Assembly (NCBI GenBank): GCA_032622095.1
Contig: CP136063.1
Coordinates: forward strand, 216,771,982-216,835,981
Length of the DNA stretch: 64,000 nt
Origin: Siphonodentalium dalli
Taxonomy: Eukaryota; Mollusca; Scaphopoda; Gadilida; Siphonodentaliidae
Direction of reading: 5' to 3'
The notes beneath the pieces are model-generated. The model worked only from the letters and a program-made list of their open reading frames with translations, searched no databases and was not told the origin of the DNA. The stretch's first letter is position 1; every line of letters starts with the position of its first letter. This document shows, piece after piece, positions 1 through 64,000 of the stretch. The translations under genes and the position numbers were made by a program.

Positions 1-195
1 TATCTACGAAATTGGAGACCATTGTCGCTACTAAATGTTGGTTATAAAATATTATATGGAGTTTTATCTTCAAGATTGAAAAATATATTATATATATATT
101 ATGGAAAACGTAGGCGTAACGTGAGAACGACAACATACAAAGAGGGATTTAAGTAGCATGTCCGTTGCGTTTTGAATTTTTGACAGTTGTCAAGA
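1..195. other. AT-rich leader, nothing recognised
   Basis: I see no coding, repeat or terminal-inverted-repeat signal here. It precedes the decayed reverse-transcriptase fragment on the minus strand. Confidence 0.5.
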
Positions 196-815
196 TTTAC
201 AGTTTTGTTTAATACCAAGGTGGACGACTTTCTCCACTTGTTGTATTACATGTGTACCAAGTGTCCAGGATCGAGATTCGGCACAACCCGTGCCGAGGCT
301 ACTATTAAAAAGCAGAACCGTGATCTTTTCATTGGATAATTCAAAGCGCCACTTATTACTGTTGACGTGACAAATATCAAGAAGTCTGCGTGCCAGCTTT
401 AGTGAGAGAAAACAGTGATGTCATCTACCGTTGTCGGCGATGCGCATGATATTGAACCTATATGTAGGCCATCGGTTGAATTTGCAAGGTTCGCAAGAAG
501 CTCATAAACTAAGAATAGATAAAGAAAGGGAGATAAGCTATGAGATAATAACTCCTTGCCTTATGCCTTGTTCGATGACAAATGATTCAGAAATGTTTCC
601 ATTATACATGACGTGACTAAACATTTGAATGCATATTCGCAATTAATTTCAATGTGAGACATTTGACACCTTTCTGGTGTAATTTGTATATGAATCCTTC
701 GTGCCTCACTCGATCAAAGGCTTTCTTTGAATCTAAAATGCTGCACGGACACTTGATCAATTTGCTTCTGCATATGCAAATGCTTCCTGGAGCTCGATTG
801 TAGATAAAGTGGTTT
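196..815 (-). pseudogene. Decayed LINE reverse-transcriptase fragment
   Basis: Read on the minus strand across several frames, the segment gives consecutive reverse-transcriptase motifs. Near 740-700 is motif A (SKKAFDRV, the A-block aspartate), then HEGFIYKLHQKG and LIANMHSNV. Near 570-540 is EQGIRQG (the RQG block). Near 500-430 is a palm segment with LSPFLYLF and TVDDI in place of the usual A-D-D. Near 370-200 are NKWRFE and HLGI. The frame changes at least twice and there are in-frame stops, so this is a dead copy. It would have copied RNA during LINE retrotransposition. No endonuclease and no 3' tail are visible. The motif wording suggests a different LINE family from the element at 26-34 kb. 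The clade is not assigned. Confidence 0.75.
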
Positions 816-910
816 AACATATGTATGTGATCACTTATCGAGTAGGTATCTGGTATCCCAAATGATGTGCATCTAATAGCTCTTTAATCGTTTTGATATC
901 CACAGCTTGA

Positions 911-1290
911 GGGTGCGTTCACAGTGTTGTACATTTTTGCACGCATACCAGTGCAAACGGGTATATATATAGAAATGCACACGGAAAGAAAACGGTATTC
1001 GTTCTTGTGAGCAAATATCGTATCCATTATAAGTCACGATCAACACCGAACTCTACTCGGCTGAAACTATGAACACGATGCTGATGCGGCACCAGGGACG
1101 TGGCAGCCCCAACAATTATTTTCAACAGTTGAAAAATTCATACCATTCTAATGGGGACCCCTCCCCAACGTGGATCCTATAGGCACGTCCCTGTTCGGCA
1201 TAGAATAAATAGGTTTGGTCCGCTGATAGTGCATGATTCATTTTTTTGTCTGGCCTAAACTGACGCGAACGCGCAGTGAATTGCCCATAT
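911..1290. mobile_element. Partial Harbinger-like MITE
   Basis: The left edge GGGTGCGTTCACAGTG follows TGA and resembles the terminus of the complete element at 35968-36871. Internal blocks also match that element: GAAATGCACAC near 974, the AAAGAAAACGGTA block, and the GTCTGGCCTAAACTGA block near 1247. The right terminal repeat is missing, so the copy is truncated near 1290. Confidence 0.55.
1091..1191. mobile_element. About 100-bp CAGGGACGTG mini-element
   Basis: The segment begins CAGGGACGTG and ends CACGTCCCTG, an exact 10-bp terminal inverted repeat. The flanking 8-mers TGCGGCAC and TTCGGCAT agree at 6 of 8 positions, as expected for an old hAT-type duplication. It lies inside the partial MITE. 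Longer relatives with the same first bases occur near 23077, 36229 and 55189. Confidence 0.5.
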
Positions 1291-1307
1291 TACCGCCATT
1301 TTGAGCG

Positions 1308-1570
1308 CAAAATATTGCGATATTAAGCGCGAAAAATTTCATACAGACCAGATAGTAATATATTTAAGTTAGATAAATAGTGTATATATAGTGTACATAT
1401 AGCGTTTACAACTATATACTTATCTAAAACATTGTCTCTATGTACATGCATCCAATAAACAATATAGAAGAAGCAATAATGTGCTTTAAATGCCACAATT
1501 TTGAGCACAAGATGTCACAATATTAAGCGCGAAATATTGCGATATTAAGCGCAACATATTGCAAGCGGCG
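1308..1570. repeat. Short interspersed AATATTGCGATATTAAGCGC repeats
   Basis: The core AATATTGCGATATTAAGCGC appears near 1309 and again near 1535. Partial copies of the ATATTAAGCGCGAAATATTGCG phrase lie around 1520-1565. Two copies flank about 200 bp of AT-rich sequence. No element type was recognised. Confidence 0.45.
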
Positions 1571-1924
1571 CGCTTATCAGTGTTCCCCCTTGCAATATTA
1601 TTGCGATACTGTATATTGTAATGAAAAACTGAAAGCGTTTCTTGTTCAATATGTTCAGCGTTTTGTTCAGTGTCATTTGATAGTATGATGAGGAGGGAAG
1701 GACGTATAGAAATAGCTAGGTGTCTGCAGCGGCGAGGAGCGAATGCCAGATTTGTGGGTTTTGTAAAATTGAATTTGATTTTACCTGAACGCCAGCGGTA
1801 CTCTGAACACCGATACTGCATCAATTGTATATCCATTGATAAAGTTGCAATTTAGTCAGGTAGTACAGGCTGGCGATAATGACTGCTCGTGAGGCGACTT
1901 TCCTGAAATGGTAAAACATGACAT

Positions 1925-2250
1925 CGACTATAAAAGCAAAAAACGTTATGTTACCTGGCTTTTGTTTAGATCCGGATATGGTAAACATGAAGAGCGTTAT
2001 GTGTTACTGTTTTTCTGATATGAAATTAACCAATATAATTGAGCTGCGTTATGCAAACAGAAGTAAAACTTCTGTTACACGAGCAGGCTCTTGTTTACGT
2101 ACACTGTCGTATGTCTTGGCGACAATATACTATTTACGCGCTGATTATGTTTGGCATATGAACAAAACTATTTATATTTTTTAATAATCCTTCTGTTGAT
2201 GGCGATTTGAACAAATATGGATATTTCTGCAACGAACACCACCCGTGCCT
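1925..2250 (+). mobile_element. TTAA-MITE, divergent subfamily, 5'-truncated
   Basis: This is the right part of a Kolobok/T2-like MITE. It ends GTGCCT followed by TTAA (2251-2254). The interior matches the copy at 38117-38573 through the GATCC(G)GATATGGT block, the ACGAGCAGGCTCTTG block and the TTTACGCGCTGATTATG block. The left terminus is absent. Confidence 0.65.
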
Positions 2251-2369
2251 TTAAATGATTATTCAATAAGTTATTACTCCAGTAATAATCATCCGATTTG
2301 ATTTAAACTTGGTAAGTAGGTGTCTCGACCCAGAACACAGGTACTCTGCTATTCTGGGTTTGATCCGAT

Positions 2370-2625
2370 GTTCTTTTATGGAGTTATTTTCCTTTTTTTT
2401 TCAACTTATTTTTACTTAGAAAATTTCTCACTTTTTCGGTTTCCGAATGATATCTCAAGTTTGGATCCTTTAATTGCAAATACCGTTTTTATGTGGATCA
2501 GCCATATCAAGATACAGGTTGTGTCCTCATTTTCCCTCGAGTTATGGACTTTTTTCTTCTTTTTCTTTGGTTTCCGGATGACAACTCAAGTTTGGACTGT
2601 TCAATTGAAAATTCGACTTTGAAAA
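2370..2625 (+). repeat. Imperfect direct repeat with T-rich spacers
   Basis: Two related stretches start near 2430 and 2565. Each contains GGTTTCCG(A/G)ATGA, then (T/A)CTCAAGTTTGGA and AATTG(A/C)AAAT. The T-rich run before each is also similar. The family is not recognised. Confidence 0.4.
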
Positions 2626-3468
2626 TTAGTTTTTTCTCATTTTCTGTATGAGGGTACCTTCATGGTGTAATCAACTCCTCCTACAGTTTTGATCGTAGAT
2701 ATTTCAAACTTCAGAGTATTGTTACCCACATATTGGTGATGTGCAGCATGTATGTAGATGACGGAAATTTGTTTTCTTTTCGGAATTATTAACCCTTTCG
2801 ACATAGAACAATTCAACATTTTTTTTAATTTCTTTAACAAAGCGGCGTCGACTTGCCACCTTTTCTGGGGGAAACTGTGGTCAGCCGACCGTTTATTTCG
2901 GCATTTGTATTAAATTATTTATGCGGAATATTTCGGATTTTGTGGAGAATTATACAGTGAATGGCAGGTTGGTGCGAGCGGGTGCAAAATCGTAGATTTG
3001 GCGATCTCGTAGTTTGAGATCGCGGGTAATACTGAAGATCGAATGACTACATTTACATGCAAATTACTATATATAGTTTATGTTTTACCGTGAGTGGTGC
3101 TACAACATGCCACCCGGGAACGGAATCAGATTCGAGAAATTTTAACAGTTGCAAATGCAATGCCTAGTCATGAAACGACATGGCTGGAATTTGAAATGAA
3201 ATCGTCCGCAACAAAATAACCGATATTAAAATAATGAATAGTTGTTTGCAAAATAATGTACGATCTCGACAATAACCATCCATTATCCTATAAACTGGAC
3301 TCGATGAACAAAGGAGTGACGTCATAGTCATGTTTTAATAGTCAGTGAAGTTGAGTTAACCTGTGTTCGTAAATATACACTGTTCATCATTAATTATATT
3401 CTATCGCTGAGGAAGCTTATTCAACCGCTTTGTAAAAAAAAATACCAAACCAGAAAAGCTTACCGAGT
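2626..3468. other. Unannotated stretch with one small hairpin
   Basis: The only structure noticed is the inverted repeat GCGATCTC / GAGATCGC at 3001-3023 with a 7-nt loop. No ORF with family resemblance is visible on either strand. Confidence 0.4.
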
Positions 3469-4468
3469 CAGGCTTCTCAAAGTACCACCGGTACCTCACA
3501 TGCCGGTACCGGTACCGGTACTTTTCTATTACGGTTTCCCGAGCCTTTACCTTTACGTCCCTATAAATTCAATATGTTCTTCGTTATTCTCATGCATTTG
3601 TAACACAATATCACCCCATTTGAGTTGCATCTTCTCTTGGTTCCCTCTTTGTATAGATCCCATTAACATTGTGTTATTGTAGCCGGGCTGTAGCGTTATT
3701 AAATCACATTTGTCCTGTTTCCATATAATCTGTACCCCCTTGGCAGTTAGAGGCTAACTTTTGTTGGAACGGTTTCCCGAGCCTTTACCTTTACGTTCTT
3801 GCCTATATGGGCTTTCAGTAAATCTCTGCTCATTTTGAAGCAATCCCCCAACAGTAGGCTTTCATGGAATACCGACCCGCCAACCATCTTGAATCTTCAC
3901 TTCATATCATATGCATACATGGGAATGACGCTGCCTGTTACCAATTTGGATATAAAATCAATTACATTTATGGCGACTACGCCATTTACACCCATTCGAT
4001 CACAATATGCTTTACAGTCATCTTAATTCAAGTCACGCATATTGTACGCATGTATCATCGACTCATCATCTTTACAGTTTACCTCTCCAAAAACAAATCA
4101 GTTAGCGATGCTTCTTTCTAAGATGGAACCTAACTCTTATTGTTCAAATACAAGTTCAAACGACCAATTAACAACTGCAATGTTATATGTATATTTGCTT
4201 GAAATGCTTGTTTTGAAGTGTTTTGTATTGAAAACAAATGATTGGTCAATCGATTGGCGAAATTCATTATTTAAATTCCTCTAAATCCACATTGTTATAT
4301 ATTTCCAGTCGTAAGATCAACCTGCATTTCGTACATGCAACTCGTATAAATTCAAGCAGCCACATATATTATTATCAATTGAGACTTTCAATACCGGTAC
4401 CGCAGTACCAAACGCGGAACCGTCCCGGTACCGATAGGTCTGGTACCGTCGGTACTTTGAGAAGCCTG
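3469..4468. mobile_element. 1,000-bp hAT-like MITE with GGTACC-rich ends
   Basis: The terminal inverted repeat begins CAGGCTTCTCAAAGTACC on both ends, an 18-bp match with near matches beyond. Subterminal regions are packed with palindromic GGTACC/CCGGTACCGG units (3483-3522 and 4392-4456). The CAGG(N)TTCTCAAA start is typical of hAT elements. I could not find a matching 8-bp target duplication, so it is old or has been altered. A 25-bp phrase around CCCGAGCCTTTACCTTTACG is repeated internally at 3537 and 3777. No transposase is present. Confidence 0.7.
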
Positions 4469-4943
4469 GTTTGAAGTCCTATCCAAGGATTTTAGTACAT
4501 TTAGTCATCCAATTGAGTTTTTGCTGTTGTTGTACCTTTACACACCAATGAATATTTTTCTACAAAGTCCATGTGATTTTATACCACTACACTATTACAT
4601 TCTTCGCGGTCGACAAATGCCTTTTTATTTTTGAAACTTTTCTCTTCAAAAATGATTTCACCTTGACAGCGGTCTGACAAAGGGGTTGCGCCACGCACCG
4701 GCAAAAATTAAGTTGTTTTAAAGTCAATCTGATTGCGCTTAAAAATGAATGTTCGGTTTGTTTTTTATACCGACTTCTGACGAGAAATGAGATCTTCGCG
4801 TCTCTTTTTCAAAAGTTGGCGACAATTTTGCTCTGAATTGACCTGCATGACGGAGGAGGAACGTTAGCACTCAAACATATGCGCCTGAAGCAAGAAGAAC
4901 CAATCGGTCCCTTTGATAAATCAATGGATAGTCCGATGTTCTG
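4469..4943. other. Nothing recognised
   Basis: AT-rich sequence between the hAT-like MITE and the truncated LINE. No repeat or coding signal seen. Confidence 0.4.
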
Positions 4944-5798
4944 TTGTACAGCTTTTCGTCTTGGTTTTCGTGTCAACCTCTAATTATGAATTATACTTTT
5001 GGGAGCGGTATCGACAAGACGAACATAGTATTTGTGCTGACAACGGAGAACTCGAAGTTCCTTCTTTTTCACGTCCCAGTAAGTCAGACACAAAGCCAGG
5101 CCATTGAAAAGGACAATGAGATAATCAACACTCTAAAAACAAAATTATTAATGTTCTGGAGCAGAATAATCACGATGGAAAGCACCCGACTCCATTTTAT
5201 GCATTACAATATAATGATGAATGTACGCATGCTAGAAAATGTGAAAATCCCCTGGCTAGAATTTGTAAATACTGAACTTAATAAACTGGGCATGTCATAT
5301 ACGTGGAGAAACCAAGCAGTTAGTAGCACAAAAATGTTTGCCAATGCCATAAAAACCAGAACTGTGGACATCTATATATCAGACTGGCGAGCATCTATGG
5401 AAAAATCAAATAAATACGCATTTTATAGATGCATAAAGCCAAACTTCGGCAGACCACGATACCTATCTCTCGATGATAACAATATCGTCCTGCCACTACT
5501 GAGATTCAGAACCAGAAACCACCGACTTCCGGTGGAAACTGGTTATTGGACAAACACCCCATACGCAGAACGAAGATGCACTCTTTGTATGGATGAACTC
5601 GGCGATGAATACCACCTTATTATGAACTGCCCTCGGTTAATTGCCCTCAGAACTAAATATTTGAAAGCCGCCTACTATCGCAACCGACCGAACACTATTA
5701 AATTACATGACCTCTTCGATACAAATAACAGAAAGATCATAGTAAATCTATCAATATATCTAAAAAAAAAGGCCCAAACACTAATGATCCACTCCTGA
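4944..5798 (+). pseudogene. LINE ORF2 C-terminal remnant
   Basis: The ORF is 284 codons, but only residues ~50-284 look like LINE protein. The first ~50 are probably chance sequence upstream of the truncation point. Residues 185-230 carry the post-reverse-transcriptase region: LLRFRTRNHRLPVETG, then a CCHC knuckle C212-x2-C215-x8-H224-x4-C229. The same FRT-x-NH-x-LP-x-ETG phrase occurs in ORF2 at 26920-30936, so the two LINEs are relatives. The domain is thought to bind template RNA during target-primed reverse transcription. Endonuclease and polymerase domains are gone, so this copy cannot move itself. Confidence 0.8.
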
Positions 5799-6100
5799 GG
5801 CTCAATGAAAAAAAAACAACAACAAATGCCCACTCTCATACAACATATGTACAGGGAATCGCCCCACATACATTATATACCCCCAATAATTATAAGATAA
5901 CATTATCACATTATAAGATAGCTATACCCTCAATCAATATACCATGTACATGTAGTACACTAATAACTCCAACCTATATTGTGTATGTATATTATGTCAC
6001 CTCACATTTATATTATGTAATATGTACACTGTTTGAAATTGAATCGCCTGTTGTGTCAAATGCGACGAAAGGCGTAATAAACATCTGAATCTGAATCTGA
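5095..6100 (+). mobile_element. 5'-truncated CR1/L2-like LINE
   Basis: This is the 3' end of a LINE: the last ~230 codons of an ORF2-type protein, about 270 bp of 3' UTR, then a short stem (CGCC/GGCG, 6046-6073) and a tail of AATCTG hexamers (about 6080-6100). A 3' hairpin followed by a short tandem tail is normal for CR1/L2-type LINEs, whose reverse transcriptase primes there. The left boundary is approximate, placed where similarity to the other LINE's ORF2 fades. Confidence 0.75.
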
Positions 6101-6338
6101 ATTGTTAATTAGAGTCATAAACATAATTAGCCTTTGTTGCCACCAGTTTACTGGTGACACAATGCATCCACCAGACACTGCCAATTGGGGATTAGTGAGG
6201 CAGCTAATTGTCCCCACATTGTCATTCAGTTGCAAATTAGAAGGGACAATACACAATGCATATACCAATACCACCATATGACTGAAGTAATATGTCAATG
6301 GAATTAAACAATACTAATACATAGAAATGGAAACTGAC

Positions 6339-6482
6339 CTTCAAATGTGTCACAAAATTGGAGGTATCTTTTTTGGAACCGGAGATTGTACAAGTAGTTG
6401 GGCAAAGTTTGCACTTCGATTTCATAGTACGCGACGTATCTTTCTGCAAATCAAAATGCTGCCAGATTGTTTTTGTAGACAT
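6339..6482 (-). pseudogene. hAT transposase BED-finger exon
   Basis: A 48-codon exon opens with ATG at 6482 and stops exactly at a consensus donor, AAG|GTCAGT (GT at 6338-6337). It carries the N-terminal half of a BED zinc finger: W7 and F10 of the aromatic signature, C24-x2-C27, then NFVTHLK with H46. The last zinc ligand would lie in the next exon. BED fingers bind transposon ends in hAT transposases. No catalytic RNase-H-like or hAT dimerisation domain follows downstream, so only this exon survives here. Confidence 0.65.
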
Positions 6483-6884
6483 GTTGATAGCATTTTTAGC
6501 AATGGTTGGTATGAATTTCTACCATAGCATATATACCATATCAGGTGGAGATAATGAAACATGATCATAACTTCATAAGAGTGATCTATTATAGTGATCT
6601 ATTGTCAATTATTTGAAGTTGGTTTCTCATTGTATTTATCAAAACAAGCCTTCTACCTCAAAGTTTAACCAATGCTTAAGCAAACAAAGAGGTGTCAACA
6701 TAATTAACCATTGAGATACAGTGGATGAAAACTCAGTGTTGTGACAACATAGTGATAGCCAGTCACCAGTCTTACACTTTGAAATTTGGAAAAAAACATT
6801 TGCAGAAACCATTGGATGAATCATGAAAGAGAACTTTTAGAAGAAATAAGTACCTGTGATTTTGAAGTAATTGAAATTAGACCC

Positions 6885-7015
6885 AAATTACAATTACAAT
6901 TACATCCTAACCAATTACAATTGCAATTACATGTAATTGACAATAAACTCAATTACCAATTACATACAATTATTTGAAAAAATGTAATTAATTACAGTCA
7001 ATTACAATTACCCCA
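6885..7015. repeat. AATTAC-type simple repeat
   Basis: Dense, irregular AATTACA and AATTGCA units on both strands form the subterminal region of the hAT fragment. Such repeated motifs are the usual binding sites for the cognate transposase. Confidence 0.7.
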
Positions 7016-7021
7016 TCCCTG

Positions 7022-8361
7022 GCAAGTGGCTTTGAGCGATTTGTGGTCATTGAATGCTGAGATCCAAACCAGTGATTTCAGTTGATGTTGATTCATGGTG
7101 CCATTGTGCATTTGCCCCTGATGAGAAACCTCAGCTATAAACAAATTAGAAAATATCAGTCCGTCAACCACCTTATCAAACTCACGACAGAAAATGTTTT
7201 TTTTCTTCTCGAATTTGGTCTACCATATACTCATACAAATTATCTAAATAAAGCAAAAGATTTGGTCCTATTACATCAATATTCATTGTGTTTTGCAGCC
7301 TAAAATCAATCATTGCCATTATAACTCAAAACAAAATACATTCCACGCACTAGACAAAGAGATATAACTCTATTTAATTGACGTACCCGTAGTTTTGCTG
7401 ATAGATGGCTGATTATGCATCACATATCACCAAGTTTTCACTGTGTTTGAATTGGCATGTATACATCTTATTACCCATCAATTTTGAATGGAGAGTTATT
7501 TTAAAGTACAATCTGACATGCCGAAACACTTGTTTCTACGTGATTCTCATCGTATTACCCATCACTGTTGAGTGGAGAGTTATTTTAAGTACAATCTGAG
7601 ATTATCTGACATGTCGAAACACTTATTTCTACTTAATTTTCAAGGTAAATTGTACTGTAAAAATTATTGATCAAACTATGTGTGCAAACCATAATGCCCC
7701 CGCCCCTGCTCAATATATCTATGAATTTAAGCAGTGGTCCCCGTGTTGCAGATTTATGCTGGACAGGAAGGTTGTTCGAGACAGAACATGTTAACGTGTT
7801 TTATATGTTTCCATCCGGTTCTTCTGAGAAGAATGTTCTGTGAAGTGTTAACTGTTCTTGCATGCAAACTTTTCACAACATCCTTGTCGATAAACGGTTG
7901 TCGCTTGATTTTCAGTGCACTCGTTGGAATCCAAACTTAGTTCCATTTGTGAATTTAGCTCCCTTATATGGAACCAACAACCGATTGTTAAATATTGTAA
8001 CACAGTATATATCAATGACCATAATACATTTTGAAGGCAAAGTTGCAGTTTTATATATCAATACAATTAATTGGCCGTGAAAAACTCGTTAATTCCGTCT
8101 GTTGCTCTCTGGTAATGTTATGTTATCAGGTTGACAGCCATGTGTCAAGCAGCACACCACCAGCTACTGCCTCGTGTTGAAATCACCCAATTATCTGAGA
8201 TAATATGAGACAATTAGCGAATGGTGGCATCTAATTGTCATTACAGATGACTCCAGGAAGACATGTGATGTTTGTTAGAAAAATTGAATCAGCTGATCAG
8301 GGGGTATATAAAATTATGATTTCTCCTACGGAACATTTTTGTTTCTATAAATTTGTGAAGG
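7022..8361. repeat. Spacer with an ~87-bp tandem duplication
   Basis: Two copies of a unit starting ATTACCCATCA and containing GAGAGTTATTTTAA, then ACATG(C/T)CGAAACACTT, lie at about 7469-7549 and 7554-7640. Nothing else was recognised in the stretch. Confidence 0.5.
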
Positions 8362-8369
8362 GTGGCTAG
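8362..8369. other. 8-bp target-site duplication, left
   Basis: GTGGCTAG here is repeated exactly at 12744-12751, directly outside both termini of the intervening element. Confidence 0.8.
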
Positions 8370-8577
8370 TATGGCCCGACGAAGCTTCGAGATTCGATTC
8401 GATTACGAATCTTACGTTTCGATTCGATTCGATTCGAAAGCGGTCGGGTGATTCAGGATATTTCGAATCGTTATATACAAGTCTTTTATCACCGGATATA
8501 GACTGCATTATCTATAAAAATTTGTTCATTATATCCCTAATACTTAACCCGAGTGTGTTTCCGCGACCATCTCACAG

Positions 8578-9310
8578 GGAATCACGTCGTTTCGAGTTGA
8601 TGAGTACCACGCATTTAAATGGCGGAGGCGACAGAAAACACATCGAGAAACGAAGAAAAAGGTAATAAACTAGGATATGACGTATTGCAAAGTATTTTGG
8701 CAGCTACGAGCATATTCTACACCATTTTTCAAACAAGCTGATACCTCATGTGTGTCCAAATTCACATGTGGTTGCTCTAAAATTCTGACCAAAAGTCGTC
8801 AGTCGGAGGATTTTCCACGACGTGTTTAATGGTGTATTCCACGAACATTTTCTATTTTCATGCTTTTAATCTGCTTGGACCAAAAATATTGTTACTAAAT
8901 TATGTTTATTGAAAGAAAGCACATTTAGTCGTCAATATATTGAACCCTGTTTTAAATTTTTTTTATTTTTCCTGTGAGTCGTAGCTTTTTCATTAGTGAT
9001 GAGTGTACACACACCACAATTCAGTGATGAGTTACCATGAATTTGTTCAGAATAGATTGAATAAATAGTGGATACAAAACGAGTCAAAGGGCTTACAGCG
9101 AAATTTACAAAAGAAGATCAGCAAATTGGGTCTGAACCGTTCATATAGGCAAGGTGCAGGTCCAATTTACTGGAATTTCGCTCTAAACTGAGTCGACTTG
9201 AAGATTATATTGCTGTATGGCCCAAGCAAACCGCCAAAGTACGGTAGTGTTGATTTGGGGTAATAAATTAAATTGTGTACCCTAGATGTAAATCATGTGG
9301 TTTAAAAGGT
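8578..9310 (+). repeat. Left arm of ~740-bp inverted repeat
   Basis: This segment is matched in inverse orientation by 10975-11727, with many substitutions and small indels. Shared blocks include CACGT(C/G)GTTTCGAGTTGATG, TTTTGGCAGCTACGAGC, CAAACAAGCTGAT and the GGGGTAATAAATTAAA block at the inner edge. Confidence 0.75.
8618..8661 (+). pseudogene. Exon-1-like start with splice donor
   Basis: ATG in a good context (AAATGGCGG) opens a 14-codon frame, MAEATENTSRNEEK, ending at a donor-like AAAG|GTAATA. Two minus-strand relatives exist, at about 10877-10835 (ATG kept, donor lost) and 11672-11630 (ATG lost, donor kept). Its place near one end of a hAT-like element suggests the first exon of a former transposase or captured gene. 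No downstream exon can be joined with confidence. Confidence 0.35.
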
Positions 9311-9659
9311 TATATATATATGCTACTGGTGCTATATACTGGTAACTCTCTCCTTTTTTTGGTGATAACGGTACCCAGGTTCTGAAAATTGTGATAAAGG
9401 TACCTAGGCTGTGAAAAATCGTAATAAGCTACCCAGGTTCATCGAATCTCAAATTAAACGAGATTTAAATATCTTAGCTGGAAATTCGTTTGATTTTAAG
9501 CTGTTGCTTTCAGTTTTAAATTGTTTGAACTGCTATAAATCTAAAGAATTTAGTCAACTAATATATCCTTTGATATGTTTTCCTGCAGTGTACCATAAAA
9601 TAACACGAAATAATGTCACCAAAATATTCTTACGCAGGATTTGTGATTTTATTTTTCAG

Positions 9660-9772
9660 ATGAAATGCCCGAGAACAAGTCAGTTGTGTTGTGTAGCACC
9701 AGTGGCGAGTTGTTTGGTTCGAAGTCAGGCATCGGTGCCCATACACGTGGCTACAGGAAAGAGGATTTAAAG
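9660..9772 (+). pseudogene. Exon-like piece with degenerate C2H2 finger
   Basis: A polypyrimidine tract and AG (TTTATTTTTCAG, ending 9659) precede an open frame starting with the GAA codon at 9662. The peptide begins EMPENKSVVLCSTSGELFGS and continues SGIGAHTRGYRKEDLK. The spacing is that of a C2H2 finger, C-x2-(S)-x12-H-x3-(Y), with the second Cys and second His replaced. That points to a decayed or repurposed finger. It lies between the inverted arms. Function is unknown. Confidence 0.35.
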
Positions 9773-10639
9773 TTTCTGGTTGTTTTTATATTTAACAAAA
9801 GAGAATCTTGTAACATTGTTTTATTGTTTTGTTAATTGGTCACACCATCATAGTTTGTTTTACACGAAGTGCATATACTGGGTACTATATCTGCAGGAAG
9901 TAATCCGTGTTGTTGGGGGCATATCCTGCAATAATCATTACCCGACCCGCGTCTTCTGAATCTATGGCTTCCTCGACCAAATTGTAGACAGTTCCGCGCT
10001 TGGTGCAGTACTAAAAGTTCCTATATATAAAAGGGATTAAGTTGCCAAAAAATGTGAAAATAAGAGTAACTCAAACACTAATTATGCGAATATGCAGCTT
10101 AGAGGTAAATTGGGCTAATAATTAAGATATTATTGTTACACGGACTATGTATCTATCAGAGAAATGTTTACTGGTTTGTTGAGGTATAATTATGATAGTT
10201 CATGGGCTAGGTGTCATGCATTTAGTGAAACCCGAAAGGTATGATACTTACCTCGCTGGCATTTAGGCCTACCCCAATAAAGAAGTCCACGACACCACAT
10301 GGCAAATAATCCTCAAATTTAGAAACGTGTAGACGCTTATACATGCAGTGTATTGTGAATAAACGGATCTGACCACAAATAAACCCGAGGACACTTTATA
10401 GCAGCCCCTCTTATTTTAGCTATCTTGGGAATGCCGTTTCGACGAGGTGTGATTGATAGGACCATAGTCATAGACATTAAAAGACAGAATAACGCCCTAT
10501 CGGTGCCAATGCAGCGAAATATTTGGATTGCTGCCATTGTGTTCTATATATTACACGTTTTGGGAAATTTGATAACATAATTGACAATGGCTAGTATTAC
10601 TTTGTTGCCATTAATCGATTCTGATAACTAAAGCGTATT

Positions 10640-10885
10640 TTGAAGAAATGTTGTTATTGTTGTATCTTGATGACATGGGGACCCCTTGGTCGGATTGAGT
10701 ACCTTTCAATGCGTTAAACAAGTGTGCGTTTTGACACACACGAGGTATCTGATCTGCTTGTTTGAAAACTATTGTAGCATATGCTCGTAGCTGCCAAAAT
10801 GCTCTGTAATATGTCATTTCCTATTTGATAGCATTTTTGCTCGTTTCGCGTTGTGTTTTCTGTCGCCTCCGCCATTATTTCGTGT
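10640..10885 (-). repeat. Extra partial copy of the inverted-arm sequence
   Basis: On the minus strand this repeats the ATGGCGGAGGCGACAGAAAA start and the TTTTGGCAGCTACGAGC and CAAACAAGC blocks of the arms, just inside the right arm. The element therefore carries three copies of this module. Confidence 0.6.
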
Positions 10886-10974
10886 TATTAATTTGTCCAA
10901 CATTTCATATACGGTCAATGCACTCATTGCAAAATGGTAATCAACGACCATTATTGGCACAAGTAGCACAATTA

Positions 10975-11727
10975 TATGTAATTTAACCACAGGTTTACAT
11001 CTGGGGTACACAGTTTAATTTATTACCCCAATTGAACAGTACCGTAGTTCTGCGGTTTGCTTGGCCAATACAGCAATATATATATAATCTTCAAGTCGAC
11101 TCAGTTTATAGCGAAATTCCAGTAAATGAGGCCTGTGCCTTTCCTATATGGACGGTTCAGACCAAATTTACTGATCTCCTTTTGTAAATTTCGCTGTAAG
11201 CCGGTTGACTCAGTTGGTGTCCTCTATTTATTCAATCGAAACTGAACAAGTTCGTGGTAACTCATCACTTAATTGTGGTGCGCGTACACTCATCACTAAT
11301 GAAAAAGCTACGATTCACAAGGAAAATACATTTCTTTTTAAAGAAGGGTCCAATAATTTGCCTACTACATTGCTTTATTTTAGTAAACATAAAATTAGAA
11401 ACAATATTTTGGTCCAAGCAGAGAAAAAGCATGAACTAGGAAATGTTCGTGGAATACACCAGTAAACACATCGCGGAAAAACCTCCGACTAACGACTTTT
11501 GGTCAGAATGTTAGAGGAAACAAATGTGAGTTTGGACACACAAGAGGAATCAGCTTGTTTGAAAAATAGTGTAGCATACGCTCGTAGCTGCCAAAATACT
11601 ATGTACTATGTCATATCCTCCTAGTATATTACCTTTTTCTTCGTTTCTCGTTGTGTGTTCTGACGCCTCCGCAATTTTGAATGCGTGGTACACATCAACT
11701 CGAAACCACGTGATTCCCCACCGTGCA
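10975..11727 (-). repeat. Right arm of ~740-bp inverted repeat
   Basis: Inverse copy of 8578-9310. Transcripts crossing 8.6-11.7 kb could fold into a long imperfect duplex. Confidence 0.75.
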
Positions 11728-12751
11728 TCTGGAACCTCGTGGTCCAATGTGTATAGGGTAAGTTGCCCAAAAGCTCACTGCTCACATATATACTGGCCTC
11801 CCAGTCCCAGCGCTGGTTACTCGTGGAACGTCTGTGCGACTCGTGCAACTTTCATGTATAGGTCTGTGATGGTTCTCATGTTCATTGCGATTGTACCATA
11901 CTCGTAACGCACACGGTTTCCTCCACCAAATAAAACCAGCAATGTCGCGATATAGCCCGGCCCCAGCTGCCGAAGCGAGTGAATTTCTGGTCGGAAATAT
12001 TTGTATCTCGTTATCTGACATTCTTACCAGAAAGGCCTATACTATATTACTCAGCTCAATCAAATAATATCATATTTTTATAAAATATCATTCAAAATTA
12101 AAACGATATAAATATATTAAGTAAACATTATATCGTCTCCAAATTCGACCAACATCTTTAAACATCATAATGGAATATTGTTGACCATTTAGCATTCCGA
12201 CGAACAGACCAAAGTTGGGAAACTATATATAGTTCTCTGTAATGCCGTTTGCGTATGCGCCATTCCCCAAGACACGATGCGCAATTCTGATATCGCGTGT
12301 GTCTGCTGTGCGCGACAGGGTGAAGCGTACATGCGCAGAAGAGTTTCCGTTTGCAATGACTCGAATCAGACTCCATTGGCTCCAAAGTTCCAAACTGCTG
12401 ATTTTTCACGAACTTCACGCATAGTAGCCAGACAGTAGTGGCACAAAATATGAAGTTGTGTCGTGCCATTATCATATATTAAACTGTTTTAAACTGTGAT
12501 TAAATATTGTTAATATTATGTCATAGGAATTAAGTTTAATGAACCTCCTTCGTAACCTGAGTTATCTCACTGACGTTATAAAATCATCTGACATTTACCC
12601 CCATTTTCGCTCGTACCCCAACTGATCGGTACCGCGAATCTACTAAAAAGATTCGATTCGAGATTCGATTCGATTTCGAATCATTATCATGATTTGATTC
12701 GAGATTCGATTCGATGTTGAAATTGCCGATTCGTCGGGTCCTAGTGGCTAG

Positions 12752-14079
12752 TCTTGTTCAAAGCAGTGCCAATATCTCAAAGTCACATTCTAATGGTGCA
12801 GATTTATTCCCAAAGATGAGTTACTATACAGTGAAAAATCAGATGCTGCATGAGGGGGTTAACTTCTTATTATCCTCTTGTTCTACCCATGATGAAAATT
12901 GAGACATGACAGTCAAACTATACAAAGTCTAGTGACAACCATATGAACTGAGCGATGTTTTACATCTTATGTGTTAGAAGCGACAGAATGGTAATAAATT
13001 TATTTCAACATTGAGCTGAAAGTGTTTATCTCAATATCTCAAATTGGTGAATTGCGTGGGGGGGGGGGGGGGGGGTACACTAAAGGGCCATAAGTCAGAG
13101 ACGACACACATGGTATTGAAACAATACACATTTGTAGACACAGGTATGAATACATGTCACGGGTGATATGTATGTAGCATAGTTTCATGAGCGATTTAGG
13201 TTACAGTGAAGTAACCCGGGGTAACGCCATCCAACGGATTTGGAACAAGATGCAGGAGAGTACTAATACACACTGGACCCTGATTGGTTAATTGGATATT
13301 TTATATTTATAGATAAAAAATGAAGTAAGTCATTCATGCTTGAATTTTAACAACCAAACACAAAATTGGGAATGGCCAATGTTGTGCTTTCAAGTTTGAA
13401 ATGTTCAGCGTGAGGTGCTAAATATCAATATGTGTTTACTGCGATCCTGGCGCTACTTTCAAAAAGACACAATTTAAATGTAAAAGTCATAAGCGATGAA
13501 TTTTTTCAAAAGGTTTCCACAGATGACAGTCTTTCATATTATATAGGCCTTCCACACTTATGGTATATAATCACATCAGAGGCTGTTAAACGTTAGCATG
13601 GAGGCATATGGGAAATAATTACTTCACTCTAACCTATACATTGTGCACAGTCGAGGAGCGAGTGCACCGTGAATGATAGAGGTGAAGGTAACTGAAAAAA
13701 TGGCCTTCGCCTGACACATGTGACACGTTATTAAAGAATGAAATATTGTTTAATTGATTTGTACATCATGTCTAAATAATTTAAACTGGCGAATTAATGG
13801 GGCAATAAATTTTTGTGAGTGGGAAATTTATTTAACCAGCTCCTGTAGTTCTTAGTTATTTTCGGTAGAATTTGGTTATGGGTTAGCCCTGTTGACCTAG
13901 GATTTTTCTTGCATTTTCGTGATCACCTGGTGTCAATCGAACTGGGTAAACATAACTGGAGTGGCATGTGGGCTTCAATTCAGTCAATTTGGCTGAAACG
14001 TTAACACTGTCGCCTATGTGAAACCATTTAGTTCAGTTATTCCATGAGGCGTTTGCAGTGTGTATTTTGGAGAGATACG
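12752..14079. other. Spacer with an 18-nt G tract
   Basis: An uninterrupted run of 18 G lies at 13058-13075, next to ATTGCGT. No gene or element termini were recognised in the rest. Confidence 0.5.
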
Positions 14080-14172
14080 TTTGCATATAGGGTTATTGCT
14101 CTTTGGTCGAAATTGATCTCGCGCATATCTGCATATAGAGTTATTGCGCTTGACCTGAAATAGATCTCGCGC
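14080..14172 (+). repeat. Tandem duplication of ~46 bp
   Basis: Two copies of a unit containing GCATATAG(G/A)GTTATTGC followed by GATCTCGCGC, at 14082-14127 and 14128-14172. Confidence 0.6.
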
Positions 14173-14253
14173 CGGTGGCATACACTCTTATCTGCCTACG
14201 AAATGAAATTGTTTAAAACTGTCGAATTCCTCCGGTGATTGGATTTTCCTCGT

Positions 14254-14323
14254 ATTAAAGACACAGGTACCCTGGTGCGACAACACTAGTGTTGTCGCAC
14301 CAGGGGACCTGTGATTAAAGACA
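14254..14323. mobile_element. 50-bp palindromic insert with 10-bp direct repeats
   Basis: A near-perfect palindrome, centred on AACACTAGTGTT, occupies 14264-14313. It is bounded by exact direct repeats ATTAAAGACA (14254-14263 and 14314-14323). The structure is that of a tiny foldback insertion with a target duplication. It has no coding capacity. Confidence 0.55.
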
Positions 14324-14417
14324 GTTGTATCTGACTTGCGATTAGAGAGATTATCCGATTCATGAGATTGCGGTACATGTTTTGCACAATCCGAGATATT
14401 TATCAGATGATGTTTAA

Positions 14418-14911
14418 AGGTACGGTTGGCCTTGGCGGTGGGTATCCTGTGAAAATATTTCCACCCGTCAAAAACCGCCACAAACAGAAAGAACAACAAA
14501 ATGTAGACAGACTTTGTCCGTATACAAATAAGAAATATCGCATAAACAGTATGTTATTGTCATATTTTTGACCATTGTTATGTAAACAAAGGCATAAAAA
14601 GTTACTTTTCTGGTGTTTGTTTATATTATGATGGTAAACATAAAGAGCGTTCTTTGTGGGTGAATTCCTGATATGGAACGAATCAAGAGCGTTTATGCCA
14701 TTTGTGTGTGATTAGCCAGCAGCATTGTGTTGTCTTCTGTAACACAATCAGGCTCTTGCTTAGGTAAAATATAGTAAATCTTTATGATAACATGCTGTTT
14801 ACGCGATGGTCATGGTATAAATGAACGAAACCGTATGCGTTTTAATGTTTTTCTGTTTACGGTGATTGGAACAAATATGAATATTTTCGACAACTAAGGC
14901 CTCACGTGCCT
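14418..14911 (+). mobile_element. 494-bp TTAA-MITE (Kolobok/T2-like)
   Basis: The element begins AGGTACGGTTGGCCTTGG and ends with the inverse of AGGCACGTGAGGCCTTAG. It is flanked by TTAA on both sides (14414-14417 and 14912-14915). TTAA target sites plus a TTAAAGG edge are the hallmark of T2/Kolobok MITEs. It is almost identical in sequence and equal in length to the copies at 46874-47367 and 61011-61504, implying recent activity. No ORF of significance. Confidence 0.85.
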
Positions 14912-15072
14912 TTAAACAAGCGTTCTGGCAATCCGTATGTCTCTCAGAATCTCAGTTCGTTCTCATAATCCGGTGTTGATTGAATCGTTTCGCTGCCTTG
15001 ATTCACGGATGTATGGATGGTAATCGTGCAACGCCACCCACCATACTACATGCATCATGGGAGCGCTGCATC

Positions 15073-15075
15073 TGA
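15073..15075. other. 3-bp target duplication TGA (left)
   Basis: TGA precedes the element and recurs at 16605-16607 just after it. Confidence 0.6.
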
Positions 15076-16604
15076 GGGGGTGTTTATACATTACCCGGCG
15101 AAGATCGCATTCGCTTTAGCCGGCAGCGATAACAATAGAGTGTTTATACTTCGCCGGATAAGAATTACAGCTATCCGGATACTCAGCTATACGGTTTTCA
15201 ACTTTTGGATAAAAATGATTTAGTACAAGCACCTGATTGTCGTATGGATTCTAATTCGCTCTGCGATTAAGTTAGATGTTTATCTGGGGTCATGCCGTCA
15301 TGGGTGATTTCCTTTCAACAATTAACTCGAACAATATTATTGTGTAATCGCTGATAGACCAGCCCGCTTTCCACCTGTGTATATATTGGTCAGTGTGCCA
15401 GTTTGATTGTCTCTAATCAGCTGTCAGGTCGGTGGTCACACACCTTGGTTATAAGCTATTATTATAAATACTAACCGATGATGGTACACGTACTCTGCAT
15501 GTGCATGGTACATTTGTTGCGTATTCGAGGGAATTAATTCATGTACATGTATGTCCATATCTATATATGGAGGAAATGGGATGGCACGTTTCTATGGATT
15601 CAAACTTAATGGACAATTAGTTCAATAATCTAAATCTGAGTGTGGGACTGTTCATCTTTGGAATTTATCGACCGACCGTGGTTATGGCCAGGTATGAGAA
15701 TTTTTTTTAATCTGAACCCTGAAAATTGCAAAACCCTAGCATCCAGCCTTAAGATTTCCAATTGTTGGACATTTTCCAAACTTGACGCACCTCTAATAAG
15801 GTTGGATCATTTCCAACTGATGGTCATTTCAGTCCAACAATTTGGTCAAAAAATAAGCAAATGTTGCCTAAAGAAATCACCAATAACAAATTGTTGAAAA
15901 TAAAACTACGAGAACAATTTCAACATATTGCTGATGTCAAATGTCCAACTATTGCCGTGTCAGGTATGACATTTCCAGCTTTTGAATATTTTGATTAAAG
16001 TTGGGATGAGACACCACATCGTCACGGCCCTATATACATGGACATGGTGAACGCCCGAGTAAAATGAAAAACATATTTTATTGTATAATGTGCAAACGGA
16101 AAATGTGTCACATTTGATTCGCGATGTTGAAACTTATCTATATAATATAAAATCAAATCTGAATGATTAGACACCAATGTGTAGATGTATGCGACGAAAA
16201 GATCTCAAAACTGACAATGGCCATGCTTTTGGTGCGACACTCACTTCACAGGCTGTATATGAATACAAACAAACCATGTTTTTTTAAATATCTATAAAAT
16301 CACCAATAGCAATACCTGAAAGTTTGAGTTGGATATTAATAATTTCAGCATTTCCATTTCTAAAAAGTTTCATTTCACTATACTGCCCAACCATATCTCT
16401 AACAGGAAGCGGCTAGATGTTTACATTTGTACAGCAATATCATATTTCAGTTCAGTGATAACTAAAACGAAAACTATTAACAAGTAAAGGAGACACATGC
16501 ATATATGCGTATCTTCGCCGGCGATGTGTAAACACTCTGCCCAACCTTCGCCGGCTAACGGGTTCGCCGGGTAACGGCTTCACCGGATATGTGTAAACGT
16601 CACC
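15076..16604. mobile_element. Harbinger-like non-autonomous element, copy 1
   Basis: Termini GGGGGTGTTTATAC and (inverted) GGTGACGTTTACAC match at 10 of 14 positions. Both ends carry repeated GCCGGCGAA(G/T) and GTTTACAC/GTTTATAC words, more numerous at the right end. A 3-bp duplication (TGA) flanks it. The second copy is flanked by TTA, the PIF/Harbinger target form. The interior contains RepA-like sequence with TTGGACATTTTCCAA. No transposase is present. Compared with copy 2 it lacks about 53 bp near 15642. Confidence 0.75.
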
Positions 16605-16957
16605 TGAAGCGAAAACACTCGTAATATTTGTTGTTTTCGCCCAGACATTGTTCACAAACTGGATTATATCGTTAATAGTGGCGTGGTCCTTCTGCAGACA
16701 GTTCGTGCATGATCGGTTCTAAATGGCCGTTGATGTTCACAAATGAAAGTGGGCCAGTTCGTATATATAGTTGCAATGTTTACCTCGCAATGTTTACAAC
16801 AATCGTTATAACGAAGTTTTTCTCTCTTATATTTACTTTACGGTGGATACAAATGGATAATTTATTGTGCACCTCAAGGTTTTTTTTTTACAATTTTATT
16901 GGTGAATTAAGTACATGTACTCAAAATGACGCACATAGTCACATCACTACTGTAACA

Positions 16958-17065
16958 ATGTCTGTAAATTTAAACATTCGATCGCTGAGAGAATATTGTT
17001 CCTTAAGAAGAGGCTTGAGTCAGCCCAGCTCAAATCCTACACAATGTGATAGTACGTGTACCACT
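16958..17065 (+). other. Open leader of the Crypton-like fragment
   Basis: ATG at 16958 opens the frame that runs into the recombinase-like region. Residues 1-36 (MSVNLNIRSLREYCSLRRGL and on) are Ser/Arg-rich and show no domain. The frame is also open upstream of this ATG, so the start is uncertain. Confidence 0.3.
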
Positions 17066-17420
17066 ACTATTAGTGCTAGTAACTTTAATGGGCCACGAAG
17101 CTCGCGCGATTTTGTGCAGCGCAAAAGAAATCCGAACAATGTGAAGAAAACTGAAAGCTGTATGAGGAAATTTTCCACGGTCAGAAAGAGCATAGAAGCC
17201 TTTTGCTGAGCCCAAACGTATTCTACCTGAAGAAATGGGTATAATATAGGTGGATTTCTGATGACAGCAAAGAAAGACTGTACAAACTACGAACCTGACA
17301 GTCGGACAGGATTCCATCGGGGGATTGATCGGCAACTGAGAGATATTGGGTCACATGAAAGCCTACTGTTGGGGGATTGCTTCAAAATGAGCAGAGATTT
17401 TCTGAAGTCAGCATAAAATC
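17066..17420 (+). pseudogene. Crypton-type tyrosine-recombinase N-terminal fragment
   Basis: Three successive frames give one recognisable protein order. First is a basic KRNPNNVKKTESCMRKFSTV stretch, resembling the N-T-K-x-A/T-E-S-x-x-x-x-F block of Crypton proteins. After a one-base shift near 17205 comes AEPKRILPEEM. After a second shift near 17245 comes FLMTAKKDCTNYEPDSRTGF, then HRGIDRQLRDIG and DFLKSA, ending at TAA. The phrase YEP-(S/D)-x-L/R-T-x-F-x-R-x-I-D-R-x-L is characteristic of the region before the catalytic domain in Crypton and DUF3504-type proteins. The R/H/R/Y catalytic part is not recognisable downstream. This is a dead fragment. Confidence 0.6.
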
Positions 17421-17720
17421 ACGTCTGGCAGCTGGATGGTTGATTGTGATTGGGATAAAATTAATGCTGAAACAAGAAAAAATCAAAGCCACCATGAAAA
17501 TATTATACCTGGGTGAATATTGATCCAGAGTGGGTGAAATAATTAACCTGGTATTTAATGGGGGTATGTTAGAAAATTTGGTGATGATTTTTTGTGCGGA
17601 ATTATGGCAGTATCAAAAGCGGTACATTTACAGACGGAAACGGCACACGGACGTATCAATTTTTATAAGTCATATTGGTCCAAAGAGTCATTCTTCAAAA
17701 TTTACTAGATGAAAGCACCT
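17400..17720 (+). repeat. Dispersed repeat downstream of Crypton fragment, copy 1
   Basis: This ~310-bp segment (AGTCAGCAT... to ...AATTTACTAG) recurs at 19175-19460. Shared blocks include AAAATCAAAGCCACCATG, GATCCAGAGTGGGTGAAAT and GCAGTATCAAAAGCGGTACA. It starts at the last codons of the Crypton fragment, so it may be the 3' part of the same element. Confidence 0.65.
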
Positions 17721-17769
17721 GTCAAAAATCGGTTGAAATTGTTGGAAACCATTCGAACCATTATTATAG

Positions 17770-18370
17770 GGCATCAGTTGGGGAGTTTCCAGCTGGAAAT
17801 AATGAGGTACCAGTTGGAAATGTTCAATCGATTTGGGAAAGGGGGATACAATATCAGGGATGTGGCTTGAGGGTCTCCATTGGGGGAGTCCATCTTGGAA
17901 TTTCCAACTGCACCCCTTGATGCAGACCAAAGTTTCCATTTGCAGCCCACCCCCTTTGGGTCTTTTGGTTTTAGATGTTAGATTATTCTCAATGGATCAA
18001 AATAATCCACCAAACATAATCGTCGACCATGGTTCTGTTCAGTATGAAGAATGTTTTAGTTCTGAACCTGAAAAAATGCAAACATACTAATATCTGGTCG
18101 TCAAAGTGAAGTCGAATTTATGGTCACGGGGTAGGGACGAGGAAGGCCCGGTGTGAGAACATTTTCTTGGCCTCAAGCTTTCCAAGTGTTAGAAAAATCC
18201 AATCTGACACCCCTAGCTAAGGTTGGAAAATGTCCAACTGATGACCATTTCAGTCCAAACTTTTGACAAAAATTAAGAAAATATCGTTTTCGTAGGGAGG
18301 GAGGGAGGGAGGGACCAGAACATCCTCCGAGTGTTGGGAATTTGCAACCTCACCCCTCTCGTTACGCGAA
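17770..18370. repeat. RepA-like sequence with G-quadruplex motif
   Basis: The stretch carries phrases found in other RepA copies: CATCTTGGAATTTCCAAC, GGTTGGAAA(A)TGTCCAACTGATG and CATTTCAGTCCAA. At 18295-18313 are five GGG runs separated by single A, which fits a strong G-quadruplex. Confidence 0.5.
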
Positions 18371-19174
18371 ACAAGCTCCAGACCAGAGACCGGAGTTCCG
18401 CCGATCATGTTCTCGTGAAATTATCATGATATGAACTGCGAATAGCCTCATTTTCAGTCCACAACAAACTGTAATGAGAGTCATTTTTGTGCCATTATCG
18501 ACTCATATTGACTTATTATAGGTTCATTATAGGTGGAAAATAACACGAATAAGCAACTTACCAGATATATACTCTTTATAATGTGTTTCGATGTGGCCCA
18601 AGCCATAAAACGGAATAACGGGTTTAGAATCACATAATCCAATAGGAACTGTTGTGAACATGATAGGTACATTGTGACTATCTGCACGAGGATATGTTGA
18701 ATAACAACACATAATGGTGCACAATTTTAAATATATAACCAAGCCGGCCTTTAAGTATCGATAACCAAGCCCCTTTAAGTATCGATGATATGGCCACAGC
18801 ACGGTAACTGAAATCTGCACTTATTTACACAGATAAACGCACTGTCGTGCGAGACACGGTAGTTATATTTAGTACAAGCGGTCATTTCCTATAAAAACAT
18901 TGTTTACTTTGCCAGAATGCAGCTCCAATGAAAACAAATCACATTAAAGTCAAGATATTTTTTAGCACATTCAGATATGGGTGGAGGCAGAAGAGGGTTA
19001 ATAAAGTAAGAACACAGACATGTTTAGAATCAAAGTTATTTATTTTGACATCGGTATATAAATGGCCACAATTTAATATCGTTTGGACGACTTTATTATC
19101 TGTCCAATGCTCACTATAGGTTATAGTACACCAAATATAAAAAATATCCCTTTGGTGTGCTGTCACCCACACTC
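18371..19174. repeat. Spacer containing dispersed repeat (18470-18650)
   Basis: The block GTGCCATTAT(C/T)(G/A)ACTCATA(T/A)TGACTTATTAT through GCCATAAAACGGAATAACGG recurs near 52170-52325. The remainder shows no recognisable gene. Confidence 0.5.
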
Positions 19175-19460
19175 AAGTCAGCATCAAATCACATCTAGCA
19201 GCTGAATTGTTGATTATGATTGTGATAAAATTAATGCTGACACAAGAAAAAATCAAAGCCACCATGGATGAACATTGATCCAGAGTGGGTGAAATCATTA
19301 ACCTGGCATTTAATGGGGGTATGTTTTAAAATTTGGTGATGATTTTTTGGTTTTGTGCGGAATTAGGGCAGTATCAAAAGCGGTACATTTAAAGACGGAA
19401 ACGACACACGGACATATTAATTGTTTTGGGTCCGAAGAGTAATTCTTCACAATTGACTAG
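19175..19460 (+). repeat. Dispersed repeat, copy 2 of 17400-17720
   Basis: Direct-orientation copy lacking the Crypton-like coding part and an ~20-bp internal piece (after CCACCATG). It confirms that this module was mobilised or duplicated apart from the recombinase fragment. Confidence 0.65.
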
Positions 19461-20041
19461 GTTAGAAAGTTCCAGCATTCACAAGGAATCGAGCATATAG
19501 CCCCGGACATTAACACTGTCCCCTATGGAGAATAATTAGTGTACTGTAACCTGAATTTGAACACTGTAAACATGGGTGTTTGTGATCTCAACACAATCTG
19601 AAACGCTATTCTGTTACAGTTTATACACGTGTCAACGGATTCATTTTCTAAATGGAATGTTTATTATCTAAACGTCACGTTTTTTGATATTACATGTCAA
19701 ATATGTTCAGAAAATAAACTAATGTTGGGGGAATAAATAAATAAGCTAACATGGCGTTTAGTGTCTAAACATATTGATGTGTTTATTACCTAAACACCAC
19801 GTTTGTGTAAACAAATAATGTTTAGCAAATAAACACATTATAATAGCATGCCATTTAGGTTATGTTTTAACTCGTTTCACTCTAACAGACATAAATGATT
19901 TGTAGAATAACAACTTCGAATTGTAGAAACAAAGTGTTAAGAAAGACAGGCAAACGTATATAACTTCAGAGTGAATATCATACAGCATATTACAATAGGC
20001 AATATATATAATGCATATACTACATTGTATTATATATAATA
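19461..20041. other. Spacer with clustered GTTTA/TAAAC words
   Basis: Between 19650 and 19860 many GTTTATTA, TAAACGTCACG and CTAAACACCACG words occur in both orientations. No termini or ORF recognised. Confidence 0.35.
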
Positions 20042-20085
20042 CTAGCAGGGTTACCCTGCGTTGCCCAGGTTCAAGTGGTGGGAAA
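20042..20085 (-). mobile_element. Helitron-like 3' terminus (minus strand)
   Basis: Read on the minus strand, the sequence GCAACGCAGGGTAACCCTGCTAGT ends in CTAG followed by T. A GCAGGG/CCCTGC hairpin lies immediately upstream. This matches the conserved Helitron 3' end (hairpin, then CTRR inserted before T). The 5' TC end, expected at higher coordinates, was not identified. Confidence 0.5.
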
Positions 20086-20204
20086 CCCTCTGGATATATG
20101 GTGGGAATAAGAGAATACTCTTTCCCTCGAAGTGTTACACGTGTTCTCATAAATTGTATAACCAAATGGCATCACAAAACATGATTCTTACACGTGGAAT
20201 ATAA

Positions 20205-20296
20205 GTAGTGGCTCACCTGGTCAGGTCGGAGTGGTTATCATTTTGTTTATCGCGTTTAATCCGTCCCACCAATAAAGAATTATTTATTTATTTACA
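20205..20296 (+). repeat. Possible retroposon tail with ATTT units
   Basis: A GC-richer 70-bp block (GTGGCTCACCTGGTCAGGTC...) ends CCCACCAATAAAG and runs into ATTTATTT units, like a short SINE or LINE 3' end. No convincing A and B boxes. Confidence 0.25.
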
Positions 20297-20955
20297 ACTG
20301 CGTGTACTTCAGACGTTATAGAATGAAACATGAATATCATAAACACATTAGTTCGAAAACATAAAAGACGACAATTCTGTTTTGCATAGTGATGTATCAA
20401 TCAATCTAGTTTATCATATCTTCACGAAGATATCGATGTTTCAAAGATATGTCCAGGTGCCCTTCTGTTCTAGTGTTATATACTGGCTAATCATTTTCAG
20501 TTTAAAAGAAATGATGTTATGCATGTATAGCAGCTACATATGCCCGACACAGCGAGATTTTGAGTTGTTTATGTTAGGCGACGAGTTTGTTCTAACAAAT
20601 GAAAGAAATCCTCTGTATCGGGCAGATATACCCTTGTCAGATGTCACTATTGGAGGATCCTGAAAAGTCATGTGCTACGGACTGCGTTTTCCTTTATCTC
20701 AGAAGTAACCATATTTTGACTGCACACTGTGGCCAATATTTTTGAACAGGACTGCTCTACATTTCCATATCTCTTGGCAATTCTATCTTTTTTGTGGAAA
20801 CTATATTGAATCATTATAATATTCTATCCTCTCACGATTCAAGGTCCCTCAGTTTGAATGAATATATGTATCTCTTAAATAGATTGATATAGATATACTT
20901 TTAATGCTTTCTTCTGTGTATCTGTGTTGCTAGATCATTATAGGAATGTTTCCAT
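20297..20955. other. Nothing recognised
   Basis: AT-rich DNA. The open frames here show no family resemblance. Confidence 0.4.
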
Positions 20956-20960
20956 CCCCA

Positions 20961-21072
20961 TATAAATATGACAGTTGAGAAGATATAATTGTTCAAGTGA
21001 CATAATTCGTTCACCATAAATATGACAGTTGAGAAGATATAATTGTTCAAGTGACTTAATTCGTTCACCATT
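20961..21072 (+). repeat. 55-bp tandem duplication
   Basis: Two almost identical units begin ATAAATATGACAGTTGAGAA (20962 and 21017) and end CGTTCACCAT, differing in about one base. Confidence 0.8.
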
Positions 21073-21129
21073 TGTCGAGATTGTGAAATTGAAATACCAA
21101 AAACTCCTTAGAATGACATGGAGATGGCA

Positions 21130-22475
21130 TCGTAGATGAGTATATATAACTTTGTTGAATATCGGCGAATTGAATAATCTTATAAATGCAAGTGAATCTC
21201 CTCTCGCCATCCATGACCTAAACTACCCCAAATGTGATTTAATTCATATCATTAGAGAAGAACGTGAATTTGGTGGAATCAGTGCTGAATATATTTGTAT
21301 CATTTTGGTGCAACTCCCCTCATGCATAACTTGAACCGCGCCACTTTTGTCATATATAAACCACGTCTATTATACTCATGCATGCATTATATAATGGAGA
21401 TGATTATATATAAGTTTGGTGGTAATCGGCAACTAAACAAATTCTTATCATAGTTATTACCCCCCCCCCCCACATTTCTCACCCAAACGGCACCAATTTC
21501 GGGTCTATAATCACACGTTTATAGCGCCCGCTCATATGTAGGAACAACATGCGCCTCAAGCCAAAGATATTTTGAAAATTGAATGTAAATTAAAAAGCTC
21601 TGGTTAACAAAAAAGTGAAATTGCATGAAAAAGTTTTGTTTACATATTTTATAAAATTACTAATAATATTTGCCCCGAAAGAGGAATATAGGGGCCTTAC
21701 TGGCCTTTTAGATATTATCTTCCATTTTCTAACGGTATTTTTGCCTAAAAGATTGATGAATTATTCTGAAACTATAAGTTCCGATTGAAAGATCGCAGAG
21801 TCCTTTTAAGATAAGGCGTCATGACATCAAAACGTGCATCATGACGTCACAACCTACATCGGCGCGCAAACATCCAGACACTGGGGACTGCGTCAATAGC
21901 CAGACAGCTGAGACACGTAATATATGGTCAGGATAAACGACACATCTGCCAAAAATTTACGTTATATGTGATTATTTACATATATACGATTGTCTTGTAT
22001 CCCGTTACAGTTTATCACCAAAGCCTTCTAAGGTAAAAATTCATCTGATAATCCCATGAACAGTAACAAACGGGCGCAAATTACGTTGACGTATCATCAT
22101 ATTATTCCTCGTATAACGGAGAAGAATAATATATCAATTCTGTCGAAATCTGCCCTAAAAATAGCCCCTCCTCTGACACCAACAACGTCACTTTAGAACA
22201 TTTTAATCCGCAGCATTATCTTATTCGTAAAATGTTACCCCTGTTAGACCGCCTTGGTGCCATCTCGATTGCACCCTTAACGTTATATATAGAACACAGA
22301 CAGGTATTCGCAAATATTTGATTCATTGTACATGTATCATTTGAGAAGAACGTGTATGAGTTTGATGGTAATACCATTGGCATTAAACATATTTATATAA
22401 GTTTTTGATGACCCTCCCGTCCCTATTTCGGACTCAAGCGGCGGCACTTTTTGACATCATTAAACCACACACTTA
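21130..22475. repeat. Decayed ~148-bp tandem array, left part
   Basis: Degenerate units share the order CCACAC-(A)-TTAGA, then (A)TCATGGAGATGA, then AGTTTGGTGG-x-AATCGGC, then CTCACCCAAA-x-GGCACCAA. Units are clear at 21150-21540 and 22330-22475. A terminal block (22178-22330, with AACACAGACAG and ATTCGCAAATAT) also closes the right part near 25003-25170. 21600-22170 is unrecognised. Confidence 0.55.
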
Positions 22476-24066
22476 GGGGGTGTTTATACATTACCCGGCG
22501 AAGATCGCATTCGCTGTAGCCGGCAGCGATAACAATAGAGTGTTTATACTTCGCCGGATAAGAATTACGGCTATCCGGATACTCAGCTATACGGTTTTCA
22601 ACTTTTGGTTAAAAATGCTTTAGTACAAGCACCTGATTGTCGTATGGATTCTAATTCGCTCTGCGGTTAAGTTAGATGTTTATCTGGGGTCATGCCGTCA
22701 TGGGTGATTTCCTTTCAACAATTAACTCGAACAATATTATTGTGCAATCGCTGATAGACCAGCCCGCTTTTCACCTGTGTATATATTGGTCAGTGTGCCA
22801 GTTTGATTGTCTCTAATCAGCTGTCAGGTCGGTGGTCACGCACCTTGGTTATAAGCTATTATTATAAATACTAACCGATGATGGTACACGTACTCTGCAT
22901 GTGCATGGTACATTTGTTGCGCATTCGAGGGAATTAATTCATGTACATGTATGTCCATATATATATATGGAAGAAATGGGATGGCACGTTTCTGTGGATT
23001 CAAACTTAATGGACAATTAGTTCAATAATCTAAATCTGAGTGCGCCGTGGACATATTGACACAGGGACGGGTCTAGAGGGCCTGATTTGGAGGTGTGGGA
23101 CTGTTCATCTTTGGAATTTATCGACCGACCGTGGTTATGGTCAGGTGTGAGAATTTTTTTTAATCTGAAAATTGCAAAATCCTAGCATCCAGCCTTAAGA
23201 TTTCCAATTGTTGGACATTTTCCAAACTTGACGCACCTCTAATAAGGTTGGATCATTTCCAACTGATGGTCATTTCAGTCCAACAATTTGGTAAAAAAAT
23301 AAGCAAATGTTGCCTAAAGAAATCACCAATAACAAATTGTTGAAAATAAAACTACGAGAACAATTTCATCATATTGCTGATGTCAAATGTCCAACTATTG
23401 TCGTGTCAGGTATGAAATTTCCAGCTTTTGAATATTTTGATTAAAGTTGGGATGAGACACCCCCATCGCCTCGGCCCTATATACATGGACATGGTGAACG
23501 CCCGAGTAAAATGAAAAACATATTTTATTGTATAATGTGCAAACGGAAAATGTGTCACATTTGATTCGCGATGTTGAAACTTATATATATAATATAAAAT
23601 CCAATCCGAATGATTAGACACCAATTTGTAGATGTATGCGACGAACAGATCTCAAAACTGACAATGGCCATGCTTTTGGTGCGACACTCACTTCACAGGC
23701 TGTATGTGAAGTTTGTGAACCAAAACAAACCATTAACAATGTTTTTTAAATATCTATAAAATTACCAATAGCAATACCTGAAAGTTTGAGTTGGATATTA
23801 ATAATTTCGGCATTTCCATTTCTAAAAAGTTTCATTTCACTATACTGCCCAACCATATCTCTAACAGGAAGCGGCTAGATGTTTACAGGTGTACAGCAAT
23901 ATCATATTGCAGTTCAGTGAGAACTAAAACGAAAACTATTATGAAGTAAAGGAGACACATGAATATATGCGTATCTTCGCCGGCGATGTGTAAACACTCT
24001 GCCCAACCTTCGCCGGCTAACGGGTTCGCCGGGTAACGGCTTCACCGGCTATGTGTGAACGTCACC
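22476..24066. mobile_element. Harbinger-like non-autonomous element, copy 2
   Basis: Full-length relative of 15076-16604, with the same termini and an exact TTA duplication (22473-22475 and 24067-24069). Uninterrupted array units read CCACACAATTAGAC, so the empty site can be inferred. It keeps a ~53-bp stretch (about 23042-23094, containing ACAGGGACGGGTC) that copy 1 lacks. No transposase. Confidence 0.8.
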
Positions 24067-25170
24067 TTAGACTCATTATAGAGACGAATATATATAACAT
24101 TTATGAAAATTTGCGAGTATACAAATTGGTATCAAATTTAGGGCCACCATTGCATATCTCTCACCCAAAAGGCACCAATTTGGCACATTTAAGCCACACG
24201 AATAGATTATTCGTATCACGGAGAAGAATATGTATAAATCAGGAGGAAATCGGCGCTAAACATATTGTTTATCAATGTTTGTGTCGATCTCACCCTGAGT
24301 CGAATGGCCCCACTTTTGTCATCTTTAACCACATAATTAGACCCTGATATCATGGAGATTATTATTTGAAAGTTTGGTGCTAATCCGCGACTAAACAATT
24401 TTTTATCAAATTTAGTGCCCACACCACCCACCCCCATCTCGCACCAAAGCAGCACCAATATGACGTCTTTAAAATTACACGACTAGATTCCTCATATTAT
24501 GGATAAGAATGTGTATCAATTTGGTGGAAATTGGCTATAAAAATATGAGTATCAATTTTGGTGCCATCTCCCTTTCAGCGCACACCTGACTCGAATGACG
24601 CCACTTTTGACAGCTTTAAGCCACACAATTAGACACATCATACCATGGGGATGAATTTGTATACGTTTCGTGGCAATCGGCGACTAAACCAATTCTTATC
24701 ATATTTAGTACCCACCCACCGCCCCCCCCTAAATCTCTCATCTCAACGACACAAATGTGGCGTCTTTAAATCACACAATAAGATTCCTTGTATCATGGAG
24801 AAGATCTCAGAAGAATGTGCATCAATTTGGTGGAATTCGACGCTAAAATTATTTTTTATCAATTTTGGTCCTCCTCTCCCCTTCCGGGCATCCCTAGCGC
24901 GAACGGCGCGTCTTTTGACATATTTAAACCACGCCATTAGATCCCTCATATTATGGGGATGATTATATATAAGTTTGGTGGCAATCGGCGAAAAAAAAAG
25001 TTCTGCCCCTGACAACAACGGCGTCATTTTAGAAAATTCTAACCCTCGCCATTATCTTTCTCGTAAAAAGTTACCCCTATTAAACCCATTTTGTGCTATC
25101 TAGGTGGTCCCCATGTGAATTTCTATAGAACACAGACAGACAGACATTCGCAAATATAGATTTAGATATA
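24067..25170. repeat. Decayed ~148-bp tandem array, right part
   Basis: About seven degenerate units run in direct orientation, recognisable by ATCATGGAGA, TTTGGTGG-x-AAT and the GCGCCACTTTTG(T/A)CA phrases. The array closes with a block containing GAACACAGACAGACAGACATT near 25130. Open frames here are by-products of the repeat. Confidence 0.6.
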
Positions 25171-25234
25171 ATTTCTTCTTAGCCGTATATAGGTCTGCTG
25201 ATAGTTAACAAATATGAATAGTAACACATTTTAA

Positions 25235-25455
25235 AGATACGGGCGGCGTTGGCGGTGGGTAAGCTGTTAAAATATTCACCTCCGTCAAAAAACGCCATAA
25301 ACAGAAAGAATAGTAAAATATAGAGAGACCTTGTTCTTATACCAATTAGAAATATGGCACAAACAGTATGTTATTGTCATTTTTTTCCCTTTGTTATGTA
25401 AACAAAAGCGATTTGAACAAATATGAATATTTCTGCAACGAACGCCACCCTGCCT
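25235..25455 (+). mobile_element. TTAA-MITE, divergent, internally deleted
   Basis: The left end AGATACGGGCGGCG after TTAA (25231-25234) and the right end CCACCCTGCCT before TTAA (25456-25459) belong to the same subfamily as 38117-38573. The middle is missing, leaving 221 bp. Confidence 0.7.
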
Positions 25456-25599
25456 TTAAGACCTATGTTATGTATTTGTTAATACATAAAATAGATCTTA
25501 AAAGGTGTTACTCTTCATATTAATTTGAAAGTGAAAGATTTGTTATATGAGAGCCGTAATTATGGGCAGTTGTCCTGATACAGGGTTACGGGCAGTCAT

Positions 25600-26364
25600 A
25601 TTTCCCATTGTCTGAAGTCAACAAAAATGTGCAAAAAGCTATGTATAGGTTATATACCCCTATATATAACTTCAGATTTACCCCACCCCTATATTCATAC
25701 CCGCCCATAACGACGGTTCAGGGGTCAAGAACTTTACGGGCAGTATACAGCAAACATGTAGAGAACCGTAGCTGCCATATTTGCGCGTAAGTGTCTTATT
25801 GCAAGCTATTTGGGATAAATTAGTTGCTCATCTCCATCAAAGGAACACGGTTCCTATGTCCCTGACCACTGACTAAACTTGTCAATTTCACTTGCGCAGT
25901 TGTTTCACATGTCAACATTGTCTATATGGAATTGTAACCGGTCAGTTCATTTATAGGCGTGCGTGTCTATTGGCCAGACCAATAGGTATATGACTATCGA
26001 CAATACATACATATGTACAAAGATAAAAAAAATTGTGTTGTTCTGTGAGAGGGTGGCTCTAAGTGATTGCTTGAAAAATGAAATGGTGTAAACTGAAATC
26101 AACAACATTTTGCAAAAAGCAATGTAAAGGCTATATACCCCTATATATAACTTCAGATTTATCCCACCCCTATTTTCGTACCCACCCATAACGACGGTTC
26201 AGGAGTCAAGAACTTTACGGGCAGTATATAACAAACTTACAATATACGGTGTCTACGGGCAGTATATATACGGCCTGCTATTACTGTGGAAATAACTAAT
26301 TGGCATATTTGCACTTAAGTGTCTTATTGCAAGCTATCTGTTATAAATTGCTTGTTCATCGCCA
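25600..26364 (+). repeat. Satellite array, left segment
   Basis: One monomer plus a partial one, starting at the CCCCTATATATAACTTCAGA mark (25653 and 26131; spacing 478 bp). Shared blocks include CCATAACGACGGTTCAG, AAGAACTTTACGGGCAGTAT, GTGTCTTATTGCAAGCTAT and TGGCCAGACCAATA. The second monomer is cut by the LINE. Confidence 0.8.
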
Positions 26365-26595
26365 ATTTTCAATTCGTTTAATCTTTTTGACCCATAATAC
26401 ATAGGTATTAAGATAATATATAATACATTTTATGTACATGACTTACATAATAGATATACAAATGATATACATTATAATATATGAAAAGTATTTACAATAT
26501 AAATAATATACCTGTTTGCCATAGGTGCTGTCTGCTGACGCTATATACTATGGTGTCATATATGACTGATCCACACAAAGTGCATAGACACCCTC

Positions 26596-26624
26596 AATTA
26601 TATTACCAGCGAGGTAATATAATT
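26596..26624 (-). other. 3' UTR hairpin of the LINE
   Basis: AATTATATTACC and GGTAATATAATT form a perfect 12-bp stem with the 5-nt loop AGCGA, about 100 nt after the ORF2 end. LINE reverse transcriptases of this group often recognise a 3' stem-loop, so this is a candidate recognition site. Confidence 0.55.
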
Positions 26625-26718
26625 AAGAGTATGTATCCACTCTGGTTTAGTCGCTTGCACATGTTATTTCGTGTTAGGTTCGTAGGAATACTGTGTCATT
26701 TACTATCTTTTTCGGTAT

Positions 26719-26919
26719 CTACCCAAGCTTATCTGAATTTATAAGTTTATGATTGATTATTTTAATAAAGTCGCACAATTTCCGTATGTCTGTTGAATTG
26801 TTCTGGTTAAGTATTTCACTCATTGTGATAGTATTTTGTTTTTTGTTAGTAAATTTTGATAGTAATCGCTGTCTTTCGGGTGATAGTCTCTCGCATTCAA
26901 GAAGATAATGAAATTCATC
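26719..26919 (-). pseudogene. In-frame ORF2 tail after premature TGA
   Basis: Sixty-six sense codons continue the ORF2 frame. They complete the CCHC spacing C-x2-C-x9-H-x4-C when the stop counts as one residue. The same spacing class (x8) occurs in the truncated LINE at 4944-5798. That makes a single point mutation the simplest cause. Confidence 0.8.
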
Positions 26920-29900
26920 TCAAATCTTTCTGGAGTTACAGAGTGGACATAGTCGGTCAGTTTGTTCAGGTTTTCGCCAGCGTCCTGTTTCAATAGGTAA
27001 ATGGTGATTACTGGTTCTAAATTTACATAATGTAATCCGGTTTACTACGTTCAACGTTAGATACCTTTCAAAAGATAAGTCATGTTTAAAAATTTGGTAT
27101 ATCTTACCACGACTGGAGTTGTTCATATCAGTTTCCCAATTATCCGTGAATTGTGAAATTAAACTACACTTTATATACGAAACGAATTGGGCAGTATCCG
27201 GTATGCGTTCCATGTGCCATGCATGTAATTGGTTACAATGGTCTAATAAATCATAGATTCGGTGTAACAAAGGGAAATGATTAGCGTTGATATCGAACAT
27301 AGTCTGTGCTAATTTCAAAAGTATTCTGGGATATCTCACCTCCTCACTGTTCATAATTTTGCACCAATATTTTATTATTCTCGTGTTTATATACACGTCA
27401 ATTGGTAGTCTCCCACATTCCCCATACAGCATAAAGTTGGGAGTAGATGGCCTCAGGTGAAGAATATGCTTCATAAATTTTCGATGAACTTTTTCAAGAA
27501 TATCATTGTTACCGAAACCCCAAATCTCGCAACCATATAATAAAATTGGCATAACGTGCAAGTCGAACAAATCAAGTTGGGGTTTGATCGAGAGACAGTG
27601 CTTTCGCGAATTCCCAATAACTGAGTACATGGCTTTGGTAGCTTTTTCTGCCAGGGCCTTTTTTGCCGTCGTGAATGATCCAGATTTGCAAAATATTATT
27701 CCTAGGTAATTAAATTTGTTTACTGTTTCGATTCTTCTTCCTTTGAACAGAAATTTTGTCTTTTTTGGAAGACTGGTCTTCGAAAAGTTGACAATTTTCG
27801 TTTTCTCGATATTCACTGTTAATTTCCATTTATTGCAATATTTTTCAAAGAGGTCCAGTTGTTGTTGTAATACTTTTGGGGTTTCCGCCATGATTGTCGT
27901 ATCATCGGCGTACATAATCATGAATATTTTCACATAACAGTTGAGTCGATTCTCTATTTCTAGGTCTATTGTTTTTAAGCCCACTACGTCGTTATCAAGT
28001 AAATATTCTTGCAAATCGTTCAAGTACAGTGTGAATAGTAGGGGGGATAGGTTCTCACCTTGCCTAACACCAGCATGGCAGGGGAAGTAAATGGATTTAC
28101 TTCCCTCTGCTTGAACACAGGATTTAATATGATTATACATGTTGGCAATAACCGTAAATATTTTCCCATTGATCCCATATTTCAAAATTTTCATCCAAAG
28201 TCCTTGCCTCCACACCATGTCGAATGCCTTTTGGAAGTCAATGAACGCACATAATAATTTCTTGTTTAATTTTCTACTTATTTCAAATAATAAATTTAAA
28301 ATGAAAATGTTGTCGATAGTCGAATAATTTTTCCTGAAACCGGCCTGATTTTCTGATATAACGTCAAAATCGTCAGTGAATTGTCCCAAACGGTTGGATA
28401 AGATCTTAGTAAACAGTTTACCAAAACAACTCAGAAGGGTGATCGGCCTATAATTAATGGGGTCGGTCGGGTCACCCTTATTTTTGTAAAGAGGTACAAT
28501 AGTACCTATCACCCAATCTGCCGGTATTATCCCCGTGTTAAATACTATGTTAAACAATTTGCAGTATATGGCGATGAAAACATCTGAAGAGGCTTTGATA
28601 TAGTCATTGAGAATAAGATCATGGCCGCTTGATTTGTTATTTTTGAGACCCTTAATGGCTTGTCTTATTTCCTCTTCGGTGATCGGTCGGTTCAGGTCGG
28701 TATTCGCGTCTACGTTAAATAGTTCAATTATGTCCCGTTCTATTAATGGGTCGTCATCGTGTTTAGTCGCATTGATGTTCTGAAAATAATGTGTCAAATC
28801 ATCGAGAGTAGCATCAATGCGTTGAGAATTTCCGCCCCTAATTTTCTTCCAGAAATCACGCGGGCTACCGTGTTGTAAAGCTGACATTTCGCGAGTAATC
28901 ATATCTCTGTGTGCTCTAATTGATTTGTCCATTTCGCTTTTATAAACGCGAGACGCTTGTTTCATATCTCTATCTGAGGTGGAGTCCCGGCTTGATTTTT
29001 GAGCACGAGAAGCTCTCCGATAAGACTGTCGTGCAATTCGGCACGCTTCATTGAACCATGGTTTATTTTTACAATTTCTACGGTTATTCGACTGCCTAAT
29101 TGTCCGTTCAGTGTGTACACCTAAAGTATTTTCTGCCGTTGTTGTCATGACTTTGCTTATGGAGGTGACAATCATATTAATTGCTTCGGGGCACAACTCG
29201 TTCGGCTTGAGTGAATTCAATAAGTGGTGTATGCTGGAAATGGCATTATAATCAATATTTTCAACAAATTCTGGTCGTTTAGAAGGGTCCCACTTTTTTA
29301 CGCGGTTCGTTTTGCTGGCAGACGTCGTGTCATTGTCAGTGAGCCACGTACGTGCATATTCAGAATTGAGCGTTGTTACGAGACCGCAATGTATATCTGA
29401 TGCTAATGGGCTAAATTGGAGTACTTGGAAGTCCAATATAGCTGGTAGACCTGTCGCTAAAGATAATGTATAATCAATTACGGTCTTATTTTGACTGGTG
29501 AATGCGCCAACGTTTTTGTCTTTACCAGCCCTTCCGTTCAAAATAACAAATCCGTGATGTTGACATAAGTTCAAGAGCGAGATTCCATATTGGTTTCTGT
29601 TGTGGTCCTGGTTCTGTCTGGCTATAGGCATATTAGTCATGTGTAAATATATCAATTGTTCTGAAAGTATTTCGTGAAATATATCCGATTCGAACATGTC
29701 GTTGTCGGTACCATAATTACTAATATCAGTTTCAAGCGATGTACGTGCGTTGAAATCGCCAGTGATGAATATCTTATCTGTGCGGTTCGCTAAATTTAAG
29801 AACTCACTTTCTACTTCTGTAAATGCGTCTTTCGATGCGTAGTTACTACTTTCAGGTGGTATATATACTGCACCTATTATTACATGGAATTTACATGAAT

Positions 29901-30936
29901 TTTCTGACCTTTTAATCTCAATCCAATGTACAAACTTGGACGGCGTTTCAATGATTTTCGAAAATCTACAAAGTTCGTCTTTGATGCCAATGGCTATTCC
30001 ACCTGACCGTATTCGCGAAAGTTTTCGTCTATTTTTCATAAAAAAGGTATACCCCTTTAAATACAGTTTGTCACAGTCATCGGTTTTTGTTTCCGATAGA
30101 CATAAGACATGGTATTTAGAACAAAATTCCTGGAAATCCGGATATTCAAGTCTTTTTCGAAGACCACACACATTTAAGGACAAGATTTCGAAATTTCCTT
30201 CGTTGTTTTCGGAACTGAGGTCTTGTTCGAATGGATATATCTCAGCTACATCAAGATAATTATTTTTACACAAACATGGCGTATCTGTAATATTAATGTC
30301 ATCACAATAGTTTTCGTGCAAATATTCATTCATACAATCAATAGTATCGCCCTGATCATAATCAAGTGAGTCATTGTTATGTGATAAAGAACATTTATTT
30401 TCATTGGTGTTATCTACTAATTCTCGTGCGTCTTTTAAAATATCTGATAGGGGTTTAGTCTCTAGCGTTATAATGTGGTCTTTTTTAACTACACCACGAC
30501 ACTCACAGTCCGCTGTGATATGCTCCAAATTGTCACCAAGCGGAGTTAATTGATAGAGATCGGTGTTAGATGTTGTCCCGTAATTCATTATTCTATCATG
30601 AATATTACAGTACTCATAATCAGTTTCTGACTGCCAATCGCATTCCGATTGATCAAGTGAACAGTCTACCGTGGGTGTGTCTCTGTCACTGGGCCATACA
30701 GCTTGGGGCACGTGATCAAAACAGTCTACCATGCTTTGTTCATTATGACGCTCGCCCATGCGTTGTTCACAACTACGGTCATAATTAAAGTGGGATTCGG
30801 TAATGCATGTAGTCATGTTCAGGAGATCCGCATACACATTATCCCTTATGTTCTCAATCGGAACGTCTTTAGGAACAAATACACTTTCTCGAACGTTTCT
30901 GCGGACATCCGATAAATCAGTAGATGCATGTGACAT
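26920..30936 (-). CDS. LINE ORF2: APE endonuclease and reverse transcriptase
   Basis: 1,338 codons from ATG at 30936. Residues 1-245 are an N/D/S-rich extension with scattered Cys and no recognised domain. Residues ~249-520 are an apurinic-type endonuclease: N255, E282 (SETK), D394-x-N396 (GDFN), D488 (IDY) and D514/H516 (SDIH) are all present. Residues ~750-1085 are the reverse transcriptase: NYRPI (828-832), AFID-x5-D (D900, D906), GVRQG (956-960) and YADD (1009-1012). Residues 1305-1333 give FRTSNHHLPIETG and the first two Cys of a CCHC knuckle (C1330, C1333). The TGA at 26920-26922 falls inside that knuckle. The frame then stays open for 66 more codons, to TAG at 26719-26721, and these carry the missing His and Cys (DEFHYLLEC). 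The protein nicks target DNA and primes cDNA synthesis. Loss of the last 66 residues probably weakens RNA binding, unless the stop is read through. Confidence 0.93.
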   Translation of the reverse strand: MSHASTDLSDVRRNVRESVFVPKDVPIENIRDNVYADLLNMTTCITESHFNYDRSCEQRMGERHNEQSMVDCFDHVPQAVWPSDRDTPTVDCSLDQSECDWQSETDYEYCNIHDRIMNYGTTSNTDLYQLTPLGDNLEHITADCECRGVVKKDHIITLETKPLSDILKDARELVDNTNENKCSLSHNNDSLDYDQGDTIDCMNEYLHENYCDDINITDTPCLCKNNYLDVAEIYPFEQDLSSENNEGNFEILSLNVCGLRKRLEYPDFQEFCSKYHVLCLSETKTDDCDKLYLKGYTFFMKNRRKLSRIRSGGIAIGIKDELCRFSKIIETPSKFVHWIEIKRSENSCKFHVIIGAVYIPPESSNYASKDAFTEVESEFLNLANRTDKIFITGDFNARTSLETDISNYGTDNDMFESDIFHEILSEQLIYLHMTNMPIARQNQDHNRNQYGISLLNLCQHHGFVILNGRAGKDKNVGAFTSQNKTVIDYTLSLATGLPAILDFQVLQFSPLASDIHCGLVTTLNSEYARTWLTDNDTTSASKTNRVKKWDPSKRPEFVENIDYNAISSIHHLLNSLKPNELCPEAINMIVTSISKVMTTTAENTLGVHTERTIRQSNNRRNCKNKPWFNEACRIARQSYRRASRAQKSSRDSTSDRDMKQASRVYKSEMDKSIRAHRDMITREMSALQHGSPRDFWKKIRGGNSQRIDATLDDLTHYFQNINATKHDDDPLIERDIIELFNVDANTDLNRPITEEEIRQAIKGLKNNKSSGHDLILNDYIKASSDVFIAIYCKLFNIVFNTGIIPADWVIGTIVPLYKNKGDPTDPINYRPITLLSCFGKLFTKILSNRLGQFTDDFDVISENQAGFRKNYSTIDNIFILNLLFEISRKLNKKLLCAFIDFQKAFDMVWRQGLWMKILKYGINGKIFTVIANMYNHIKSCVQAEGSKSIYFPCHAGVRQGENLSPLLFTLYLNDLQEYLLDNDVVGLKTIDLEIENRLNCYVKIFMIMYADDTTIMAETPKVLQQQLDLFEKYCNKWKLTVNIEKTKIVNFSKTSLPKKTKFLFKGRRIETVNKFNYLGIIFCKSGSFTTAKKALAEKATKAMYSVIGNSRKHCLSIKPQLDLFDLHVMPILLYGCEIWGFGNNDILEKVHRKFMKHILHLRPSTPNFMLYGECGRLPIDVYINTRIIKYWCKIMNSEEVRYPRILLKLAQTMFDINANHFPLLHRIYDLLDHCNQLHAWHMERIPDTAQFVSYIKCSLISQFTDNWETDMNNSSRGKIYQIFKHDLSFERYLTLNVVNRITLCKFRTSNHHLPIETGRWRKPEQTDRLCPLCNSRKI

Positions 30937-30951
30937 AGTAGCAAACTTGTA

Positions 30952-31584
30952 TCACGTACTTGAATCAGTTACAAGATCTGGCGCCAAGCTATTACTATAT
31001 GGGTACTGTACTGTACCATTATGTTCGTAAGATGCGATGTCATTACACACGCTAGGATAGGGTGAGTTATCATTGTAATTATCAAAAACAGCATTTGAAC
31101 TCACTTTGTGACAAGCACTATCAGTTGTAGTGAGTGACAATGACATTGATGCATTTACATGCCCATTGTCAATTAACAATTTGCCGTTAACTTTATCGGT
31201 GTCGCTTTTTGTACAATTTTGTAATTGTAACTTATATGTGTCATGTAAGCTTAACTGAGTGCCGGTGTCCAGCAAATGAGAATTTGAATAACGTATTACA
31301 GTATCTGTGGCTTTTGGCGCTTTGATACAAACTTCGCCCCTAATGACATTCACATTTACTTGTTTGCTACTACTGTACGTACATTTACACTCAACATCAT
31401 CATTTTCAACACAACATATATCAGCCAGCTCAATATTGTTACATATACATGTTTCTAAATTAACATTATTTGAAGACATTTCACAAACATTGCCATACAT
31501 TATCTCCCGTGTTTCTCTCAAAATGTCGTAGGTGCTTAATAAGGGCGATTCAGGTTCGGTAGATTGAGAATTGGTGCGGACAAC
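30952..31584 (-). CDS. LINE intermediate zone, segment B (same frame as ORF2)
   Basis: An open stretch in the ORF2 frame runs from 31584 (just after a stop) to TGA at 30952-30954; the first ATG is at 31500. The protein is N/S/T-rich with several Cys pairs (ETCICNN, ADICCVEN, VECKCTY) and no recognised domain. Only 15 nt separate its TGA from the ORF2 ATG in the same frame. It overlaps the previous open segment by about 45 nt in another frame. It may be an N-terminal extension of ORF2 cut off by point mutation, or a separate linker ORF. Confidence 0.5.
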   Translation of the reverse strand, partial: VVRTNSQSTEPESPLLSTYDILRETREIMYGNVCEMSSNNVNLETCICNNIELADICCVENDDVECKCTYSSSKQVNVNVIRGEVCIKAPKATDTVIRYSNSHLLDTGTQLSLHDTYKLQLQNCTKSDTDKVNGKLLIDNGHVNASMSLSLTTTDSACHKVSSNAVFDNYNDNSPYPSVCNDIASYEHNGTVQYPYSNSLAPDLVTDSST

Positions 31585-32243
31585 TCACTATCGCGATCGG
31601 GATATGCGTCTACTTTGCTTGTCTCAGTCGCCTGACGTTTTGTGAGCGATACTCCTACTCCGACCATGTGAAATCTCGATCCATTGACAAAACCATTATT
31701 TGCAGTTCGGGTATTCAACTGGTCACCGTTACTAGCGCGACATGTCGAGTTCGGACTGACAGCGCGATTGCTATTGAGCACGTGATTTCTGTGTACCTGG
31801 CCTTCGTTACAACGGGTTGCGGTTGATTGGCTACAGTAACACGGGCAATCATTACGATTCAGCGGACTCAATGGATTACTAGAAGTCAACATTACATTGA
31901 GCGATATTGGTACGGTCACGTGATGTCTGTCTGGCTCGCCGTCAAAACAATGGTTTTCGGGTTGTTTTGGATTGACCGGCGCACGTGATATGTCATGAGA
32001 TAACGGTACACTGAGCGAAACTGGTGCGGTCACGTGATGTTTGTCTAGCTCGCCGTCATAACAATGGTTTTCGGTTTGTTTTGAATTGACCGATGTACTT
32101 GGTATTTGCTCGCACACTTGGGGAGATTGCACGGCAATGTTTGCAGAGTTACATGTATAACGTGTATATCCGAAGACATTAATGTTCTCATATCTAGTGA
32201 CAATATCTTGAGAACTGATATTATTACACAATTGATTAACAGT
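31536..32243 (-). CDS. LINE intermediate zone, segment A (ORF1 frame)
   Basis: After the ORF1 TGA (32244-32246) the same frame stays open for about 235 codons to TAA at 31536-31538. It has no early ATG. The product is N/S/T-rich and contains a 38-residue in-frame repeat with a 114-bp period: NHCYDGELDKHHVT and NHCFDGEPDRHHVT, at about 32075-32030 and 31960-31915. No domain recognised. It could be an ORF1 extension by TGA readthrough, or the start of a long ORF2 N-terminus that a frameshift near 31540-31584 separates from segment B. Confidence 0.45.
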   Translation of the reverse strand, partial: TVNQLCNNISSQDIVTRYENINVFGYTRYTCNSANIAVQSPQVCEQIPSTSVNSKQTENHCYDGELDKHHVTAPVSLSVPLSHDISRAPVNPKQPENHCFDGEPDRHHVTVPISLNVMLTSSNPLSPLNRNDCPCYCSQSTATRCNEGQVHRNHVLNSNRAVSPNSTCRASNGDQLNTRTANNGFVNGSRFHMVGVGVSLTKRQATETSKVDAYPDRDSELSAPILNLPNLNRPY

Positions 32244-34103
32244 TCATGTATTGACTTTCGGCATTTTTGGTCTGTCATTGGTGGGCGTGGTACTGTCTCT
32301 GGCACGCTTCACTCTGGTATCATCGGTGCATGTGTATTCAGATGCACCAACTAAACACGATACTAGTCTTGCTCTGCCATCCTCATTGAAGTGCAGTCCC
32401 GAATGGTCCCTCGCGTTATAAAGCGATTTCACTCCATTGCCATCTTTGGAACGGAACATTGCATTGTCAATGTACTTCAAATAGAATTTCCGCTTACACA
32501 GCCTCTCAGTATATTTGTTCACTCGAAGAGCAATCGAATTGTGATCTCTCATCTTAGCACCCAAGCCTTTCCTAGGTGGAATGCTGCACAAATTAACTGT
32601 AGCAAACGGAAACGCCTCGTGTACAGCAGAGGCACCACCACTGACGTCCATTTCAATCAGTTCCAGATCCGAATGGTTCTCCACTATATCGTTGGTGCCG
32701 AGGTGAACTGTTACCTTTTTAACCTCAAATCGGTCGACGCCTGACTTTGCACTGTTGATTAGTTTCTCCACTTCGGAATATTTAGCCCCTGAATATTGAA
32801 ACACTTTGATGTCATCCCTGCCCAATTTTAAACCACCGCAATTGCTCGCCCCGAGGACGATGGCTTTCACTAAACTCTGTTCATCCTCTTTATTTCCATC
32901 AACATTTCCATCTACAACTTTCCTGAAATCACCACATTCCATTTCGAGATTTCCATTGGTTTCGTCTGCATCACACTTTGTTTCAGTACTACCGTTTATT
33001 TCAGCATCAACATTTGTTTCGGCATTAACAACATCATCATCATCGACACCTGTGTTTGCATCATGTGTCTCATTTCCTCCAGCTTTACCAAAAACATCAT
33101 CACTTTGGGTTGAATCGCGTGTCACCTCACAGAAATCAATCAGATTAGCTACCGGTACTCTGTTGATTGGGTCATATTTATGATGTGTGTCTGCACTATA
33201 GGAGAACATAGATCCTAGCCGTTCACGATTGGTTGTCCAATCATCTCGACGATTATCGTTCGCGGGTTGTCTCTGCATGGTGGGCTGACTTTGTATGGGC
33301 TGTCGATTTCTACTCACATAATCATCAGTGGTACCGATAGCTGGTTTGTCTGGCGGTCTTTGTATTGGCTGCCGATTACTGCTCACAACATCATCAGTGG
33401 TAGTGTTTACAATAGTTGGCTTGCCTTTGCATATGGGATCATCTGAGCGGTGTCCAGGGTTGAGACATGATTTGCATACCATCTCATTTTCACATTGCCA
33501 AGATTTATGTGCACTACTGTAGCACCGCCCACATCTATTTTTGGCTGTACGGTCTTGGTCACATATTGTTGTCGGGAAATGTAGGTCATTGCAGTATTTA
33601 CATAAACACATTGTTTTGGAAGAGAACATTTGAATCAGGAATTTTCCCATCTTAACTTCACTTGGAATTTCTTCACAATCACTCTCAGCTATCTGCACAT
33701 AACGTACCCCTGTGTGCACGTGTGAACCTTGGTATGTCCCTCTCCTCATTGAATTTGGTACCACATTTCCGTAAGCAGAAAGAAATTTAACGATGTGGCC
33801 GTCACCGAGTTCGAATGGGACATTCCATATTGTCACATGTATAGTGCGATTTTCCACGTCATTGGGTCTGATAAATTCCCTGAACAATTTGAATCCACGT
33901 TCAATTAAGAAGTCCTTTGCCTCATATGAATGCAGAGTAATTAAGCATTCTTCATCAGTAACCTGAATGGCCGCGATATCGTCCGGGTTAACAACCCTCT
34001 CCACTCCGCGTAAGACATCTCTGCCATTTAAACGACCAAATTTTTGTCTATCGAATGAAACAGTTCTATCTCTGGACAGAGTCATGTCTGGCATGTATTC
34101 CAT
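32244..34103 (-). CDS. LINE ORF1: RRM-like, zinc knuckles, SGNH esterase
   Basis: An in-frame stop lies at 34140-34142 and the first ATG is at 34103. Counting from an upstream GTG at 34130 gives 628 codons; from the ATG it is 619. On the 628 scale, residues ~60-165 look like an RNA-recognition-type fold (TIHVTIWNVPFELGDG, GVRYVQI). Residues 175-234 hold Cys-rich knuckles, including C200-x2-C203-x4-H208-x4-C213 and C219-x2-C222-x4-H227-x6-C234. Residues 240-420 are a low-complexity D/N-rich linker. Residues ~421-595 are an SGNH/GDSL hydrolase: AIVLGASN with S429, HLGTND (478-481) and GLHFNEDG with H580. The usual D-x-x-H is S-x-x-H, with D575 two residues earlier. Esterase-bearing ORF1 proteins are known in CR1/L2 LINEs, where they bind nucleic acid and may contact membranes or lipids. 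Confidence 0.88.
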   Translation of the reverse strand: MEYMPDMTLSRDRTVSFDRQKFGRLNGRDVLRGVERVVNPDDIAAIQVTDEECLITLHSYEAKDFLIERGFKLFREFIRPNDVENRTIHVTIWNVPFELGDGHIVKFLSAYGNVVPNSMRRGTYQGSHVHTGVRYVQIAESDCEEIPSEVKMGKFLIQMFSSKTMCLCKYCNDLHFPTTICDQDRTAKNRCGRCYSSAHKSWQCENEMVCKSCLNPGHRSDDPICKGKPTIVNTTTDDVVSSNRQPIQRPPDKPAIGTTDDYVSRNRQPIQSQPTMQRQPANDNRRDDWTTNRERLGSMFSYSADTHHKYDPINRVPVANLIDFCEVTRDSTQSDDVFGKAGGNETHDANTGVDDDDVVNAETNVDAEINGSTETKCDADETNGNLEMECGDFRKVVDGNVDGNKEDEQSLVKAIVLGASNCGGLKLGRDDIKVFQYSGAKYSEVEKLINSAKSGVDRFEVKKVTVHLGTNDIVENHSDLELIEMDVSGGASAVHEAFPFATVNLCSIPPRKGLGAKMRDHNSIALRVNKYTERLCKRKFYLKYIDNAMFRSKDGNGVKSLYNARDHSGLHFNEDGRARLVSCLVGASEYTCTDDTRVKRARDSTTPTNDRPKMPKVNT

Positions 34104-34226
34104 TACTAACCTGGATAGTATAGTCCACACATAACAGTTTTAGAAAAATAATCCCGTGTTAATCCATTATTTAATCCATTATTTCATATTAATTGAAAAA
34201 TTCACAGAGGAAAAATACAAACAAAC

Positions 34227-34233
34227 CGCCATT
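34227..34233 (-). promoter_or_regulatory. YY1-like ATGGCGG near LINE 5' end
   Basis: On the minus strand, CAATGGCGG lies about 20 nt inside the inferred LINE 5' edge. In mammalian L1 a site of this kind directs the transcription start. Here it rests on motif and position only. Confidence 0.3.
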
Positions 34234-34252
34234 GTTCACGCATGCGGAAACC

Positions 34253-34509
34253 AGGAAGGAACATGATTCTTCTGTTCCTGACCGCTGACTAGACGTGTCA
34301 ATTGCACTTGCACTGTTGTTTCACGTGTCACCATTGTGTATTTTGGAATTGTAAACGGTTTGGGCATTTAGGGCGTGCGTGTCTACTTGGCCAGACCAAT
34401 AATGATTATTGGCAATGCATACATATGTACAAAACATGTTTTGTTCCTGATAGGGGGTCTGCGTCATTGTTTGAACAAACAAACTGTGTAAACTGAAGAT
34501 ATATAATAA

Positions 34510-34551
<42 letters not shown>

Positions 34552-35967
34552 CTTCATATTTACGCCACCCCTATTTGCATACCCACCCATAACGACGGTT
34601 CAGGACTCAAGAACTTTACGGGCATTATATAACAAACCTATAGAGAACCGTAGCTATATATACGGGGAGTATATACTGATTGTTATTACTGTGGAAATAT
34701 TCACGTACATTGTAAATAATTAGCATATCTGCTTGTAAGTGTCTTATTGCAAGCTATTTGGTATAAATTGTTGTTTCATCTCCAACAAGGAGCACGGTTC
34801 CTATGTCCCTGGCCGCTGACTATAGACTTGTCAGTTGCACTTGTGCTGTTGTTGCACGTGTCAACACTGTGTATATGGAATTGTAATCTGTCTGGTCATT
34901 TATAGCCGTGTGAGTCTATTTAGCCATACCAATAATTAGATAATTATTGGCATTACACACATATGTACAAACAAATATTTGTTGTTCTGTGAGATGGGGT
35001 TTAAGTGATTGTTTTAACAAACAAATGGTGTAAACTGAAGTTAACACAAAATTACAAAAAAACTTTGTATAGGTTATATACCCATATATATAACTTCAGA
35101 TTTATCCCACCCCTATTTGCATACCACCCATAACGACGGTTCAGCAGGCAAGAACGTTACGGGCACTATATATAAACCTATATTTCCACAGTAACCACGG
35201 GCAGTATATACTGCCTGTTATTACTGTGGAAATATGCACATCAATAATTGGCATATTTGCACGTAAGTGTCTCATTGCAAGCTATTTGGTATAAATTGCT
35301 TTTTCATCTCTAGCAAGGAACACGGTTCATATGTCCCTGACCGCTGACTAGACTTGTCAATCGCACTTGCGCTGTTGTTTCACGTGTCAACATTGTGTAT
35401 ATGGAATTTTCAACGGCCTGGTCATTAAAAGGCGTTCGGGTCTATTTGACCAGACCAATAAGTAGATTATTATGGGCAATACATACATATGTAAAAAAAA
35501 CAAGAAAATATATGTTGTTCTGTGAGAGGGGGTTTAAGTGATTGTTTTAACAAACAAATGGTGTAAACTGAAGTCAACACAAAATTACAAAACACTTTGT
35601 ATAGGTTATATACCCCTATATATAACTTCAGATTTATCCCACCCCAATTTCCATATCACACAAAACGACGGTTCAGTGTGGCAAGAACGTACGGGCAGCA
35701 TACAACAAACCTATATTTCCACAGTAACTACGGGCAGTATATACTGCATGTTATTATTGTGGAAATATGCACATAAATAATTGGCACATTTGCACGTAAG
35801 CGTCTTATTGCAAGATATTTGGTATAAATTGCTTTTTCATGGCCAGCAATTAGGAACACGGTTCATGTGTCCCTGACCGCTGATTAGACTTGTCAATTGC
35901 ACTTGCGTTGTTGTTTCGCGTGTCAACAGTGTATATGGAATTTTAAACGGTCTGGTCTGGCCATTAA
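34253..35967 (+). repeat. Satellite array, middle segment
   Basis: The array resumes right after the LINE, with unit marks at about 34547, 35078 and 35607 (spacing 531 and 529 bp). Later monomers contain an imperfect palindrome, CCACAGTAA...TTACTGTGG around GGCAGTATATACTGCC (for example 35183-35235). The last monomer is interrupted at 35967. Confidence 0.85.
34513..34550. repeat. (TA)n microsatellite
   Basis: Nineteen TA units replace the usual pre-mark region of one satellite monomer. Confidence 0.9.
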
Positions 35968-36871
35968 GTGTGCATTTACACTGATACAGAACTGTACACA
36001 GATCTACACGCAGACTAGTGTAAACGTGTTAATATAGAAATGCACACAGAAAGAAAACGGTACTCGTCCCTGTGGGAAAAAATCGTGTCCGCTATACGTC
36101 AGGGTCAACGCCGAAGCATTGCGACAAGCAAATCTGTTTTGATTAATTGTTACTCGGGCTTGGCGAATAATGTGTTACAGTTTTCGTTGTCATTTCAACC
36201 CATGTATTTCGTATATTCAAGATGGACAGGGACATGTCAACCGGGGGTGAGGGGTGTCTCACCCCAACTTTTGTCAAAATTTTCAACAGTTGGAAATTTC
36301 ATACCTGACAAAACATTAGTTGTAATTTCCAAACCAACAATAGGTTGAAAATGATATTGTAGTTTGATTTTCAAACATTTTGTAGTATTGTTTTCTGACC
36401 AATATTTGCATAATTTCCTACCTTATATGGACAGATTGTGCCCTGGTCCCTCCCCGTGGCCAGTCAAAACTGCTAGTTAATTTAATAAAAACAATATTGT
36501 CCTACATTTGGTCAACATTGTCATTAGAATTGTCATCAGTTGGAAATTTGGCTACATTTGGTCAAATACAGGGTGTTGTAGGATGGATACCCACTCCATA
36601 CCAATCCAAAATGACCACCTCCCAGATGGTGTCAAACAGGAGACCTATATATATATTCTGACACGGCACATACCAAATCGCTGTTGTCTGCTGGTAGTTG
36701 ATCCATTTTTATGTCTGGCCTAAACTGAAACGACTCCTAGTTAGTTGTCAATTACCAGAGTACTGGTCAGCGCGCGTTCACTATTAGTCATCATGTTGTG
36801 ATGACAGTAATGCACGACACGTGACTTCACACAGATCTGTATACAGATCTATACACAGTGTAAACACACCC
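35968..36871. mobile_element. 904-bp Harbinger-like MITE in satellite
   Basis: TAA duplications (35965-35967 and 36872-36874) flank termini GTGTGCATTTACACTG and (inverted) GGGTGTGTTTACACTG. Extended subterminal similarity comes from ACAGATCT(A/G) and ACTGTACACAG words. The empty site CATTAAAAGGCG is seen in the neighbouring monomer at 35423. The interior has RepA-like sequence in inverse orientation (36225-36420). The start matches the partial copy at 911. Confidence 0.8.
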
Positions 36872-37165
36872 TAAAAGGCGTTCGGGTCTATTTGACCAGA
36901 CCAATAAGTAGATGATTATTGGCAGTACATACATATGTACAAACACAAGAAAATATTTGTTGTTCTGTGAGAGGCTGGTTTAAGTGATTGTTTTAACAAA
37001 CAAATGGTGTAATCTGAAGTCAACACAAATTTGCAAACAACTTTGTGTAGGTTATATATCCCGCTATATATAAATTCAGATTTATCCCATCCCAGTTTTC
37101 ATACCATCCATAACGACGGTTCAGGAGGCAAGAACGTTACGGGCAGTATATAACAGAGAGATATA
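36872..37165 (+). repeat. Satellite array, right segment
   Basis: The interrupted monomer continues (AAAGGCGTTCGGGTCTATTT). The last unit mark is near 37058 and the array ends after ACGGGCAGTATATAACA. Without the MITE the monomer is about 544 bp. Confidence 0.8.
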
Positions 37166-38112
37166 TCGACATTTCGCGCGGGAAATACATTTATTAGGAA
37201 GACATTAATGTTAGGGTGCATTTTTGTGTCCTCCTAACATTTTAGTTTATTTTTCTGGATATCTGCAGCAACAATTCATTCAAAATCCAAGTTGAATGTG
37301 ATCTGACTTACATTGTTTGTTGTTCTTCGTCAGCAGTTTTTGGTTTCAATAAATAATTTAGCAGATATTTGCAACTGATTGTTGGCATGCTATATCTGGC
37401 GTAGATACATTCATGGTATTATAAAGTTGACTTTGTTCGAATGTAAAAACATTTTTATTTTGGACATATGTTTTTATTTCAGAAACGATACCAGTATAGG
37501 ATACGTATAAGAATCGGACAGCCAAATTTCACATTGTATTAATTAATATACAGACATATATGTAGCTTTACGTTTTTGGTGGTGTCGCATCCTGCACACC
37601 AAATATATACGGTATGGTGGAAAGTAAATTATATTTGGGGGACATTGGCCTACGACTGAAAACGGCCAGCATGTTCGATTTAATTACTCCACCATGTTAC
37701 ATTTCTTGAATGTGGCTTAATGGACCCCTTCACTGCCGGACTGCAGTCGTCAGAGGACCAACAATAAATAAGTGGAGGTCGGAGAATGGCTAAATCATAT
37801 TTTAATACATGTATAATGTATATCTGATCGTACTAAATTAAGAACACCCTCAAAATCTCTGCCGAAATTTATATATAGTGTTCTAGAACGATTTATTTTA
37901 CTTGTCTATAGAAATTTTTGAGCACTGCGTTTGTCAGAAACGAACTCAGCAGCTTGAACAAACTCATTCGGTCGTAATTTCGCTTCTTCATATCATAGTG
38001 TGTAACGAAATGCCGTGGTTACAACAACGCGAAATCTAAAAATATAATGGTGTTTGTCACCAATACACATGTGATAAGAGGTTTACATATTGATACCGTT
38101 CATATCTCTCTA
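37166..38112. other. Nothing recognised
   Basis: AT-rich unique-looking DNA from the satellite edge (ATATCGACATTTCGCGCG) to the next MITE. Confidence 0.4.
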
Positions 38113-38116
38113 TTAA

Positions 38117-38573
38117 AGATACGGGCGGCGTTGGCGGTGGGTATGCTGTTAAAATGTTCACCGTCGTCAAAAACCGTCATAAACAGAAAGAATAGTAAAA
38201 TATAGACATATTTTATTCTTATACTAATCATAAATATGGCGTAAACAGTATGTTATCGTCAAATGTTTTTCCTTTGTTATGTAAACAAAGGCTAAACACG
38301 TTACCTTTCCTGGGTTTTGTTTAGATCCTGATATGGTGAACATAAAGAGCGTCATTTGTTACTGTTTTCTTGATATGGAATTAATAAAGAGCGTTTATAT
38401 CATTTCTGTGTGATTAATCGATGAAATTGCGCTCTGTTGTGTAAACAGACGCAACACTTCTGTAACACGAGCAGGCTCTTGTTGACGTACACCATCGTAC
38501 GTCTTGACGACAACATACTATTTACGCGCTGATTATGTTTGGCATATGAACAAAACTATATATATTTGTTAAA
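38117..38573 (+). mobile_element. TTAA-MITE, divergent subfamily, right end missing
   Basis: It starts AGATACGGGCGGCG after TTAA (38113-38116) and matches the 1925-2250 copy through GGCATATGAACAAAACTAT. The right terminus is lost near 38573. Confidence 0.7.
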
Positions 38574-38869
38574 TTTGTAAAATTTTCGACCACATTATCT
38601 GTCATATATATATGCTCAACTAAAACTGGCCAAATGCTATATGGAACGCCCCAGGCCTCTAACTCATTGCTCTGTCTCTGCATACGGTGACATAAATAAT
38701 AACCACACATTATGTATTTGAGCTAACCATTCCGAACTTCGGCACATTACATGCTTAAAGGAACATCTGCCGTTATGTACTAGACGAAAACTATTTCTAG
38801 GTGAAAATAACATCACATAAGGAACAAAAAGCTTCCCATACAGTTAACGAAATTTGCGCTGGGCGTTGT

Positions 38870-39010
38870 TGGTGTCGCGATGTCGAATCCTGTCGTTGAA
38901 TCGACGGTGGTTCAATGTCGAGCCAATGCTGGCGCATCTTTGAGCACCACCGTTGAACCGACGTCGAACCAACGGTGCATTCCACTAATAATACGACGTT
39001 GTGCCAACAT
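38870..39010. repeat. Imperfect palindrome cluster of GTTGAA/TTCAAC words
   Basis: Repeated GTTGAA(T/C)CGACG and GGTTCAA(T/C)G words occur in both orientations, centred on an ACCGTTGAACCGACG / CGAACCAACGGT dyad (38948-38976). The type is unassigned. Confidence 0.4.
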
Positions 39011-39092
39011 TGGGTTTGGGCGTTGGAAGGGACGGATTGAGCTGCGTTCGCATGCGTTCGCAGGGACGGTTCTCCACACATAGGAGCGTCCC

Positions 39093-39190
39093 TTTTTTTT
39101 TTTTTGTTGGTTGATGCTTTATTCTCATAATTACAAATGAATATTGAGAAATACAGAGTGATATTTACAAAAGGATATGAAGATATATAC
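39093..39190 (-). mobile_element. Poly(A)-tailed retroposed 3' end
   Basis: On the minus strand an AATAAA (39123-39118) is followed after 12 nt by 13 A (39105-39093), the mark of a reverse-transcribed 3' end. The body to the right is not recognised. Confidence 0.35.
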
Positions 39191-41358
39191 ACAAACTATA
39201 TACATGTCTCCGGTGCAATGGGGATTTCAAGATTACACTAACAATTTAGTTTTTTTTTGGTACGAAAATTTCACAGTACGTTTTTCTACGCGAATTCCGA
39301 AATGGATCATGAATCGAGTTGAGTTCGAAGTACAGCGGTAATTGTGTATTTAATTACGTTAATCGTCTATAAACAGGTGTGAATGATATGCCAGTCTGTT
39401 AATTAACTGTTGTCCGCCATATTCTGCATATAATTGGGCATAATGATTCTATTCACTCAGTGAAACATCCACTGAGATATAACAACTCAATTCATTTAAA
39501 GTCCCACATAATGTTTGCAACATCAAAGTATACGTATTATATATAATTGTGAAAGAACAGAAATAAGACCAGAAGAAAATTAAACATAGATCAATTAGTT
39601 ATGCCGGTTTAAATAAAGACATAACTACATTCCATGTCATTAATAACATGTTTTTTAAACATCTTGACCAACCAATCACGTTTTTTTTAAAGACATTGAA
39701 TTTTGATTTTGTTCTAAATAAAGTTATCGACAGAGTTACATATTAATACCGGTACCATAAAAGTGAAAACTCGGTTTTATCAATTATCGTTTTACAAATT
39801 CATTTACGTAACAAATTATACATCCAAATTGTGCTTATTTGGGGTTTTGTACTCAGATAATACGACTGCGTATTTTTAAAATATCAAACATAACAGGTGC
39901 TTTCAAATTTGGTCGGTTATATCGGTATAGATGAGGTATAGATGTGTAAAATTTGAAATGGCTAAAAGTGCATAATGATTAAATTAAGACTAATAATTGC
40001 CCGTTTACATATATTCAGGGTTTACGCTCGGTGTTGGGGAATGAGACCCTATACGTGTCTTGGCGAAATATCTCAGTCCATGCAACCACCTGCAAATAAT
40101 AGAATGCACTCACTGGAGCTGCCTATACTTGCGCCCATCACACATTTGGCATGTTGTGTGGTGTCTTGCCAACAACAGATTGAACCACGGGTGCTGGCCC
40201 CTCGTTTGAGAGATTGATAACAAAAATCTAGATATCAAATCTCTGTTCATCCATCGCTGAAATAGTTGTGTGTACGGACATAATATCTCTGGTATCTCAA
40301 TTTGATCTACACTAGTTACACTAATGATAGTCTTAGTAATACGTACGAGTTGTTTGACATATTAATATAACAATATAGACATCGTTCATATGAAGGGTGT
40401 GAAGACGATTGGTTGCCGACGATGCTATATTATATGCCAATTGGGTTAACTTACTAGTTTGACTAGAATGATATCAAGTGTGTATACCAGTGGCAAAAAC
40501 CATCAAAATAAATTACAAAATACCGACACAATTAAATAAAGGAAAACGGGATCATTGGTTAGTCTTTGATTAACAATGTGTCAATGTGAACATGCCTTTA
40601 GCGACTGATCTACAGACTTCGGGAACATATCAAAATGTCTATTGCGTTTGAGAATGAGAAAGCTTGTTTTCCCAGTTAATTAATAAGGCATTTTAATAAT
40701 CCATGTTTCCACATTCACATTTTCAGTGCAATTGTTTTTTTCAATTGAACCAAGCGCCCGACTGTTTGACCGGACATGATTTATATGCACCAGGATCTTT
40801 CGAAAATGTTTTGAACTTTCCAGAAATATGTTCGCACCTCACAGTCACTGCGAAAAAAAAAACGATTCCGCACGCATCTTTTAGACTGATCTCAACTCAT
40901 TTCCTCGAGTTTCAAGATATATAAAATATGCCTCTAATGGGCATGTAATGTTGCCGACGTTTGTTTTACATGTAGTATATATATTTATAATAATCAAACA
41001 CGAAGTTGTTGGCAGATGAAATGGTTTAGCCTGTCCGTGTAATACGAGTCTCAGCTGTCTGGACATCGACGCAATCATGTCTGGTGTTTTGCGCGCCCAT
41101 GTAGCTTGTGACGTCCTGATGTGCGTCGTGACGTCATGGCGTCTTGATCGGTTTCCAGAAAAAAATAATTCAATATTGTTCATTTATGAACGATTTATTA
41201 CCAAAATAAAACCAGATAACAATGCAAATTAAGTATATATGTGGATTTAAATTACAATTGATGCAATCATTTCATATTAGCGCGTGTTCATTTTGTACAA
41301 TATGTACTTCCGGTATGACGTATCATATTCACGGAAGGACAGCCATCCGAGCCGAAAA
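39191..41358. other. Largely unrecognised AT-rich DNA
   Basis: An acceptor-like TTTTCAG at 40721-40727 precedes an open frame (CNCFFQLNQAPDCLTGHD...) to 40924, but nothing supports it as an exon. No repeat termini recognised. Confidence 0.35.
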
Positions 41359-41395
41359 CATTACTTGCGTCCAGCATGGACTGGCGCAAGTAATG
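41359..41395. other. 37-bp hairpin
   Basis: CATTACTTGCG-(T)-CCAG and CTGG-CGCAAGTAATG pair around a 6-nt loop, with one bulged base. It is short and isolated. Confidence 0.5.
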
Positions 41396-42645
41396 ACAGT
41401 TCGTAGTTTCCGTGTTTGCAACTGTTTTCTTCTACGATGTTTCCTTTGTTTACAATCAGCGCAGAATTTTACTATGCGGAACATCGAATACAAATAATCG
41501 TAAATATCGATTTTATGCAACATATCCGAAGGATGTGACAGCATAAACTAGTATTTTTTGGACGTATTTTGCTACATGTGCGTTGAATACGACACCAGAA
41601 ATTGGGATTTATGAAATCCACAGTATGTTTCCTAATTTCGATGGTCTGGTCACCCTCTGGCAGAAAATTGAAAAGTCAAAAATAATCAACGAAAGTTTAA
41701 CTGAGACACACGATAAAAGTGCTAACTTGATACTAAAGTCCTTTTGTAGTGCGAGTTCAAGTTTCACTTTTCTACTCATATTTTTTCTTTGAGAAATGTA
41801 CTAAAATGTGTTTTTATTGTGGAAATTCACATCACTTTGAACTTTTTACTATACTTTTACATATTCTTGGTTCTATCTCATATGAATGTTTTTTTCTTTT
41901 AGAAAACATACTCATGCATGACGCTTTCAAGTTTTACTAATAACAAATGCACTGTTTTTGAGATATCGTCATTTTATCCCTGTGATTTATATGTTGATAT
42001 TAGCTTGTATATGAGGTAGTAATACAAGGGGCAATTGGATTTTCAATGAAAACCAAATCCGTTAAAATGCGCATGTTGCTTCAAATTTATGATGCCAGTA
42101 TATAATAATGTAAATGCCACATGTATACAACTCTGTCAAAGAATATGTTAGGCAAGCAACAAGCAGTAACTGTGACATGCATTTAAGTGGCAAGCTGTCT
42201 CAATACAGCTAATTAGTCCATTAGTCAATAGATAGTGTTTCTCACACATATCCTTTTGTGGTGAAAACAAGGGGTTTCTTGTTTTAATTTGAGTCATAAC
42301 AAGAAATTCAATTAATTGAGGAAAAACACCCACTGTCCTGAGTGGTATTGATAAGCTATCAGGGGGGGGGTCCAACAGCTTGAATGTGGGAATAACCCAC
42401 CATTTATGGTAGGTATTCAACCAGGCAGCTTCTCAATTGATGACTGATGTACATTACACACAAATAGTAATAACAATTAACGTTATGATTTTGAAACTAA
42501 CCATGCTAGAATATTAACGGTAAGGTGGTATTAACTACTACGAGCACTATTAATAATAATAGTACTATTCTATTATACTATATGTGGGCATGATGTATGG
42601 AAATATTAAAGGACAAACCAATAGTTACAATACAATTATAGCTTT
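41396..42645. other. Nothing recognised
   Basis: AT-rich DNA. A run of nine G lies at 42363-42371. No gene or repeat structure seen. Confidence 0.4.
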
Positions 42646-43095
42646 TTTGTTTAATTAAGCGCAAGAAGAGCTAATTGTGCTTTAGCACAATAAGGGATGT
42701 TCCTTATTACGCTTATAAGCTTATTAAGGGAATCTCTATTGTGCTTAAGTGCAATAAGGGAATATTTAATTGCGCTTAAGCGCAATGAAGAATATTCAAA
42801 TTGCCCTGATAAAGCCCAATAATGAATCTCTTAATAAGGAATAATATATTATATATAGTACATAAACTCCTTATAATTCAGGTGGTGTAGTCCATCTCCA
42901 TGGTACAATGGGTGGAACAAATATAGGATTATTCTACTATTTGCAGAAGTGTGATCTAATGAGAGAGATATTAATTGTATTTAAGTGCAATGGGAAGTAA
43001 TTGCGGTTAAGCATAATAAGGAATGTCTTATTGCATTCTCATTGGGCTTAAGCGCAATTAGAAATTCCTTAAGTTATTGCGGTTAATCGAAATTG
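42646..43095. repeat. Array of 18-bp palindromes at ~31-bp period
   Basis: Dyads begin at 42674, 42706, 42738, 42769 and about 42800. The best unit is ATTGCGCTTAAGCGCAAT (42769-42786). Others vary while often keeping symmetry, such as ATTGTGCTTTAGCACAAT at 42674. Spacers of about 13 bp resemble AAGGGAATNTNT. After about 150 bp, weaker units recur at 42974-43085. Confidence 0.7.
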
Positions 43096-43425
43096 TCTAT
43101 TAAATGTCAATTTTGTTTCCCATAGAGATCACCAATGATGTCTATGCGCAAGTGACCGACGCCAATCCTCTCTGTTGGGATTCCAATTGTTGACTTATTA
43201 AAGATGCACCTATGCTGAAGATACAGTCACGCTCAAAACGCGCTCCCGTACATGTAGGTCGGCTTTTGGCCCCAAGTGAATTAAAATGTCATTGAAATAA
43301 TCGGTTTCTCCCCATAAACATCCATATATTCAAAATACATGTTTTTGGAGCAGAATTAGGTAGTCCATATTGGACGCCATCATGGAATTTAATTTGTTTT
43401 GTTTAATTTTCAGACATATTTAGTA

Positions 43426-43722
43426 GTTATGTGGATGTAGTTATCATTAACCTCACATCATTATATTGGTTATGCGGATGGGGTTATCCTCACATCCTTA
43501 TATTGGTTATGTGGATGGGGTTATCATTAAACCTCACATCCTTATATTGGTTATGTGGATGGGGTTATCATTAAACCTCACATCCTTGTATTGCAGGTTA
43601 TGTAGATGGGAGTTATAATTAAACCTCGCATCATTGTATTGGTTATTTAGATGGAGTTATCATTATACCTCACATCCTTATATTGGTTATTTAGATGGTT
43701 ATCATTATACCTCACATCAGTG
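43426..43722 (+). repeat. Minisatellite, ~48-bp unit, about six copies
   Basis: Each unit carries GGTTATGTGGATGGGGTTAT, then CATTAAACCTCACATCCTTA and TATTG. Later units drift to TTTAGATGG and lose a few bases. Confidence 0.85.
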
Positions 43723-43879
43723 TGTTGGGGATTTTGGACCTTGACTTGGGACCTTTGGTTTTGGTGAGTTTGAAGCCTGTTTACATTTCAAAATGTTGTC
43801 AGTTTTGTATCGTCTGCAGCGGAACTCGGCATGTTGAAGCAAATGTTACAAGGCATTGCACCGTTATGATTTTGGCATT

Positions 43880-44800
43880 GTTGAACAGAGGAGAAATACA
43901 GAATACAAATCAGTATCAAATGATAAAATGTATATGTAACGAGTCTATAATACAAATGAAAAAATTGGGGAGGGTGGGCGATACGGGGAGAAATATGGGT
44001 TGATACCGATATAGATTTGAAGAGCGATAATGACCAATGTTGATATATTATGCATCTCAACTCTATTGTTGCGACAAGGCTATAAAATAGGGGGGGTCAG
44101 AAACTTAGTTATCTCTATATAGTGCCAGAATAGTTATTTATCGACTTCTATAGTGGTACAATGAAAATTAGAATCAAATTATAAAATATGTATATAACAT
44201 ATACCGAAAAGAAAAATAATAATTTGGGCCGGGATTAGATGTTGGGTTCGTATATGGAGTAAAGGAGTACATATGATGAACTGACATAAACTAGTAGAGC
44301 TATAGTGATCAATGTTGCCATGTAATGCATCGCGACTGTACTGTTGCGACAATTGTATAAAATTGGGGGGGTGGGGGGGGTCTGAAATTATCTCTATCTC
44401 AAAATATGCCACCAGAATTATATAGAAAGGAATAGCAATTGATATATGTATACGGCATAGTACACGTAATACCATAGACATAAGTATTGATCACATGATA
44501 AAAATATGTACATAACTCGACTACATTGTATACCGATGAAAAAAATAATAAATTGGACCGGGATTAGAGTTGGGTTGGTTACATGTGGATAATTGGATAT
44601 GCGGTTAATACTGATGAAACAATATAATTTAGTAGAGCGATAAAGACCAATGTTGACACTTAGTCAGCCTATATGCGGGGAAAATAGGGGTTGATACGAT
44701 AGACCAAAATAAATTTGTCGAGTGATAGTGACCAATGTTGACTTATAAAGTAATGCGACTGTACTGTCGCACAATTATCAGGTAGAAATTGTCAAATATG
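43880..44800 (+). repeat. Degenerate ~300-bp tandem repeat
   Basis: Recurring marks are (G/A)TGA(C/T)CAATGTTG, GCGACTGTACTGT(T/C)GC, a G-run followed by GTC(A/T)GAAA, ATAAAATATGTA(T/C)ATAAC and GGGATTAGA. They appear in the same order around 43920-44100, 44180-44400 and 44490-44790. Confidence 0.6.
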
Positions 44801-44869
44801 TACCCTGGTGTCCAATATGGAGCACCTCAGAAAACATTCGCAGGGCCCTAAAATTTATTTAACACAGTA

Positions 44870-45395
44870 TTTCCCATTCAAATCGATTTATGTCGATAAA
44901 ACTCTTATTTTTCAAAATTTTACGCTGAGACTTGGTGTGTCTGTGTAAAAGTCTTATATATTCCTAAAATGACAGGTTCCAGCACGTAATTATGTTTTAG
45001 ATGGCAGAAAGAATTTTTTTTCGATGATAAATTTTAATATAGGATTTGCCATTCAAAACGATTTATGTCCATAAAACTCTTATTTTTCAAAATTTTAAGC
45101 TGAGACTTGGTATGTCTGCGTGGAATACTTATCTATTCCTAATATGACAGGGTCCATCGCGTAATTATGTTTTAGATGGAAGAAATGAATTTTTTTCGAT
45201 GATAAATTTTAACATGGGATTGTCCCATTCAAATTGTTTTATGTCGATAAAACTGTTATTTTTCAAAATTTTAAGCTGAGACTCGGTGTTTCTGAGTGGA
45301 ATACTTATATATTCCTAAAACGGCAGGGTCCAGTACGTAATTATCTTTTAGATGGAAGAAATTTATTTGTTTCGATGATAAAAATCCAGCGTAAA
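44870..45395 (+). repeat. Three tandem copies of a ~176-bp unit
   Basis: Units start near 44877, 45052 and 45229 with ATTCAAA, then TTTATGTC(G/C)ATAAAACT. Each continues through TATTTTTCAAAATTTTA, ACGTAATTAT and TTTCGATGATAAA. Confidence 0.85.
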
Positions 45396-46219
45396 CCAGC
45401 CGTAATTTGGCGTAAACAAATTTAACAATCATTTTCTCAAGTGTCGTTTTGGTAAAAATATCGCTCTCTCGACGGGGAGATCTGATCCGAACAATAGCTA
45501 AGATGTATTTAGATAGAATTATTGAGAGAATTTGACAGATTAGGGTGCATTTTGAGAGAAAAGAGTGGAGAAAACGTTTGCTTCAAACACGCGAATTCAG
45601 CCAATTTAATACAGTTGCAGACGAGCGCTGTCACTGTCATAATCAGATTGACAACACATTGAACAAATGCAGGCTTTAAACTCACCTTTGGGAGGTAAAT
45701 CCAATAAATTAGATATCAATACAATCCTTCCTAAGCACATTCAAAGATATCCCGCAAGTTTTTAATATCTTAGGACACAGAAACAGTCAAAATGAATGAA
45801 TTTAAATCAGCTTCCGAGACGAAGCGAGACATGTATGTGTACAATTTATTTTGAGGCGCTAAGCTTGTTTACGATGACGTCATTTGCGTTGCTTCCCAAC
45901 CTTAACCCTTTCCACTCCAACGACATTTCAATTGGTTGAAATTAAAAAGTTCTCAAGTTTCAGCTCAACCTGAATCTAGTTACTCAATTGGTAGAAATAC
46001 TTTATCAGTAATTCTTAGTTTTATAAGTTATAACTCTAATTTTATTCACGATACGAGCTCAACATCATAATATGTCACTGTTTATGGCGGTGTTATCCAA
46101 ACGTGTGCTTTGATAATGATTATAATTTTATTTTGCGATCAAACGTCAGTGCAGCACAGCAGAAACGCATAGGCACTAGTTCAATTCAGCAGAAACGTAT
46201 GAGTCCTACGATTTTAGTA
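45396..46219. other. Nothing recognised
   Basis: No ORF or repeat family identified between the 176-bp repeats and the hairpin at 46220. Confidence 0.4.
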
Positions 46220-46257
46220 CACCCACTGAACGCGCTTCGCGCGTTGGTCAGTGGGTG
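46220..46257. other. GC-rich hairpin in AT-rich context
   Basis: CACCCACTGA pairs with TCAGTGGGTG, and inside this ACGCGC pairs with GCGCGT around TTC, with one 3-nt bulge (TGG). It could be a transposon-end hairpin, but no CTRR end follows. Confidence 0.5.
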
Positions 46258-46564
46258 AAAAAATGTATACATGTTGGCAGAAATGTTGTTGTTGTCGTTG
46301 TTGTTGAAATCTGATGACACAAGGGCCAATCAAATATGTATACCTTTAAACCACAATCAAAACTATTTTGAAATGTTGTATATAGAGAGATGAACGCTCT
46401 TCATTGCTGGCCATATCAATAATCTGTAAGATGAAACGCTCTTTATTTGTGAAATTTTGCTGAAATGTGACAAACGTCCGTAGTTATTACAGACTAATAG
46501 GTTTTTTATTACAGTCATATGTACATTTTCAGAGATCTACAATGTTTTTCTTATCTCATTTCAG

Positions 46565-46873
46565 GATGCCGAAACTAAAAAGGAAGGGGCTGGCAGTTCG
46601 ACAGAAAAGAACATATCAGTGGATAAAGTCAACTGTTGCCGATTCATCTAATACTGACGAGGTTCCAGCGAATGTGGCAACTTCAAATCCACACAATGTT
46701 GAATCAGGTAGCTGTGGAGATAATATCATTCTTGACATGCCTCTGGATGCCTTTGAATCGCTCAAACAAGATGTCGCTGCTTCACTACAAAGTCCTTACA
46801 TCATAGCCAACAGCAGTGAAAAGATATGTGCCATTGACATGTATATGCGGACACCGGAGACAGTTGGTGTTAA
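46565..46873 (+). pseudogene. Split exon, left part (before MITE)
   Basis: A clear acceptor (TTCTTATCTCATTTCAG, AG at 46563-46564) is followed by G and ATG at 46566. The frame reads MPKLKRKGLAVRQKRTYQWI and stays open through DMPLDAFESLKQDVA and RTPETVGV. It is cut at TTAA (46870-46873) by the MITE. If the MITE and one TTAA are ignored, the frame runs on at 47372 without a shift (K, then LCITIYRDFEAK), because the insertion totals 498 bp. The family is not named with certainty. The second half resembles domains in uncharacterised invertebrate proteins of probable transposon origin. Confidence 0.6.
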
Positions 46874-47367
46874 AGGCACGCGAGGCCTTAGTTGTCGAAA
46901 ATATTCATATTTGTTCCAATCACCGTAAACAGAAAAACATTAAAACACATACTATTTCGTTCATATATACCATGACCATCGCGTAAACAGCATGTTATCA
47001 TAAAGATTTACGATATTTTACCTAAGCAAGAGCCTGATTGTGTTACAGAAGACAGCACAATGCTGCTGGCTAATCACACACAAATGGCATAAACGCTCTT
47101 TATTCGTTCCATATCAGGAATTCACCAACAAAGAACGCTCTTTATGTTTACCATCATAATATAAACAAACACCAGAAAAGTAACTTTTTATGCTTTTGTT
47201 TACATAACAATGGTCAAATATATGACAATAACATACTGTTTATGCGATATTTCTTATTTGTATACGGATAAAGTCTGTCTACATTTTGTTGTTCTTTCTG
47301 TTTGTGGTGGTTTTTGACGGGTGGAAATATTTTCACAGGATACCCACCGCCAAGGCCAACCGTACCT
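46874..47367 (-). mobile_element. 494-bp TTAA-MITE splitting an exon
   Basis: Same element as 14418-14911 and 61011-61504 in reverse orientation, with TTAA duplications at 46870-46873 and 47368-47371. Its left edge adds a few codons and then a stop at 46926-46928, so the host frame is terminated. Confidence 0.88.
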
Positions 47368-47371
47368 TTAA

Positions 47372-47588
47372 ACTCTGTATAACAATTTACAGAGATTTTG
47401 AAGCAAAAATAGCTGTTCATAGACCAATTCTTCCAAAATCTCACAGTGTCTTTGACAATCTACCTGCTGTATTCATTGACATACATTCAGTTAATAAACT
47501 TCTCAATAAAGTTGCAACTTTACAAGTTTGTGTTGGAAATCCTGATGAAGATTTGATGTCATGTCGTTGGTGTTGTTTTTTTGTGTGA
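47372..47588 (+). pseudogene. Split exon, right part (after MITE)
   Basis: The same frame resumes and reads CITIYRDFEAKIAVHRPILP and then SVNKLLNKVATLQVCVGNPD to about 47555, ending at TGA 47586-47588. The V-N-x-L-L-x-K-V-x-x-x-x-V-C-x-GNPDE phrase looks like a conserved motif. The last ~10 residues (MSCRWCCFFV) do not. The coding-like part stops where the opposite-strand finger ORF begins. Confidence 0.55.
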
Positions 47589-47863
47589 CCCCTGAATCCT
47601 CTGATTGTTTTCAGAACTTGTTCACATATTGGACACACATAATTTACATGACCAGGCAAACATTTAGTCTCCTTCTGTGCTGTGCATTTCTGTTTTTTAG
47701 GTTGGTTCTTGTCAAAAGCTTCTGGGTTGTTTTTAAGATCGCTTGCAGCATAACAATCACTATCAGTATACTCATTTAATAAATCATCAAGATCAATGTC
47801 ACTATTCCAGGACAGAAAATCACCATTGGCTCTGGCCATGATCATAAGATATAGGTTTAACAT
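47441..47863 (-). CDS. C2H2 zinc-finger ORF (hypothetical)
   Basis: ATG at 47863 (another at 47839) opens 140 codons. Residues 11-50 are acidic (NSDIDLDDLLNEYTDSDC), followed by a Lys-rich stretch and one C2H2 finger, C77-x2-C80-x12-H93-x4-H98 (YVCPICEQVLKTIRGF, then RGHTKKQH). The finger ends at 47570. Residues after about 100 probably read the antisense of the + strand exon rather than real protein. It may be the 5' exon of a DNA-binding protein or a transposon-encoded finger. No donor site was convincing. Confidence 0.45.
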   Translation of the reverse strand: MLNLYLMIMARANGDFLSWNSDIDLDDLLNEYTDSDCYAASDLKNNPEAFDKNQPKKQKCTAQKETKCLPGHVNYVCPICEQVLKTIRGFRGHTKKQHQRHDIKSSSGFPTQTCKVATLLRSLLTECMSMNTAGRLSKTL

Positions 47864-49213
47864 GGTGCTCTTGTCCCAAGTTTTATATTAGTTCTCTGAG
47901 ATTACCTGCGAACTTAATTTGTATGAGGTTCATTCACCCCACCCCAACACAATAAATGGTAGTGTAAATATTGATAGGCCTAATGGGCTCAGTAGTCGAG
48001 TAAGTAACAATATTCACATTTACCACATCTGAGAAATTTGTTCCCACGTCTGGGAAATTAGACGGCACGTGCATAAACAATATACATTATACTCTTATGT
48101 GCATTCTTTGCAACTTTATTGTCAAACATGATACCAGACAAAGAGTATGTCTGACCTGGTGTTTTGTTATTTTTTTAATTTAGGCAGGTGAGTTTATTAT
48201 GACTGGAGACAGTGGACGTAGGGCTTGGTTCCTAATCCCTATAGGCTATAGCACCTTGAGCTGTTGTGTGTTTACAAACAATGGGTTCATGTAAAACGTA
48301 ATGATTATCAACTGATGGTGTTATTAATACTATAAAGCAAGGTATTAATGTTGCTTAAACACAAAGTGACAAAGTGCATTTATTAACGGCGTCATGCTAA
48401 CTAGTAGCCAACTGCCAAGGGCAAGTAGTATCATAGTATGACCACAGGCACAGTACTACAGTTTACAGTCAAATTTGTTTGCATAGGAAAATAAACGGCG
48501 AAAAATCGTCTTATTTAGGCAATTCTATCCTTTTATTATCACTAGCATATTAATTTCGTTGGTTTCGTTGATTAAACGTAACAGAAATTTATATATATCG
48601 TTTGTTAATACCATCGACCTGCATTAAACAGCGAAATTACGCGAGACATGCGTAATCGCTATAGATTGTTTACACTGGTTACTACGATAACTTCCACTGG
48701 CAGCAATTCTCGCCAGCTGCGGTCGAAGTAACGCCGATCGCGAGATAAAGCGGGAATTGCTTTGTGTCCTATCCATACAATATACGTCGATGGTGTGTCA
48801 ACAAAGAATAGACGCCAGCATGTGACTCACCAGATATAAAACAGAAGGAAAATTCCAGTAAACTTCACCTGGTATTTTAAACAAGCTTCGAGAATGTAAG
48901 GTTATTTATAGACCCGAAAAAAACCCGTCTATATTCTGTTTAAACTATTTCTTGGAAATTGAACTATGAATAACAATGAATGGCTATTTGATCGAACTTA
49001 TTCGCTTTCCAACCCCGATCAATACTCTACCCAGTCGGTCCGAAATGACTTTGCGTTTTATGAGCATAATTGATTGTTAAAATGGCACGCTCAATTTAAA
49101 ATGTCGTTAAAAATAATGTAATTAACGTCGTGGTCACTGATGTGTATGGTAGGAACTGTCTTAAGACGAACCCTGAGTATAAAGTATATCTGTGTTATCT
49201 ATCTATCTATCTA
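47864..49213. other. Unrecognised DNA ending in CTAT microsatellite
   Basis: No gene seen. A (CTAT)n run (49196-49218) leads directly into the Helitron-like 5' end. Confidence 0.4.
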
Positions 49214-50534
49214 TCTATACTATATATTTTGAGACTTCGTATATATGTATGTATGTACTTCATAGAATCCAAAACGCGTGTAAAGATTGAGCTCAAACTT
49301 CCTATGTAAGTGCAAATCACGCCGACACGACCGTGGTCGCAGTTTAGAGAAGCTCAGAGCACCCGTTCTCCAATCTCAAATCATCGCAAAGGCACGGCGT
49401 GGGTTAATCAAGTGATTATTTAATGAGCGTTTGTTTTTGACGCATCTCTATAAAGAGCGTCTGTTTGCCATTCAACGTTATTTGCATCTGCAGAGAGATA
49501 TACGGAACATACATTAAATTTAAAAAACATTTGTTTCTGACCAACCCTGCGAGCACGGATGGCGCGCTTTGTTTTTACCGTATATAGTTATATACCGAAA
49601 TCATCCCAGATAATCACGAATATAGCATCAGATTTCTCCCCAGATATACCGTTATAAAGCTACTGGAATCTGCCAATCTACGGGAAATTCCAGGGAATGC
49701 CGATTGAGCTCAAACTTGCTACCCACGGGAAGTGTCATATATATGAGTGTGTCCTTTATAGATCCGAACCGATTGAGCTCAAACTTGCTAAATAAGAAAA
49801 TAGCCCCCAAGCCGTAAATATCAACAACAACGATATTGCTACCTACGGGGAGCAACGTTATTAGCATCTGCAGAATTATGCAGAGAGAAAGTGCTTTCCT
49901 ATTTTTAGAACGCAACACATGTTTACGTCGCGTTGGTGATTGAGGTTCACAACGGGGTTAATTGACTGTCCGCTCTTTGCGACGATGAGGTTCACGGCGG
50001 GGACTATTGACCAACACTCACAATTTCGTCTTTTGCATCAGATACCAACACCTCGACCGATCGGGACGAAACTTGGTACGTGAGTGTAGTTTGACCAGGT
50101 GGTCGTCGCTGTCGTATTGGCGAGCCCGTGCAATGCCCGTGCAGCGCATGCGCAGACGAGATATCGGAAACGGGTGGAGCTATCGACTTGAAATTTGGTA
50201 TGTGAATGTATCTTGCGCCGGGTACAAATTTTATCGGGTCGCGGAGCCCGTGCGACGCCCGTGCAGCGCATGCGCAGACGAGATCTCGGAAACGGGTGGA
50301 GCTATCGACTTGAAATTTGCTATGTGAATGTATCTTGCGCCGGGTACAAATTTTATCGGGTCGCCGAGTCCGTGCGACGCCAGCTTCGCGCATGCGCATA
50401 CCAGATCTCGGAAACGGGTGGAGCTACCGGGTACAAATTTTTCTTATTGAAACGCGTGGAGCTAAAAATAAAAAAAATATATTTAAAAAATGTCATGTTT
50501 CGGACAAGCCGCCGGTGGCGGGCTAACCTGCTAG
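49214..50534 (+). mobile_element. Helitron-like non-autonomous element, 1.3 kb
   Basis: It starts TCTATACTATATATTTTG after A and ends CTAG before T. A GCCGCC/GGCGGGC hairpin (50508-50523) sits 7 nt upstream of CTAG. This fits Helitron rules: TC start, hairpin, CTRR end, insertion between A and T. It contains two and a half tandem units of ~121 bp (50159, 50280 and 50402) with ATCTCGGAAACGGGTGGAGC. About six copies of a motif like GATTGAGCTCAAACTTG(C)TA also occur. No Rep/helicase gene. Confidence 0.7.
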
Positions 50535-50544
50535 TTCTTATATA

Positions 50545-50700
50545 AAATAGCTGAGAAAATATCCCGATATTGTTGGATAACTAGAGTATTAGCCCCGTAA
50601 TAACAACTTATGAATGTTACGGTTCTATTTCAAGGCAATCGCGACTGTTACGGTTCTTTATAGGATATTTATTCGAACAATGTATATAACCTTTGGTCCA
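50545..50700 (+). repeat. Dispersed repeat B, copy 1
   Basis: AAAATAGCTGAGAAA(A)TATCCCGATA followed by GTTACGGTTCTATTTCAA and GACTGTTACGGTTCT. The inverse copy lies at 56440-56600. Confidence 0.65.
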
Positions 50701-53412
50701 AATATAGTTTTGTGTATCAAACATTTTATACCGGTTAATGAGTCTGTAGCGTACGTTATCTACATAAACCAACAGTTATAAGAGTATAGCTATCTATGAC
50801 ATCTAGGTTAACAGACGATTAAGTGACATTTCCTTCACTTAGAGTCGCAGAGACAACACATTGAAAGTCATGTTGGGTACATGATCATATATAATAATGC
50901 TCGCCCATATAATTGCCCCAATGAAATTAGACATCTACTTTCATGAGGGTCTGTTCATTTTAAACAGATATGGCTCATTCGAACTTTCAGCTGTTAACAA
51001 TGTTACGCACAGAAGTGAAACAAACACTCTTTTTATTTCTAACAGATCAAGAACAGACTAACACGGAAGGCTATTTTCTGTTCCATGCCGTGTAATTGGC
51101 TGTTTCTGTTTGGGACCCAAACATCGGGTTCAAAGTTGTACTTTCCATGACTCTCATGCGTCTTTCTGAGACATAATCATACTCGTAAAAGTGTTTATCG
51201 ACCTAATTCTATATCGGGAAACCTTAAAAAGCGAATATTATTACGTGTATTATGGATCGCAAACCACCAAGTGGCTTTAATTGATACATGTCCGTTGTTG
51301 AAAGTTCCAAGTGAGATATTGTTCATGCTGCCTCCAGCTGCAAATGACAACTGTGGGAAAAATAAAATTAAAACATGTGTTTTGGACAAATTTTCATTAA
51401 AAAAAATTAACTATAGACTACTATAGGCTGCCAAGAAGGGACGTGTTCTCAAGTAAAGAGAGTGTATTGTCGTGGCCCACAGGACACCCTAAACATACAC
51501 ACCCCGATCCAATTTGACCGCCGACAAGAGGGCTCATACTCAGTCAAGTGGCCGATAAATGGCCGCTAGGCGGCGGTCATTTTGGGATCGGGATAGGGTG
51601 TGTTGAAAATGATATGAGTCCCCTAATTGGACATCTGAGCGGCGACCATTTTCGGTCGAGTGGGGTTTGTGGTGATTATTTAGGGCTCCGATAAATGGCA
51701 TGGTCACCTAAATCGGGACAGAACCGATCGAGATATCACAATTCACGGTTTTCGTCATTGCTATGCCTCGCACAATGTGATTTTTTATTATATTCGCGTT
51801 ATTTGGGACCATAGATTGTGAGGGGAATGAAAAAAGTAATCGAATTAAAGGACCAATTCGACACATCCTTGTTAAAGTGAGCTTATACCTAAATAGACAT
51901 AACAGTTGGTGGAGAATCACGGACTGAGTTACTTTTTAAGCTAACATAACGATGGAATTAATACCAGCAAATTTGAGCATGTTGCAGACATTAAATCTGG
52001 AGTGGCGCATTTGCGAGTTTATTTGATCCAGTCGAGGTAACTCTATTCCGAAAAGTAACAACGTATAAGTTAATCAGCATGTTATGGGCTGATAACATAA
52101 TTTGTTTTAGGTTAATAATCGGCGTAGAATCGCCTCATGTTGGGTCCATAACGAACGGACAATTGAGTGTTTAGTGCCATTATTAACTCATAATGACTTA
52201 TTATAAGTTCATTATGTGCGAAACATAACACGTATTAACCAACTCACGACTTACCATATGTATGCTTTTTAAAATGTGTGTTCACTTTGCCCGCGCCATA
52301 AAACGGAATAACGGATATAAGTCCACTATGGGCTTATTTCAGAATCAATTAATCCAATATGAACATATGTGAATATTATCGTTCGATTATGAACCTATTT
52401 GCGCGAACGTATACTGCATATGCAGTACTAGACACCTTTCGCACAATGAACTACGATATATATGTTGGTTAATTCGATTTTAGGTTTGTGTGTATGTCAA
52501 GGAGCTCCAGGAGCTCGGGTCTCCAAGGAATTAGCCCTAGAAAGTATCCACATATTTCTTATCTATACGTTCATGAATGAAGATCTTCAACAAGGTAAAT
52601 CAACAGTAAATTGAATAGTTAACAACAGTTTAGAGTAAACAATATGCATGTGGCTCACAGTGGCATTGCACAGCAACAGTTGAGGTCACATGCTTCCGAA
52701 TAACTGAGTTTTCCACTGCCCATCCGTGACGTGCGATAAATCGCCTGCTTTGTTATGATTTATGTGAAATAAACAAGAATAGCAGTGCCCCACCCCACGT
52801 GTAAGCTATTTTGGATTACAAAGGTTATAAACGTTTAAAAATAACTTTAAAACATCTTATCGTCTTCTCAGTCACTCTCACCTATTCTAAGATGAAAATT
52901 TTACAAAAACTGCATTTTCTTTTCTTTGGACCCATTATGATTCCATAATTATTTAAACCATCTCAAGTAACAATATTTAGGGCAGGTTAGTCAGCATGGC
53001 AACCTAGAGATTATACGTTAATAGTCATACCGTATAGAGATTACACATTGATATACAGGTATCACCAATCATCCACGCACCTAGATTTTAATATCAACAC
53101 ACACATCAGCGCTCTGTTGTTTATAATCCAGTATGTCAGACAAGATCAAATCTCAAAGTGGAACTGAAGCGAGTAAATAAATCTAAACGCTGTACAATGT
53201 AAATGCTGTATCGTTCATCCCTCAATGACAATCGTTGCCAGTTGTGATTACAGCCGAATCGACTACCCGAGACCGATAACTGTAAAGCGTTATATTTTTG
53301 TTTTGATTTTGCACGAAACAGGTGGCCTTATTGCGTTACGTCATAAGCAAAGAACGTGGTATTTACATTAGTCCATGACGAAATTCTTATGCGATAGCCG
53401 TTTTTAAATATA
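50701..53412. other. Spacer with one palindrome and one dispersed repeat
   Basis: It contains the palindromic element at 51485-51604 and, at 52165-52370, the repeat also found at 18470-18650. No coding signal seen. Confidence 0.4.
51485..51604. mobile_element. ~120-bp imperfect palindrome (foldback-like)
   Basis: ACACCCTA near the left edge and TAGGGTGTG at the right are complementary. Inside, CCCCGATCCAATTTGACCGCCG pairs with CGGCGGTCATTTTGGGATCGGG around a ~30-nt loop. No target duplication confirmed. Confidence 0.5.
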
Positions 53413-53770
53413 CTGGTATTCTCACTGTGTAGGAACTGTTACATCGGAAATCGTTCTATCGCCGGTTTGTGATGGTTCTTGCCTGATTTGTGACGGTTCT
53501 TGCTGATCGAAATTATACATTTTCACGACTTTTTGACAGTTAAAACGCAATTTTGAGGCATCTGGGTGATAATTCGATTAGTTATTTTTTGATCCCATAA
53601 CAATCTGTGGCACCAATGAGCGTGTTAATAACGAAAAATTCATTGTGCGAGTCATAACAACGACAAGAACCGCGAATTTTGATTATTGTTTGGGTTCTCT
53701 CCTGATCGAGTCGGTTCTATCCCCATTAATCGTTCTATACGGGTAAAACTATTGCTAATATTTGCCATGG
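53413..53770 (+). repeat. Dispersed repeat B, copy 2
   Basis: GTGTAGGAACTGTTACATCG, TCGTTCTATCGCCGG and TGATGGTTCTTGCCTGATTT match the minus strand of 56872-56960. Confidence 0.65.
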
Positions 53771-54081
53771 TACATGGTTCAAACTGCCAATTTTGTGAAA
53801 GTATACAAAGATAAACACGACAAACTATGCATTAAGTTGAAATTTGCACCACTTGTCATTAATTTCGACGAATTACACTGCCTTTATATGCTTATCCAAT
53901 AAGCTGTGTTACGCCTATCAAAATTCACAAAGTCGCCAGCTAGTTTGAAATATAACGCGTTTTGCAGGCCCGACATTTCCATGAGTCAACAGCCGGTTAA
54001 CAATAGTGAAATTTCATAGCGCTGGACTTCGTAAAGCGTGAGCGTAGACGGGATATATAGAGTTATTTGTCTTGTATTTTA
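53771..54081. other. Nothing recognised
   Basis: Short unannotated spacer before the second Helitron-like element. Confidence 0.4.
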
Positions 54082-54503
54082 TCTATTATATATTTTGGAA
54101 CTTCTGTCTGTATGTATGTATTTGTGTTATAGACTCGAAAAACTGCTCGACCGATCCGACTCAAATTTGGTGTGTAGGCCTACTTTGATCCCGGGAACTA
54201 TATGGGCGGGTCCAATTTCACGTGCGTCCGTATCCTTGACCTTGACCTCGCTCAAATACGCTCATATAGGCATGTTTCTGGACCTCGACCGATCCAACTC
54301 AAATTTGGTAGCTGGTTCTACTTCGATCACGGGAACAATATGGGCGGGTCCAATTTCACTTGCGACCATGTCCTTGACCTTGACCATATTCGCTCATATA
54401 GGCATGTTTCCGGGCCGATCGAACAATAGTTTGCCCAGGCGGAGACGATCACAACAAAAATCCCTAAATAGCCCGGACGAAGAGGGCCGGGCACATCGGC
54501 TAG
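54082..54503 (+). mobile_element. Helitron-like non-autonomous element, 422 bp
   Basis: It starts TCTATTATATATTTTGG after A and ends CTAG before T, with the hairpin GCCCGG/CCGGGC (54471-54492) 7 nt before CTAG. The interior is two copies of a 138-bp unit beginning CGACCGATCC(G/A)ACTCAAA (54148 and 54286). The long open frame across it encodes only this repeat. Confidence 0.72.
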
Positions 54504-54773
54504 TGTTGTCTATTTTCGTAGACGTATTTTACTCAACAAAAAGCCAAAAATAAGACGTTAAAAGTTAGTCGACACCCATACAATTCTCTGATTACGCAGT
54601 TTATGAAGTTTATGTCGGGCATCCGCTTGCTGGGTGCTGATTATCTAGGTTAAATTCTAGAATTCTAGAATATGCAGCTATTAAAGCATATACAAGCACG
54701 GTAATCTTCCATTCAATCATATTTTAGATTGACTAGGGATCTCTGATTTTTTAATAGAAGATATAAAAAAGCA

Positions 54774-55065
54774 AAGAATCCTACAGTTATAAATATTATT
54801 ATATGGATGTTAAACCTTTGGTTACTAAATGCGCTGTAATGAGAATTGACTTGAATCCTATTGATTAATTTGTAGGAATTCTTAACTATTAAGTTCAACA
54901 AGCAGTAACATATAAAAAATAGAAAAGAATCATGCAGTTACAAATATTATTATATGGATGTTAATTCTTTGATTACTAAATGTTCTATAAAGAGCAGCGA
55001 CTTGAATCCTATTGATTCATTTGTAGGAATGCTCAGCTATTAAATTCAACATGCAGTAACAGATT
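54774..55065 (+). repeat. Tandem duplication, ~155-bp period
   Basis: Two copies share ATTATTATATGGATGTTAA, GACTTGAATCCTATTGATT and AATTTGTAGGAAT(T/G)CT, ending GCAGTAACA. Confidence 0.75.
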
Positions 55066-55188
55066 GTTTTAATTATTAGCTAAACATTCATACAAATTAA
55101 TCATTAAAAATTAGTGTTATGGGTGTCTGAACCTGGCTATTACAAGGCACATTACCATTCCTCGCTACTAACGTGTCAAGTGAGCAGG

Positions 55189-56094
55189 GACGTGGGCTGG
55201 AGGGTATCCAATGTTGGGGCGTCCACCTTGGAATTTCCAACCGCACCATCCCCTTGAAACAGACCAAACTCATGCACAAGGCCTGGGCTTTGGTTTTCCC
55301 CAACTGCATGACACATTATAGCTCTAGATTGTATACCATTCTGAAGTGAATTGATCAGTAGCCTTTGATTGGCCACCATGCAAACCGGGGGAGAAACTCA
55401 GGATATATGGGCCCAGTGAGAAAATGTGGATATCTGAACCTGAAAATTGCAAAAAAAACATATAAACTGGCTTCAAGATTCCCAAGTGTTGGAAGTTTTC
55501 AACCTGGCGCCCCCACCCCACAAGATTGGAAATGTTCCCAACAGTTGGAGAGAGAGATGATTTATTTTGCAAAAGAGAATTATTTAATACAAAGCATACT
55601 AATTAAATGGAATTAGATTATTTGTCCATTAAACCAGTTTCTTGCCAATTGGGGGGGGGCGTAAATGTGATATAGAAAACTAGATCACACCTGCTCCCTA
55701 CTTCATGTCCACCCATCATGAGTTTTGGATCAACTCTAAAGAAGAAGTGTCCATTTGTATATGTCAAATATGGTTGATTACATGTTTAAAGTGTAGGAAA
55801 GTATGCAACTGTTAGTCTAAAAACGACAAAATCCCCATTATTAAATTGTTGTCAAATCAAATTAAGAGAACAATTTCAACATATTGTTGGTGTTAAATTT
55901 CAAACCAATCTATTGTAAGATAAGAAATTTGTAACTGTTGAACATTTTGACCAAAGTTGGGGATAGACACAAATTAAGCACCCCCTCCACAGCCCCCCCC
56001 CCCCCCCCCACCACCCCAATCACGTCATAACCATAACGTGATTTCATAAGTTATATTCATGTCTGGGCGACAAACATGTGTAAATGTCCCTCAG
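55189..56094. mobile_element. RepA, long copy
   Basis: It starts CAGGGACGTGGGCTGG. It holds the family's internal phrases CACCTTGGAATTTCCAAC, GAGAACAATTTCAACATATT and TTGACCAAAGTTGGGGATAG, then a C17 run (55993-56009). It may end at ATGTCCCTC near 56094. The interior matches the RepA parts of both 1.5-kb Harbinger-like elements and of the 904-bp MITE. Confidence 0.5.
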
Positions 56095-56439
56095 GCGGAC
56101 TTCAGAGGAGGAAATATGATGGCGCTGGAATTGAAATATTGTCACACCTGGATCTTTCAATAATGCCCAGATTAAGTAAATGAATATAACATATCATATT
56201 CTCCTGAGGGTAGATATATATATATATATCCATTGGTCATTAATATAGGCGGGCATGATTATGATACTATACTCATCGAGACTTTCAATATTTTATTTCT
56301 GCCTATTAATGTCACTTAATCTCCCGTATTAGGTATTTATTGTGTTATTTCTTAATATACCTGTTCTATTATGCAAATTACATAAGCTACAGCCATTATC
56401 TGGTTTAAAATGTCAGATACACAAGACGATTTTCGGACC

Positions 56440-56965
56440 CAAGTGCAGAAATCGTTCGAATAAATCTCATGGACAGAACCGTCACAGCCATGATCGGTTT
56501 GAAATAGAACCGTAACACGCACCCGTGTTGATTACGAGGTCACCGCTCCCAATTATCAACCCCTATCGGGATACTTTCTCAGCTATTTTACAAAAGAATA
56601 ACACGGGTACACTTTATAGTCAGTGTTTGTCTTCAGAATGCGTTTCATATTTTATACGCCGCGAAAAACATAGAAATTGCGTCCACGTGGCTTGATTTTC
56701 AGTGGTAACATGTTGATATTTACGCGTTAACTCGCTAATACCGAGTGGTCTAGAGTTCAGGTTTCGATAACACGGCACTTCTGCAGCCTCTGTTCATTCG
56801 GGAAAGTTTAATATATTCAAGATATCTATAATTATACGTGATTTTGTCACAAAAATGATTATTTTCAATCATCAGGAACCGTAACAAATCAGGCAAGAAC
56901 CATCACACTACCGGCGATAGAACGATTTCCGATGTAACAGTTCCTACACAGTGGGTATACTGGTC
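56440..56965 (-). repeat. Dispersed repeat B, copy 3 (inverse)
   Basis: On the minus strand it has both ends of the family: GTAGGAACTGTTACATCG to GCCTGATTTGTTACGG, then AAAATAGCTGAGAAAGTATCC to GTTACGGTTCTATTTCAA. Copies 1 and 2 each keep only one part. Confidence 0.65.
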
Positions 56966-57593
56966 TTAATATTTTCGCAATATTTCTAATTTGTGATGTG
57001 TTTAAAGTTATCTGACTGATACAGGATTCACTATCAGACATAACAAAATTGCACCCCAGTCTTGAGAAACTAATGAATTTGAAAAATAAATTCACGCAAA
57101 TATGTCACCATGGGAAATTTCGCTATCTTTAAATTCTTTAAATAGTCAACTGCGGATTAATTTTAATGATATTAACATGTACCGTAATATCCGAGAAAAA
57201 AAAGTCATGTCATTTCTATTATTACCACTCCTGTACCATAGGTGACGTTACCAATAATGTTCATGTCTAGAGCGCTATACATATACAATAGTTGACAGAT
57301 ATGAATAGAATAAATCAAATTCTGGTTGACACTTTCATTTAGATATTCCTTGCTGAATAATCGAGGAATATTTCTTCTCGACAGATCTTACACGTCTTCA
57401 CAAACAATGACATGTTTCTGGGTGAAATATAAAAAATAACGAATCACCGGCCGGGAATGGTTAATCTTCAATGAAAATTGCTTCTCTTACAAGTGTGGGG
57501 AAGCCGATCGCTCGGAATTGTAGTACTGTATATAGTTATAACTTTACATATAACCTGACTACGAGAATACATAAACCAAACTTGTAATTATAC
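56966..57593. other. Nothing recognised
   Basis: AT-rich DNA with no repeat or coding signal seen. Confidence 0.4.
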
Positions 57594-57785
57594 CGGGGGG
57601 GGGGGTCGGAAAACATTTCCAGGCACGTATGAGCATTTTAATTTTTTCCGGCCTCGGGGGACCCACCCACCCAATTTCTTCCGTTTCCGGCCTTTTTTTC
57701 CAGGCAATTTGGAACACCCACCCTTTTTTTCGTTTCATGTAGTTTTTCCCGGTCAGTTTTGGACACCCACCCCCCCTAAATTTGA
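57594..57785 (-). repeat. G-run-led repeat C, copy 1
   Basis: A run of 13 G (57594-57606) then TCGGAAAACATTTCCAGGCACGTATGA. Further in are ACCCACCCACC and two TTTTTTTCC(A/G) blocks. Copy 2 at 59041-59165 is inverted. Confidence 0.55.
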
Positions 57786-57834
57786 GAAAATTATCAATTG
57801 AGCAACCAAATAGCTGATTATCCTGCATTATCAT

Positions 57835-58111
57835 AATTTATTGCGCGATATTTGAATAGAACAGTGCATAATGAGATAACGATACTATTTGAATTTATCA
57901 TATAAGTGTCATTAATCAAGAAATGTGTCAACATAATCACATTTCAAGGGATATATAGGCAGAGTGCCAAAGTTTTTATTAACATTCATTTTCATAATAT
58001 ATAGTCTCATGATCTAGTCACATAATCACATTTGAGTATTTTACATATAATACATGGTACCGGTACAACAAATTTCACATTATTTGATATTTTGATATTT
58101 GCTATGTGATA
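57835..58111. other. AT-rich flank of the foldback
   Basis: No signal except a GGTACCGGTAC word near 58057. Confidence 0.4.
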
Positions 58112-58113
58112 TA

Positions 58114-58327
58114 CAGTAATGCCCTAATTAATCGACTCCATAACCACAGCAGAATAATAAGTAATTTTTTCAGGATTTAGTCGGAAATATGGCTTGTTGT
58201 CATTCATCGGAAAGCTCTCGGGGAGAGCTTTCCGATGAATGACACCAAGCCATATTTCCGACTAAATCCTGAAAAATTAATCATTATTCTGCTGTGGTTA
58301 TGGAGTCGTTTAATTAAGGCATTACTG
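58114..58327. mobile_element. 214-bp mariner-like foldback MITE
   Basis: Almost the whole element is one palindrome centred at 58221 (CTCTC-GGG-GAGAG). It is flanked by TA (58112-58113 and 58328-58329) and its ends are CAGTAATGCC and GGCATTACTG. TA targets and a CAGT start fit Tc1/mariner MITEs. Arm differences are few, mainly single bases near 58175 and 58160. Confidence 0.85.
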
Positions 58328-58329
58328 TA

Positions 58330-59040
58330 TTGCTGGAATCAAATTGTTTATCAAAACATGTGGAAATACAACTGTTCATCCCAGTTCATCCCAGTTTGAA
58401 GAATAATGCTAATACCAAACATAACCATGATATACCCGCGCTACTCTTCTTGGGGCATCTCAGAAACCAGAACTGGGGAAACATGTTATAGCGTGTAATG
58501 GCAGGCTGGTAACCACTGCCTGAAGTAATAGGCTTCGTAATAATTGGGAATAATATGGATGGATAGCCCAATTTCACTTCTTTTTTGCTCACGATATCAG
58601 TGACGATAAAATCTTCATTACCGTGATTAACATTACAAGCTGATCCATATTAACGTGGAAAACAATGTGAAATTGTTCAAGCTGGCCCGGCTGGCCTTCA
58701 ATTTATTTGTTAAGATTTTATGTTTTACGTTATCAAAAGTCTATTTTATTCCATTACTTATTATATCTTTATTTCCATGTCACATATGGTCAAGTGTGCT
58801 TTCATTTTATTACTTATTTTCAGCTGAGTTCTGCATAGTTATTCTTATTTTGTTGTATCAGTAGATGGAATCCTGATTAAATTTTATTTTTCCAATAGCG
58901 CAGTTTCTAGTTCTATCAAGTTGAATTTGGGTTATTGTTGGCCATTGTGCAACTGATCCAACTTCTGATAACCTCTATATGTAGTATAACATTACTATTA
59001 ACTATATATGACCCGTTTCTGTTCAAAACACATCAAAATA
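58330..59040. other. Nothing recognised
   Basis: No gene or repeat structure seen. Confidence 0.4.
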
Positions 59041-59165
59041 AGACTCAATAGCAGGAATGGAAAAAAAATTTGGCATATGGAAAAAACTGCTTTTTGGACC
59101 AAAGAGACACCCACCCACCCCATCATACGTGCCTGGAAATTTTTTCGGACCCCCCCCCCTGATTA
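59041..59165 (+). repeat. G/C-run repeat C, copy 2
   Basis: ACCCACCCACCCCAT, ACGTGCCTGGAAATTTTTTCGG and a C-run before TGATTATA: inverse of the 57594 copy. Confidence 0.55.
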
Positions 59166-59390
59166 TACGAACAATAATTGCACTTTTAAGATTACCGATC
59201 TCTCATCAAATATCATAATTTGTTTTAATCTAATATAGTTAAAAGGCCATCAGAAAAACAGGGAATAGTTCTATCAATTTGTTATATGACCTCAAATATG
59301 GCATTTCATCATGCGAGTTCTGTTTCAACGGCAAATTTGGCTAAGTCCAGATATACACCGGAACACATATTTTGTTTGAGAATATAATCC

Positions 59391-59525
59391 GTGGGGGGGG
59401 GGGGGGGGTCTGCAAAAAAAATTCCGAACACAGGGGTGAACAAAATCATTGCCCCAACCGGGGACCAAAAACAAAATAATTTTGCCCTCCCAACAGATCG
59501 GTCACCCCCCCCCCCCCCCCCATTT
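59391..59525. repeat. G16 ... C17 pair, repeat C-like
   Basis: G16 at 59393-59408 and C17 at 59505-59521 bound about 95 nt that includes TTCCGAACAC. The two homopolymers can pair into a hairpin or form quadruplex structures. The left edge AATATAATCC-G(n) resembles copy 1. Confidence 0.5.
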
Positions 59526-61006
59526 TCCACAATTTTTACATTTATAGCTGTTTTTCGATGACTCGTGTCAAAAACTCATTTTCATTGTAATTGCCATGTT
59601 GTTCATGGAGCACATAAGCGTATTTTGCACTAATCAATGCTCAAATATATTCATTTTTAACATATATTTTGTTGAGTATAAAAGGAGGTGGTTCCATAAA
59701 TGGCCGAATTTAGTGTACAATCCTGTAATGCTGATTAAATTATAATAAAAACAATCTCTCAGCGATCACTGCAGTGATATACTATTTGATGCAGCTATAA
59801 AGCTATTTCTCGGTTATCAGCGGATATATTTCTCAGCATATAATACCTGCATATCTTAGATGACTGCTCATTTGCATCTATATTGATTATTCAAATTGAA
59901 TGCTACACCTTTGTTGATTTCGAGCAAACTGGAGTAACACTTATTTGCATGAAACCCATGTTGCCCGCAAATGTGATTATTCTATTTTTTTTTATTATAT
60001 AATTTCAAAGTAGAATAGAATATGTATAGTGTGTACATCTGCATGCATTTGGCCACCCCTATTTGGTAGCCAATAGTTGCATATTTAAAGAGAATATTCT
60101 ACCATGTTCTATTCTGCTATAGAAAACTTCTTGATTATAACTGGCTTTGGATCACCAATGGCATAAGCATTGAACATATGCATCGATCTGCATCAATTAG
60201 ATCACTACACGGTGGAGCATATTTAGTTTTTTCAGGACAACAGATCACATTAATTCCATATCAACATGATTTGATAAAATTTAAGTTTAATATATTAGGA
60301 AAATATATTTGTTACTAAATATCTATCCAGTTAATTATAAATTATTCCCTCAAAACCTGCTGACAGAACTGATATTATTGTCCATGTTAGCGAACTATAC
60401 AGGACATAGTATCGCAACATATATGTTTGTATTCAACCCCCTACCGAAATGGTGCTATTTCGACTGCTGAACAATAGAACGGCCTCAGTGGTTGTAAATA
60501 ATTGGGGAAATCCCATCAGTAAACAATTTGGGCTCCAGATCATGTGTGCCCAACCAGGCCCTGTGTAGTGAATGGTTCGTCAGACCCCCCCCCCCCAGCA
60601 TAATCTAGTGAATAAAAAAAATACTATACAACAGTGAAAAAGCTTTTCAGTTTCCTCTTTTTAAACCACTTAACCATAAAGTATGGACATGAGACAGGCA
60701 ATCTTATGTCCGACTGGAATGTTTATAAATAACTCGCTAGATAACCACACCCGAAATAGTATATACTTGTGTCAGTGACAGCCGATGTGCATTCTGAACA
60801 AACGCAAAAAAATATAGATCCTCTGTCAGGCATAATCTACATATCTATGGAGGGCTTATTATTCTCCAAACGCGCAGCACCGCGCAAAAAATAAAACAAC
60901 AACACACGAATATTCATAAGATAAAATATTATCCATTGTTAAAGGTACTCATATCAATCCGATTCGATGGTCCCCATATCTTCAGATTCCAACGAACATT
61001 TTTGTT
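59526..61006. other. Nothing recognised
   Basis: AT-rich spacer. A C9 run lies near 60586. Confidence 0.4.
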
Positions 61007-61010
61007 TTAA

Positions 61011-61504
61011 AGGTACGGTTGGCCTTGGCGGTGGGTATCCTGTGAAAATATTTCCACCCGTCAAAAACCGCCACAAACAGAAAGAACAACAAAATGTAGA
61101 CATACTTTGTCCGTATACAAATAAGAAATATCGCATAAACAGTATGTTATTGTCATATATTTTACCATTGTTATGTAAACAAAAGCATAAAAAGTTACTT
61201 TTCTGGTGTTTGTTTATATTATGATGGTAAACATAAAGAGCGTTCTTTGTTGGTGAATTCCTGATATGGAACGAATAAAGAGCGTTTATGCCATGTTTGT
61301 GTGATTAGCCAGCAGCATTGTGCTGTCTTCTGTAACACAATCAGGCTCTTGCTTATGTAAAATATAGTAAATCTTTATGATAACATGCTGTTTATGCGAT
61401 GCTCGTGGTATATATGAACGAAACTGAATGCGTGTTAATGTTTTTCTGTTTACGGTGATTGGAACAAATATGAATATTTTCGACAACTAAGGCCTCACGT
61501 GCCT
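61011..61504 (+). mobile_element. 494-bp TTAA-MITE, third near-identical copy
   Basis: Termini and length are the same as 14418-14911, with TTAA at 61007-61010 and 61505-61508. It differs from that copy by scattered single bases. Confidence 0.88.
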
Positions 61505-61508
61505 TTAA

Positions 61509-62242
61509 ATGCCGCTTTAGTTATCAGAATCGATTAATTGCTAAAAAATAATAATACTAACTATTATTATAGTATAAAATTGCCCAGAACGAAGCCAAAG
61601 AGATAGTAATTTGGAAGCGTTAATTCGGATTATGTTGGATATCGGTACTTTTGGCGGAGTGATACAAATCACAAGGCCAGTACACGTGGGTTCGCCGTTG
61701 AGTGATGTTTATTGTTATACGAGTTTCAAAAATATCACGCATTCATTGTTTTGTATCGCCAGTTTTTGCAGAAATAGTACTGTGATTCTCGGTCGGAACT
61801 TTTAGATACAACTTCATAGAGGAAAAGTGTTTTACGTGTATGTTTTGAAAGGAATCTTCTCATTTCGACAACTCTTGTTGGCTATTAATATCGCCAGTGG
61901 TTTCGTGTGACCTCATTATATTTTATATTTAGAATCGTTTGTTTCATGCTCGGTTTATCTGGATATAAATTTTTGCGGCAAAGAATTGCAATACATTATG
62001 AAATGTCCTTGAATCTTCGGATGGTGATAAGAGTTATTTGGATCAGTCACAGTTTGAGAACAAGTAGAAAATATATGCTGGCGATTGAGTACAACGCTTT
62101 TCTATTTTGTATTCCATCTCGCACATTTCTTATTTTAAGTTAGTTGTCTATAATGAACAGTGTACCCACCCAATAATACTCATAGGGATAGAATATATAT
62201 ACTAGTCAAATCAACCCAACATATCCAGGCAACCAGGGCTAA
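61509..62242. other. Nothing recognised
   Basis: Open frames here (for example 61611-61805) show no family resemblance. Confidence 0.4.
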
Positions 62243-62272
62243 ATATCTTGCTTAACAAAATACCTAACTAAA

Positions 62273-62971
62273 ATGGAAAACTCTAGTAGCTATCAACAAA
62301 GTAACAACGAACGACTGAACAACCCAATACTACCGTATCAGATCGAACACTTACTCAAATCGAATTCGAAATATATATACAATTGCATTCAAGACCCAAA
62401 AATGAACATGAACCTCATCTCAAAATGGGAGAAGAAACTAAATATGCACCATGAATTAGACTGGTGGTCAGACGTTTTTAAAACTCCCTTTGTTCAGTTT
62501 TGTGACACGAAATATGTATGGTTTCAATATCGGATAAACAATAGAATATTAGGGACTAACAATGTACTAAAGAAAATGGGTCGATCTGAAAATGATACAT
62601 GTTCTTTTTGTAAAATTGAAAAAGAGACCATTAGCCATCTTATGTTTCAATGTCACATTATTGCTTCGCTGTGGAACGAGATTCGTATATGGATATTTAA
62701 CACGACTTCAAATAAATTAGAAATTAATTCAAACACTATTTTATTTGGCAAAGCTGATACTTTGAAAATTGATCCACTCCTCCAAACGATCTTGGTCATA
62801 ATTAAGTATAATATATACCGATCAAAGATGAGATCTGAATTACCAAAATTGCAAAATATCCAAGCAGAAATACGAATGTACGCAAAAACTGAAAGATGGA
62901 TTTTTTACAGCAAATCTAGATATACTGAGTTCGAATATCGGTGGGATAAATGGAAAGGTCTGTTACACTAG
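62273..62971 (+). pseudogene. L1/Tx1-like LINE ORF2 C-terminal remnant
   Basis: 232 codons from ATG, with an in-frame stop upstream at 62240-62242. The protein has the layout of the region after the reverse transcriptase in L1/Tx1-type LINEs. SKYIYNCI and KWEKKLN lead into YVWFQYRINNRILGTNNVLK (81-100). A CCHC finger follows, C110-x2-C113-x8-H122-x4-C127 (CSFCKIEKETISHL), then W134 and an amphipathic tail. No endonuclease or polymerase precedes it, so the copy is 5'-truncated. It differs in style from both CR1/L2-like LINEs in the window. Confidence 0.75.
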
Positions 62972-63636
62972 TACAGTTAAACAGCACATACATAACTATA
63001 GATATTTACATGTATGCTGGAAATGTAGTACATAACATTGCACATGCCTGGCACACAAGTATTCCGTAAATATTATTTAGTATTGTAAAAACTGTGTTTA
63101 AACACGAATGTGGACCAGACATGTGCCGTGTTGTGTGACTTACCTAATAGTATGCTTACTTATTTGAATCATATAGTGAGTAAAATTAATTGCATACCAC
63201 CTATCCATGCCGTACATAATCACGTTACGTAAATATACCAGATTTTAAGACTTTTAGCTCGATGCTAACACTAATTAATAATCCCTCAATGTTAATATTT
63301 TGCATTATGTAATTACCATATATATACCTAATAACGTGAGGGACTCAGAAAAAATTACAAATAATACATATACCCAATATTTCATTTTCATTATATTCAT
63401 TATATTTATTATTATAACTAATGGAAATTTAATATAACTAAACAACACAGCATTCATAGAACCATTCACTCCACACTCTTTTTTCTCTTCTACCTTTCTA
63501 CAGTCTCAAAAAAAATAAAATAACGAAAGAGACAAAAACTGTTTAATTACCAACCATTAACTGTAATATAATTCATGTATTATCACAATGTATTTGTCTT
63601 TTTTCAAATAAAAATTTATAAAAAAAAAAAAAAAAA
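62972..63636 (+). mobile_element. Probable 3' UTR and poly(A) of the L1/Tx1-like LINE
   Basis: Non-coding, AT-rich sequence follows the ORF stop. An AATAAA (63607-63612) then precedes a run of 17 A (63620-63636), which fits the 3' end of an L1-type insertion. A shorter A-rich block near 63508 is an alternative end. Confidence 0.45.
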
Positions 63637-64000
63637 TATCTTGCTTGGTGTGGACGGGGTATACATTTGGCCCATGTTTGAACACACACTCCTGTATTTT
63701 GTGTCATTTGTTTCATTTTTGCACATTCGCTCCAATATTATGGGATCACGTTTTATTTGTAATAAGTCATTGTATTTCATTCAAATAATCAGTGCACAGC
63801 CTACATGCCTACTGTTTCAAAGCTAGAGACTTAACGCACTTAAAACACCATTGTACATTGGTACGATTTATCGACCGTTGGTGGTCACCGGTCGATCAGA
63901 AAACCACATAGAGTCTCGAAACAGACAGGTTCTAAATGTTTATGGCATAGACTTGAATGTGCGGACTGTTCAAAATGATTGATTGATTGAGGGTTTAGCG
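63637..64000. other. Nothing recognised
   Basis: Unique-looking sequence to the window edge. A weak inverted word pair (TCGACCGT / ACCGGTCGA) lies near 63871-63895. Confidence 0.4.

Follow-up and report, generated by a model that had tools for sequence, protein, structure and literature searches.

The stretch between ORF1 and ORF2 of an esterase-type LINE from the scaphopod Siphonodentalium dalli is the N-terminal part of ORF2, and ORF2 is quite probably reached by read-through of the ORF1 UGA stop codon, which would yield a minor ORF1–ORF2 fusion protein in the manner of Gag-Pol. The element lies within a 64,000-nucleotide stretch of genomic DNA (the window), in which the copy is damaged. 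Our reading builds on features seen directly in the genomic copies: the frame relation between the two ORFs, the conserved UGA, the openness of the frame from its first codon, and the lesions private to the window copy.

The element is encoded entirely on the minus strand. The ORF1 frame is open from 34139 to 32244, the portion between its first ATG and the TGA being 32244..34103, and it closes with the UGA at 32244..32246, the proposed read-through site. Beyond this stop lies the zone (30937..32243), which in sister copies is in frame with both ORF1 and ORF2 as an N-terminal extension of ORF2. In the window copy the zone is split. Segment A (32243–31536) keeps the ORF1 frame beyond the TGA, while segment B (31584–30952) follows the ORF2 frame up to a second TGA (30952..30954) 15 nt before the ORF2 ATG at 30936. 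The two overlap in different frames by 49 nt and neither has a Pfam match up to E 1, much as a sequence-only reading of the window had described them. The zone contains two tandem copies of a motif that includes Cys-x-Asp-Gly and His-His (31888..32105), encoded by a 104-nt direct repeat of 85% identity; protein alignment reveals that this motif is also repeated in families B and C. The remainder of the extension, which runs from the in-frame ATG up to the endonuclease (30217..30936), harbors an E-Y-x5-R-I-x2-Y motif (30577..30621) that is invariant in 8 aligned ORF2 extensions and coincides with a small pLDDT peak. An AP-type endonuclease domain (29746..30183; Pfam Exo_endo_phos, E 3.1e-05 and 24.3 bits, just under the 24.5 cut-off) shares ORF2 with a reverse transcriptase (RT) domain (27694..28473; Pfam RVT_1, E 8.3e-38, 130.6 bits). 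ORF2 ends at 26920, where a third nonsense codon (26920..26922; GGA in the sister copy L012) truncates its C-terminus. We infer from this domain content, which also supplies the clade name, an APE-type LINE of the Jockey/CR1/L2 group. The LINE is flanked on both sides by a ~530-bp tandem repeat array with a palindromic stretch (window 25600–26400 and 34200–37150).

Comparison with sister copies accounts for the broken state of the zone. Searching the 2.2-Gb host genome with the zone as a DNA query returned 43 matches. Besides the window copy, 20 of these were full-length at 95–98% identity, whereby 16 exceed the window copy by 25 nt and 4 differ by other lengths. We retrieved 18 of the 20 (L001–L018) along with two older copies (L019 and L020, at 83% of the zone). 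The 25 nt that are missing from the window copy, at a deletion site placed at 31571..31572 by pairwise alignment with L012, are present in all 18 close copies, and each of the 18 has TTA (Leu) at the position of the second TGA of the window. Restoring the 25 nt joins segments A and B in one frame. Between the ORF1 stop and the former ORF2 ATG, 17 of the 18 close copies have a single open frame (437–445 codons, usually 444); the sole close copy with a stop in the zone, L015, has one TGA. The frame is open for at least 1823–1824 codons, up to the end of the retrieved DNA, in seven of the 18, and many of the 18 are broken elsewhere, in ORF1 or ORF2.

Judged from these copies, the zone is the coding sequence of a damaged copy, namely the start of ORF2, and ORF2 is by the same comparison a protein with ~690 residues ahead of its endonuclease. 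This bears out the earlier suggestion that ORF2 may once have had over 600 N-terminal residues: in L012 the endonuclease motif begins at codon 697 counted from the ORF1 stop. A separate third ORF, which had been offered as another possibility, was rejected because both of its boundaries, the frame break and the second TGA, are lesions private to the window copy; damage in a single copy can thus mimic a third ORF. The remaining suggestion, an extension of ORF1, holds in a sense that had not been stated: ORF1, the zone and ORF2 form one frame, with a single conserved UGA interrupting it.

The ORF1 protein itself was examined by profile and structure searches. Its SGNH (GDSL) esterase-like domain in the window (32370..32825) matches Pfam Lipase_GDSL_2 with an E of 2.4e-06 and 28.6 bits, under the cut-off of 32.9 bits. 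In an alignment of 11 ORF1 members from eight families, many rows of which are partial, 10 of the 11 match Lipase_GDSL_2 at E ≤0.01, the L012 row being under the curated cut-off. The predicted model of the L012 C-terminal domain has pLDDT values of ~84–94, and a Foldseek search with this domain returned PAF acetylhydrolases and GDSL-like lipases (best E 4.5e-09), while a PDB sequence search with ORF1 gave no match up to E 0.1. The profile and model matches assign ORF1 to the esterase type (type IV), with a predicted SGNH/GDSL fold. Of the candidate SGNH catalytic blocks, GASN and GTND-like ones are present in most ORF1 rows, and the last is SGLH in the majority, RGIH in family H and DGVH in family G, so that the putative catalytic Asp is often missing. 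N-terminal to the esterase domain, two Cys/His knuckles (33425..33541) were recognized by eye in the translation and the alignment, and are presumably CCHC-like; they have no Pfam match. The ORF1 N-terminus may form an RRM, as in the ORF1 types described in the available text of PMC4120745.

The ORF1 TGA is kept in all 20 retrieved family A copies and in the window, and in the A copies the frame following it is the ORF1 frame, open from codon 1. To this family we added relatives obtained by a protein search with the endonuclease-RT region (family B, ~70% identity, and family C, ~64%), and further families from an ORF1 search and from RT matches in long ORFs. The first-round junctions comprised six from B (L021, L024, L029–L032), four from C (L027, L033–L035), four from D (L036–L039), two from E (L040, L041), two from F (L042, L043) and one each from G (L045), H (L046) and I (L044, where only the ORF1 tail is visible). 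In all of these the ORF1 tail runs into TGA and the same frame continues. Several carry damage elsewhere: ORF1 of L027, L032, L034 and L035 contains a stop or frame break further upstream, another insertion disrupts L021 shortly past the junction, and L041 changes frame after 31 codons, its sister L040 being open for 540. L025 (family C), counted apart, is an exception in which a deletion spanning the junction leaves TAA, after which the same frame is open for 1709 codons. Five loci with no identifiable junction (L022, L023, L026, L028 and L047) were left out of the count; L047 has a TAG followed by 1007 open codons and was not counted because its preceding 70 codons are unlike the ORF1 tail.

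A second round relied on searches with ORF1 tails, which gave overlapping listings of at least 148, at least 151 and at least 150 matches. From these, 24 loci (L053–L076; ~170–280 nt each) were hand-picked, their stop codons being unknown at the time of choice; 21 were selected for diversity and a match reaching or nearly reaching the ORF1 end, and three (L058, L073 and L074) for listed frames ~2000 codons long. In 23 of the 24 the same frame has no stop up to the end of the stretch; it follows UGA in 22 and GGA in one. The other two frames together hold stops in 22 of 22 UGA cases, in L069 in one of them only. The locus with GGA in place of UGA, L058 (C3:84929091-84929281, minus strand), has an open frame of 2001 codons, and is thus a natural fusion frame; its sister L059 retains the UGA, and the frame there is 542 codons. 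L063 has a TAA and a broken frame. L073 (C1:62216600-62216880) and L074 (C5:90299050-90299330) have the UGA despite their long listed frames; the frames ending at their ORF1 UGA are listed at 2033 and 1917 codons, respectively, far exceeding other ORF1s.

Altogether, 64 of 67 junctions have a UGA after which the same frame stays open (A 21, including the window, B 6, C 4, D 4, E 2, F 2, G 1, H 1, I 1, and the 22 of the second round), the non-UGA junctions being L025, L063 and L058, and the ORF1 frame continues, open from codon 1, in 66 of the 67. The shortest open run behind the UGA is the 31 codons of L041; runs are usually far longer or reach the end of the stretch. Clustering of 36 UGA rows (the 22 of the second round and one to three representatives per family A–I) by their first 45 codons resulted in 28, 27 and 23 clusters at 50, 40 and 35% identity, with stops in those codons in none of the 36 rows; the families are related and stem from a single genome, so they are not fully independent. 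As controls we inspected five stretches upstream of other RT matches, in four of which a LINE has its ORF2 ATG 4–37 codons from the frame start, its endonuclease close by and no ORF1 frame entering ORF2, although this control set is weak, being small and possibly 5'-truncated, with the fifth stretch belonging to another retroelement. An SGNH-like ORF of 223 codons, identified by eye, was seen at L051 (C8:146689000-146691500), ~0.8 kb upstream of the gag-like ORF of another retroelement.

The openness of the extension exceeds what base composition predicts. Composition-expected stops are 6.5–7.6% in representatives of A–H, and at the ~6.7% of L012 a run of 400 open codons has a chance probability of ~1e-12. 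The ATG-free open stretches behind the UGA in A–H span 117, 160, 4, 27, 229, 29, 17 and 144 codons, respectively, and the probability that all eight are open is ~1e-22 if the families were independent, which is not fully so. When the differences between copies were randomized, 10.4 stops were expected over 540 codons in a C sister pair versus 0 seen (a value reached in none of 5000 trials), 3.5 over 590 codons in B (P 0.022) and 3.8 over 250 codons in A (P 0.015); these values are conditional, since each compared stretch runs only as far as one copy has its first stop, and pre-ATG stretches alone give a non-significant P of 0.07–0.25.

Two outcomes had been named in advance as telling against a coding zone, a consensus riddled with stops and a lack of purifying selection. 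The result is mixed: the zone is not stop-riddled, whereas residue-level purifying selection is weak by dN/dS. In family A the pre-ATG ratios are 0.84 against L020 and 1.16 against L019, those after the ATG are 1.08 and 1.23 against the older copies, and the extensions of L019 and L020 compared with each other give 0.63 and 0.24. Ratios in B are 0.66–0.71 before the ATG and 0.21–0.74 after it, with intervals that mostly span 1, and the region after the ATG gives 0.55 (0.41–0.75) in C; D gives 0.87. The end of ORF1 has ratios of 0.09–0.13 in the cleaner pairs of A, B and C and 0.28–0.37 in pairs with L032; D gives 0.68 and the L019–L020 comparison 1.59, these last two with wide intervals. A position profile shows little codon-position periodicity over the initial 300 nt behind the UGA. 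A first reading of the dN/dS data as strongly reduced synonymous change in the extension was discarded, as third-position divergence is mostly within the ORF1 range; it is lower in the first ~300 nt and near 2701–2850 of L012.

Extensions of other families are ~18–29% identical to that of A (alignment without E and F). The L012 extension model has a mean pLDDT of 27 and is predicted to be disordered, and a PDB sequence search with the extension gave no match up to E 1. A weak Pfam match to CDtoxinA (E 0.0037) in one of 8 aligned extensions was taken as chance, the 7 others being without it. We read the extension as a fast-evolving, probably disordered protein with few conserved short motifs, the frame of which would be held open because a stop would deprive the element of its RT. 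Long in-frame runs of aspartate, seemingly expansions of GAY triplets, occur in the extensions of L032, L040, L044, L045 and L056.

How ORF2 is translated from such a junction could be explained in ways other than read-through. Ribosomes might terminate ORF1 at the UGA and re-initiate nearby, producing a separate ORF2 protein; re-initiation is known for SART1 and has been proposed for L1, according to the portion of PMC5972666 available. Family C would suit such a mechanism, as its ATG lies 4–5 codons past the UGA and a UGGGA is located 58 nt before the stop, and in-frame ATGs also come early in G (codon 18), D (codon 28) and F (codon 30), as well as in the older A copies L019 and L020 (codon 22) and one B copy (codon 24). 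We nevertheless consider re-initiation unlikely. No Met is present within 15 codons of the UGA in 25 of the 28 cluster representatives, nor within 45 codons in 11 of the 28, so that a SART1-type start adjoining the ORF1 stop is largely absent, and UGGGA within 120 nt upstream is restricted to family C (4 of 24 rows, families A–H). Moreover, re-initiation requires no fixed frame, yet the ORF1 frame continues open in nearly every junction. Family C may have switched to re-initiation, with the caveat that the pentamer could easily be chance. We give still less credence to an ORF2 that starts at an internal ATG, behind an untranslated stretch whose openness was inherited from an older fused ORF. 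In-frame ATGs are available at codons 118 and 445 in family A; the weak codon-position bias and the dN/dS of ~1 in the first 300 nt past the UGA would also be expected of such a stretch. However, internal ATG use would free the pre-ATG stretch to fill with stops, and its openness therefore disfavors this explanation: A, B, E and H have open ATG-free stretches of 117–229 codons despite the low identity of the extensions, and the randomized C pair, within the conditional limits of that test, points the same way.

Two further explanations fare worse still. The UGA could encode selenocysteine or be spliced out of the RNA, and it is the case that the stop is always UGA among undeleted, unbroken junctions and that a Cys codon comes next in D, F, G, H and I. 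But a SECIS search of window positions 26000–34600, which covers the window copy alone, gave no match up to E 5, the frame is open from codon 1 past the stop, and DNA across the junction is missing in L025 only, of the 67; we regard recoding or splicing of this kind as highly improbable. Finally, the zone could be decayed or captured non-coding sequence that is open by chance in the window, consistent with segments that have no Pfam or PDB sequence match, apart from the one weak Pfam match in one of eight extensions, and that are predicted to be disordered. The copy comparison contradicts this idea and leaves it barely credible, as 17 of 18 close copies have the zone open and so, in strongly diverged form, do many families.

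Read-through of the UGA thus fits best with the shared frame, the openness from the first codon and the frequent lack of a nearby ATG; the earliest in-frame ATG is at codon 118 in the close A copies, 145 in H, 230 in E and 159–161 in three of six B copies. By this mechanism, most ribosomes would halt at the UGA to release the ORF1 protein, and a minority would pass it to produce an ORF1-extension-endonuclease-RT fusion, comparable to Gag and Gag-Pol, with the extension serving as a flexible tether dotted with a few short conserved motifs. What we infer from the junctions is the read-through event, the resulting fusion and the function of the extension. UGA is the leakiest stop in eukaryotes, and UGA followed by C is the classical leaky context. 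Among the 28 clusters the UGA is followed by U in 19, by A in 8 and by C in 1. No stable structure was found downstream of the UGA by simple, pseudoknot-free folding; the lowest folding z values were -1.9 (60 nt, one B copy) and -2.0 (150 nt, E), with others ranging from about -1.2 to +2.2. Points against read-through include the absence of a downstream structure, the absence of UGA-C except in one cluster, the early ATGs in some families and the extension dN/dS of ~1 in A. The open frames behind the TAA of L025 and the TAG of L047, the kinship of the families and the hand selection of L053–L076 also weigh against it.

The identity of the stop codon provides a further clue. Single transitions can interchange stops. 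Between families A–H, two-fold codons agree in 172 of 320 pairwise comparisons for K, E and Q and in 288 of 566 for N, D, H, C, F and Y, and all 8 columns in which six or more families share a single two-fold residue show mixed codons. Because these codons are scrambled between families yet the UGA is constant, the UGA looks selected rather than kept by inertia alone; stop identity would be retained beyond neutral expectation, though shared descent limits the strength of this comparison.

From the junction sequences we consider it fairly likely that these elements represent a large, diverse clade of animal esterase LINEs in which the RT is made only as a read-through fusion, with no free ORF2 protein, and is tethered to the RNA-packaging protein by a long disordered linker. 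How LINE ORF2 is translated is a standing question, for which the known answers are re-initiation or a proposed internal entry. If our reading is correct, these LINEs set the ratio of structural to enzymatic protein as retroviruses do, and their RNPs would assemble by fusion, as with Gag-Pol. The some two dozen families in one genome also provide a natural series of junctions bearing on UGA leakiness without evident structure.

Several known systems are comparable. The non-LTR Group 3 of Paramecium tetraurelia has ORF1 and ORF2 in the same frame, as in the present LINEs, and its authors suggest read-through (PMC5405496); it is unlike them in being a single group in a ciliate clade of its own, and the portion of that paper available to us makes no mention of an esterase ORF1 or a long extension. 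Tca2, an LTR element of Candida albicans, likewise has an in-frame UGA between two ORFs, gag and pol, with the production of pol unclear; according to the text available, 300 nt around this UGA gave no read-through in baker's yeast (PMC2194720). A possible pseudoknot follows the Tca2 UGA, whereas in the present LINEs simple folding alone was examined, with nothing found. In Moloney murine leukaemia virus a same-frame stop between gag and pol is read through to give an RT fusion (PMC5009743), but this is a retrovirus that uses UAG and a downstream pseudoknot, as described in the part of that source available. SART1, a silkworm non-LTR element, is a LINE with ORF2 coupled to ORF1 termination, but differs in its overlapping UAAUG, at which re-initiation produces ORF2 as a separate protein (PMC5972666, in part). 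LINEs with a type IV ORF1, such as ZfL2-1, share the SGNH esterase in ORF1 and the endonuclease and RT in ORF2 (PMC4120745). The accessible text of the same paper reports some domains at the ORF2 start in a few subgroups and, within its Jockey-group data, esterase ORF1s in two vertebrate subgroups only, and does not contain the terms "stop codon" and "readthrough"; esterases are recorded in several clades and phyla in the portion of PMC3905857 available. Unlike the ZfL2-1 type, the present LINEs have CCHC-like knuckles before the esterase and up to ~690 ORF2 residues before the endonuclease. Our search of the open-access literature returned no metazoan LINE with such read-through; the one LINE precedent found there is Paramecium Group 3, the other precedents being LTR elements.

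The genomic positions of the zone copies reveal two minor features. Same-strand pairs of similar copies lie 5–9 kb apart (C4:19126738/C4:19135610 and C1:121308539/C1:121313761), as in tandem insertion or local duplication, and several zone copies are split into two matches with a few bases of overlap between their query ends, like target-site duplications around an insertion.
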